Origin: Lysobacterales bacterium | Lineage (GTDB): Bacteria > Pseudomonadota > Gammaproteobacteria > Xanthomonadales > Rhodanobacteraceae | Reading direction: 5' to 3' | Length of the DNA stretch: 41,961 nt | Assembly (NCBI GenBank): GCA_021324945.1 | Contig: JAJPID010000024.1 | Location: 1-41,961 of the forward strand | Shown here: positions 1 to 41,961 of the stretch, piece by piece | Layout of the letters: each line of letters opens with the position of its first letter | Position numbering within the stretch: the first letter of the stretch is position 1 | Program-made: the position numbers and the translations under genes | The notes under the pieces: model-generated | Database searches by the model: none | What the model was told of the DNA's origin: nothing | Seen by the model: only the letters and a program-made list of their open reading frames with translations

Positions 1-102
1 GCGCGCGACGCGCGCGTGATCCTGGCGCGCGAAGTGCGCGATTCGATCATGAAAATCACGCCCGAAGTGGTCGCGAACGTCAGCGCGCCAGTTTCAACGT
101 GA
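1..102 (+). CDS. C-terminal end of an unidentified protein (partial)
   Basis: Frame 1 is open from the first base to a TGA at 100-102 and encodes the last 33 residues of a protein that begins outside the window. The tail is probably helical, with the stretch ILAREVRDSIMKITPEVV, and I do not recognise the family. Its 3' end overlaps the 3' end of the convergent acetyltransferase gene by 23 bp, so the two genes are packed tail to tail with no room for a separate terminator. Codon use matches the GC-rich neighbours. No function can be assigned from this fragment. Confidence 0.5.
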   Translation, partial: ARDARVILAREVRDSIMKITPEVVANVSAPVST

Positions 103-664
103 GCAACCGCCGCACGTCCGCCCATTCGGCGGCGACGATGCTGTACACCACGCTGTCCCGAACGCTGCCGTCCGCGCGCAGTCGATGCGAACGCAGAACG
201 CCATCGCGTCGCGCACCCAACCGTTCGATCGCTCGCTGCGAATGATGGTTGTAGCGGTCGGTACTGAACTGCACCGCCACGCATTTCAAGGTCTCGAACG
301 CATGCGCCAGCAGCAGGCGCTTGCAAGCGGTGTTGACGTGGCTGCGCTGTCGCGATTTGGCGTACCAGGTATAGCCGATCTCCACGCGTGGCAAATTTTC
401 GTCGAAATCGAAGAAGCGCGTGCTGCCGACGATCGCGTTGTCGCGCTTGTCCCGCACCACGAACGGCAAGGACGTGCCCTGCGCCTGCATCGCCAGGGCC
501 TTATCGACGTAGGCCAGCATGCCGCCCGGCGCCGGCACCGACGTGAACCACAATTTCCACAATGCGCCATCTGCCGCCGCACGCTCCAGCGGCTCGACGT
601 GGTCGAAGCTCAAAGGTTCGAGCGCGGCGTGTTCGTCTTGCAAGATGAGTGGGTCGAGCGGCAT
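80..664 (-). CDS. GNAT family N-acetyltransferase (RimJ/RimL type)
   Basis: A 194-residue protein of the GNAT fold, the size of RimJ/RimL-like enzymes that move an acetyl group from acetyl-CoA to an amine. The family pattern is visible: an early LEPLSFDHVEPL segment, a central strand IVGSTRFFDFDENLPRVEIGY (read in parts) ending in the typical EIGYTWYAKSRQ turn, then a run leading into the acetyl-CoA loop, and a late QRAIERLGARRDGVLR motif typical of the RimJ/L branch. The ATG at 664 is preferred over an in-frame TTG at 676 because a GGA lies about 9 nt before it. The substrate (protein N-terminus, antibiotic or small amine) cannot be read from the sequence. The gene stands alone and is convergent with the partial gene at the window start. 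Confidence 0.85.
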   Translation of the reverse strand: MPLDPLILQDEHAALEPLSFDHVEPLERAAADGALWKLWFTSVPAPGGMLAYVDKALAMQAQGTSLPFVVRDKRDNAIVGSTRFFDFDENLPRVEIGYTWYAKSRQRSHVNTACKRLLLAHAFETLKCVAVQFSTDRYNHHSQRAIERLGARRDGVLRSHRLRADGSVRDSVVYSIVAAEWADVRRLLTLKLAR

Positions 665-681
665 GCGCTGTTCCAAAAGCA

Positions 682-722
682 GATTACGGGCTCACCCCTT
701 CGGGGGCGCCCCGGAATGACGA
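682..722. repeat. REP-like palindromic element
   Basis: Just upstream of the acetyltransferase start lies a hairpin-forming segment containing CCCCTTCGGGGGC followed by CCGGAATGACG. Read on the minus strand it starts GTCATTCCGG, the signature of a common extragenic repeat in xanthomonads. Related copies occur near 14036-14060, 29656-29678 and 41746-41752. Confidence 0.6.
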
Positions 723-751
723 AGAGGTTGCTATGCTCCCGAATCCCGAAT

Positions 752-958
752 TCACGCATCCAGATCGGGAATCAGCTTGCTCTCAAAATACGCGATCATG
801 TCCTTCAATTTCAGCTTGCGCTTCTTCAATCGCGTCAGTTGCAACTGGTCGCAAAGCGGATCGGCGGACATGCGTTCGATCGCGGCATCCAGGTCGCGAT
901 GCTCCTCGCGCAGTTCGGTCAACTGCCGCGCCAGCACGGCCGGGTCCGAGGAAATCAT
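752..958 (-). CDS. YdcH/DUF465 family small protein
   Basis: A 68-residue, highly charged protein matching the DUF465 (YdcH) pattern. It has an N-terminal helix with LREEHRDLDAAI, then DPLCDQLQLTRLKKRKLKLKD (quoted in parts: LTRLKKRKLKLKD is the diagnostic block), then a short C-terminal helix. The whole protein is predicted to form a two-helix antiparallel coil. The family's biochemical role is not established. The gene is divergent from ttcA with about 90 bp between the starts. The ATG at 958 gives the family's usual length; no strong ribosome binding site precedes it. Confidence 0.85.
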   Translation of the reverse strand: MISSDPAVLARQLTELREEHRDLDAAIERMSADPLCDQLQLTRLKKRKLKLKDMIAYFESKLIPDLDA

Positions 959-1045
959 GGCGGCAGTGTAGCGCCGTGCGCGACTCGCCGGCGCATGCGC
1001 CGCACGCGTTAGAATTGTCCGTTGCCCATTCCGGCTCGCTCATCG

Positions 1046-1918
1046 ATGAACGCCCTTCCCGCCGCCGATCTGCGCAAGCGCGAACACGAGACCGCGCGCG
1101 TGGCCAAGCGCCTGCGCCATCAGATCGGCCGGGCGATCGCCGACTTCAACATGATCGAGGACGGCGACAAGGTGATGGTGTGTCTCTCCGGCGGCAAGGA
1201 TTCCTGGACGTTGCTGGACATCCTGTTGTCGCTGCGAGCGAAAGCGCCTGTGCGTTTCGAACTGGTCGCGGTCAATCTCGATCAGAAGCAGCCGGATTTT
1301 CCCGAGCACGTGATTCCGGATTATCTGAAATCGCGTGGCGTGCCGTACCACGTGCTGGAGCAGGACACCTACAGCGTTGTGAAGCGCGTAATCCCGGAGG
1401 GCAAGACTCTGTGCAGTCTTTGTTCGCGCCTGCGGCGCGGCGCGCTGTACGCGTTCGCCGAAAAAGAGGGCTTCACGAAGATCGCGCTCGGGCATCATCG
1501 CGACGACATCCTCGCGACGTTTTTGCTGAATTTGTTTTATCAAGGCATGCTGAAGGCGATGCCGCCGAAACTGCGGTCCGACGACGGCAAGCACATCGTG
1601 ATCCGGCCACTGGCATATTGCCGTGAGGACGAAATCGCACGGTACGCGGCGTGGCGCGGCTTTCCGATCATTCCGTGCAACCTGTGCGGCTCGCAGGAAA
1701 ACCTGCAACGCAAGCAGGTGCGGCGCATGCTGGATCAGTGGGAACGCGAACATCCCGGCCGCAGCGAAATCATGTTCCGCGCGCTGATGAATGTCGCGCC
1801 GTCGCAACTGGCCGATGCGAAGTTGTTCGATTTCGCTTCGTTGGGAGCGCGCGGTGCGACGAGTGCGGATGTGCATGCGTGGTTGAGAGATACCTCAGCG
1901 GTCAGCGATGAATCGTGA
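1046..1918 (+). CDS. ttcA: tRNA 2-thiocytidine biosynthesis protein TtcA
   Basis: A 290-residue ATP-pyrophosphatase that thiolates cytidine 32 of certain tRNAs, using an Fe-S cluster and ATP adenylation. The PP-loop SGGKDS is at residues 48-53. The two cysteine pairs expected to hold the cluster are CSLC (123-126) and CNLC (211-214). A LGHHRDD segment near 149-154 is also typical. Length agrees with the family. The ATG at 1046 is chosen over a TTG at 1022, because family members begin close to the [11 protein letters not shown] helix and the extra residues look unrelated. The gene is followed, after about 70 bp with a short tandem repeat, by rdgC in the same direction. Confidence 0.97.
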
Positions 1919-1943
1919 GCGGGTCGGCCCTCGCATTCTTTGT

Positions 1944-1977
1944 CGCTCACCGCTCACCGCTCACCATTCCCGCTCAC
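1944..1977. repeat. Heptanucleotide tandem repeat CGCTCAC
   Basis: Three exact tandem copies of CGCTCAC sit at 1944-1964, with a fourth copy at 1971-1977 after a short interruption, in the 68-bp gap between ttcA and rdgC. Such a tract can change length by slippage. Whether it affects rdgC expression is unknown. Confidence 0.7.
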
Positions 1978-1986
1978 GGTTGACCC

Positions 1987-2892
1987 ATGTTCTTCCGCAA
2001 CCTCACCCTCTTCCGCTTTTCGTCCGAAGTCGCCAAAACCCTCGCCGATCTGGAATCCGTGCTGGCCGAGCACGCGCTGCGGCCGTGCGGACCGCTGGAA
2101 TCGATGACGCGCGGTTTCGTCTCGCCGTTCGGGCCGGAGTCGCAGGTGCTCACGCACACCATCGGCCACACCACACTGTTCACCTTGGGCGCGGAAGAAA
2201 AACTGCTGCCCGCCGCAGTGGTCAATGCCGAGCTGGGCGAGCGGCTGCGCAAGACTGCCGAGCAGCGCAACCGTCCGGTGTCGGGGCGTGAACGCAAACG
2301 GTTGAAGGCCGAAGTGCTGGACGCGCTGCTGCCGCGCGCGTTCGTGCGGCCTACGCGGCTTGATGCCTATGCCGACACAAAAAATGGCTGGCTGGTGCTG
2401 GATACCGCCAGCCGCAAGGGCGCCGAAAGCGCGCTGACCGCGCTGCGGCAGGCGCTGGGCAGTTTCCCCGCGCTACCGCTGGCGCCGCGGGAAGCGCCGC
2501 GCGCCCTTCTGACCGGCTGGCTGGCGCAGGGCAAGCTGCCGAAGGGCCTGGAGCTCGCCGACGAATGCGAGCTTCGGGACCCGGCGGGCGGCGCGGTGGT
2601 GCGCTGCCGCCGTCAGGAGCTTGAAAGCAGCGAGGTGCGGGAGCATCTCAAGCGGGGCAAGCAGGTCTATCAGCTCGGGCTGGTTTTCGAGGAACGGCTG
2701 GGGCTGTTGCTGGGTGAAGACCTGACCGTGCGCAAGTTGCGTTTTCTTGACGTGGTTTCCGATACGCTGGGCCACTCCGACGACGACTCAGCGGCGGAAC
2801 TGGACGCGCGGTTTGCCCTGATGACGGCCGAACTCGAGCGGTTGCTGCAAGCTTTGTCGGAGTGGTTCGGTCTGCAAAGACCAGACGATTGA
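1987..2892 (+). CDS. rdgC: Recombination-associated protein RdgC
   Basis: A 301-residue protein with the full-length RdgC pattern: the N-terminal MFFRNLTLFRF, the SMTRGFVSPFG segment, and the conserved middle HTTLFTLGAEEKLLP followed by the LLPRAFVRPTRL region. RdgC forms a ring-shaped dimer on double-stranded DNA and in other bacteria restrains RecA loading. The length equals the family norm. The ATG at 1987 begins the conserved N-terminus directly. The next gene starts 12 bp after the stop, so co-transcription with the metallopeptidase gene is likely. Confidence 0.96.
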   Translation: MFFRNLTLFRFSSEVAKTLADLESVLAEHALRPCGPLESMTRGFVSPFGPESQVLTHTIGHTTLFTLGAEEKLLPAAVVNAELGERLRKTAEQRNRPVSGRERKRLKAEVLDALLPRAFVRPTRLDAYADTKNGWLVLDTASRKGAESALTALRQALGSFPALPLAPREAPRALLTGWLAQGKLPKGLELADECELRDPAGGAVVRCRRQELESSEVREHLKRGKQVYQLGLVFEERLGLLLGEDLTVRKLRFLDVVSDTLGHSDDDSAAELDARFALMTAELERLLQALSEWFGLQRPDD

Positions 2893-2903
2893 TCGAGGCG
2901 AAA

Positions 2904-3653
2904 ATGACGGGCGAGTGGGTCGAACTGGCGGGTCGCGCGGGCACCATCAAGGTGCTGAAAGCCGTGCATCCGCGCGCGCGCCGCCTGCGCCTCACCGTCA
3001 CGCCGCGCGGCGCGCGCGTTTCCTATCCGCGCGGCACACATCCGGCACAGGTGTATGCATTTCTGCGTGAGCATTCCGATTGGCTGGAACGCAAGCTGAG
3101 CGAGTTGCACGTGCCGCGGCGTGGACCACCGCCGTTGAAGGTGGGCGTTCCGACGTTGATTCCGCTGCGCGGCGAGAGCATCGAACTCACCTGGCGCGAA
3201 AGCGATTATCCGCATGTCGAACACCGGCTCGACGAATTGCGCCTGCACGTGCCGCGTCCCTATTCGCATGCACTGCCGATCGCACACACGTTGCTTGCAA
3301 CGTTTCTGGAAACCCAGATGCGCCGCGATCTCTCGCGCTGGCTGTCGCACTACACGCCGATGTTGGGTGTTGCGCCCACGGCATTGCGGATGCGTCCGAT
3401 GAAAAGTCTGTGGGGCAGTCTCGATGCACGTGACCGCGTCACGCTGGATCTCGCGCTGGCCTTGGCGCCGCCCGCTGCCCTGCGTTACGTGCTGGTGCAC
3501 GAGCTGTGTCACCTGAAGGTGCGCAGCCATTCCAAGCGCTTCTGGGCTTGGGTCGAGAAGCTTTACCCCGATTACCAAGCGCAACGCGACTGGCTGCGGG
3601 AACACGGCGCGGCGCTAAAGGCGGAGATGGAGCGGCTGCTGGCGGACGATTGA
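2904..3653 (+). CDS. YgjP-like (DUF45) zinc metallopeptidase
   Basis: A 249-residue soluble protein with the M48-related YgjP/DUF45 fold. The zinc motif HELCH is at residues 199-203, followed by a third likely ligand in RSHSKRFW (His209). The preceding stretch MKSLWGSLDARDRVTLD is the family's conserved 'WGS' block, although the usual Cys after WGS is Leu here. The ATG at 2904 has a GAGGCGA ribosome binding site; a longer in-frame start at 2862 would overlap rdgC. The biological substrate is unknown for the family; members are often found near restriction or DNA-repair genes. It follows rdgC closely and is convergent with the serine hydrolase gene. Confidence 0.9.
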   Translation: MTGEWVELAGRAGTIKVLKAVHPRARRLRLTVTPRGARVSYPRGTHPAQVYAFLREHSDWLERKLSELHVPRRGPPPLKVGVPTLIPLRGESIELTWRESDYPHVEHRLDELRLHVPRPYSHALPIAHTLLATFLETQMRRDLSRWLSHYTPMLGVAPTALRMRPMKSLWGSLDARDRVTLDLALALAPPAALRYVLVHELCHLKVRSHSKRFWAWVEKLYPDYQAQRDWLREHGAALKAEMERLLADD

Positions 3654-3703
3654 TCCTGACGAAACACTCCCTTTCAATAGAGAGGAGAGAAGCGAGTGCC
3701 GCA

Positions 3704-5107
3704 TCAATCTCCCGCCGCCGACACGATGTATTGCTCGAGTTTTCCATCGGGCATCGTGTAGGTCACCAGTTCCAACTTCCGTTTGGGAAAATCGATTTCG
3801 TAGCGGCGCATCGTCATGCCGCCGCGCTGGCGCCAGGCTTTCTGCTCGAATGAAGAAGGCGTGCCGAGGGGTGCCAGGCTTTGCCGATAATCCTTGCGCG
3901 CGGTGTCGTCGAAGTAGCTGTTGCAATTGGCGGTGAGCAGCGCGCGATCGAGCTTGCCCTGCTGCAAGCCGGCAAAGATTTGCTTCGCCTCAACCAATGC
4001 CCGGTTCGCCGCGGAATCCTGCACGTCGAACAGCGACTGCGCGATCTTTTTGGCGATCTCGCCCGAGGTGTCCACAGCATCCTGATTCGTCAGAACCACG
4101 ACGGCCGCGCGGTCGTCCGGGAAGATCAGGTTGGTCGCGGTGAAACCCATCACCTCGCCGTCGTGCGAAATCATGCGGTGACTGTCCAACCGGCCGACGA
4201 ACACGCCGAGGCCGTAGTTGGCCGCAACGCCGTCGTTCAAGACGATGGTGGTCTCCATGGCGCGCCACGAGGCCGGCTGCAGCACGCGCTGATCGATCAT
4301 GGCGATGTCCCACTTGGCCAGATCACCCGGCGTCATCGCGAGTTCGCCCGCACCGAACATCCAGTTGACGCCCTCCTTGGGCGAAGGCCGCAGCGGGCCG
4401 AGCGCGTTGCGCGAATAACCGCGCGCGTCGGAATCTGGCAGCGCTTTCAGATTGGTGTTGTACGCATCGCTGATGCCGAGCTGCGGAAACACGTTCGCCT
4501 GCAGGAATTCGAACGGCGTCTTGCCGCTCACCTTCTGCACGATCGCGCCGGCGATCACGTACCCGGTGTTGCTGTATTGCCACTGCGATCCCGGCGCGAA
4601 ATCCAGCGGCTTCTTCGCCCAGCCGTCCATGATCTGTTGCGGCGTGGTCGCCTTGCGCATTTCCGGCATCAGGTAATCCTGCGGCCAGTAATCCTGATAG
4701 CCGGACGTGTGCGAAAGAATCTGCCGCAACGTGATCTTGTTCGCGTCGGTGAGATCGGGAAAGAACTTCGCGATCTTGTCATCGAGACTGAGCTTGCCCT
4801 GCTCTTGCAGCATCAGGATCGCCGCGGCGGTGAATTCCTTGCTGATCGATCCGATGCTGTAGCGCATCATCGGGGTAGCCGGAGTCTTCGGCTCCAATCG
4901 AGCGTAGCCATAGGCGTGCACGTAAACCAGCTTGCCGTCGCGCACCAGCGCGATCGAAGCGCTGGGCACGCCGCTCTGTTTCAGCGCGTCGCTGGCGATC
5001 TCGTCGATTTTTGCGGCAAGGTCAGGGGGCGCATCCACGGCGCGCGCCACGGATGCAAGCGGCGCGGCCAGCGCGAAGATGAAAAGAATCCGGCAGATCG
5101 GGTGCAT
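3704..5107 (-). CDS. Secreted serine hydrolase, beta-lactamase/penicillin-binding (S12) fold
   Basis: A 467-residue protein with an N-terminal signal peptide (hydrophobic residues 5-20, ending ASVARA). The active-site motif SxxK is S87-I-S-K90 and the second motif YSN is at 178-180. A late SHDGEVMGF takes the place of the KTG/HxG motif, as in many class C-like esterases and D-aminopeptidases. It probably acts in the periplasm on an ester or peptide bond. True beta-lactamase activity is not implied. The C-terminal 100 residues form an extra lipocalin-like or DUF-type extension with no motif I recognise. The ATG at 5107 has GAGGAG eight bases before it and is preferred to upstream in-frame starts. 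Confidence 0.9.
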   Translation of the reverse strand: MHPICRILFIFALAAPLASVARAVDAPPDLAAKIDEIASDALKQSGVPSASIALVRDGKLVYVHAYGYARLEPKTPATPMMRYSIGSISKEFTAAAILMLQEQGKLSLDDKIAKFFPDLTDANKITLRQILSHTSGYQDYWPQDYLMPEMRKATTPQQIMDGWAKKPLDFAPGSQWQYSNTGYVIAGAIVQKVSGKTPFEFLQANVFPQLGISDAYNTNLKALPDSDARGYSRNALGPLRPSPKEGVNWMFGAGELAMTPGDLAKWDIAMIDQRVLQPASWRAMETTIVLNDGVAANYGLGVFVGRLDSHRMISHDGEVMGFTATNLIFPDDRAAVVVLTNQDAVDTSGEIAKKIAQSLFDVQDSAANRALVEAKQIFAGLQQGKLDRALLTANCNSYFDDTARKDYRQSLAPLGTPSSFEQKAWRQRGGMTMRRYEIDFPKRKLELVTYTMPDGKLEQYIVSAAGD

Positions 5108-5173
5108 CGCGCGGCTCCTCATTTGCAAACGACGCAAACGATAGCACCGCGTCAAGCCTGAGGCGGCCGCGAG

Positions 5174-5243
5174 TTTTCCCTCTCCCGCCCGACCATTTGA
5201 ATCAAACGGTCAGACACCCCTTCCGCAAGCGGGAGAGGGAAAA
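5174..5243. repeat. Long inverted repeat (15-bp perfect arms)
   Basis: TTTTCCCTCTCCCGC at 5174-5188 is matched exactly, inverted, at 5229-5243. Inside it a second pair, GACCATTTGA and TCAAACGGTC, matches 9 of 10, so the whole 70 bp can fold into one nested hairpin. It lies between the stop of the RND pump gene and the start of the serine hydrolase gene, both read leftward. The U run precedes rather than follows the stem, so it is not a classic terminator. It may still stop or protect the efflux transcript. Confidence 0.7.
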
Positions 5244-5246
5244 GCT

Positions 5247-8200
5247 TTACTCCGGCTGTGGTTCTAGCGCGCCTTCGCTTTCGCGTTGCGCGTGGTGATC
5301 GGCCGCCAGCAGCATGTAGAACGCCGGCACCACGAATAGCGTGAACAGTGTGCCGATCGCGAGTCCGGTGGAGATCACCAAGCCCATGTTGAAGCGGCCG
5401 GCGGCGCCGGCACCGGAGGCGATCACCAGCGACACTACGCCCAGCACCATGGCCGCGGTGGTCATCAGGATCGGGCGCAGACGCACGCCGGCCGCGTGTA
5501 CGATGGCGTCGAACTTGCTCATGCCGGCGCGCTGCGACTCGTTGGCGAACTGCACGATCAGGATGCCGTGTTTGGAAATCAGGCCCATCAGGGTCACCAA
5601 GCCGACCTGTGTGTAGATGTTCAGGCTGGCGAACAGGTTGACGAAGATCAGCGCGCCGAACAGCGCCATCGGCACGGACACCAGGATCACGATGGGGTCG
5701 CGCAGGCTGTTGAACTGCGCGGCCAGCGCCAGGAACACGATGATCACCGCGAACAGCAGCGTGGTGCCGAAGCCGCCGGATTCCTGCATGAACTGCCGCG
5801 ATTGCCCGGCATAATCGACGTGATAGCCGCTGGGCGCGACCTCGTTCAGCGCGTCGCGGAAAAATTGCAGCGCGTCGGCCTGGGCCATGCCGGTCGCGCC
5901 GGAAATCGTCGCCGAGTTCAACTGCTGGAAGCGGTTGATTGAACGCGGCACCACTTGGCTCTTGATGCTGGCCACTGTCGCCGCCGGAATCACCGAGCCG
6001 TCGGCGGCGTGGATGTAGTAATCCAGCACCTGATTGGGATTCAGGCGATCGGCCTGCAGCACCTGCGGGATGACCTTGTACGAGCGGCCGGCGATCGAGA
6101 AGTAGTTGACGTAACCGCCGCCCAGCGCCGCGCCCAGCGAGCTGCCGATGTCCTGCTGCGTCAGGCCGAGCGAAGAGACCATGTCGCGGTTGACCTCCAA
6201 CGTGCTCTGCGGACGGTCGATTTTCAGATCGGAATCCACGAAGTAGAACTTGCCGCTGTCCTTGGCCTTCTGCAGCACGGCCTGCGCCACTTCATTCAAG
6301 TTCTGGAACGGTTCGGTGGTGTTGATCACGAACTGCACGGGTGCGCCCTGCGCACCTGGCAACGCGGGCAGCGCGAACACGAACACCTGTCCGCCGGCGA
6401 TGTTGTTCCAGATGCCTTGCAGTTCCTGCGAGAGTTCGTGCGCGCTCTTGCTGCGATCGCTCCACGGCTTGAACAGCATGCCGCCGAAGCCCTGGCCCGG
6501 CTGCACGATCTGGAACATCTGCTCGTATTCGGGCAGCTTGCTGCCCAGCGCGAACATCTGTTTCGAATAGCCGAGCATCTGGGCCGCGGTCGCATTGGGC
6601 GGTCCGTTCAACTGGTAGAACAGGAAGCCCTGGTCTTCCTCCGGCGCCAGTTCCGACTGCGCGGTCATGCCGAGCAGGAAGGTGGCGCCGGCGAGCAGAA
6701 CGCCCATCACCACGATCACCTTCCAGGTCATCAACCCGCCGCGCAGACGCCGCTGATACGCGCTGTGCACGCGCTCGAACTGGCGGTCGATGAACTGCAC
6801 GAAGCGCCCGCCCTCCTGCTCGCTCTTGAAGAAACGCGAGCACATCATCGGCGACAGCGTCAGCGCGACGATCGCCGACACCGTTACTGCGCCCGCCAGC
6901 GTGAACGCGAATTCGGTGAAAAGCGCGCCGGTCAGACCTTTCTGGAAACCGATGGGCACGTATACCGCGACCAGCACCACTGTCATCGCCAGGATCGGGC
7001 CACCGAGTTCGCGCGCGGCGAGCAGCGCGGCCTGCAGCGGTGACTTGCCTTCTTCCTTCATGTGGCGGTCGACGTTCTCCACGACGATGATCGCGTCGTC
7101 CACCACCAGGCCGATCGCCAGCACCAATGCGAGTAAGGTGAGCAGATTGATCGAGTAGCCAAGCAGCAGCATCACGAAGAACGTACCGATCAGCGACAGC
7201 GGCATCGCGATCACCGGGATGATCACCGCACGGAACGATCCCAGGAACAGGAAGATCACGATGGTGACGATCACCAGCGCCTCGACCAGCGTCTTGATCA
7301 CTTCGTGAATCGAGGCGGTGACGAACTCGGTGCCGTCGTAGACGATCTGCCCGCTCAGGCCCGCCGGCAACTGCGCGCGGATGTCCGGCATCGCATCGCG
7401 CACGCGCTTGGCCACATCCAGCACGTTGGCATCCGGCGCCACCTTGATGCCGACGAACACCGCCTGCTTGCCGCTGAAGGACACGTTGAAGTCGTAGTCC
7501 TCGGCACCGAGCGTGACGTCCGCCACATCTTGCAAGCGCACGATCGCACCGTTCTTCTGCTTGATCGCGAGCTGCTTGAATTCATCGACCGAGTGCAGAT
7601 CGGTGTCGGCGGTGAGATCGACCGACACCGCCTGGCCCTTGGTCGAGCCGACCGCGGCAAGATAGTTGTTGTTGGCGAGCGCCTGGTACACGTCCGCCGC
7701 GGTCACGCCGTGCGCGGCCATGCGCGCGGGATCCAGCCACGCGCGCAGCGCGAACTGGCGGCCGCCCAGGATTTCCGCGGTCTGCACGCCTTCGATGGCA
7801 TCCAGCTTGGGCTTGACTTCGCGCGTCAGATAATCGGTAACGCTGTTGGAGGGCAGCGTGTCGCTGCGGAAGCCGAGGTACATCGCGTCGATCGTCTGGC
7901 CCGTCGCGACGGTCAGCACTGGCTGCTGCGCCTGCGGCGGCAGCTGGTTGCGCACCGAACTCACCTGCGTCTGGATTTCGGTGAGTGCCTTGTTGGCGTC
8001 GTAGTTCAGGCGCAGCGTGGCGACGATGGTGGACACGCCGCTGGTGCTGCTCGAGGTCAGGTAATCGATGCCCTGCGCCTGCGCGATCGCCTGCTCGAGT
8101 GGCTGGGTGATGAAGCCCGCCACCGTTTGCGCATCGGCGCCGTAGTAGGCGGTCGTGATCGTCACCGTGGCGTTCTCGGTTTTCGGATACTGCCGCACGG

Positions 8201-8297
8201 TCAGGCTGGTGACCGCGCGCAAACCGAGCACCAGGATCAGCAGGCTGACCACGATGGCGATGACGGGTTTGTTGATGAAAAGGTCTGTAAATTTCAT
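5247..8297 (-). CDS. RND multidrug efflux permease (HAE1 type, MexI/MexF-like)
   Basis: A 1016-residue inner-membrane proton/drug antiporter with the full RND pattern. The first helix is at about residues 10-28, followed by a large periplasmic porter domain. A helix cluster spans roughly 335-480, and a second half follows from residue 530 on. The proton-relay pair in TM4 is D400-D401 inside GLVVDDAIIVVEN, matching D407/D408 of AcrB. The start MKFTDLFINKPV is typical. It is the last gene of a three-gene leftward operon with an adaptor and an outer-membrane factor, and would trap drugs in the periplasm and push them through the outer-membrane duct. The substrate range cannot be told from the sequence. 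A 139-bp gap with hairpins separates it from the adaptor gene. Confidence 0.95.
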   Translation of the reverse strand: MKFTDLFINKPVIAIVVSLLILVLGLRAVTSLTVRQYPKTENATVTITTAYYGADAQTVAGFITQPLEQAIAQAQGIDYLTSSSTSGVSTIVATLRLNYDANKALTEIQTQVSSVRNQLPPQAQQPVLTVATGQTIDAMYLGFRSDTLPSNSVTDYLTREVKPKLDAIEGVQTAEILGGRQFALRAWLDPARMAAHGVTAADVYQALANNNYLAAVGSTKGQAVSVDLTADTDLHSVDEFKQLAIKQKNGAIVRLQDVADVTLGAEDYDFNVSFSGKQAVFVGIKVAPDANVLDVAKRVRDAMPDIRAQLPAGLSGQIVYDGTEFVTASIHEVIKTLVEALVIVTIVIFLFLGSFRAVIIPVIAMPLSLIGTFFVMLLLGYSINLLTLLALVLAIGLVVDDAIIVVENVDRHMKEEGKSPLQAALLAARELGGPILAMTVVLVAVYVPIGFQKGLTGALFTEFAFTLAGAVTVSAIVALTLSPMMCSRFFKSEQEGGRFVQFIDRQFERVHSAYQRRLRGGLMTWKVIVVMGVLLAGATFLLGMTAQSELAPEEDQGFLFYQLNGPPNATAAQMLGYSKQMFALGSKLPEYEQMFQIVQPGQGFGGMLFKPWSDRSKSAHELSQELQGIWNNIAGGQVFVFALPALPGAQGAPVQFVINTTEPFQNLNEVAQAVLQKAKDSGKFYFVDSDLKIDRPQSTLEVNRDMVSSLGLTQQDIGSSLGAALGGGYVNYFSIAGRSYKVIPQVLQADRLNPNQVLDYYIHAADGSVIPAATVASIKSQVVPRSINRFQQLNSATISGATGMAQADALQFFRDALNEVAPSGYHVDYAGQSRQFMQESGGFGTTLLFAVIIVFLALAAQFNSLRDPIVILVSVPMALFGALIFVNLFASLNIYTQVGLVTLMGLISKHGILIVQFANESQRAGMSKFDAIVHAAGVRLRPILMTTAAMVLGVVSLVIASGAGAAGRFNMGLVISTGLAIGTLFTLFVVPAFYMLLAADHHAQRESEGALEPQPE

Positions 8298-8356
8298 ACG
8301 GGGAAAAGAGCCCTATTGCCTCGGCTTCGAATGCACCACGCCTCTCCACACCCCCC

Positions 8357-8400
8357 GTTCGAGCCGCGCTGCGGCCCGAACGCCTCCCTTGACTCAAGGG
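8357..8400. repeat. Hairpin pair in the gap between adaptor and pump genes
   Basis: GTTCGAGCCGC at 8357-8367 pairs with GCGGCCCGAAC at 8371-8381 (10 of 11). It is followed by the perfect palindrome CCCTTGACTCAAGGG at 8386-8400. Because the gap is internal to the efflux operon, these hairpins would be in the transcript and could alter the ratio of adaptor to pump. Confidence 0.6.
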
Positions 8401-8436
8401 GGCCGAAAAGCCGGGCATTCCGGCTCGGCATCGGGA

Positions 8437-9684
8437 TCAATCTTCCTGCGGTGTCGGGTTGGGGTTGTCGGCGGGCTTGTACTTGTTGTCGATCTTGATC
8501 TGCGCGCCGTTCTTCAGCTTCAACTGGCCGCTGGTGACGACCTGCGTGCCTTCCGGAATGCCGCTGAGGATCGCCACCTGGTCGCCGCGCGTCGGGCCTG
8601 TGGTGACGAAAGTCTGCCGCACCACCAACGCATCCGGCGGCGGCGTCTGCGACGTGCCCTGCTGCTTGCCGTCGCTCTTGGACGCGCCGGCATCAGTGCT
8701 GTCGCCGTTCTTGTTCGCTTCCTCGGCCTGCACCTGCTCGAATTCGCGTTCGGTCATCACCACATACACGGTTTCGCCGTATGGGTTGTAGACGATCGCC
8801 GTCTGCGGCAAGGTGAGATAGCGCACCTGTTCGCCGACATCCACGCTGACATTCGTGAACATGCCGGGCGTGAGCACGCCGTCGGGGTTCGGCACCGTGG
8901 CCTCGACCAGCACGTTGCGCGTGTCGTTGTCCACCTTGGGATTGATCGCGGTGACTTCGCCGGTGAACTCACGCTTGCCGAAGGCGTCCAGGTGCAGCGA
9001 CACCCTCTGGTTCGCGTGTACGCGCGCGAGTTCGCGTTGCGGCACGTAGAAATCCACGTACAGCGGATCCATCTGCTGCACGGTCACGATGGTGGTGCCG
9101 GCGTTGAGATAGGCGCCGGGATTGACGGTGATGATGCCCGCGCGGCCGGAGAACGGCGCGCGCAATTGCTTCTTGTCGACGTTGACCTGCTGCTGCGCCA
9201 CCGCGGCTTCCTTGGCCTTCAGGTCCGCCGCGGCGTTGTCGTAGTCGGCCTTGCTGATCGCTTGCACGGCGAGCTGCTGCTTGGCGCGCTCGAAGGTGAT
9301 CCTGGCCAGCGCTGCCGCGGCCTGCAACTGGTGCAGCTGTGCCACGTCCTCGCTGTCGCGCAATTGCAGCAGCACCTGACCCTGCTTCACGTCGTCACCG
9401 GATTTCAGATTCACCGCGGTGACGAGGCCGGAGACATCCAGCGCGAGATCGGCGCCGCGCGCCGCGCGCACCGTGCCGACCGCCGAGATCGCAGGCTGCC
9501 ACGGCTGATATTTCGCAATCGAAGTGGTGACGACCGCCGGCGCGGGTTTCGGGAAGCTGGCGATCATGCGCATCACAAGCAGCACCTTGATGCCGGCGAT
9601 GATCGCGATCAGCACCACCACGCCGATGATCATCAGGATCATGCGCTTCCTGGTACTCGGCTGCTTTTCCACAAGCGTTTGCAT
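8437..9684 (-). CDS. RND efflux periplasmic adaptor (membrane fusion protein)
   Basis: A 415-residue HlyD/AcrA-family adaptor. Residues 14-36 form an N-terminal membrane anchor without a lipobox. The first half of the biotinyl-lipoyl domain follows (LDVSGLVTAVNLKSGDDVKQGQ), then a helical hairpin at roughly 110-170 rich in Ala and Gln, then RAPFSGRAGIITVNPGAYLNAG, and a beta-barrel with PLYVDFYVPQRELARV. A polar insertion rich in Asn, Gly, Ser and Gln at about 325-365 looks like a surface loop and is unusual in length. It bridges the RND pump and the outer-membrane factor encoded on either side. The ATG at 9684 is unambiguous. Confidence 0.94.
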   Translation of the reverse strand: MQTLVEKQPSTRKRMILMIIGVVVLIAIIAGIKVLLVMRMIASFPKPAPAVVTTSIAKYQPWQPAISAVGTVRAARGADLALDVSGLVTAVNLKSGDDVKQGQVLLQLRDSEDVAQLHQLQAAAALARITFERAKQQLAVQAISKADYDNAAADLKAKEAAVAQQQVNVDKKQLRAPFSGRAGIITVNPGAYLNAGTTIVTVQQMDPLYVDFYVPQRELARVHANQRVSLHLDAFGKREFTGEVTAINPKVDNDTRNVLVEATVPNPDGVLTPGMFTNVSVDVGEQVRYLTLPQTAIVYNPYGETVYVVMTEREFEQVQAEEANKNGDSTDAGASKSDGKQQGTSQTPPPDALVVRQTFVTTGPTRGDQVAILSGIPEGTQVVTSGQLKLKNGAQIKIDNKYKPADNPNPTPQED

Positions 9685-9739
9685 AATTGTCCCTTTGCGA
9701 TCATCCCCGATCGGTTTGTCTGTGCGATCGTCCTTGATG

Positions 9740-9753
9740 GCTTGTCGACAAGC
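9740..9753. promoter_or_regulatory. Perfect 14-bp palindrome in the gap before the adaptor gene
   Basis: GCTTGTCGACAAGC is a perfect two-fold symmetric sequence in the 141-bp space between the outer-membrane factor stop and the adaptor start. It could be an operator for an internal promoter or a short hairpin. No matching regulator gene is seen nearby. Confidence 0.4.
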
Positions 9754-9825
9754 GGATGGCGCGTCTGTCGTGCTCTCGCTATCCGAAAGTCAAAGCACAC
9801 GTCCCGTGCGCGGTTTCAAGAAAAG

Positions 9826-11331
9826 CTATTTCTTTGCCGGGGCGGTGGTTGATGCCAATTTCGAATCGGCATCATTCCATCCGCCGCCCAGTGCGGCGTA
9901 GAGCGCAGCGGTGTCGGACAGGCGCGCGGCGCGCGCCTGGATCAGCGCGATGCGCGCCTGCTGGTACTGGCGTTCGGCATCCAGCAGTGTGAGGTAGTCC
10001 ACCGCGCCGACGCGATACTGGCTGCGTGTGAGATCGAGACGCTTCGATGCCGATTGCTCGGCGATGTTTTGCGCGGCCAAACCTTGCGCGTCGAAATCCA
10101 ACGCCTGCAGCGAATCGGCGACATTCTGGAAGGCAGTCAGCACGGTCTGCTGCCAATCGGCGAGCGCAGCATCCATCGCCGCCTGCGCCGCGCGTTTCTT
10201 GTGCAGCAATTCGCCGCCATGGAAGATCGGCTGCAACAGATTCAAACCCAGCGACCACGCCCCGGTGCCGGCGGTGAACAGATCGCCCGATTTCAATGCC
10301 TGCGAGCCGGCGCTGCCGGAGAGCGTGATCTGCGGCAGCATGTTGGCGATCGACACGCCGACGTTCGCGGTCGCGGCATGCAATTGCGCGCTGGATGCGC
10401 GGATGTCCGGCCGCTGCTCGACGATCTTCGAGGGCAGGCTGACCGGCACGTCCTGCGGCAGCGTCACATTCGCCAGTTCGATCGGCTGCAACTGCAATTG
10501 CGCGGGAGGGATGCCGAGATACGTCGCCAGTTGATCCTGCGTGGCGGAAAGCTGTTTGCGCAACGGCGGCAGCGTGGCTTCGGTTGCGGCCAGCTGCGAC
10601 TGCACCGCCAGCGTATCGGACAGCGATTTCGCACCGATCGCCTGCTGCTTGCGCGCGATATCGAGTTCCTTGCGCAAGGAATCGGCGATTTCCTCAGTCG
10701 CACGCACCTGTTCGCGCAGGGAGGCTTCCTGCAGCGACGCGGTCACGACATTGGTGGCGAGGATCAGGTAGGTCGCATCCAGTTGCGCGCGCTGCGCATC
10801 GGCCAACGCGGATTGCGCTTCGACGCCGCGGCGCACGCCGCCGAAGATGTCGAAGACGTAGCCGACACTGACGCCCGCGTTGTAGACCGTGTACGGGCCG
10901 GTTGCGCCGCCTGCGGCTTGCACGCTGGACAACTTGCTGCGCGTCGCGCCGGCATTGGCATCCAGCGACGGAAACAAACCGCCGCGTGCGGCCTTGGCGT
11001 TCTCTTCGGCTTCGCGCAGGGTGGCGCGCGCGGAGGCGATCGTCGGCGAATGCGCCAGCGCCTCATTCACGCGACGGTTCAGTTCGTCGTTGCCGAACGT
11101 CGTCCACCAGTGCTGTGGCACGTCCTGGCCCTCGAGAAAACGCTGCGCGTCGCCGCCGGCCGTGTCCGTGGAAACCGTCTGCGCCGGCAACGGCTGCACG
11201 GTGTAACGGTCCACCGACGGTGCGTCGGGGCGATGGTAGTTCGGCCCCACCGCGCAACCGGCGAGCGCCAGCATCAGGGCGCCGGCCAGCGTGCGCGGCG
11301 TCAGCGAGGGAAAAGGTTTGAGATCGATCAT
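9826..11331 (-). CDS. Outer-membrane efflux lipoprotein (OprM/NodT family)
   Basis: A 501-residue TolC-type outer-membrane duct. The lipobox LALAGC places the acylated Cys at residue 26, followed by AVGPNYHRPD, the standard start of the mature NodT family. Two repeats of long alpha-helical hairpins rich in Ala, Gln and Leu follow, as expected for two OEP domains. It is the first gene of the leftward operon, so the order is outer-membrane factor, adaptor, pump. The ATG at 11331 gives a normal lipoprotein signal; an in-frame start at 11379 would add 16 residues with no signal features. A promoter and an operator-like site lie about 55-95 bp upstream. Confidence 0.93.
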   Translation of the reverse strand: MIDLKPFPSLTPRTLAGALMLALAGCAVGPNYHRPDAPSVDRYTVQPLPAQTVSTDTAGGDAQRFLEGQDVPQHWWTTFGNDELNRRVNEALAHSPTIASARATLREAEENAKAARGGLFPSLDANAGATRSKLSSVQAAGGATGPYTVYNAGVSVGYVFDIFGGVRRGVEAQSALADAQRAQLDATYLILATNVVTASLQEASLREQVRATEEIADSLRKELDIARKQQAIGAKSLSDTLAVQSQLAATEATLPPLRKQLSATQDQLATYLGIPPAQLQLQPIELANVTLPQDVPVSLPSKIVEQRPDIRASSAQLHAATANVGVSIANMLPQITLSGSAGSQALKSGDLFTAGTGAWSLGLNLLQPIFHGGELLHKKRAAQAAMDAALADWQQTVLTAFQNVADSLQALDFDAQGLAAQNIAEQSASKRLDLTRSQYRVGAVDYLTLLDAERQYQQARIALIQARAARLSDTAALYAALGGGWNDADSKLASTTAPAKK

Positions 11332-11385
11332 CGGGATGCCGGGAATCTCGCAACGCGGCGGGTCAGAGCGCCCGGCCATAATTGA

Positions 11386-11425
11386 ACCGGTCGGTAAAGA
11401 TATTGGAATTTATTTTCAAATGCAA
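11386..11425 (-). promoter_or_regulatory. Candidate sigma-70 promoter with TetR-type operator for the efflux operon
   Basis: On the minus strand TTGCAT (11425-11420) and TATCTT (11402-11397) are 17 bp apart and could act as -35 and -10 boxes. Immediately downstream is the symmetric core ACCG-GT-CGGT at 11386-11395, the kind of half-site pair bound by many TetR-family efflux repressors. Binding there would cover the transcription start. No regulator gene is adjacent, so the repressor would be encoded elsewhere. Confidence 0.45.
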
Positions 11426-11448
11426 ATGTTGTTCAAGCTAGGGTCGAA

Positions 11449-11492
11449 AGTCCCGGCCCTCGCTCATGACATCCGTCATGTATGGCGGGACT
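11449..11492. promoter_or_regulatory. Nested inverted repeat upstream of the efflux promoter
   Basis: The core CATGAC-ATCC-GTCATG spans 11465-11480 and is flanked by AGTCCCG (11449-11455) and its exact inverse CGGGACT (11486-11492). The two symmetric pairs do not share a common centre exactly. The site lies about 25 bp upstream of the -35 candidate, a position suited to an activator. Confidence 0.45.
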
Positions 11493-11811
11493 CGTCTTAC
11501 TCAATAGACCCATATTCGATGACGAACGTGACCGCGGCGTTTCGACATGTGTCCGTACCAAAAAGATGCAAGGCATGACCAATGCCATGTGCGATTCGCG
11601 TCTGGAATAGGTCTCGCTGATGCCATTCCCATCCCGTCCGAAGGCGAAGGGGACGAGTGCACCAGCTTTCCGCCCCCTTCAAGGGGAAACTGGCGCGCTG
11701 AGGACCGCAGGTTTGCGCGCCGATGAGTGCCCACAGCAGGAGCCAAGGGGGTTGCTTGGCGAGGTCGAAGGAAGTCCAAGCCTGGCAACCTTTGGGTGGA
11801 ATAGTGGGCCT

Positions 11812-12903
11812 TCAACGATGGGGCTGCGACAAATACTCGGCACTCTGCATCTCGATCAGCCGGCTGGCGGTTCGCGCGAATTCCGCGCGCAGACGTTTGC
11901 CATCGTAGAGCTCGATCGCGGGCGCGGCTGCCGATAGCGCCACTTTCACGCGGCGATCGTACAACTCGTCGATCAATTGCACGAAACGGCGCGCTGCATC
12001 TTCGCTCGTCGGCGTGAACTGCGGCACCTCGGAAATCAGGATCGCCGGAAACTCACGCGCCAGCTCGATGTAATCGGCCGTGCCGCGCGGTCCTTCACAC
12101 AGCGCGGCGAAATCGAACCACACGACGGTGCGGGCCGTGCGCCGCACCGGGATTTCGCGTCCGTTGATTTGCAGTGTGCCGCCTTGCTGCATCGGCCCGC
12201 GCGCCAGGCTGTCAAACAATGCAGCCAGCCCGCGCTCGGCCTGCGGACCCGGCGGCGTCAGATACACCGGCGCGCGCGTCAGCGCGCGCAACCGCCAGTC
12301 GTGTGGTGATGCCAGCTCCAGCACGCGGCAATGTTTTTCGATCAGCGCGATCGCAGGTAGAAAGCGCGCGCGCTGCAAGCCGTCGCGATAGAGATCGCGC
12401 GGCGCAGTGTTGGATGTCGCCACCAGCGCGACGCCGCGCTTGAACAGCGCCTGCAACAAATTGGCGAGAATCATCGCATCGCCGATATCCTGCACCATGA
12501 ATTCGTCTAGGCACAGTACACGCGTGCGTTCCGCCAATTTTGCGGCGACTTCGCGCAGCGGGTCACGGCGCTCGCTCAAGTCCCGCAGTCGCAAGTGCAC
12601 GTCCAGCATGAAGACGTGAAAATGCGCGCGGCGTACGATGTCGGGCGGCAGCGATTGCGCGAACAGATCCATCAGCATCGTCTTGCCGCGTCCGACCGCG
12701 CCGTACAGATAGATGCCTTGCGGGGCGGCCTCTCGGCGCAATCGCGTCAACCACGGCTTCGGCGCCAGCAACTGCACGCGCAATCGGTCGAATTCAGCGA
12801 GCAGCGCGCGCTGAGCCGCGTCATCCTGCCACTCATGCGCGGCCACGCCTTGCGCATAGCGCTGCGACAACATCGAGGCATTTTCGATCGGGGCGGAATC
12901 CAC
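11812..12903 (-). CDS. zapE: Cell division protein ZapE (AFG1-family ATPase)
   Basis: A 363-residue P-loop ATPase of the AFG1/ZapE family, which in E. coli acts at the division ring and under stress. Walker A is GAVGRGKT at residues 68-75, Walker B is LCLDEF at 130-135, and the following MVQDIGDAMIL is the family's conserved sensor region. Length is normal. The start used is a GTG at 12903, nine bases after the stop of the upstream hydrolase gene; an ATG at 12873 is the alternative, and neither has a strong ribosome binding site. The two genes probably share one transcript. Confidence 0.93.
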   Translation of the reverse strand: MDSAPIENASMLSQRYAQGVAAHEWQDDAAQRALLAEFDRLRVQLLAPKPWLTRLRREAAPQGIYLYGAVGRGKTMLMDLFAQSLPPDIVRRAHFHVFMLDVHLRLRDLSERRDPLREVAAKLAERTRVLCLDEFMVQDIGDAMILANLLQALFKRGVALVATSNTAPRDLYRDGLQRARFLPAIALIEKHCRVLELASPHDWRLRALTRAPVYLTPPGPQAERGLAALFDSLARGPMQQGGTLQINGREIPVRRTARTVVWFDFAALCEGPRGTADYIELAREFPAILISEVPQFTPTSEDAARRFVQLIDELYDRRVKVALSAAAPAIELYDGKRLRAEFARTASRLIEMQSAEYLSQPHR

Positions 12904-12912
12904 GCGACCGGA

Positions 12913-13614
12913 TCACGCTTCCGTGCGTAATGGCGGCAACCACGCTCGCACCGCATTCTTCACCGCCCCGCGCAGATCCATCAGTCGGCGATGGAAGAAA
13001 TGTCCGGTTTCAGGCATGCGCACCAGCGTCGGGTGTACTTCCAGCGTTTCGATCCAGTCGAACACGCCCTGCGGCTCGACGATCTCGTCGTCCTCACCCT
13101 GCACGATCAGCCAAGGGCACTCCGGCATTGCCACGCCTTCAAAATCCCAGCGGCCGACCGGCGGCGCGATCGTGATCAGCGCATCCGCCGCGAGCGAACG
13201 CGCGGTGCGCAGAGCGACATAGGAGCCGAACGAAAATCCGGCCAGCCAAAGCTTATCGTTCGGACGCACGCGCCGTACCCATTGCGCAACCGCAACCAGG
13301 TCGCCGCTCTCGCCGTCGCCTTCGTCGTATTCGCCCTGCGACTGGCCCACGCCCCGGAAGTTGAAGCGTACGGTGTCCAAACCCGATTCGCGCAAGCTGC
13401 GCTCCAGCATCGTCACGACTTTGTTGCGCAGGCTGCCCCCATGCTGCGGATGCGGATGGCAGATGGCCGCCGTGCCCGCTCGCGCCTCGTCCGGCCTGGC
13501 CGTGGCTGTGGCCACTTCCAGCCGTCCTGCCGGGCCTGGAAACGCATATTCCTGAGCGCCTCGCGGGAACTCCGTAGGCGGGTGGAAAGACGTCGACGGC
13601 TGCGGATCGCTCAT
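12913..13614 (-). CDS. Alpha/beta hydrolase (dienelactone hydrolase-like)
   Basis: A 233-residue cytosolic alpha/beta hydrolase. The nucleophile elbow is GFSFGS, the acid lies in GEDDEIVEP and the His is in TGHFFH, giving a complete catalytic triad. The N-terminal part has CHPHPQHGGSLRNKV and FNFRGVGQSQG, features of a small family often annotated as 'alpha/beta hydrolase, COG2945'. Its substrate is unknown. The ATG at 13614 starts the conserved protein; the longer open frame upstream runs into a repeat-rich region and is not believed. It is followed by zapE after 9 bp. Confidence 0.88.
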   Translation of the reverse strand: MSDPQPSTSFHPPTEFPRGAQEYAFPGPAGRLEVATATARPDEARAGTAAICHPHPQHGGSLRNKVVTMLERSLRESGLDTVRFNFRGVGQSQGEYDEGDGESGDLVAVAQWVRRVRPNDKLWLAGFSFGSYVALRTARSLAADALITIAPPVGRWDFEGVAMPECPWLIVQGEDDEIVEPQGVFDWIETLEVHPTLVRMPETGHFFHRRLMDLRGAVKNAVRAWLPPLRTEA

Positions 13615-14070
13615 CGGAACATGATACCGAAGCACAAAGGCGAGCAAGCGCAGGCCACGGATGGCCACATTGAGCGGGCTTCCAGCGCCGTCGCATGAAG
13701 CTGACCATCGCAGCCGGGCAGGCGGGAAAGGCGCGCCAGTTTGAGCACGGGGACGCGCGAATTCGCACCGGCACGCGCTCGGCGAGAATCGCGGGGGTGA
13801 GGCAGCGCGCATAGCCGTTGCCGTGAATGGCATCGGCTGCGCTGCCGAACACCTGCACATGGATGCCGGCCGGGAAGCAATCCAAGGATGGCTGCTCGCG
13901 GATAATTTGCAGCCAACCGGATGTTGGCTCGACCGTCTTGCCGGCGCGATCGTTTTGGCGACTTTTGCCGAAAGAAAAGTCGCCCGCTCGTGGCAGCGAG
14001 CGGGACCCAGAGCAATTTTGCTGGAAAGCAAACCGGATTCCGGCTTGCGCCGGAATGACGGAAGCGAATG
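13615..14070. other. Gene-free stretch with repeats
   Basis: These 456 bp lie between the hydrolase start and the cytochrome stop. No gene is supported. The right half is a composite of palindromes (listed separately). The left half shows nothing beyond the expected promoter region of the hydrolase-zapE pair. Confidence 0.6.
13951..14060. repeat. Composite palindromic repeat region
   Basis: Three hairpins occur in a row. GCGACTTTT (13958-13966) pairs with AAAAGTCGC (13975-13983). CCCGCTCG (13983-13990) pairs with CGAGCGGG (13997-14004). ATTCCGGC (14037-14044) pairs with GCCGGAAT (14049-14056), followed by GACG. The last is the same REP type as at 682-722. On the minus strand the first two lie downstream of the cytochrome gene and could serve as its transcription end. 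Confidence 0.7.
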
Positions 14071-14604
14071 TCAGTGCACTTGGCTTACCATCCACTTCAC
14101 CGTCGCTTCGACCTGCGCGTCGGTGAGCGCGGGGTTGCCGCCCTTGGCCGGCATGTGGTTGCCGTCCGGGCCGGTGTAGCCGCCGATCGCGTGCTTGACC
14201 AGCGTGTCGATGCCTTCGGCGATGCGCGGCGCCCAGTCGGCCTTGTTGCCGAGCTTCGGCGCGCCGGTCACGCCGGCATCGTGGCAGCTATGGCAGAGAT
14301 TGCCGTAGATCGTCTTGCCGTCGGTCGTGCCGCCGTAGGCCACCTGCGAGGCCGCGGCCTTGGCCGCGGCGGCCTGCTGTTCCAGCATCGCCTCGCGTCC
14401 CGTGGCGCCCGCGTAATCACCGCCGACCGGCATGATGCGCTCGCCGGCTTCGCGGATCTGCGCGGTGTCGGCCTCTTTCGGCATCGAGGCGTGCACCAGC
14501 AGGCCGATCACGACAAAACCGACGGCCACGGCCGCCAGCGCCGCGATCATGATCGCGAAGTGGCGCATGAAGGTGCGGTCGGAGGGCGTCAGATGATCGC
14601 TCAC
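14071..14604 (-). CDS. Cytochrome c5 family protein
   Basis: A 177-residue protein with one N-terminal membrane helix at about residues 15-37 and a single haem-binding site CHSCH at 104-108. The likely axial Met151 lies in NHMPAKGG. A linker rich in Ala joins anchor and haem domain. Such c5-type cytochromes carry electrons to terminal oxidases or reductases on the periplasmic face. The GTG at 14604 is chosen because GGGAG sits seven bases before it; an internal ATG (residue 13) is weaker. The gene stands alone between Ku and a repeat region. Confidence 0.9.
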   Translation of the reverse strand: MSDHLTPSDRTFMRHFAIMIAALAAVAVGFVVIGLLVHASMPKEADTAQIREAGERIMPVGGDYAGATGREAMLEQQAAAAKAAASQVAYGGTTDGKTIYGNLCHSCHDAGVTGAPKLGNKADWAPRIAEGIDTLVKHAIGGYTGPDGNHMPAKGGNPALTDAQVEATVKWMVSQVH

Positions 14605-14737
14605 GGATGAACTCCCGGTTGTTCTGGCGTGCCGTTCTGGCCGAGGCAGCGGCCGCACCAGCCCTTGCGGCACGCCCAAAGCGCTGAAGTATAACCGTGC
14701 CGCAGCTTGTGGCAAAAGCGCAGTCGAACCGCCGCGC

Positions 14738-15649
14738 TCAGGACGCCTTGCGCTTCTTCGCCGGCCGTTTCCGCGCGGACTTCGCGGATTTCTTCGCCGC
14801 CTTCTTCGCCGTCTTCGTGGATGCGCGTTCGGCGGCCGGCGTGCGCTTGTTGCTCTCGATGCTCTTCTTCAGCAGTGACATGAAATCCACCACGTTGGTG
14901 GCGGCGTTCTTGGGCATCTCTGTTTCTTCCGTTCTCGGCGCGCGCACCGTGCCCTCCTGTGCTTTCACGCGCTCCTCGATGACCTTGCGCAAGCGCGCAC
15001 GGAAATCGTCGCGATATGCTTCCGGCTTCCACTCGCCGATCATGGATTTCACCAGCGTCTCAGCCATGTCCAGTTCCTTCGGACTGACGCGATAAGCCGA
15101 GAGTTTCTTGTCCGGGAATGCATATTCATCCGCGCTCACCAATTCCTGCGGGTAGCGCAGCAGCATCAGCAACAAGGCTTCGTCGCGCGGCATCACCAAT
15201 GCGAGGTATTCGCGCGTGCGGATCACCACGCGCGCAAGGCCTGCGGTTTTCAAGCGCTTCAGGGTTTCCCGCAGCAGCACGTAACCCTTCTCGGCCTTCT
15301 TCGCCGGCACCAAGTAATACGGCTTCTCGAAATATTCCACGCCGATGTCCTCGGGATCGACGAAGGCCTCGATGTCCACCGATTCCGTGGATTCCGGCGC
15401 GGCCTTGGCGAAATCCTCCTTTTCGATCACGACATAACTGCCCTTGTCGTATTCGAACGCCTTGACGATGTCCTTCCACGGCACTTCTTCGCCGGTTTCC
15501 TCGTTGACGCGCTCGTAGCGGATCGGCGCGTTGTTGCGCGAATCCAGCATCCGGAAATGCAGGTCCGTTTGCCGTTCCGCGGTCATCAATTGCACAGGGA
15601 TGTTCAACAGACCGAAGGTGATGGTGCCGCTCCAGATGGGCCTTGGCAT
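14738..15649 (-). CDS. ku: Ku DNA end-binding protein
   Basis: A 303-residue bacterial Ku that binds double-strand ends as a homodimer for non-homologous end joining. It starts with the family signature MPRPIWSGTITFGLLNIPV and contains the core segments ERVNEETGEEVPW and YYLVPAKKAEKGYVLLRETL (quoted within limits). The last 35 residues are very rich in Lys, Ala and Arg, a basic tail known to extend DNA binding in some Ku proteins. The ATG at 15649 has the ribosome site AAGGAGGATC. The usual partner ligase LigD is not in the window. Confidence 0.97.
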   Translation of the reverse strand: MPRPIWSGTITFGLLNIPVQLMTAERQTDLHFRMLDSRNNAPIRYERVNEETGEEVPWKDIVKAFEYDKGSYVVIEKEDFAKAAPESTESVDIEAFVDPEDIGVEYFEKPYYLVPAKKAEKGYVLLRETLKRLKTAGLARVVIRTREYLALVMPRDEALLLMLLRYPQELVSADEYAFPDKKLSAYRVSPKELDMAETLVKSMIGEWKPEAYRDDFRARLRKVIEERVKAQEGTVRAPRTEETEMPKNAATNVVDFMSLLKKSIESNKRTPAAERASTKTAKKAAKKSAKSARKRPAKKRKAS

Positions 15650-15696
15650 TTCGATCCTCCTTGAAAACCGGGCAGCCATTATGCGCCCGGCCGCGC

Positions 15697-16521
15697 TCAC
15701 GAACGCAAGCCCACCCCTTTGTGCAATAACGTCAGCGCGACCGCGCCGAGCGCCGCGGTGAAGGCGCACATCACGAGATAGGCGATCCACAGTGACACGT
15801 CGCTAACCCCGAGTACGCCGTACCGGAAGGCATTGACCATGTACAGGATCGGATTCACCAGCGACACCGTATGCCACGGTTCGCCGAGCATGTTCACCGA
15901 GTAGAACACGCCGCCGAGATAGGTCAGCGGCGTCAGCACGAAGGTCGGCACGATGGCAATGTCGTCGAATTTCTTGGCGAACATCGCGTTGATGAAACCG
16001 GCCAGCGAGAAGATCGTCGAGCCGAGCAGCACGGTCGTGATCGCGACCAGCGGATGCGCCAGATGCAGCGAGGTGAACAACAGCGCGATGGCCAGCACGA
16101 TCGCGCCGACGAAAAGTCCGCGCAACACCGCGCCGGCCACGTAACCCGAGAGCACCACCCAGCTCGGCATCGGCGAGGCCAGCAGTTCTTCGACATAACG
16201 GCCGAATTTGGAACCGAAGAAGCTGGACGTGATGTTGCCGTAGGAATTGGTGATCACGCTCATCATCACCAGGCCCGGCACGATGTACTGCATGTAGCTG
16301 AAGCCATGCATCGGCCCGATGCGGCGGCCGATCAGCGTGCCGAAGATCACGAAGTACAGCGTCATCGTGATTGCTGGCGGTACCAGCGTCTGCGACCAGA
16401 TGCGTACCATCCGTCGTACTTCGCGGCGCGTAATGGTGTAGAGCGCGATCGCATTCGCGCGCGCGACAGAGAAATCGCGCGTCTCGGCATTGATCAGCGC
16501 CTCGCTGTGCAAGTCATTCAT
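15697..16521 (-). CDS. ABC-2 type transporter permease (YadH-like)
   Basis: A 274-residue membrane protein with six predicted helices and the ABC-2 family arrangement, including the GPMHGFSYMQYIVPGLVMM region, the SPMPSWVVLSGYVAGAVLRG segment and a late PLTYLGGVFY motif. It matches the YadH branch, whose substrate is unknown. Its ATG overlaps the stop of the ATPase gene by four bases (ATGA), so the two are translationally coupled and form one exporter. Length is normal for the family. Confidence 0.93.
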   Translation of the reverse strand: MNDLHSEALINAETRDFSVARANAIALYTITRREVRRMVRIWSQTLVPPAITMTLYFVIFGTLIGRRIGPMHGFSYMQYIVPGLVMMSVITNSYGNITSSFFGSKFGRYVEELLASPMPSWVVLSGYVAGAVLRGLFVGAIVLAIALLFTSLHLAHPLVAITTVLLGSTIFSLAGFINAMFAKKFDDIAIVPTFVLTPLTYLGGVFYSVNMLGEPWHTVSLVNPILYMVNAFRYGVLGVSDVSLWIAYLVMCAFTAALGAVALTLLHKGVGLRS

Positions 16522-17459
16522 GCCGCAGCCTTCTCCCGCGCACTCTGCTCGACCAGCCGCACGAACAATTCCTCCAGCCGGTTGGTCTTGTTGCGCATCG
16601 AGGTGACGGTGATGCCACGCGCGGAGAGCGCCGCGAACAGCGAATTGAGATCGTGCTGCTTGGACATTTCCGCTTCAATCGTGTTGCCTTCGCGGCAAAC
16701 GAGTCTCACGCCCGGCACTTCCGGCAGCGGCTCACATGGGCCGCTGACATCCAGGATGAATGTCTCCACATCCAGCTTGGACAACAGCACGCGCATCGAG
16801 GTGTTCTCGACGATGTTGCCGTGGTCGATGATCGCGATATTTCGGCAGAGCTGCTCGGCTTCTTCCAGATAATGCGTGGTAAGGATCACCGTGGTGCCCG
16901 CGCGATTGATGCCGGTGATGAATTGCCACATCGAACGGCGGATCTCGATGTCTACACCCGCGGTCGGTTCGTCCAGGATCAATAGACGCGGCTCGTTCAT
17001 CATCGCGCGCGCGATCATCAGCCGCCGCTTCATGCCGCCGGACATCATGCGCGTGGGCTGATGCGCCTTGTCCCAGATGCGCAGCTCGTTCAAATATTTT
17101 CCCGCGCGCGGCTTGGCGACCGGACGCGGAATGCCGTAGAAGCCGGCGACGTTGACGCAGATCTCGAACGGCGTTTCGAACTGGTTGAAATTGATTTCCT
17201 GCGGCACCAAGCCGATCTGCCGCATCACCGCGCCGCGATCCTGGTGGATGGAAATGCCGAACACGCGCGCATCGCCCGAGGTGGGATTTACCAGCGAGGA
17301 GAGGATGCCGATCAGCGTGGATTTGCCCGCGCCGTTGGGGCCGAGCAATGCGAAAAAATCGCCGCGTTCCACGCGCAGGTTCACGCCCTTCAGCGCCTGC
17401 ACGCCGTTGGAGTAAGTCTTGCGAAGGTCGACGGTTTCGAGTGCCGGGGTGTCGGTCAT
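16518..17459 (-). CDS. ABC transporter ATP-binding protein (YadG-like)
   Basis: A 313-residue ATPase. Walker A GPNGAGKST is at 40-48, the Q-loop is in LVPQE, the signature is SGGMKRR starting at 140, Walker B is LLILDEP at 159-165, and the switch His is in LTTHYLEEAE. The C-terminal 80 residues form the extra domain of the YadG/CcmA group. It powers the permease encoded directly downstream. The ATG at 17459 is preferred to an in-frame start at 17546 that would run through the palindromic intergenic region. Its promoter region is shared with the divergent reductase gene. Confidence 0.94.
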   Translation of the reverse strand: MTDTPALETVDLRKTYSNGVQALKGVNLRVERGDFFALLGPNGAGKSTLIGILSSLVNPTSGDARVFGISIHQDRGAVMRQIGLVPQEINFNQFETPFEICVNVAGFYGIPRPVAKPRAGKYLNELRIWDKAHQPTRMMSGGMKRRLMIARAMMNEPRLLILDEPTAGVDIEIRRSMWQFITGINRAGTTVILTTHYLEEAEQLCRNIAIIDHGNIVENTSMRVLLSKLDVETFILDVSGPCEPLPEVPGVRLVCREGNTIEAEMSKQHDLNSLFAALSARGITVTSMRNKTNRLEELFVRLVEQSAREKAAA

Positions 17460-17492
17460 GCAGCGCGGATTCCAGCACAGTCGTTCGCCCTC

Positions 17493-17565
17493 AGGTATCG
17501 AAGGACGAACCGTGAAAACCGGAGCGTTCGCGGTTCGATACCTCACCGCGAACGGCTATTATAAC
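17493..17565. promoter_or_regulatory. Overlapping inverted repeats and promoter between divergent genes
   Basis: AGGTATCGAA (17493-17502) is matched, inverted, by TTCGATACCT (17534-17543). CGTTCGCGGT (17525-17534) is matched by ACCGCGAACG (17545-17554). CGAACCG (17506-17512) is matched by CGGTTCG (17531-17537). The pairs are interleaved, so only one can form at a time. A TATTAT box at 17557-17562, with a weak TTCGAT 17 bp upstream, is a likely promoter for the rightward reductase gene. Confidence 0.6.
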
Positions 17566-17592
17566 GAGCTTTATCCAAGCTTCTTGTTTGTT

Positions 17593-18339
17593 GTGCCTGA
17601 AAAATTTCAACTCACGCTTGAAGACAGCTTCATGCTGGCGCCCACCGTGCGCCACATGGCGTTCGCACGCGCCGATGGTGCGCCGTTCGCGTTCGTGCCG
17701 GGGCAGTTCATCCAGATCCATTTCAACTATGACGACGGCAAGCCGACCAAACGCAGCTATTCGGTGGGCACGGTAGGTGACCAATCCGGCGAGGTGCGAC
17801 GGCTGGAAATCGCGGTGAGTTACGTCGAAGGCGGCGCGGCAACGAAGCTGCTTGGCGGCCTCGAGCGCGGCGGGCAGGTCGAAGCCAGCGGTCCGTACGG
17901 GCGTTTCTGCCTCGACGACAAGGATATCAACGAACGTTACCTGCTGATCGCCACCGGCACCGGCGTCACGCCCTATCGCGCAATGCTGCCGCGCCTTGAA
18001 AAAGTGATCGCCGAGCGTGGCTGCAAGGTGAAATTGTTGTACGGCGCGCGTAACGAACAGGAATTGCTCTATGGCGAAGAATTCGAGGCTTTCGCGCGCG
18101 CGCATCCCGGTTTCGAATTCCATCCCTGCTTCTCGCGCGGCGCGCGCGCAACGCCGCGCGAACATGATCGCCTCGGCTACGTGCAGAATGTGCTGCCGGA
18201 GTTCGAGCCCGATCCGCACCGCGACATCGCGTATCTCTGCGGCAATCCGAACATGGTGGACGCGGTGTTCACCACGCTGAAGGAAGCCGGTTTGCCGGTG
18301 CAGCACATCCGCCGCGAGAAATACGTTTCCTCGCGCTGA
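17593..18339 (+). CDS. Ferredoxin/flavodoxin--NADP+ reductase
   Basis: A 248-residue FAD enzyme that passes electrons between NADPH and ferredoxin or flavodoxin. The FAD-binding motif is RSYSVGT, the NADP-binding start is GTGVTPYRAML, and a late YLCGNPNMVD contacts the nucleotide. It ends in REKYVSSR. The start is taken as a GTG at 17593, about 28 bp after a TATTAT box; the codons before it would place a palindrome-rich promoter inside the protein. No good ribosome site is visible, so the start is uncertain by a few codons. The gene is divergent from the ABC exporter. Confidence 0.9.
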   Translation: MPEKFQLTLEDSFMLAPTVRHMAFARADGAPFAFVPGQFIQIHFNYDDGKPTKRSYSVGTVGDQSGEVRRLEIAVSYVEGGAATKLLGGLERGGQVEASGPYGRFCLDDKDINERYLLIATGTGVTPYRAMLPRLEKVIAERGCKVKLLYGARNEQELLYGEEFEAFARAHPGFEFHPCFSRGARATPREHDRLGYVQNVLPEFEPDPHRDIAYLCGNPNMVDAVFTTLKEAGLPVQHIRREKYVSSR

Positions 18340-18390
18340 ATCGAGCTCGTTCAACGATCACGGGGTTGCAACCCGCCCTACAATCGCGCC

Positions 18391-19056
18391 ATGAAACTGC
18401 TGCTCGTTGAGGATTCGCAACGTCTGCGCGACACGTTGGCGCGCGGCCTGCGCGCGGCGGGCTTCACGGTGGACGTCGCGGCGGACGGCGTCGAGGCAAA
18501 CGGTTTTCTCGCCGGTTTCGATTACGACTTCGTGCTGCTGGATCTCGGCCTGCCGCGCATGGATGGCCTGAGCGTGTTGCGTGCGATGCCCGCAGGCGGC
18601 GCACGGCCACGCGTGCTGGTGTTGTCCGCGCGCGATCAGGTGAACGACCGCGTGGAAGCGTTGAACGCCGGCGCCGACGATTATCTGGTGAAGCCGTTCG
18701 CTTTCGAGGAAGTGCTGGCGCGCTTGCATGCGCTGGCGCGCCGTCCGGCCGAAACACGCGCCGACGTGCTCGAGCACGCCGGCATCAAACTGGATGCACG
18801 CGCGCACGAGGCAAGCTTCAACGGCCAACGCCTGAATCTCACGCCGCGCGAGTTCGCATTGCTGGAACTGCTGCTGCGCCATCGCGGCCGCGTGTTCGCG
18901 CGCGCGGCGATTCTGGAACGCATCGCCGGCAGCGAGAGCGATGCGTCCGACCGCAGCATCGAAGTGCTGGTATTCGGCCTACGCCGCAAGCTGAGCGAAG
19001 CCGGTTGCGAGGACGTGGTCGAAAACCGCCGCGGCGCGGGTTATTTGATCCGATGA
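18391..19056 (+). CDS. OmpR/PhoB-family response regulator
   Basis: A 221-residue two-component regulator. The receiver domain has acidic residues E7-D8, phospho-acceptor D51 in LLDLGLP, switch Ser79 and Lys101 in LVKPF. The C-terminal winged helix (about 125-221) carries LTPREFALLELLLRHRG and the closing ENRRGAGYLIR typical of QseB/PmrA-like factors. It would bind direct repeats at target promoters after phosphorylation by the kinase encoded 13 bp downstream. The ATG at 18391 is clear. The stimulus is unknown. Confidence 0.95.
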   Translation: MKLLLVEDSQRLRDTLARGLRAAGFTVDVAADGVEANGFLAGFDYDFVLLDLGLPRMDGLSVLRAMPAGGARPRVLVLSARDQVNDRVEALNAGADDYLVKPFAFEEVLARLHALARRPAETRADVLEHAGIKLDARAHEASFNGQRLNLTPREFALLELLLRHRGRVFARAAILERIAGSESDASDRSIEVLVFGLRRKLSEAGCEDVVENRRGAGYLIR

Positions 19057-19069
19057 GCGCGCGTCGCTG

Positions 19070-20428
19070 ATGCGAAATTTCTCGCTGCGTCTGCGCCTCA
19101 CCCTGCTGCTGGCGCTCGCCGCGCTGATCGCACTGGGCGCGGCCGCCTGGGTGGTGGACTGGCGCGCGGATGCGGAGATGCAGCAACGGTTCGACACTGC
19201 GCTGCTGGCGCGCGCGCAGGCATTCGCGGCATTGGCGCGCAGCGAGCGCGGCCGCGTGCAACTTGAAACCGGTGCGGCGGGCGGCGACCTGTTTCCCGGC
19301 GCCACCGGTGCGCAGTGGTACGACTTGCGTTGCAACGGCATCGTCGTAGCGCGCAGCGCGCAGAACTTGCCCGCGCTGGCGGCGACGGGCGTACCACGCT
19401 TCGCCAACGCGTCACTCGCCGGCCGTACGGTGCGCGAAGTCGCGTTGCGTTTCCATCCGGCCGAAGACGACGATATGCACGTGCAGACACCCACCTGCGC
19501 GCTGCGTTATGCGCTGGATCGCGGCCCGCTGGATGAAATCCTCGACACGCTCGACTGGATCCTGCTCGGCAGCATTCTCGGCGCGTGCCTGATCGTACTC
19601 GCGCTGACGCCGTGGCTGGTACGCCGCGGCTTGCGCCCGCTCTCGGGTTTGAGCGACGCCATGGCGCGCATCGGCCCGGATACGCCGGGCGCGCGTCTGC
19701 CCGATGCGCACACGCGCGAACTCGCACCGGTGGTGGAGCGATTCAACGGCGTGCTGGCGCGCATGGACGAAGGCCTCGCGCGCGAGCGGCGTTTCGCTTC
19801 CGGACTTGCGCATGAATTGCGTACGCGCCTGGCCGAGTTGCGCGCGCTGGTCGACGTGGAGAGACGCTATCCCAGCGGCCGCGATATGCACGCGCTGCTC
19901 GCCGAGATCGGCAAGATCGGTGGCGAACTGGAAGCTACCGTCGGTGCATTGCTGCAACTGACGCGCATCGAATTCGGCGTGCAGACCGCGCAGCGCGAGC
20001 GCCTCGATCCGAATGCCTTGCTGACGCGCGCGCTGACGCGCCACGCCGAAGCGCTGCACGGACGCGAGCTGCAATTGCGGCGGGAGAACGCACCGGCGGA
20101 TTTGCACATCGAAAGTGATCCAGCGTTGCTGGAAATCGTGGTGGACAACCTGCTCGGCAACGCGATCGCCTACGCGCCGCCGCGCAGTGCGGTGTGCGTG
20201 AGATGCGCGCGCGAGATGCTTGTGATCGACAACGCCGCACCGGATTTGCGCCATGAAGATCTGGCGCGTTTCGGTCAGCGCTTCTGGCGCAAGCACGGGG
20301 GCGAAGGCGGCGCCGGACACGCCGGCTTGGGTCTCGCACTGGCCGCAGCGGCAGCCAACGCGATGGGAATGCGGTTGGATTTCGCGTTGTGCGACGGACG
20401 CCTGCACGCCGCCCTGCATTGGTCGTGA
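19070..20428 (+). CDS. Sensor histidine kinase (QseC/PmrB-like)
   Basis: A 452-residue inner-membrane kinase. Helices at about 8-28 and 163-182 enclose a periplasmic sensor domain with one CxC-free loop, followed by a HAMP-like linker. The phospho-acceptor His248 lies in GLAHELRTRLAEL, where the usual Pro of HELRTPL is Arg. The N box is DNLLGNAIAYAP (359-370). The G1 box reads DNAAP at 387-391 instead of D-x-G-x-G, while the G2 box GLGLALA (419-425) is normal. The ATP site is therefore slightly degenerate and activity may be altered. It pairs with the upstream response regulator. Confidence 0.93.
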   Translation: MRNFSLRLRLTLLLALAALIALGAAAWVVDWRADAEMQQRFDTALLARAQAFAALARSERGRVQLETGAAGGDLFPGATGAQWYDLRCNGIVVARSAQNLPALAATGVPRFANASLAGRTVREVALRFHPAEDDDMHVQTPTCALRYALDRGPLDEILDTLDWILLGSILGACLIVLALTPWLVRRGLRPLSGLSDAMARIGPDTPGARLPDAHTRELAPVVERFNGVLARMDEGLARERRFASGLAHELRTRLAELRALVDVERRYPSGRDMHALLAEIGKIGGELEATVGALLQLTRIEFGVQTAQRERLDPNALLTRALTRHAEALHGRELQLRRENAPADLHIESDPALLEIVVDNLLGNAIAYAPPRSAVCVRCAREMLVIDNAAPDLRHEDLARFGQRFWRKHGGEGGAGHAGLGLALAAAAANAMGMRLDFALCDGRLHAALHWS

Positions 20429-20527
20429 CGCGTGTAGGACAATTCCGACACGCGCTCGCAACGTTCGCTGCTTTCGTTCACGCGTGGCCGCGCGTACGCT
20501 GATCGCAAATCGGAAGGAGTGGACACA

Positions 20528-20776
20528 ATGATCGACGTGCAGGGTATCGACCAGCTTGCGCAGCGGCTGGCCTCGCTGGTGCCGCCGGGCCTGAACGCCG
20601 CGCGCGAGGACTTGCAGGCGAACTTTCGCGACGTGCTGACGCATGGTTTGCGCCGTTTCGATCTGGTGACGCGCGAGGAATTCGATTCGCAACGCGCGGT
20701 GCTCGCGCGCACGCGCGAAATGGTCGTGCAATTGGAAGCGCGCATGGCGGAGCTGGAAGTGCAGCGCACGAAGTGA
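20528..20776 (+). CDS. ubiK: Ubiquinone biosynthesis accessory factor UbiK (YqiC/BMFP)
   Basis: An 82-residue protein with an N-terminal amphipathic part (IDQLAQRLASLVPPGL) and a C-terminal coiled coil with the family's LVTREEFDSQRAVLARTRE block. UbiK helps the soluble Ubi complex assemble, together with UbiJ, which is also encoded in this window (31422-32075). The ATG at 20528 is preceded by GGAAGGAG at good spacing; a GTG at 20519 is too close to that site. It is followed by a 307-bp hairpin-rich gap and then comM. Confidence 0.93.
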   Translation: MIDVQGIDQLAQRLASLVPPGLNAAREDLQANFRDVLTHGLRRFDLVTREEFDSQRAVLARTREMVVQLEARMAELEVQRTK

Positions 20777-21083
20777 TCCATGTTGGAGATTTTTCAGCCC
20801 TCCGTGAATGCGGAGGGATGGCCCGCTGTTGCCCGAGTTTCGACAACATGCAGCGCTGCAATGTTTGCCGTCGTCTCGTGTTGCGGGGGAGCCAGAGCAG
20901 GGAAGAACATTCTGGATTCGGATGCCCGGAGGGGAAGGCATGCGGAATGACGGGCGGGCCAGGATTTGACGCGAGCTCCCTTGAATGGCAGCTCGCGTCG
21001 GCGAGCGCCCGCACTGGAACGTGCGGGCGGGAAAGCGATTCACGGACGACTGCTTGCGAGTCCTCTTTTTGACACATGCCCTC
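20777..21083. other. Gene-free gap with three hairpins between ubiK and comM
   Basis: This 307-bp gap has no supported gene. It holds three perfect hairpins. CCCTCCG/CGGAGGG is at 20798-20817 (loop tgaatg), GACGCGAGCT/AGCTCGCGTC is at 20968-20999, and CGCCCGCAC/GTGCGGGCG is at 21006-21029 (loop tggaac). The last two lie in the likely leader of comM. None is followed by a U run, so they are not simple terminators. Confidence 0.6.
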
Positions 21084-22601
21084 ATGTCTCTCGCCGTCGC
21101 TTTAACCCGCGCACAGGAAGGTGTCGCCGCACCGCTCGTGACGGTGGAGGTGCATTTGTCCGGCGGCTTGCCCGGCACGTCCATCGTCGGCTTGCCGGAG
21201 GCGGCGGTGCGCGAAGCGCGCGACCGCGTGCGTGTGGCGATCCAGAACACGCAGTTTGAATATCCTGCGCGGCGCGTCACGGTGAACCTCGCGCCAGCCG
21301 AATTGCCAAAAGATGGCGGGCGTTTCGACCTTGCCATCGCGCTCGGCATTCTTGCAGCGGGCGGACAGTTACCGCGCGAGGCGCTGCGCGGCTGCGAGTT
21401 CCTGGGCGAACTCGCGCTATCCGGTGAATTGCGCCCGGTCACCGGCGTGTTGCCTGCGCTGTTGCGCGCGCGCCATGGCAAGCGCTGCGTGATCGTGCCG
21501 ATCGAAAATGCACACGAGGCGGCATTGTTGAACGACGTCGAAGTGCGCGTGGCGCGCACGCTGGCTGACGTCTGCGCGCATCTGCGCGGTGTGGAACCGT
21601 TGCCGACGCCGAGGGTGGAAACCGAATCGTCCACCGCCAACGACGACGAGCCCGATCTCGCCGACGTGCGCGGACAATTGCATGCGCGGCGCGCATTGGA
21701 GATCGCCGCGGTGGGCGCGCACCACCTGTTGATGATCGGGCCGCCCGGCACTGGCAAGTCGATGCTGGCCGCACGCCTGCCGGGCATTCTGCCGCCACTG
21801 TCGGAAAGCGAAGCGTTGCAGGCCTGCGCGGTGCGTTCGGTCTGCGGCTTGCCGATCGAGCCGGACCGCTGGAAGCGCCGGCCGTTCCGGGCCCCGCATC
21901 ACACCGCTTCCGCCGTCGCGCTGGTCGGAGGCGGTTCGCATCCGCGGCCCGGCGAAATTTCGCTGGCGCATCACGGCGTGCTGTTTCTCGACGAATTGCC
22001 CGAGTACGACCGGCACACGTTGGAAGTGCTGCGCGAACCGCTGGAATCCGGCCGCATCGTGATCTCGCGCGCGGCGCGGCAGGCAGAATTTCCCGCGTGC
22101 TTCCAACTGGTCGCGGCGATGAATCCCTGCCCCTGCGGCTACGCCGGCGATCCCAACGGTCGCTGCCGCTGCACGCCCGATGCGATCGCGCGCTATCGCG
22201 GCCGCATCTCCGGGCCGCTGCTCGATCGCATCGATCTCACCGTCGATGTGCCGCGCCTGCCGTTGTCGGAATTGGACGGCGCGCGCCGCCCGCAGGACGA
22301 ACCTTCCGCCGCGGTGCGCGAACGCGTGATCGCCGCACGCGCGATCGCGATGGCGCGCAGCGGCAAGCCCAATGCCGCACTCACCACGCGCGAGATCGAA
22401 CGCGATTGCGCACTGGGGACCAACGAACGCGCGTTGCTGCAACGCGCGCTGGACAAATTCGGCCTGTCCGCGCGCGCCTACCACCGCGTGTTGCGCGTCA
22501 CCCGCAGCATCGCCGACCTCGCGCATAGCGATCGCATCGGCCGCGAGCATCTGGCCGAGGCGCTGCAGTACCGGCGAATAAACGCCGCGTCGAACCAGTG
22601 A
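21084..22601 (+). CDS. comM: YifB/ComM family Mg chelatase-like AAA+ ATPase
   Basis: A 505-residue protein with an N-terminal ChlI-like fold (SIVGLPEAAVREARDRV and PAELPKDGGRFDLAIAL), a Walker A in GPPGTGKSMLA, a Walker B in VLFLDELPEY, and the C-terminal segment with CPCGYAGDP that is diagnostic of YifB/ComM. In naturally competent bacteria ComM is a hexameric helicase that extends branch migration during transformation, and this full-length homologue suggests the same. The ATG at 21084 begins the conserved MSLAVALTRAQEG. No strong ribosome site is seen. It ends convergent with the dehydrogenase gene. Confidence 0.95.
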   Translation: MSLAVALTRAQEGVAAPLVTVEVHLSGGLPGTSIVGLPEAAVREARDRVRVAIQNTQFEYPARRVTVNLAPAELPKDGGRFDLAIALGILAAGGQLPREALRGCEFLGELALSGELRPVTGVLPALLRARHGKRCVIVPIENAHEAALLNDVEVRVARTLADVCAHLRGVEPLPTPRVETESSTANDDEPDLADVRGQLHARRALEIAAVGAHHLLMIGPPGTGKSMLAARLPGILPPLSESEALQACAVRSVCGLPIEPDRWKRRPFRAPHHTASAVALVGGGSHPRPGEISLAHHGVLFLDELPEYDRHTLEVLREPLESGRIVISRAARQAEFPACFQLVAAMNPCPCGYAGDPNGRCRCTPDAIARYRGRISGPLLDRIDLTVDVPRLPLSELDGARRPQDEPSAAVRERVIAARAIAMARSGKPNAALTTREIERDCALGTNERALLQRALDKFGLSARAYHRVLRVTRSIADLAHSDRIGREHLAEALQYRRINAASNQ

Positions 22602-22734
22602 ACCGAAGTTCTTGCGGAGACTTCAATCGTCATTCCCCAGTCTGGAACCCGCAGCCCCTGTCTCAGTCGCTGCTCCCGGCTTTCGCCGAGCGTAACGAGC
22701 AAAGAACCGGGTAATAATCAAATGCAACGCGGCA

Positions 22735-23922
22735 TCAATGTCCGGAGTTTGTCCAGACTTTTCCCTCCGGATCGAACTCGACCGTCACCCTTTTGTTCGC
22801 GCGCGCCCCGAATCCGCACACGGCGAGCGGGCCCTCGGCCATCGGATCGAGATCGAACGCCTGCTCGATGTCGGCTTCGTTGATCGCGGCAGTGATGAAG
22901 GCGCCGAGGTTCGATTCAGTGGCGGCGAGGTACAGCGTCTGCGACAGATGCCCCGCATCCAGGATCACCGCGCGGTAGGCCTTGGCGTGGTTGCGGTATT
23001 TCCAGAAATTGCGGTGGAAACGTGCGCACAGCGCGATCAGCACCGGCGCCTGGGCGTAGTACGCCTGCGCCGCGACGAAAGTGCGCGCGAGCGTGGCGGC
23101 TTCGTCGGCGGACAACAAATGCAGCGGCTCCAACGCATGATCGGTCGGGTGATAGTGATACAAACCCGCCGCGATGCCTGCCACGCTCTGCACCAGCAGA
23201 TAGGCTTCCACCGCATGCAGGCCGCCGGCCGAAGGCGAGGATTTTTTCAGCAACTGCACCCCGGGCGCGTAATCGCTGACCGCACGCGCGCCGAACGCGC
23301 GATACAGCACGGCGGAGAAATCGGCTTGCGCAAGCGGATGCGCATCGAAATTGCGGCAGGTGACGCGGCGTTCGGTCAGCGCATCCAATGCCGAATGCGG
23401 CGGACGCTGCAGAGACAAACGCTGCCGAGCATCGACGCGCTCGCGCACCGGCGGCGGCGAAGCGCCCAGCCGTTCCAGAAACGTCTGCTCGCTGGCCTCG
23501 GAAAAGCGCCGCTCGGCCTCCTCGGTGTCCACGCCGCGCCAGCGCGTGTGCCGGTGCATCACCGCGGCCAGATCGCGCCAATGCGTTGCGCGCAGCGCTT
23601 CGTCGTGTTGCGCATGTTCGCTCGAGGCCGCACCGTCGCCGTCCTGCGCGATCAGCAATCCTTTCGCCAGCAGTGCATCCAGCACAGCGCGTGGATGGCG
23701 TTGCGCGAGACCATCGAACGACACCCATCTATTCGGCGACAACTCGCCCAACAGCGCGACCTCCGCCGCATCCAGCGCGATCTCATCGTCGCGATGCGCG
23801 GTCAACGCGATCCATTCGAGTACGCTGCGCACACCGGTTTCGCCGCCCAGCAGCGCATTCAAATCGAAACCGATCGACTCGCGCGGCTCGATCAGCAGCG
23901 TCGCGCAGCGACGGACTTGCAT
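22735..23922 (-). CDS. SagB-type nitroreductase-fold dehydrogenase (putative peptide maturation dehydrogenase)
   Basis: A 395-residue protein. Residues 1-130 form an N-terminal helical, winged-helix-like part. Residues about 180-395 are the SagB/ThcOx nitroreductase fold, with the FMN-contacting ERRVTCRNF (184-192), the KSSPSAGGLHAVEAYL block (227-242) and a closing PLAVCGFG (365-372). SagB enzymes oxidise azolines to azoles in RiPPs after a YcaO cyclase, but no YcaO gene is seen here. From memory, NCBI has a xanthomonad-enriched family named 'putative peptide maturation dehydrogenase' (TIGR04511) that this fits. The ATG at 23922 has GGGGA upstream. It is divergent from the broken precursor gene. 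Confidence 0.88.
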   Translation of the reverse strand: MQVRRCATLLIEPRESIGFDLNALLGGETGVRSVLEWIALTAHRDDEIALDAAEVALLGELSPNRWVSFDGLAQRHPRAVLDALLAKGLLIAQDGDGAASSEHAQHDEALRATHWRDLAAVMHRHTRWRGVDTEEAERRFSEASEQTFLERLGASPPPVRERVDARQRLSLQRPPHSALDALTERRVTCRNFDAHPLAQADFSAVLYRAFGARAVSDYAPGVQLLKKSSPSAGGLHAVEAYLLVQSVAGIAAGLYHYHPTDHALEPLHLLSADEAATLARTFVAAQAYYAQAPVLIALCARFHRNFWKYRNHAKAYRAVILDAGHLSQTLYLAATESNLGAFITAAINEADIEQAFDLDPMAEGPLAVCGFGARANKRVTVEFDPEGKVWTNSGH

Positions 23923-24020
23923 GGCTTTCCCCGATTCGCAAAGCCCGCCAGCCTAGGCGGCGGCGGTACAAGGACGCAAGTCTCTGCTGGCGTGTTGTTT
24001 CCAATAACGGCGAGACCGAG

Positions 24021-24341
24021 ATGCCCGATTTCACCGCGACACAGGAACACGCAGTGACTGGAACAGCGAAAGCGTGGACACGGCCGGCGGGAAGACGACC
24101 GCGACTGCGCTGGCCGCATTGGGTGTGCCGCAAACTCTGATCGACAGTCTTTTCAGCAAGCAGCACGGCGTCCATGCGGCTTGCTCCGCGACAGACATTC
24201 GCGGATGCATTGAGACACTTCAAACAAGGCGCCGCGAAAATCGCGGCATGTCAATGCGCACCGCAGCTCGGCCTTTCAATCGGGGCACAATCCGATGTAC
24301 CACCGGCGCGCCCGGATTGCGTTTGCAGCACGATAAGCTGA
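24021..24341 (+). pseudogene. Second RiPP precursor gene disrupted by frame changes
   Basis: An ATG at 24021 after GAGACCGAG opens MPDFTATQEHAVT, like the start of the intact precursor at 24459. The frame then runs into a TGA at 24138-24140. The missing leader core is found in another frame (24107-24150) as ALAALGVPQTLIDSL, close to ALAELGVPHETIINL of the intact peptide. The first frame resumes with MRLAPRQTFADALRHF from 24174, comparable to CLAPATLADKPRF, and ends at a TGA at 24339. LAP falls at codons 54-56 in both genes, so the shifts compensate in length. The tail has CQC and CVC pairs. This is decay, sequence error or, less likely, programmed frameshifting. Confidence 0.65.
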
Positions 24342-24406
24342 GCTGATGAGCCCAACAATTCGGAAAATGGGTGACTGAGCAAGTTTGAGAGGCACGAAGA
24401 CGGCGG

Positions 24407-24437
24407 CTGGCAGGACGCTTGCATAGGAGTCTGCCAG
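24407..24437. promoter_or_regulatory. Inverted repeat upstream of the precursor start
   Basis: CTGGCAG (24407-24413) is matched, inverted, by CTGCCAG (24431-24437) with a 17-nt loop that contains AGGAG. It ends 21 bp before the GTG start of the precursor gene and would be in its leader RNA or act as an operator. The effect is unknown. Confidence 0.35.
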
Positions 24438-24458
24438 TCCATCCATCAGGAACCCACC

Positions 24459-24749
24459 GTGGCCGATTCGTCGCTTTCGCGCGAGCATTCGCTCGCCCTG
24501 TTGCAGAAGCTCGCCACAGATGACGATTTCCGCAGTCGTTTCGAACAGAAGCCCGCTGCCGCGCTGGCCGAACTGGGCGTGCCACATGAGACGATCATCA
24601 ATCTGAAGGCATCATGCCTGGCGCCGGCTACTTTGGCGGACAAGCCGCGTTTCATCCAGGCGCATCAAGAGTTGTCCAATGCAGCAGCCGAAAATTGCTT
24701 GATGATGGTCATACCCAACGCTCAACTGGACATGGGATCAAAACGATAA
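24459..24749 (+). CDS. NHLP-related RiPP precursor peptide
   Basis: A 96-residue peptide whose first 50 residues have the nitrile-hydratase-like leader pattern: LLQKLATDDDFRSRF (14-28), then KPAAALAELGVP (31-42). The rest, from ASCLAP (51-56) to the end, would hold the core; its only cysteines are Cys53 and Cys80 (ENCLMMVIPN). From memory the family is 'NHLP-related RiPP peptide' (TIGR04509). The start is a GTG at 24459 with AGGA seven bases upstream. It lies between the SagB-type dehydrogenase and the cyclase-TPR gene, and converges with the latter with an 18-bp gap. The local GC content is near 50%, lower than in the flanking genes. Confidence 0.85.
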   Translation: MADSSLSREHSLALLQKLATDDDFRSRFEQKPAAALAELGVPHETIINLKASCLAPATLADKPRFIQAHQELSNAAAENCLMMVIPNAQLDMGSKR

Positions 24750-24767
24750 ACTGGATTTGTTTCAAAG

Positions 24768-27404
24768 TCAGCGCAATTTCTCAATCCGCGACGCCACCCA
24801 CGGCAGTTGTATTGCCGAAGGCCATGCATTCTCGAAAGAGGCCAGAGAACGTTGCGCTTCGATCGCATCACCCGAAATCTTGGCCAACTCTGCTATCCGC
24901 AACAGCGCAAGATCGGATACTGCGACGTTAAATGGCGTAAGCGTGAATAGCATGTTGCTCTCCACATAGGCACGCCCGCGATGACTCGACAACCAGCGAG
25001 CTTCCGCAAGAGCATTGCTGTCATGGGCATCAACATAGGCATCCATCAGCGCAGCGTGTGTAATGTACAACTCGCTGCCGTTCACCAGCGACTTCAAAAT
25101 TGCGAGTGCGTTCTGTGGATGGCCGGACGCGCGTTCAATTTCAGCCTTTGCTACACCACGCATATTGTCAAGTACTGGCGTGTCCGCTTCGGAATTCGGC
25201 CCACTCGCGATCAATGCGTGCTCTGCCAGCTTTGTATCACCCGCATGCGCAGCAAGATACGCCGCCAACGCAATCTGGAATCTCAATTCGGATCGATCGA
25301 CCAGATTGGCTTGCGCAAGGGCTCTCTCCTCTCGCGCGAGATAGTTCTTGACCGCCCTCACTTGCGCCTCAGACGATGTTCCGTCCAGCGCTTGCAAACT
25401 CAATTCCATGGCGATGTAACGTCCAGCGATACGCGGCCCTAGCGAATCTGCCTTCAGGCGCGCTCCAGCGAGCAAATTTTCTGCATCGGCCCAGTTACCC
25501 TGGTCGAGTGCTATTGCAATGCTTGTGCTGTTATTGATGACGTCGAAACTGTCAGTACCGGACGATTTGCCGCGCTCAATCAAACCAATGGCTTCTTTGA
25601 ATTTTCGTTGAGCTGCATACGCGCAGGCGTAAAGGGAGTTTTGATAATGAGCGCCATCAGCAACCGACCGTGAGAATGCGCGCACTGCGTCAGTGTATCT
25701 GCCAGCTTCGACGTAAAACGCACCAAGTAAATATTCACTGGTTGCCCGATGGGGATTCTTGGACGAAGCTGATTGTTCAAGATAGGGGATAGCTTCCTCG
25801 AAGCGATTGGCGTACAGCGAGAGAAAATAGGCATATGCACCGATGCCCGGGAAATAATCTGGGTAAATGGTTGCCAGCAGCTTCCATTTCTCCAATTCCT
25901 GCCGTGGTGCTGTGTAACGAGTTGCCCGGGCATCTATATACAAGGCATCTCGCGGGGACAGACGTGCACGCTCCGCTTGAGCGGCACGGATTTCTGTCAG
26001 AGCCTTGTCTGGTTGATCTTCGCTATCGAAGATGTTGGCTAGCGCGATACGCGCTAATGCAAAATGAGGATCAATTCGCAGTGCCTGGACGAAATAAGCT
26101 TCTGCATTATTGAATTCGGCTTTGTCGTAAGCTCGTTCACCAAGTGAATAGGCTCTCAGCGCGTCAAGATTTGCAGTTGCGACGTCAGACAATGGCTGCG
26201 ACTGTTTTGAAACCATCGCCAGCGCTTCGCCGAGTTTGCCGCGCAGTTGTTTGCTGACGTCATCCAGCGAGGGCAGCACGGATTGCGCGCCAACGCCATC
26301 GGCGGAAACGGAATACACCGTGGCCTGCGTGTTGGGGTCGATCACCTCGGCGGTGATGCGCACACGGCCGCCGACCTCGGCCAGCGTAGGCAGAATCAGC
26401 GCGCGCGCACCTTCGCGGATGGCGATTTCCGAACCGATCGCGCGATTCACTTTCGTCTTGTCCGGATCACGCTGCATGCGTTGCAGGGTTTCCTGTACCG
26501 ACAGTTCCGGCAGCACGTTGACGTACTGCGATTGCTCCAGGCTGATGTGCAACGCGGTGTCGACCGACTGGTCGAAACGCGGTTCGCCGGTGAGGTTCTG
26601 CAGGTCGCCCACCACCACCCAGTCGCGCTTGCCGAAGGCGAGCGTGGGCGGGCTTTGCAGCAGGAACCACGCAGCCGTCCCGATGCCGATCGCGACCAGC
26701 GCGGCTTCCGCGGCCAGCGTCAGCGGCCGACGCCACCACGGCAGGATTCTTTTCGCGTTGCGCATCGATCGCGGCGCGTGCAGCGGCGCGATCTTCTCCT
26801 CGCCAATCTCGATCACTTCCAGCGGATCGGGCAGGCCCTTGAAACGGTAGCGGCCGTGGTCCTTCCAGTGCACGTGCGCGGCGGCGCGGCCGAGTTCGCC
26901 CTGCGCGCGGCGCGCGATATCGGCGGCGGCGGACGAACTCAATATCTGCTGCGGCAGCGCCAGTTGCGCCAGCCGCGCGGCGACCGGCTTCACCAAGCCC
27001 TCCACTTCGATCGGCTTGGCGCCACGCGACACGTCTTCCGGCGCGTTCTCCCAGATCACCACGTCGCCCATGTGGATGCCCACGCGCGCGCGAAGCACCA
27101 CACCTTCGGCGGCGGAAAGATGTTTCAGTCCGCGCTGGTAATCCAGCGCGAAGGCCACCGCCTGAATCGGGCGGTCGAACAGCAGCAGGAACCCGTCGGT
27201 CTTGTCGATCTCGCGGCCGCGGTGCTGCTCGATTAGCGCGCGCGCCAGGCGGTCGTGCTTGCGGATGATGTTGGCCGCGTTCTGATCGCCCATGCGCTCG
27301 ACCAGCGCGGTGGAATCGGCGATGTCGCACACCACAAGCGTGCGCAGTTGCGGCGTGGCGAGGTGGCCGGGACGGGGAGGCAGTTCGTGGATTGAGGCGT
27401 TCAT
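24768..27404 (-). CDS. Class III nucleotide cyclase - TPR membrane protein (putative peptide modification system cyclase)
   Basis: An 878-residue protein in four parts. Residues 18-150 are a class III cyclase domain with metal-binding D27 (VVCDIADST) and D70 (DKTDGF), purine-contacting K68, and RVGIHMGDV at 107-115. The position of the transition-state Asn reads P140 in VKPVAARL, while R144 is kept. A membrane helix spans about 228-249. A TolB/FlgO-like segment follows to about 400, and TPR-like repeats fill 405-878. From memory this matches 'putative peptide modification system cyclase' (TIGR04510), a family found beside such precursors. GGAG lies eight bases before the ATG. The TPR half is clearly less GC-rich than the cyclase half. 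Confidence 0.87.
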   Translation of the reverse strand: MNASIHELPPRPGHLATPQLRTLVVCDIADSTALVERMGDQNAANIIRKHDRLARALIEQHRGREIDKTDGFLLLFDRPIQAVAFALDYQRGLKHLSAAEGVVLRARVGIHMGDVVIWENAPEDVSRGAKPIEVEGLVKPVAARLAQLALPQQILSSSAAADIARRAQGELGRAAAHVHWKDHGRYRFKGLPDPLEVIEIGEEKIAPLHAPRSMRNAKRILPWWRRPLTLAAEAALVAIGIGTAAWFLLQSPPTLAFGKRDWVVVGDLQNLTGEPRFDQSVDTALHISLEQSQYVNVLPELSVQETLQRMQRDPDKTKVNRAIGSEIAIREGARALILPTLAEVGGRVRITAEVIDPNTQATVYSVSADGVGAQSVLPSLDDVSKQLRGKLGEALAMVSKQSQPLSDVATANLDALRAYSLGERAYDKAEFNNAEAYFVQALRIDPHFALARIALANIFDSEDQPDKALTEIRAAQAERARLSPRDALYIDARATRYTAPRQELEKWKLLATIYPDYFPGIGAYAYFLSLYANRFEEAIPYLEQSASSKNPHRATSEYLLGAFYVEAGRYTDAVRAFSRSVADGAHYQNSLYACAYAAQRKFKEAIGLIERGKSSGTDSFDVINNSTSIAIALDQGNWADAENLLAGARLKADSLGPRIAGRYIAMELSLQALDGTSSEAQVRAVKNYLAREERALAQANLVDRSELRFQIALAAYLAAHAGDTKLAEHALIASGPNSEADTPVLDNMRGVAKAEIERASGHPQNALAILKSLVNGSELYITHAALMDAYVDAHDSNALAEARWLSSHRGRAYVESNMLFTLTPFNVAVSDLALLRIAELAKISGDAIEAQRSLASFENAWPSAIQLPWVASRIEKLR

Positions 27405-27416
27405 GACTACAGCTCC

Positions 27417-27500
27417 GTTCGCGCTGAGCGTAGTGAGCGCAGCGAACGGAGTCGAAGCGTTCTTCGACTACGGCCCTGCGGGCCCGCGCTCAGGACGAAC
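27417..27500. repeat. 84-bp palindromic repeat element with inverted ends
   Basis: The ends GTTCGCGCTGAGCG (27417-27430) and CGCTCAGGACGAAC (27487-27500) are inverted copies with 12 of 14 matches. Inside are two hairpins: GTCGAAG/CTTCGAC at 27451-27468 and GGCCC/GGGCC at 27472-27484. It fills most of the gap between the GGDEF gene and the cyclase-TPR gene and ends just before the latter's ribosome site. It looks like a non-coding, MITE- or REP-like insertion. Confidence 0.7.
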
Positions 27501-27526
27501 CTCAAGAACGTTCGTCCCGGGGAAAG

Positions 27527-28552
27527 TCACATCAACACATGCGCGCCGTCGCCGCCGGAGCCCTTGACGTGATAGAGCGCGCAATCGGCCTCGCTGTACC
27601 ACACCGACCAGCCGGCTTCGTCACGGCAGAGGCTGCCGCCCACACTCACCGACACGCGCAAATCCGCCGGCGCGTTGCGGAAGCGCAACTGCCGCACGCC
27701 CTCTGCGATGCGCAATGCGCGGTCGGCCAGCTCGCGCTGATCCAGCACCTGCGCCAGCAATGCGAATTCGTCGCCGCCCAGACGGCAGGGCAGATCGATC
27801 GCCGTGGACGCCTCCTGCACTTCGGCCGCGACCGCGCGCAGCACCTCGTCGCCGACCAGATGGCCCGCGCGGTCGTTGATCTGCTTGAAATGATCCAGAT
27901 CGATCAGCAGCAGGCCGAGCATGCGCGTGCGTTCGCGCATTTCGCCCATCGTTTCGAGATAGCGGTACAGCGCGCGCCGGTTGCACAGACCGGTGAGGTC
28001 GTCGGTGCAGACCTGCCGGCGCGCGAGGTGCAGTTGATCTTGAGTCTGCCGCAGCGAATCCAGCGTCTGGATCAGATCCTCGTTGCGGCGCTTGTAGTTC
28101 GTAATGAGTTGCTGCTCGCTCGCCACCAGATAGGAAAACGAGCGGCGCATGAACTGCGCCAGTAGTTGCGGCTCGCGTTCCAGCAAGTCGTCGAAGGCTT
28201 CCTGCTCGATCATGCGCAGCACGCAATGTTCGGCCGCGACCGCACTGCCCGAGCGCGCGTGGTTGCCGACGAACAGCGCGAGCTCGCCGAAGAATTCGCG
28301 CGGGCCGATCAGCTTGTCCGGCAGGTCGCCGCAGAATTCCAGCAACACGCGGCCCTGTTCGATCACGAACATCGCGCGGCCGAACTCGCCGCGGCGGAAA
28401 ACGGTCTGCCCTGGCATCAGCTCGCGCCGCTCGCCGGCGGAAACCAGCAGCGAGAATTCCGCATCCGATAACTGGCGCGGCAGCCGTGCCACGCGCGCAC
28501 TCACGTGCGGCGCTTCGCGCTCGGCTGTGGCTTGGGCTTCAGCGTGGGACAC
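27527..28552 (-). CDS. Cyclic nucleotide-binding domain - GGDEF diguanylate cyclase
   Basis: A 341-residue soluble protein. Residues about 30-140 form a cNMP-binding fold with FGELAL (88-93) and a phosphate-binding Arg100 in HARSGSAVA. A coiled linker (145-180) leads into a GGDEF domain with DDLTGLCNRRAL and an intact GGDEF motif at 259-263, so it should make c-di-GMP. The inhibitory I-site RxxD reads TAID (250-253), so product inhibition is probably lost. The start is given as a GTG at 28552 behind GGGGGAG, though spacing is short; a TTG at 28606 is the alternative. Position upstream of the cyclase gene suggests it may sense the cyclase's product. Confidence 0.88.
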   Translation of the reverse strand: MSHAEAQATAEREAPHVSARVARLPRQLSDAEFSLLVSAGERRELMPGQTVFRRGEFGRAMFVIEQGRVLLEFCGDLPDKLIGPREFFGELALFVGNHARSGSAVAAEHCVLRMIEQEAFDDLLEREPQLLAQFMRRSFSYLVASEQQLITNYKRRNEDLIQTLDSLRQTQDQLHLARRQVCTDDLTGLCNRRALYRYLETMGEMRERTRMLGLLLIDLDHFKQINDRAGHLVGDEVLRAVAAEVQEASTAIDLPCRLGGDEFALLAQVLDQRELADRALRIAEGVRQLRFRNAPADLRVSVSVGGSLCRDEAGWSVWYSEADCALYHVKGSGGDGAHVLM

Positions 28553-28627
28553 GGCCTCCCCCTTGAAGGCACACAGCTGCCGATAGTACCGCAACTCGCT
28601 GATCAAGACAGGGCCGCCGCGCGGATT

Positions 28628-29215
28628 TTAGATACCGCGGTTTTTCCCCCGGAACGGCGCGTAAAAGCTGCGCAGCGCGGCGATGTCGGCGGCCATATTC
28701 GCGGTCGGTTGGAACAGCGGGCCGACGCCGATCACCTTGCGCGGATAATCGAAATAGGCGGGAATGACCGGCACGCCCGCCTCGCGCGCGATCCGCCAGA
28801 AGCCGCTCTTCCATTGGGCCACCTGCTTGCGCGTGCCTTCCGGTTCGACTCCGAGCCAGAAACGTTCTCGCATTTGGAACTGCCGCACCATCTGTTCGAC
28901 CACGCCGTGCGCGGCGCGGCGTTCGATCGGAATGCCGCCGAGCTTGCGCAGCAACGGGCCGAGGGGCCATGCGAACAATTCGCGCTTGGCCATGAACGAG
29001 ATGTCCACGCCCAACGCGACCTTGAACAACAGGCCGTGCACGCCGTCCCACCACGATGAATGCGGCGCGGCGATCAGTACGGCTTTCGGAACGTCCGGAA
29101 GCTCGCCTTCGAACCGCCAGCCGCTGACGCGCACGATGCCGCGAAAGAGCTTCCGCCAGGCACGCTGCCGAAATTGCGGTGCGTGCGGCGGCAACCGCGA
29201 AGGCAGCGGACTCAA
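28628..29215 (-). CDS. PlsC-like 1-acyl-glycerol-3-phosphate acyltransferase family protein
   Basis: A 195-residue acyltransferase. The catalytic HX4D motif is HSSWWD at 52-57 and the substrate-binding motif is EPEGTR at 124-129. The short length without long membrane helices matches a PlsC-like branch that modifies lysophospholipids or ornithine lipids rather than full-size PlsC. The start is a TTG at 29215 that overlaps the stop of arfB, so translation is probably coupled. The true acyl acceptor is not known. Confidence 0.87.
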   Translation of the reverse strand: MSPLPSRLPPHAPQFRQRAWRKLFRGIVRVSGWRFEGELPDVPKAVLIAAPHSSWWDGVHGLLFKVALGVDISFMAKRELFAWPLGPLLRKLGGIPIERRAAHGVVEQMVRQFQMRERFWLGVEPEGTRKQVAQWKSGFWRIAREAGVPVIPAYFDYPRKVIGVGPLFQPTANMAADIAALRSFYAPFRGKNRGI

Positions 29216-29631
29216 TCTTCGCTCCAGCCGCGCGCGCGATTGCGCTTGATCCGGCCGCGCTTCTGCTTGCCGGCCAGGCGACGCTCTCTCGAAGCGCGCG
29301 TCGGCTTCGTGGCGATGCGCTTCTTCGGCACATGCAGCGCGCTGCGGATCAGTTCGATCAAACGCTCGCGCGCGTCTTCGCGGTTGCGCGCCTGATCGCG
29401 GAAACGCCGCGCCTGGATCACCAGCACGCCGTCGTCGGTCAGCCGGCGATCGTTGCGCGCCAACAAGCGCTCGCGCACGTCATCCGGCAACGATGGCGAA
29501 TGCACCACGTCGAAACGCAATTCCACCGCGCTCTCGGTGCGGTTGACGTGCTGCCCGCCCGGACCATCCGCGCGCAAAAAGCGCTCGGTGAGTTCGGAGT
29601 CGGGGATGGCGAGGGCGGAAGTGATGCGCAT
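29212..29631 (-). CDS. arfB: Alternative ribosome-rescue peptidyl-tRNA hydrolase ArfB
   Basis: A 139-residue release-factor homologue that frees stalled ribosomes lacking a stop codon. The catalytic GGQ is in GPGGQHVN (23-30), followed by the TESAVELRFD block. The C-terminal tail from about residue 105 is very basic (KPTRASRERRLAGKQKRGR), as needed to enter the empty mRNA channel. Length matches the family. The ATG at 29631 is clear. The stop overlaps the acyltransferase start. Confidence 0.96.
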   Translation of the reverse strand: MRITSALAIPDSELTERFLRADGPGGQHVNRTESAVELRFDVVHSPSLPDDVRERLLARNDRRLTDDGVLVIQARRFRDQARNREDARERLIELIRSALHVPKKRIATKPTRASRERRLAGKQKRGRIKRNRARGWSED

Positions 29632-29655
29632 ACGACGACTTTACACACTCTCCGC

Positions 29656-29678
29656 CATTCCGGCGAAAGCCCGAACCC
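29656..29678. repeat. REP-like fragment
   Basis: ATTCCGGCGAAAGCCCG in the gap between ubiB and arfB is a partial copy of the ATTCCGGC-type repeat seen intact near 14037-14056. Its second arm is decayed. Confidence 0.45.
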
Positions 29679-29772
29679 AGTGACTTTTTTCACAAGATCT
29701 CTTGGTTCGGCTCGCAGCCGAAGACGGCGCTGAAAGCCTGCTCGATAGGGCCATCCTTGGCCGAACTTTCAG

Positions 29773-31425
29773 CTACCGACTTCGCCACGGCCAAGCGATC
29801 GCAAACGTGCCCAATCCAATTGCAAGCGCCACGATTTCCAACCACGGCGCCCGCGCTGGCGCGAGGACGAACATCAGCGCGGCGCTGACCACCAGCGCGC
29901 CGCCGAACGAGGCGGCGAGGATTCTGCGTTGCGTGTCGCGCTGCGCGGCGTGCAGGAATTGCAACTCCTGCGAGGTGACATCCACGCGCGTGGCGCCCTG
30001 CGCCAGTTTCTGCAAACCCGTGTGCACCAGGTCGGGAATCTGCGGCGCGATGTGCAGCCACTCCGGCACGCGGCGGCGGATCTCACGCAGCGCGCGCAGC
30101 GGGTTGTAGCGGCGCGCCAGAATCCGCTTCAGTTCCGGATACGCCACTGCCCAGATGTCGATCTGCGGATCGAGCTGCCGGCCCAGACCTTCGATGTTCA
30201 ATAGCGTCTTCTGCAACAGGATCAATTGCGGTTGCAGCGTCAGTTCGAACTGCCGCGCGGTGTTGAACATCTTGGCGATCACCTCGGCCAGCGAGATTTC
30301 CGACAGCGGCCGGGTGAAATACGGTTCGCACACCGTGCGCACTGCGGTTTCCAATTCGTCCAGTCGCACGTCCGCAGGCACCCAGCCGGCCGCGACGTGC
30401 AATGCCGCGATGCGCCGGTAATCGCGTTCGAACAGCGCCATGAAATTCTCGGCCAGCCAGTACTGGTCGGCTTCCGGCAGCGTGCCCATGATGCCGAAAT
30501 CCAGCGCGATGAAACGCGGATCCTCGACGCGCGTCGTGTCCACCCAGATGTTGCCCGGGTGCGCATCGGCGTGAAAGAAGTTGTCGCGGAAGACCTGCGT
30601 GTAGAACAGCCGCACGCCCTTGGCGGCGAGATGACGACGATCGATGCCGGCCGCATCCAGCGCGGCGATATCGTCGGCCGGAATGCCGTGCACGCGCTCC
30701 ATCGTGAACACGCGCTCGTTGGTGTGCGACCAATGCACCTCAGGCACGTACAGATCGGGCGAGTCGGTGAAATTGCGCCGCAGCAGGCTCGCGTTCGCCG
30801 CTTCGCGTTGCAGGTCGAGTTCGTGATAGAGCGTCTTCTCGATTTCCTCGACGATTTCCTGCGGCCGAATCTTGTCTGCCTGCGGATGCCAACGCGCGAC
30901 GAGATTGGCCAGCGCGTGCAGCAGATCGAGATCGCGTGCGATCTGTTTGCGGATGCCGGGGCGGACGACCTTGACGACGACCTCGCGGCCGTCCGGCAAT
31001 GCCGCCGCGTGCACCTGCGCGATCGAAGCCGAGGCCAGTGGTGTTTCATCGAAACGCGCATACAACGCGGTGATCGGCGCATCCAGCGCTTCCTCGACGA
31101 TGGCGCGCGCCTGAGCGCCGGGAAACGGCGGCACCTGATCCTGCAGCAGCGCCAGTTCGTCGGCTACGTCCGGCGGCAAGAGGTCGCGGCGCGTGGACAA
31201 CACCTGCCCGGCCTTGACATAGATCGGCCCCAGTTGCGTCAATGCCAGGCGCAAGCGCGCACCGCGCGGCATCGATGCAATCTCCGTACGAGGTTTCGGC
31301 AACACAGCGCGCGCCCATTGCAGCGGACGCATCACGTGCGCTTCGTCGATCAGATCGTCCAGCCGGTAGCGCACCAACACCGCAAGAACACGCAGCACAC
31401 GCGGGAACAGCCGCAGCGGTGTCAT
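29773..31425 (-). CDS. ubiB: Ubiquinone biosynthesis kinase-like protein UbiB
   Basis: A 550-residue atypical kinase of the UbiB/ADCK family needed for ubiquinone biosynthesis, probably for lipid extraction by ATPase action. The family-specific KxGQ motif is KAGQ at 71-74. Other marks are the Ala-rich loop [11 protein letters not shown], the metal-binding FHADAHPGN and LDFGIMG. Two hydrophobic helices near the C-terminus (about 500-520 and 525-545) anchor it in the inner membrane. It shares a four-base ATGA overlap with ubiJ upstream. Confidence 0.96.
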
Positions 31426-32075
31426 GCGGTTTGTTCCCGCAATCGGTTCAAGCGCGCGTTCAAGCGCTCGGCGCGTTCGCGCACCGCATCCACTTCATCC
31501 AGAAAATCGTCCAGCTCGCTGCGCGGCACAACCAGCCGCGATTCGTCGCGCAGCCAGTCGGCGGAATCCTGTGCAGCGTGCTGCGCGCGCTGCCGTACCC
31601 ATTGCGCCGCTTCGCGCAAGGCGCGCGCGATGGCAACGCCTGCCACCTCCCCAAACACATTCGCGAATGCTGCCTCGAAATCCGGCGCGAACTGGCGCGC
31701 CAGTTTCTCCACTCGCCGCGCCAATTCCGCATCGCCTGCGATTTCGACTTTGCCCGGCAGCATTTCGCCATTGGGCGAGAGCGCCATCGCCAGCAGCGAA
31801 GCGGGCGTGGCGGAAACGCGCAGGTCGGTTTTGCCTTGCTGCGATTCCTCCGATTGCGGAGGTTGCACGTGCAGAGCGCCTTCGCGCACCACAATGTCGA
31901 AAGCAATCTCCGGCCCGCGCAGATGCACGCCGATACGGCGGCCATCCAGTTTTGCCAGCGCCGTCTGCGTATCCGGATCGAGTTTCAGCGCGCGGTTGAA
32001 CGCGCGCTCTAGCGCGCGGCCGGCCAGCCGCCGCAACGGTTTCGGCATCCATGCATTGGCGGCGGTCGAGTGCAT
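31422..32075 (-). CDS. ubiJ: SCP2-domain ubiquinone accessory factor UbiJ
   Basis: A 217-residue protein with an SCP2 lipid-binding domain (about 15-120, with [19 protein letters not shown], and the [12 protein letters not shown] turn) and a C-terminal helical region ending in a coiled coil. UbiJ holds the hydrophobic quinone intermediates for the Ubi complex. The gene overlaps ubiB by four bases, as in E. coli where ubiJ precedes ubiB. The ATG at 32075 is the only sensible start. Confidence 0.92.
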
Positions 32076-32090
32076 GCGGTAATTCTAGCC

Positions 32091-32555
32091 TCACGCACCG
32101 CCCGCAAAGTCCAATTGCCGCCACACCTCGTACACCGCCACCGCGACGGCGTTGGAGAGATTGATGCTGCGGTTGCCGGGCACCATCGGCAGGCGCACGC
32201 GCCGAGCCGGCGGAAAGCGGTCGAGAGTTTCATCCGGCAACCCGCTTGTCTCGCAGCCGAACAGCAGGGCGTCGCCATCCTGGAATTGCACATCGGTATG
32301 GCGAACTTCACCGCGCGTGGTGAAGGCGAACGTGCGCGGATGATTCAACGCGGCAAGACATGCATCCAGATCGTCGTGCACCGCCACGCGCACGAATTCG
32401 TGATAGTCCAGACCCGCGCGGCGCAATTTCGCGTGATCCATTTCGAACCCGAGCGGCCGGACCAAATGCAGCGACGCGCCGGTGTTGGCGCACAGCCGGA
32501 TCACGTTGCCGGTGTTGGGCGGGATCTCCGGATTGTGCAGGATGACATGCAGCAT
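32091..32555 (-). CDS. trmL: tRNA (cytidine(34)-2'-O)-methyltransferase TrmL
   Basis: A 154-residue SPOUT methyltransferase that methylates the wobble base ribose of leucine tRNAs. The start MLHVILHNPEIPPNTGN, the middle FGCETSGLP and the knot segment MVPGNRSINLSNAVAVAVYE mark the family (quoted in parts). The ATG at 32555 overlaps the stop of the SDR gene (TGATG), so the two are coupled, and it gives the usual length. Confidence 0.95.
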   Translation of the reverse strand: MLHVILHNPEIPPNTGNVIRLCANTGASLHLVRPLGFEMDHAKLRRAGLDYHEFVRVAVHDDLDACLAALNHPRTFAFTTRGEVRHTDVQFQDGDALLFGCETSGLPDETLDRFPPARRVRLPMVPGNRSINLSNAVAVAVYEVWRQLDFAGGA

Positions 32556-33253
32556 CACCAAGGGAGCGGCGCGCCGTCGTAGGCCATGAACTTGCCGCCG
32601 TCCTCGGGTTTGGCGCGCTCAATCAGACTCAGCATCGCCTTCACCGAAGTCGCCGGTTCCAACGTCGCACCCGCGCCACCCATGTCGGTTTTCACCCAGC
32701 CCGGATGCATCGCCATCACCATGATGCCGCGCGGACCCAGCTCCGCAGCCAGCCGCTTCACCGCCATGTTCAATGCGGCCTTGCTCATCGCGTAACTGAG
32801 CGTGCGGAAACTGGACGCCTGCGCGATCGACGCCAGTTGCGTGGAAACGCACAGCACGCGCGGCTTGTGCCCGCGCGCCAGCAGTGCGCTGAGCGCCTGC
32901 GTGATCAGCAAGGGCGCGGCGGCATTGACCGCGAAGCTCTGCATCAGCGATTCGGAAGTGACGTTGCCGAAGCGCTCGCCGGACACCAGCACGCCGGCGT
33001 TGTTGACCAGCAAGTCCACGCGTTGCAGATGTTTCACCGCCACTTCCGGCAAGGCAGCGATCTCGTTCGCAGCGGCGACATCCAATGCATGCACGATCAA
33101 TTCTTCGCCATGTTTTTTGCGCAACGCATTCAGATCGTCCGCCTGCACCGGATCGCGGCAGCAGGCCAGCACGCGCGCGCCGCGTTCCAGCAATTGTTTG
33201 GTGAACTCCAATCCCAATCCGCGATTGGCGCCGGTGACCAGACAGCGCTGCAT
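32555..33253 (-). CDS. Short-chain dehydrogenase/reductase
   Basis: A 232-residue Rossmann enzyme. The cofactor motif is TGANRGLG at 7-14, with NNAG at 84-87, a catalytic Ser near 137 and the YxxxK pair Y154/K158. The late MHPGWVKTDMGG is typical of the csgA-like branch of classical SDRs. The substrate is unknown. No acidic residue follows the first strand, and CCRD at 31-34 makes NADP use likely. It is the first gene of a pair with trmL. Confidence 0.92.
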   Translation of the reverse strand: MQRCLVTGANRGLGLEFTKQLLERGARVLACCRDPVQADDLNALRKKHGEELIVHALDVAAANEIAALPEVAVKHLQRVDLLVNNAGVLVSGERFGNVTSESLMQSFAVNAAAPLLITQALSALLARGHKPRVLCVSTQLASIAQASSFRTLSYAMSKAALNMAVKRLAAELGPRGIMVMAMHPGWVKTDMGGAGATLEPATSVKAMLSLIERAKPEDGGKFMAYDGAPLPW

Positions 33254-33344
33254 GTCGAACTCCCGCGTATTGATCTAGTTTAGTCCTACGGCCATTCAGC
33301 CGGGGCGAATTATCTTGCGCATGTTCGATGCGCCGGAGATCGCC

Positions 33345-33893
33345 ATGAAATCCCTCTTGCGAATGGCGCCGCTGTTCGGCGGCGCCCTGCTTTCCGCATG
33401 CACCTACGGCATCGTGCTGGATGCCGGCGGACAGAGCGTCAGCACCGACTGGAACGGCCAGCGCGTGGCCAGTTGCCGCGACATCGGCAAAGTGACGGTG
33501 TCGGTGATGAGCCGCGTCGGGCCGATCGACCGCAGCGACATCAAGGTGCGCGACGAACTGGAGATCATGGCGCGCAACCAGGCCGCGCAGATGCACGCCG
33601 ACACGATCACGCCGCTGGGCGACCCGCGCGACGGCGAGCAATCGTGGGAAGCGTATTCCTGCGGCACGGTGGCGCCGCAGGGTTATGCGCCGCCATCCAA
33701 CGACTACGCTCCGTCCCCGAATACGCAGGGTTCCGGCGCGCCGGTGGAAGACGTGCCGCCGCCGAGCGCGCCGTCGCAATCGAACTATCCGCCTCCGCCG
33801 CCACCGCAGAATTCGCAACCACAGCCCTTCAGCGCGCCGATGCCCGCGGGCAGCGGCGCGCAGACGTATCCGGTTTCGGGGAGCTCCGGCTAG
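33345..33893 (+). CDS. DUF4156-like outer-membrane lipoprotein
   Basis: A 182-residue protein with a lipoprotein signal: MKSLLRMAPLFGGALLSAC, acylated Cys at residue 19. The middle has GKVTVSVMSRVG and ELEIMARNQAAQMHADTITPL, close to the DUF4156 pattern. The last 70 residues are a low-complexity tail rich in Pro, Ser and Gln that may span peptidoglycan or simply be disordered. The ATG at 33345 is chosen since the upstream in-frame codon would place charged residues before the signal. The function is unknown. Confidence 0.85.
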   Translation: MKSLLRMAPLFGGALLSACTYGIVLDAGGQSVSTDWNGQRVASCRDIGKVTVSVMSRVGPIDRSDIKVRDELEIMARNQAAQMHADTITPLGDPRDGEQSWEAYSCGTVAPQGYAPPSNDYAPSPNTQGSGAPVEDVPPPSAPSQSNYPPPPPPQNSQPQPFSAPMPAGSGAQTYPVSGSSG

Positions 33894-33902
33894 ACTGCGC
33901 GC

Positions 33903-34661
33903 ATGAGCGATCCACAATCCTCCGGTACCACGCACTTCGGCTACCGCGAAGTGCCGGTCGCGCAAAAGCAGAAGTTGGTCGGCGAGGTGTTTACTTCCGT
34001 CGCTGGCAAATACGACTTGATGAACGACTTGATGTCGTTCGGCATCCATCGTTTGTGGAAGCGTTTCTTCGTGGCGACTTCCGGTGTGCGGCCCGGCGAC
34101 CGCGTGCTGGACTTGGCCGGCGGCACGGGCGACATCGCCGCGCTGCTCTTGCCGCGCGTGGGCGACCAAGGCGAAGTGATCGTCGGCGACATCAACGCGT
34201 CGATGTTGCGCACCGGCCGCGATCGTTTACTCGATCGCGGTCTGCACGCGCGCCTGCGCTGGACGCAGTTGAACGCTGAAGCGCTGCCGTTCCCAGACGG
34301 TTGCTTCGACGCGGTGACCATCGCGTTCGGCCTGCGCAATGTCACAGACAAGCACAAGGCGCTTGCCGAAATGCAGCGCGTACTGAAACCCGGCGGCCGT
34401 GGGCTGATCCTGGAGTTCTCGCGCCTGCAAAGCGAGCTGCTGAAGCCGCTCTACGATTTCCATTCCTTCCAGGTGCTGCCGCGGCTGGGAAAATTGATCG
34501 CCGACGACGAGGCGAGTTACCGCTATCTCGCCGAATCCATCCGCAAGCATCCGGACCAAGACACGTTGCGCGCGATGATGGAGAGCGCCGGTTTTAGCAA
34601 CGTGCAAGTGCGCAATCTCTCCGCAGGCATCGTCGCGATCCATCGCGGCTACAAGATCTGA
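33903..34661 (+). CDS. ubiE: Demethylmenaquinone/ubiquinone C-methyltransferase UbiE
   Basis: A 252-residue SAM-dependent enzyme that carries out C-methylation in ubiquinone (and menaquinone) synthesis. It has the first signature [17 protein letters not shown], the SAM motif [12 protein letters not shown], and the second signature [15 protein letters not shown]. Length is normal. It starts 9 bp after the lipoprotein stop and so may be co-transcribed with it. Unlike in E. coli, ubiJ and ubiB are not downstream but lie about 1.8 kb away on the other strand. Confidence 0.97.
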
Positions 34662-34668
34662 ACACGCA

Positions 34669-35352
34669 TCAAGCCGCGCGCAAATCCTCGACGATGTTTC
34701 CCCATTGCGTGATTTCCCGCTCGTGTCCCGCATCGCGCCAGGTTTCTGCGAGCGCGGCCTGATACCACTCCTGCATCGGCGGCAACGCGAGCAACCGTTG
34801 CGCATACGCCTTCGAGTTGTCATCCAGCGGCGGCGAATAGGTCTGAATGCGGAAGGCGACCGGCGCGTAGAACGCGTCGGCGGCGGTGAATTCATTGCCC
34901 GCGAGGAACGGGCCGCCGAAGCGATGCAGCCCTTCGTTCCACAACTCGGAAATACGCGAGAGATCGCGTTGCAGTGCATCGTCGACGCGATGCAGTTTCA
35001 CGCGGATGCCGCAGCTCATGCCGCACTGTGTACGCAGCGCGGTGAACCCGGAATGCATTTCCGCCGCGGCGCAGCGCGCGAACGCGCGCGCCTTTGCATC
35101 GGCCGGCCACACGCCCGAATGGCGCTCGGCCAGATATTCGGTGATCGCCAGCGAGTCCCACACCACCGTGTCACCATCGACCAGACAGGGCACTTTGCCG
35201 CTGGGCGAAAACGTGCGAAACGTCTTCCAGCTCGAACCGGCATCGAACTGGAACAATTTCTCCTCGAAATCGATCCGGCGCGTTTTCATCAGGATCCACG
35301 GCCGCAACGACCATGAGGAGTAATTCTTGTTGCCGATGTAAAGCGTGTACAT
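34669..35352 (-). CDS. Glutathione S-transferase family protein
   Basis: A 227-residue GST. The thioredoxin-like N-terminal domain begins MYTLYIGNKNYSSWSLRPW, with the likely catalytic Ser at 12 or 13, and FSPSGKVPCLVDGDTVVWDSLAI contains the cis-Pro and the glutathione-binding Asp-Ser (quoted in parts). The C-terminal helical domain has GGPFLAGNEFTAADAFYAP. It resembles the YfcF/zeta-like branch. The ATG at 35352 has GGAG upstream. It is convergent with ubiE with only 7 bp between stops. Confidence 0.92.
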   Translation of the reverse strand: MYTLYIGNKNYSSWSLRPWILMKTRRIDFEEKLFQFDAGSSWKTFRTFSPSGKVPCLVDGDTVVWDSLAITEYLAERHSGVWPADAKARAFARCAAAEMHSGFTALRTQCGMSCGIRVKLHRVDDALQRDLSRISELWNEGLHRFGGPFLAGNEFTAADAFYAPVAFRIQTYSPPLDDNSKAYAQRLLALPPMQEWYQAALAETWRDAGHEREITQWGNIVEDLRAA

Positions 35353-35490
35353 GGCGCACTCCCGGTCGTGAATGCGACATTTTAGCGATGCCGGACGCAC
35401 GCCGCGGCCGCGCCTTTCTGCACGAGCACGTCATGACGTGCCGCTGGCATACTCGGCCATTCGCCTGAACACTTCCAGCCGGAGTCCACG

Positions 35491-37362
35491 ATGTTCCGCC
35501 ATTTTCTTTTTGCCGCGTTGTTATTGCTGCCGCCGGCCGCCTTTGCGGCCGACCCGCACTCCTGGGCGCAACCCGATCGGGTGCTGGTCAAGCACATCGA
35601 CATGAACCTGGCCGTCGATTTCGACAAGAAGCAATTGAACGGAACGGCCACGTTGGATCTGGACTGGAAGAATCCGGACGCGAAACAACTGGTGCTGGAT
35701 ACGCGCGATCTGCATATCGCCCGCATCGACGCGATCGGCGCGAATGGCGACGCCACGCCCCTAAAATACACGCTGGCACCGGCGGACAAATCGCTGGGCA
35801 GCAAACTGACGATCGAAACGCCGGATCGTCCGGCACACATCCGCATCGCCTATGCGACTTCGCCGGATGCATCCGGCTTGCAATGGCTGGATCCGGCACA
35901 GACCGCGGGCAAGAAGATGCCCTTCATGTTCTCGCAATCCGAATCCATTCACGCGCGCTCGTGGGTGCCGTTGCAGGATTCGCCGGCGATCCGCTTCACT
36001 TGGCACGCGGTGGTGACAGCGCCGAAGCACCTGCGCGTGGTGATGAGCGCGCCGAACGATCCGAAACATCCGCTGGATGGCCGTTTCGAATTCACGCAGA
36101 CGCACCCTGTTCCTTCGTATCTGCTGGCGATCGCGGCGGGCGACATCGCCGTGCGCGAAACCGGCCCGCGCAGCGCGGTGTACGCCGAACCCTTGGTCGT
36201 CGAAAAAGCGGCGCATGAATTCGAAGACACGGAGAAGATGATCGAAACGGCAGAGTCGCTGTACGGCCCGTACCGCTGGGGCCGCTACGATCTGCTGGTG
36301 CTGCCGCCGTCGTTTCCTTTCGGCGGCATGGAAAATCCCAACATGACCTTCGCCACGCCGACGATCATCGTGGGTGACAAGAGCCTGGTCAGCGTGGTTT
36401 CGCACGAACTCGCGCATTCCTGGTCGGGCAATCTGGTGACCGCGGCGAGCTGGCGCGACATCTGGTTGAACGAAGGGATCACCACTTACGTGCAGGGCCG
36501 CATCACCGAAGCCTTGTACGGCAAACGCCTCGCCGACGAAGAAACGCTGCTGGCCATCCGCAACCTGCAGAAGGAAATCGCCACGATGCCGGCCAACGCG
36601 CAACGTCTTGCGCCGCAGCCGCGCAAGATCGATGCAGACGACGAACTCTCCGATGTCGCCTACGACAAGGGCTCATGGTTCCTGCGCACGCTGGAACAGC
36701 GCTTCGGCCGCAAGCCCTTCGACGATTACCTGAAAGGCTATTTCGATCATTTCGCCTGGCACAGCATCACCACCGAGCAGATGCTCGATTATCTGAAACC
36801 GAATCTGATCGACAAATATCCCGGCAAGATGAGCTGGGATGAAGTGAAGGAATGGGTTTATGGTGCGGGCATTCCCAAGGATGCGCCGATCCCGGACTCG
36901 CCGCAGTTCGATGCGATCGACAAGGAACGCGCGCAATTTCTGGCAGGAAAACTCGCAGCGGACAAACTGGATGCGAAAAACTGGAACACGCAGGAATGGA
37001 TGTATTTCCTCGATCGCCTGCCCGATGCGCCGCCGCTGGGGAAGATGCAGGCACTGGATGCCGCGTGGCACCTCACCGGTACGCCCAACGCCGAGATCGG
37101 CATGCGCTGGTATGTGCATGCGATCGCGGCGGGCGACAAGGCGGTGTGGAATGCGGCGGCCGAGCACATGACGCGCATCGGCCGCATCTATCTGATGCTG
37201 CCGGTGTACTCGGCCTTCGCAAAAACGCCGGAAGGTTTGGCCTTCGCCGAACAGGTGTACGCGGAAGCGAAGGACGGCTATCACCCGATCACGCGCATGG
37301 CGATCGAGCGCGTGTTTGCGAAAGCCAAGACTGAGCGCAAGTCGAAAGCGCCGGCGCATTGA
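35491..37362 (+). CDS. M1 family aminopeptidase (leukotriene A4 hydrolase-like)
   Basis: A 623-residue exported zinc aminopeptidase. A signal peptide covers residues 1-20 (cleavage after AFAA). The substrate-binding motif is GGMEN at 278-282. The zinc motif HELAH is at 305-309, with the third ligand E328 in LNEG. The C-terminal third is the helical armadillo-like domain of the LTA4 hydrolase group rather than the longer PepN type. It probably trims N-terminal residues from peptides in the periplasm. The next gene starts 2 bp after its stop. Confidence 0.95.
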   Translation: MFRHFLFAALLLLPPAAFAADPHSWAQPDRVLVKHIDMNLAVDFDKKQLNGTATLDLDWKNPDAKQLVLDTRDLHIARIDAIGANGDATPLKYTLAPADKSLGSKLTIETPDRPAHIRIAYATSPDASGLQWLDPAQTAGKKMPFMFSQSESIHARSWVPLQDSPAIRFTWHAVVTAPKHLRVVMSAPNDPKHPLDGRFEFTQTHPVPSYLLAIAAGDIAVRETGPRSAVYAEPLVVEKAAHEFEDTEKMIETAESLYGPYRWGRYDLLVLPPSFPFGGMENPNMTFATPTIIVGDKSLVSVVSHELAHSWSGNLVTAASWRDIWLNEGITTYVQGRITEALYGKRLADEETLLAIRNLQKEIATMPANAQRLAPQPRKIDADDELSDVAYDKGSWFLRTLEQRFGRKPFDDYLKGYFDHFAWHSITTEQMLDYLKPNLIDKYPGKMSWDEVKEWVYGAGIPKDAPIPDSPQFDAIDKERAQFLAGKLAADKLDAKNWNTQEWMYFLDRLPDAPPLGKMQALDAAWHLTGTPNAEIGMRWYVHAIAAGDKAVWNAAAEHMTRIGRIYLMLPVYSAFAKTPEGLAFAEQVYAEAKDGYHPITRMAIERVFAKAKTERKSKAPAH

Positions 37363-37364
37363 GC

Positions 37365-38342
37365 ATGGCCGAAGATCCACGCGCCATCGTGATCGCCCGC
37401 GTCAAGCGCCGCCTGAAAATCCTGGGCGCGCTGCTCGGCCTGATCGTGCTCGCGCTGATCGTGATCTACTTCGCCGCGCCGCAGTGGCTGATGCAGGCGC
37501 AGGTGGATTGGCAGGCGCGGCGCGCGCAGGTCAGCGAAAAATCCGTGCAGGCCGGCGACACACGCTGGTCGTACTACGAAGGCGGCAAGGGGCCGACGCT
37601 GTTGCTGCTGCACGGTTACGAGGACAGCAAGGAAGTCTGGCTGCCCGTCGCGCAATATCTCACGCCCAACTTCCGTGTGATCATCCCCGATCTGCCCGGT
37701 TGGGGCGGTTCCTCGCGCGATCCGGATGCCGATTACGACTACACCGCGCAGGCCGATCGCCTGCGCGCGTTCGTGCAGAAGTTGAATCTCGGCGGCATCG
37801 CGGTCGCCGGACACTCGATGGGCGGCGGCATCGCCGGCGTGTATGCGTCTAAATATCCTCAAGATGTGGGCGCGCTGATCCTGATCGACAGCGCCGGCGC
37901 GCCATTCAAGGAGAACGCCTTCCTGCGCGAGGTGAACGCTGGCCGCAATCCTTTCACCATCGAGAATCGCGCCGATTTCGAACGCGGCCAAAAATTGGGA
38001 TTCGAAAATCCACCGTGGCTGCCACCGCGTTTCAAGGACGTGATCATTGCGCAAGCGCGGGATGATCGTGCTTTTGACGATCGCGTGCTCAAGCAACTGT
38101 TCGCACCGGATCAGCGCAACGTGCTGACGCGTGCGCTGCCGAAAGTCACCGCGCCAACCCTGACGATCTGGTGCCGGCAGGACAAGATCATCGATATTTC
38201 CGCGTTGGATACCATTCGCGACGCACTGACCGCCGCGCCCAAGATCAGCGTGACCGAGTTCAACGGCTGCGGCCACATGGCGATCCTGGAACGCCCGAAG
38301 GAAATCGCCGATGCGATTACACACTTCGTGTTGATGCCTTGA
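37365..38342 (+). CDS. Membrane-anchored alpha/beta hydrolase
   Basis: A 325-residue protein with one N-terminal membrane helix (about 20-38) after a basic segment, then an alpha/beta hydrolase domain with HGYED oxyanion loop, nucleophile Ser151 in GHSMGGG, and a late GCGHMAILE holding the His. It is likely an esterase or lipase facing the periplasm. The ATG at 37365 is used; a TTG at 37359 overlapping the aminopeptidase stop is possible. It is in one transcription unit with the M1 peptidase gene. Confidence 0.9.
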   Translation: MAEDPRAIVIARVKRRLKILGALLGLIVLALIVIYFAAPQWLMQAQVDWQARRAQVSEKSVQAGDTRWSYYEGGKGPTLLLLHGYEDSKEVWLPVAQYLTPNFRVIIPDLPGWGGSSRDPDADYDYTAQADRLRAFVQKLNLGGIAVAGHSMGGGIAGVYASKYPQDVGALILIDSAGAPFKENAFLREVNAGRNPFTIENRADFERGQKLGFENPPWLPPRFKDVIIAQARDDRAFDDRVLKQLFAPDQRNVLTRALPKVTAPTLTIWCRQDKIIDISALDTIRDALTAAPKISVTEFNGCGHMAILERPKEIADAITHFVLMP

Positions 38343-38367
38343 TCGGGGCCGGGCGTACAATGATTCG

Positions 38368-39219
38368 ATGCCGTACGAGTCGCGCAAGGACGTGAGCGAA
38401 TCGCCGCTGGGGCGCCGGGTCGAGGCGCCCACCGCGCCGGATGCAAGCGTGCTGTTTCCGGTGCCGCGTGTGCAGGCGCGCGTGGAGATCGGATTGAGCA
38501 CCACGGCGCTGCCCTTCGTCGGCGTCGATATCTGGAACGCCTACGAGCTCTCGTGGCTGGATGCGCGCGGCAAGCCAATGGTGGCCATCGCTGAATTGCG
38601 CGTACCGGCCGATTCGCCGAATCTCATCGAATCGAAATCGCTGAAACTGTATTTGAATGCGTACGCGCAGTCGCGTTTTGACGACGCAATCGACTTGCGC
38701 AACGCCATCGCGCGTGACCTGAGCGAAACGGCCGGCGCGCCAGTGGAAATCACCTTGATCGAATCGGACGATTTCCCGAAGCAGACCCTTTCGGAACTGC
38801 CCGGCGTCTCGCTGGACGAGCAGGAAATCGCGATCAATGACTACGGCCCGCCGCAGCCGGAACATCTGCGCACCAATACGCGCGCAAGGCAGGTCGAGGA
38901 ATCGTTGATCACGCGCTTGTTTCGTTCCAATTGTCCCGTCACCGGACAGCCGGATTGGGCCGCCGTGCAAATCCGTTATATCGGTGTGCCGATCGATCGC
39001 GCGGGTCTGCTGCGCTATCTGGTTTCCTACCGCGAACATTGCGGTTTCCACGAAGCCTGTGTGGAGCGCATCTTCGTGGACGTCATGGCAGGCTGCGCAC
39101 CGCGCGCGCTGAGCGTCTACGCGCGCTTCACCCGCCGCGGCGGGCTGGACATCAATCCCTGGCGCGCCACGCCGGGTTACGCGATGCCGCCGCCGAATGT
39201 GCGGATGGCGAGACAATAG
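38368..39219 (+). CDS. queF: NADPH-dependent preQ0 reductase QueF (long form)
   Basis: A 283-residue two-domain QueF that reduces 7-cyano-7-deazaguanine to preQ1 for queuosine in tRNA. The QueF motif ESKSLKLYLN is at 88-97. The catalytic Cys189 is in SNCPVTGQPDW, with Asp196 downstream. The order motif then Cys domain shows the long bimodular type usual in Gammaproteobacteria. The start 25 bp after the hydrolase stop leaves no room for a preQ1 riboswitch, and none is seen. Confidence 0.97.
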   Translation: MPYESRKDVSESPLGRRVEAPTAPDASVLFPVPRVQARVEIGLSTTALPFVGVDIWNAYELSWLDARGKPMVAIAELRVPADSPNLIESKSLKLYLNAYAQSRFDDAIDLRNAIARDLSETAGAPVEITLIESDDFPKQTLSELPGVSLDEQEIAINDYGPPQPEHLRTNTRARQVEESLITRLFRSNCPVTGQPDWAAVQIRYIGVPIDRAGLLRYLVSYREHCGFHEACVERIFVDVMAGCAPRALSVYARFTRRGGLDINPWRATPGYAMPPPNVRMARQ

Positions 39220-39331
39220 TTTGTGCGATCATGCCTGATCGCGAGAATCAAAAGACGGCCAGGGAGCTCTGGGCCATGAATGGCGGCTCTGGTCGCACTT
39301 TTCACCAACAGCACGGACGGTGGTGACGATC

Positions 39332-40513
39332 ATGGAACATACCTTCGACTATCTGATCCTCGGCGCGGGCATGGCGGGTTCGGCCGCGACGAAAGGCATC
39401 CGCTCGCGCGATCCGAAAGGCACCATCGCGCTGCTGGGCGCAGAACCGCACCCGCCCTACGACCGCCCGCCGCTGAGCAAGGATCTGTGGAGCGGCAAGA
39501 AATCGCCGGAGCAAATCTGGCGCAACATCGAGGGCCTGCGCGCCACGCTGTTTCCCGGTCGGCACGCGACTGCCATCGACACTCGGGCAAAAACCGTGCG
39601 CGACGATCACGGCGATCATTACCGTTATGGCAAGCTGCTGATCGCCACCGGCGGCACGCCACGTCGCATCGCCGGATTGGAAAACGAGCGCGTGATCTAC
39701 TACCGCACGCTGGACGATTACCACGCGCTGCACGATGCGCTGCATCCGGACATGCGCGTGGCGGTGATCGGCGGCGGCTTCATCGGCAGCGAGATCGCTG
39801 CGGCACTGGCAATGAACGGCGCCAAGGTCGCCTTGCTGATCGATGGCGAGTTCATCGGCGGACGGGTTTATCCGCGCGCGCTGGCCGAATTCGTCACGAA
39901 GTACTTCCGCGAAAAGGGCGTGGAGATTCACACGGGAGCTCGTGTGAAGGGCGGCAGCGCGAGCGACGAAGGCGTCACGTTGCAACTGGAGAGCGGTGAC
40001 AGCGTCGAAGCCGAATGGGTGGTCGCTGGATTGGGCATCACGCCCAATGTGCAACTCGCGCAAGCCGCCGGTATAGAGGTCGATAACGGCATCGTGGTCG
40101 ACGAACAACTCCTCGCCGCGCCGGATATCTGGGTGGCGGGCGATGCGGCGAACTATCCAGACGCGACGTTGGGCGAACGCCGACGCGTCGAACACGAAGA
40201 CGCCGCGCTAACAATGGGCGAACACGCAGGGAAAAACATGGCCGGCGCGGATGCGCCCTATACGCACCTGCCGTATTTCTACTCCGATCTGTTCGACCTC
40301 GGCTACGAAGCGGTCGGCGAACTGGATGCGCGAATGCAAACCATCGAAGACTGGAAGGAACCGTTCCGCGAAGGTGTCGTGTATTACCTGAAGGACGGCC
40401 GCGTACGCGGGGTGCTGCTGTGGAACGTTTGGGACAAGAAAGACGCCGCGCGCGAACTGATCGCGCAGCGCGGGCCGTTCGAGGAGAAGGATTTGCGCGG
40501 AAAGTTGCTCTGA
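39332..40513 (+). CDS. FAD-dependent pyridine nucleotide-disulphide oxidoreductase (ferredoxin reductase/AIF-like)
   Basis: A 393-residue enzyme with two dinucleotide-binding folds. The FAD motif is GAGMAGSA at 11-18, the second is VIGGGFIGSEIAAALAMNG near 142-160, and VAGDAAN closes the FAD site. The PYDRPPLSKDLW block is characteristic of rhodocoxin- or putidaredoxin-reductase-like proteins and of AIF. The electron acceptor is unknown; no ferredoxin gene is adjacent. The ATG at 39332 is used; a GTG at 39320 is possible. It converges with tatC with a 4-bp gap. Confidence 0.9.
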   Translation: MEHTFDYLILGAGMAGSAATKGIRSRDPKGTIALLGAEPHPPYDRPPLSKDLWSGKKSPEQIWRNIEGLRATLFPGRHATAIDTRAKTVRDDHGDHYRYGKLLIATGGTPRRIAGLENERVIYYRTLDDYHALHDALHPDMRVAVIGGGFIGSEIAAALAMNGAKVALLIDGEFIGGRVYPRALAEFVTKYFREKGVEIHTGARVKGGSASDEGVTLQLESGDSVEAEWVVAGLGITPNVQLAQAAGIEVDNGIVVDEQLLAAPDIWVAGDAANYPDATLGERRRVEHEDAALTMGEHAGKNMAGADAPYTHLPYFYSDLFDLGYEAVGELDARMQTIEDWKEPFREGVVYYLKDGRVRGVLLWNVWDKKDAARELIAQRGPFEEKDLRGKLL

Positions 40514-40517
40514 AGCG

Positions 40518-41297
40518 CTACGCGCTCGTTGCCGCACTCACCTCTTTCGGCTTCACCAGCACGCGCACCGCGATCAGACCCAGCTCGTAGAGCAGGCACA
40601 TCGGCACGGCGAGGGACGTCTGCGAGATCACATCCGGCGGTGTCAGGATCGCCGCGACCACGAAGCAACCGACGATCACGTAACCGCGCGCCTTCTTCAG
40701 TTTCGGCAGATCGACAAAGCCGATCGCGGCCAGCAACACGACCGCCACCGGCATCTCGAAACACAGGCCGAAAGCGAGGAACACCACCAGCACGAAATCG
40801 AGGTAATGGCCGATGTCGGTCATCATCGACACGCCAGCCGGCGTGACTGCCGTCAGGAAGCGGAACACCATCGGCAGCACCAGGAAATAAGCGAACGCGC
40901 AACCGGCGTAGAACAGGACCACCGCCGACACCAGCAGCGGCCGCGCCAGTCTTTTTTCGTGGCGGTACAAACCGGGGCTGACGAATGCCCACAATTGATA
41001 CAGCACCACCGGCATGGCGACGAACAGCGCGACAAAGAACGCCAGTTTCAGCGGCGTCAGAAAGGGGCTCGCGACATCGATCGCGACCAGGTGCGCGCCC
41101 TGCGGCATGCGCGCCACCAGCGGCCGCGCCAAATACGAATAGAGTTTGCTGGCGAACGGCACCAGCGCCAGCAGCACAATGAGCACCGCGAGAATCGCTT
41201 TCAACAGGCGCGCGCGCAGTTCGATCAGATGACTCATGAAACCCTGCTCGGGCAGGGTTTCGTTGCGCTCCGACGGTGGCGTGTCGGACGCACTCAT
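40518..41297 (-). CDS. tatC: Twin-arginine translocase subunit TatC
   Basis: A 259-residue inner-membrane protein with six helices. It binds the twin-arginine signal of folded export substrates. The conserved N-terminal block FMSHLIELRARLLK, the SPFLTPLKLAFF loop, and FGLCFEMPVAVVLL are all present. The ATG overlaps the tatB stop by four bases, so tatB and tatC are translationally coupled. Length is normal. Confidence 0.97.
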   Translation of the reverse strand: MSASDTPPSERNETLPEQGFMSHLIELRARLLKAILAVLIVLLALVPFASKLYSYLARPLVARMPQGAHLVAIDVASPFLTPLKLAFFVALFVAMPVVLYQLWAFVSPGLYRHEKRLARPLLVSAVVLFYAGCAFAYFLVLPMVFRFLTAVTPAGVSMMTDIGHYLDFVLVVFLAFGLCFEMPVAVVLLAAIGFVDLPKLKKARGYVIVGCFVVAAILTPPDVISQTSLAVPMCLLYELGLIAVRVLVKPKEVSAATSA

Positions 41298-41686
41298 GGT
41301 CGTTCACGCGATTCGTCGTCTGCCGACGCCGGTTCTTTCGCTTTGGAAATCTCGGTCGAAGAACGCGAAACCTCCGCACGCGCTTCATCGATCCGTTCGC
41401 GTGCTTCGCGTGCCGCACTGCCCAGCGCGTCAGCGGCCGTGCTCGCGTGCTTGCGCGTTTCGTCCATGGCCGCGCGCGCGGCTTCCTGCGCTTCTTTCAA
41501 TTTCGCGCGCAGTGCCTCTGCTTCCAGTTCGCGCATCACTTCCGCACGCACGCTGTCCCAGCCGCGCCGCACGCGGCGCAACAGCGCGCCCGCGGTGCGC
41601 GCCGCGCCCGGCAGACGCTCCGGGCCGAGCACCACCAGCGCCACCACCGCGATCAGCAGGATTTCGCCGAAGGAGATGTCGAACAT
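41294..41686 (-). CDS. tatB: Twin-arginine translocase subunit TatB
   Basis: A 130-residue protein with a short N-terminal membrane helix (about 5-20, MFDISFGEILLIAVVALVVL within limits) and the LGPERLP hinge with the TatB-specific Glu8. A long amphipathic, Ala- and Glu-rich coiled region follows. It hands substrates from TatC to TatA. It is separated from tatA by a 61-bp gap with a hairpin repeat. Confidence 0.94.
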   Translation of the reverse strand: MFDISFGEILLIAVVALVVLGPERLPGAARTAGALLRRVRRGWDSVRAEVMRELEAEALRAKLKEAQEAARAAMDETRKHASTAADALGSAAREARERIDEARAEVSRSSTEISKAKEPASADDESRERP

Positions 41687-41720
41687 ACGACTGCGCAGCA
41701 GTGAGCTTGCCCGCGATCAT

Positions 41721-41744
41721 TCGCCTGCAAGCAGGCTCCTGCGA
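41721..41744. repeat. REP hairpin between tatA and tatB
   Basis: GCCTGC-AA-GCAGGC at 41723-41736 sits inside a segment that reads on the minus strand CGCAGGAGCCTGCTTGCAGG, close to the extragenic repeat known in Pseudomonas and xanthomonads (type GGAGCGGGCTTGCCCGCG). Its place inside the tat operon could lower tatBC relative to tatA. Confidence 0.65.
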
Positions 41745-41747
41745 GCG

Positions 41748-41961
41748 TCATTCCGCGCGATCGCGCGGCGGGGCGTTGCTTTCCGCGCCCGCGGGCGGAG
41801 GCTGCGGCGCGTCGGCACGCAGCTGTGGTTCGGGCTTCTTCTCGTCTTCGCCGTTCATCGAATGCTTGAATTCGCGGATCGCCTTGCCGAGATCGCCGCC
41901 GACGTTCTTCAGCCGGCTGGTGCCGAAGATCACCAGCACGATCAGCAGCACGATCAGCCAA
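41748..41961 (-). CDS. tatA: Twin-arginine translocase subunit TatA (partial, N-terminus outside window)
   Basis: The last 70 codons of TatA: the end of its membrane helix ([13 protein letters not shown]), the [10 protein letters not shown] hinge, the amphipathic helix [14 protein letters not shown], and a polar, Pro-rich tail. TatA forms the size-variable pore. The first few residues and the start codon lie beyond base 41961. It is the first gene of the leftward tatABC operon. Confidence 0.95.

Follow-up and report, generated by a model that had tools for sequence, protein, structure and literature searches.

What connects a putative peptide modification locus with cyclic nucleotide signaling? 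The question is raised by four adjacent genes in a contig of a Lysobacterales bacterium (JAJPID010000024.1), the whole 41,961 nucleotides of which are referred to here as the window. A preliminary description had placed a SagB-type dehydrogenase, a small precursor, a cyclase-TPR membrane protein, and a CNB-GGDEF protein at this locus. It had proposed that the peptide is modified by a route without YcaO and that its production is tied to cyclic nucleotides. The features of the locus are as follows.

22735..23922, minus strand: SagB-type dehydrogenase (TIGR04511), 395 residues, with Lys308-Tyr309 of the SagB core kept
24095..24251, plus strand: remnant of an additional precursor, seen as two weak pieces (8.1 and 9.2 bits) in different frames
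24459..24749, plus strand: precursor (TIGR04509), GTG start, 96 residues; leader about 1-42, second helix 59-79, tail 80-96
24696..24746, plus strand: precursor codons 80-96, the flexible tail and likely core
24768..27404, minus strand: cyclase-TPR membrane protein, guanylate-cyclase-like (TIGR04510), 878 residues, homologue of XC_0250
24771..26660, minus strand: cyclase residues 249-878, predicted periplasmic TPR half, the distal part of which lies in the swapped cassette of relatives
26661..26717, minus strand: cyclase residues 230-248, single predicted membrane segment
26790..27404, minus strand: cyclase residues 1-205, conserved catalytic half
27527..28606, minus strand: CNB-GGDEF protein, 359 residues from the TTG at 28606, homologue of XC_0249
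27551..28006, minus strand: GGDEF domain (PF00990) with the GGDEF motif intact
28175..28426, minus strand: CNB domain (PF00027) of the same protein

The identities of the four genes were borne out by profile matches. The dehydrogenase scores 480.3 bits against TIGR04511 (curated NCBIfam cutoff 240), the precursor 65.5 bits against TIGR04509 (cutoff 34), and the cyclase-TPR protein 867.4 bits against TIGR04510 (cutoff 400); the three family numbers in the preliminary description are correct. The fourth protein matches PF00027 with 56.8 bits (cutoff 27.5) and PF00990 with 115.9 bits (cutoff 23.8), and its frame holds an in-frame GTG at 28552 as well as the TTG at 28606. No histidine kinase or response regulator domain appears among the listed matches of the four locus proteins. 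The genome of the window, which is 99% complete, has one match to TIGR04509 and one to TIGR04511. NCBI describes the three families as a putative peptide modification system, to which the window proteins belong by these scores. The CNB-GGDEF protein, however, is not included in that set, and the cassette swapping reported below is not in the family descriptions shown.

The constancy of the neighborhood was examined in relatives. Among 233 genomes of the family, TIGR04511, TIGR04509, and TIGR04510 exceed their cutoffs in 53, 56, and 57 genomes, respectively. At least one of the three is present in 58 genomes, and all three exceed their cutoffs in 51 of these. The locus is cut by a contig end in six of the seven exceptions (G005, G017, G023, G147, G212, and G226), and in the seventh (G142) the precursor scores below the cutoff. 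When 80 loci of the order were picked by the cyclase alone, the dehydrogenase was found in 76, the precursor in 77, and the GGDEF gene in 73. The GGDEF gene belongs to the locus as its usual fourth gene and is no bystander; in some lineages the neighboring GGDEF gene is absent. Chance adjacency is ruled out by the co-occurrence in 51 of 58 genomes and by the order-wide four-gene set. Precursor and cyclase stand tail to tail in 153 of the 155 loci that have a single complete cyclase and one or more precursors, and their 3' ends overlap in 90 of the 155. The GGDEF gene lies on the cyclase strand in all 139 of these loci in which it could be placed. Neighbors were clustered for 50 of 140 loci, and the flanks are housekeeping genes across genera, including malate synthase (33/50) and ComM (26/50). 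A class-wide search of 369 genomes gave five matches, all from the order of the window; a mobile cluster was set aside on account of this distribution and the housekeeping flanks.

The dehydrogenase matches the TIGR03605 domain, and McbC is among its PDB sequence matches, a resemblance to TOMM/LAP systems (McbC, SagB). Unlike those systems, the genome of the window has no YcaO: no match to PF02624 was found in it, and 5 of 14 control genomes match. Across the family, 8 of 233 genomes are positive for PF02624, none of them among the 58 that bear the locus. An azole (TOMM) product is ruled out by this absence, and the route without YcaO that had been proposed is upheld. Because YcaO is absent, an azoline is an unlikely substrate, and direct FMN-dependent dehydrogenation is likelier.

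The precursor was modeled as a helical bundle comprising residues 8-80, for which the first fold match is Os1348 and is not significant. Its scores of 26.2 bits against NF038399 (Os1348 family, cutoff 40) and 14.9 bits against TIGR03793 (NHLP leader, cutoff 50.9) are below the cutoffs, and it is related to the NHLP leader only through TIGR04509. The Os1348 cluster of Pseudomonas sp. Os17 is described in the available text of PMC7726476 with an acetyltransferase, a peptidase-like protein, and efflux genes. It resembles the window locus in having an NHLP-clan small protein beside a SagB-type dehydrogenase; it differs from the window locus, where a cyclase and a GGDEF protein are present, in that no cyclase is mentioned in that text.

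The cyclase-TPR and CNB-GGDEF proteins are homologues, by sequence, of XC_0250 and XC_0249 of Xanthomonas campestris, and the proteins of the Xanthomonas loci are apparently orthologues of these two. As given in the available text of PMC3770947, the cyclase domain of XC_0250 forms cGMP, not cAMP, when assayed in vitro, and its activity is abolished by replacement of Leu157 with Ala. XC_0249 binds cGMP and synthesizes c-di-GMP, and cGMP bound to the CNB domain stimulates the output of the GGDEF domain. The two constitute a cGMP-to-c-di-GMP pathway that acts on biofilm, gene regulation, and virulence, for which that text names no input signal and no precursor or dehydrogenase gene (PMC3770947). 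The earlier label "experimentally uncharacterised" holds only in part, since characterized homologues of the cyclase and CNB-GGDEF proteins are published.

The locus resembles this pathway in the kind and order of the two proteins and in the conservation of most of the published residues. In nine Xanthomonas loci, the six published positions of XC_0250 are all matched without offset in three and five of the six in five more; the seven positions of XC_0249 are matched in all nine. All 194 proteins compared share the CNB residues F73, E90, L91, H98, and E146 and an unchanged GGDEF motif, and position N145 is Asn in 135 and Ser in 51 of the 194 order-wide. The window proteins are more distant. 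The CNB domain is 40% identical to that of XC_0249 and keeps four of the five residues F73, E90, H98, N145, and E146, with Ser163 at the position of N145. In the cyclase, the counterparts of D41, D71, A150, and A161 of XC_0250 are kept (D40, D70, A149, and A160). F72 replaces L73, as Phe does in 71 of 221 cyclases, and S156 replaces L157, where Ser occurs in only 1 of 221; the latter counts against the signaling reading given below. Exactly one membrane segment is predicted in 164 of 176 cyclases.

The new observation, made on sequence, is that the sensor half, the precursor, and the dehydrogenase are swapped jointly between conserved flanks. Across Xanthomonas loci, identity is 77-100% for the GGDEF protein and for the catalytic half of the cyclase. 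The predicted periplasmic TPR half varies together with precursor and dehydrogenase, as a bounded cassette of about 3.3 kb with clean DNA borders. TPR half and precursor carry the same class label in every one of 25 loci (X. phaseoli L188, with a broken cyclase, was left out), and the dehydrogenase label agrees in 24 of 24 (the broken dehydrogenase of X. vasicola L185 was left out). The cassette class changes nine times on the Xanthomonas tree. In L069 the sensor half and precursor were swapped and the dehydrogenase was retained; for class D, which consists of the single locus L195, TPR half and precursor point to different nearest relatives. The precursor tail is conserved class-specifically in classes A and B, and in class B it is the best-conserved part of the precursor (89%, versus 77% for the leader). 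The corresponding values are 72% and 73% in class C and 41% and 89% in the genus of the window. The tail has no invariant residue, and the mid Cys is present in 74%. The mature peptide is probably this C-terminal tail.

Order-wide, 290 pairs with similar GGDEF proteins and catalytic halves were compared, drawn from 127 of 144 sets after removal of 17 identical sets and of loci in which any of the genes is not single-copy. Where the TPR halves differ, the precursors differ too in 182 of 186 pairs, the other four having like precursors; where the TPR halves are alike, so are the precursors in 92 of 92. The two locus collections share species, and only identical sets were removed. With the antisense overlap of precursor and cyclase trimmed away, the values are 182 of 186 and 89 of 92, which rules out this overlap as the sole source of the covariation. 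In 99 sets, cut from 144 single-copy sets and giving pairs that are not independent, the catalytic half covaries with the CNB domain (r = 0.86) and the TPR solenoid with the C part of the dehydrogenase (r = 0.71). For the precursor tail and the TPR solenoid the value is 0.47 after controls and 0.28 with the dehydrogenase also controlled; for the tail and the membrane-near TPR part it is 0.10 (-0.16). Of 11 loci with two cyclases, 9 hold a precursor for each of them, four of the nine with a single dehydrogenase. A strict rule of one precursor per cyclase is not general, since 2 of the 11 have one precursor and precursors outnumber cyclases in 26 of 215 loci.

In ComP of Bacillus and in agr of Staphylococcus, the sensor part is polymorphic and is swapped jointly with enzyme and precursor. 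In Bacillus, the enzyme and precursor genes of comQXP are polymorphic (available text of PMC4408185). The present locus resembles ComQXPA and agr in that modifying enzyme, precursor, and sensor part are polymorphic and exchanged together. It differs in an unrelated enzyme, in an output through cGMP and c-di-GMP, and in four genes that include no histidine kinase or response regulator. By this analogy, precursor, enzyme, and sensor half would form a matched specificity cassette, as do ComQ-ComX-ComP or AgrB-AgrD-AgrC, and relatives with cassettes of other classes would not respond to one another.

The sensor half is swapped with the precursor and dehydrogenase and the output half stays, which fits the peptide as the input. 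A receptor guanylate cyclase may have the modified peptide as its ligand, in an arrangement like ComQXPA or agr with unrelated parts; this is the favored reading, at about even confidence. Weighing against it are the four unlike-sensor pairs with like precursors, the loci in which precursors and cyclases differ in number, the class D locus, the tail that is not always the best-conserved part, and the lineages lacking a neighboring GGDEF gene. On this reading the locus would be a single co-inherited signaling module. The dehydrogenase would oxidize the precursor, and the mature peptide would reach the periplasm and bind the membrane guanylate cyclase at its TPR half, for which a periplasmic topology is predicted. 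The cyclase would make cGMP, as published for XC_0250, and cGMP on the CNB domain would increase c-di-GMP synthesis by the GGDEF domain, as published for XC_0249. The link to cyclic nucleotides in the preliminary description stands, but its direction seems less likely than the reverse: given the swapping, the peptide would control the signaling.

The product could instead be a RiPP bacteriocin or antibiotic, with the cyclase and GGDEF protein controlling its production, or with the TPR half sensing or neutralizing it in self-recognition, and with polymorphism from a strain arms race. SagB enzymes work in bacteriocin routes, and RiPP clusters commonly hold multiple precursors, as do the 26 of 215 loci noted above. 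The fold-related Os1348 of Pseudomonas, beside a SagB-type gene, affects antibiotic activity (available text of PMC7726476). No exporter is found among the conserved neighbors of the 50 clustered loci and no C39 peptidase domain in the genome of the window, which counts against a bacteriocin and against the peptide-ligand reading alike. The housekeeping genes adjoining the locus across genera, and the biofilm, gene regulation, and virulence outputs published for the homologues (PMC3770947), also argue against a bacteriocin, which we consider rather unlikely. The lack of an exporter, and of a protease among the same conserved neighbors, would suit a precursor that is a small folded intracellular protein, neither cut nor exported. 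Such a protein might bind the cyclase or the GGDEF protein, and the dehydrogenase would modify or merely use it. The modeled helical bundle agrees with this, Os1348, its first though nonsignificant match, having been crystallized as a dimer. The precursor, however, covaries with the TPR half past the predicted membrane segment and not with the cytosolic catalytic half, and its tails are class-specific in classes A and B; this explanation is unlikely.

Because the cassette is contiguous, linkage alone could carry its parts together. An exposed TPR half might diversify independently under selection by phage, host, or envelope partners, and the adjacent precursor and dehydrogenase would be co-exchanged. 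The well-conserved DNA on both flanks, the exchange of blocks as units, and the 3' overlap in 90 of 155 loci are consistent with such selection. Against it, all 92 pairs with similar TPR halves also have similar precursors, and the precursor per cyclase is kept in 9 of 11 duplicated loci, including the four with a single dehydrogenase. Moreover, when the nearest relative by TPR half outside the close group is sought in the precursor ranking, it falls within the first five for 93 of 127 loci, versus 45 of 127 in the GGDEF protein ranking. Surface selection with linkage appears improbable.

The peptide-ligand reading, taken to its full extent, describes a Gram-negative pheromone system that has exchangeable pherotypes in Xanthomonas, Lysobacter, and their relatives. 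In it, a dehydrogenase-modified ribosomal peptide would act as ligand on a receptor guanylate cyclase and would supply the missing input of XC_0250-XC_0249. This is proposed tentatively, at slightly less than even confidence. Literature searches found no paper linking the TIGR peptide modification families to the bacterial cGMP-to-c-di-GMP pathway. To our knowledge, a receptor guanylate cyclase has not been described in bacteria. The locus joins peptide modification families that are free of experiment with a published pathway of unnamed input. If the proposal is true, the cue of that pathway would be a modified peptide that the bacteria make themselves and that exists in dialects; it would come from a RiPP route lacking YcaO and be read by a receptor guanylate cyclase. 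The input of XC_0250-type cyclases becomes testable through removal of a single gene of about 300 bases.

All four genes claimed in the preliminary description are present as described in the window, in the order dehydrogenase (-), precursor (+), cyclase (-) and GGDEF (-). The three families it named, TIGR04511, TIGR04509 and TIGR04510, were matched well above the NCBI cut-offs in profile searches, and the fourth product was identified as a CNB-GGDEF protein by domain profile search. The dehydrogenase and precursor genes are divergent; the precursor and cyclase genes are convergent, with 18 bases separating the stop codons (24749-24768). A decayed second precursor lies between the dehydrogenase gene and the intact precursor, and parts of the flanks are found again at the locus in other genera.

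24095-24251, + strand, remnant of a decayed second precursor, two low-scoring pieces (8.1 and 9.2 bits) lying in two frames
20985-22601, + strand, ComM-like gene, flank of the locus
28628-31425, - strand, acyltransferase/RF-1-domain/UbiB-like run, opposite flank

The association of the four genes is well supported. Among 233 genomes of the family, TIGR04511, TIGR04509 and TIGR04510 are above cut-off in 53, 56 and 57, respectively, and all three occur together in 51 of the 58 genomes having any, so that the co-occurrence is not due to chance. Of the seven remaining genomes, six have the locus truncated at the end of a contig, and in one the precursor scores under the cut-off. TIGR04510 is above cut-off in 120 of 398 genomes sampled from the order; five of 369 genomes in a class-wide sample have a match, all from the same order as the window. 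Complete four-gene sets were found in 114 of 140 loci (139 plus the window) and in 72 of 75 loci of a second collection. The GGDEF gene alone is missing in 19 of the 140, and more genes are absent in 7 of the 140 and 3 of the 75; several incomplete loci stop at a contig end. The counts lean for the first 59 loci, selected mainly on the dehydrogenase, and for the 75, selected on the GGDEF protein. Eighty loci were picked by the cyclase alone, from 79 of the 96 TIGR04510-matching order genomes outside the window's family; these contain the dehydrogenase in 76, the precursor in 77 and the GGDEF gene in 73. Of 155 loci, 153 have the precursor and cyclase tail to tail, and 90 have overlapping 3' ends of these two genes, often by 46, 49 or 61 bases; the window has no such overlap. 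The GGDEF gene shares the strand of the cyclase in 139/139 loci. Loci L048, L053, L054, L061, L063, L154 and L155 have dehydrogenase, precursor and cyclase with no GGDEF gene nearby. L157:5407-19998 contains some ten precursors along with five dehydrogenases, whole or in pieces, and L163:4723-6794 has a row of five precursors that are nearly identical.

The tie between the locus and the published XC_0250/XC_0249 pathway is also well supported. According to the available part of the published study (PMC3770947), the cyclase domain of XC_0250 produces cGMP rather than cAMP, XC_0249 binds cGMP at 0.29 uM, >60 times better than cAMP, c-di-GMP synthesis by XC_0249 is raised by cGMP, and both proteins affect biofilm and virulence. 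That part terms the TPR portion of XC_0250 uncharacterised, makes no mention of a peptide or dehydrogenase gene, and gives 4KG1 as the XC_0249 structure entry. The best solved sequence for the window GGDEF protein is 5h5o, which is taken for the CNB domain of XC_0249 because the two have matching residues at seven positions reported for the latter. Identity to 5h5o reaches 97% among the Xanthomonas GGDEF proteins, which in four loci (L093-L096) adjoin cyclases of 886 residues, the published XC_0250 length. Nine Xanthomonas loci, from a sample in which X. campestris is absent, were compared at six published XC_0250 positions: three match at all six with no shift in numbering, five match at five of the six, and in the last, L122, the cyclase N end is shorter and was not renumbered. 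CNB residues F73, E90, L91, H98 and E146 are invariant, and the GGDEF motif intact, in 194/194 proteins order-wide; position N145 holds Asn in 135 and Ser in 51, the window protein being among the latter. Cyclase residues D41, D71 and A150 are conserved in 215, 219 and 220 of 221 homologues, and position L73 is occupied by Leu in 130 and by Phe in 71 (the window cyclase included). Residue 156 of the window cyclase (26937-26939, - strand) is Ser at the XC_0250 Leu157 position, the sole Ser among the 221. The window cyclase is expected to be a guanylate cyclase, with caution over Ser156.

A mosaic cassette in the Xanthomonas locus, composed of the distal TPR half of the cyclase, the precursor and the dehydrogenase, is well supported. 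Compared with X. hortorum locus L171, 25 other loci are 77-100% identical in the GGDEF protein and 84-100% in cyclase residues 1-205 (the catalytic half). In 13 of the 25, cyclase residues 206 to the end are 14-60%, the precursor 18-35% and the dehydrogenase 29-48% identical; L188 (X. phaseoli) and L185 (X. vasicola) are partly low because genes are broken. The swapped region has a clear limit on either side: the DNA of X. arboricola loci L177 and L182 is 90% identical to position 10082 and 93% from 13385; between these there is a single 65.6% stretch, in the dehydrogenase. The sister loci L180 and L167 (on a tree built from one continuous stretch of DNA with the upstream flank, GGDEF gene and cyclase start) are 100% identical in the first 200 compared cyclase residues and 11-60% identical past that point. 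Single linkage (TPR half and precursor at least 50%, dehydrogenase at least 60%) gave classes A to E with 12, 6, 5, 1 and 1 loci; the labels are concordant in 25/25 loci (dehydrogenase 24/24). The tree needs nine class changes, where the minimum possible is four and the shuffled mean 11.8. The dehydrogenase is broken in L096 (a 110-aa piece) and L185 (a 216-aa piece), and the cyclase is broken in L188 (a 341-aa piece). Table 4 of PMC4046712, a source available in part, lists X. fragariae, Xoo and X. albilineans as lacking the XCC0232/XCC0240 glyoxylate region.

Cassettes are not confined to one genus. When non-Xanthomonas loci are ranked by closeness in TPR half or in precursor, both rankings have an identical top three for each of classes A, B and C; the two top threes for class D have no locus in common. 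The class E cassette is 41/55/51% identical to that of L143 (TPR/precursor/dehydrogenase) and 18-22%, 18-19% and 30-31% to those of classes A and B, while its GGDEF protein is 61% identical to L143 and 90% to classes A and B. Within the genus of the window, a different class is carried by L051 and L086 (cyclase from residue 411, 24-30%; precursor, 14-17%). In L069 the sensor half (37-38%) and precursor (39%) are swapped, and the dehydrogenase is an ordinary one (71%). Across the order, 75 of the 127 single-copy loci that remain after removal of identical sets supply 290 pairs with at least 80% identity in the GGDEF protein and catalytic half. TPR-half identity is bimodal in these pairs (<40% in 177, at least 70% in 90), which have loci in common and are not independent. 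Among the 186 pairs with TPR halves <50% identical, 182 also have precursors <50% and 163 have dehydrogenases <60% identical; all 92 pairs with TPR halves at 60% or more are alike in both precursor and dehydrogenase. Removal of overlapping gene ends gave precursor counts of 182/186 and 89/92. Nine loci carry cyclase and precursor in two copies each; these duplicates are 45-96% alike in the catalytic half (L055 is cut and not measurable), 23-32% in the TPR half and 18-37% in the precursor, and four of the nine loci have a single dehydrogenase. In two others, a pair of cyclases is accompanied by one precursor.

The 255 precursors have in common a leader (DD.FR, AL, G) and a second helix (LA.K), and their tail is variable, with no invariant residue and a mid Cys in 74% of those having the column. 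In the precursor model, helices extend as far as residue 80, and the end beyond is flexible. No match at E<=0.001 was obtained in the fold search (best 0.5); Os1348, a Pseudomonas small protein beside a SagB-type gene, and SonA rank first, and proteusin precursors and nitrile hydratase rank lower, among unrelated folds. Support for the tail as a putative core is mixed. It is the best conserved part in class B, with no overlap with the cyclase gene (89% vs 77% for the leader); the values are 86% vs 81% in class A, which does overlap it and was compared in 7 of its 12 loci, and 72% vs 73% in class C. In eight loci of the window's genus the tail is least conserved (41% vs 89%), with C..M and Pro retained.

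Lys308-Tyr309 of the dehydrogenase, the catalytic pair of its family, is retained in 98-99% of 207 dehydrogenases. YcaO had no match by profile search in the window's own genome or in any of the 58 locus-bearing genomes; an azoline is therefore not a likely substrate, and direct oxidation would be likelier. No C39 domain was found in the own genome, and export is the weakest step of the proposed scheme. One hydrophobic segment of membrane-spanning length is found in 164 of 176 complete cyclases (two in seven, none in five), and the median start of the first is residue 219. The TPR half is predicted to be periplasmic, given a cytosolic cyclase domain and an arginine-rich stretch ahead of the segment.

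Polymorphic genetics of like kind are known for agr. The joint polymorphism of the present set resembles that of ComQXPA (comQXP polymorphism, PMC4408185, available in part) and agr, but the set is not a member of either group because its four genes include no histidine kinase or response regulator. The Os1348 cluster resembles the locus in parts, as far as the available text of PMC7726476 describes it. No paper joining the TIGR family set with the XC_0250 cGMP pathway was found in a literature search covering few subscription journals, and the available parts of PMC8939145 and PMC4046712 contain no link between the peptide-modification families and the cGMP pathway. The simplest reading that accounts for the joint travel of sensor half, precursor and enzyme is that the modified peptide is the ligand of a receptor guanylate cyclase; we give this reading about an even chance.
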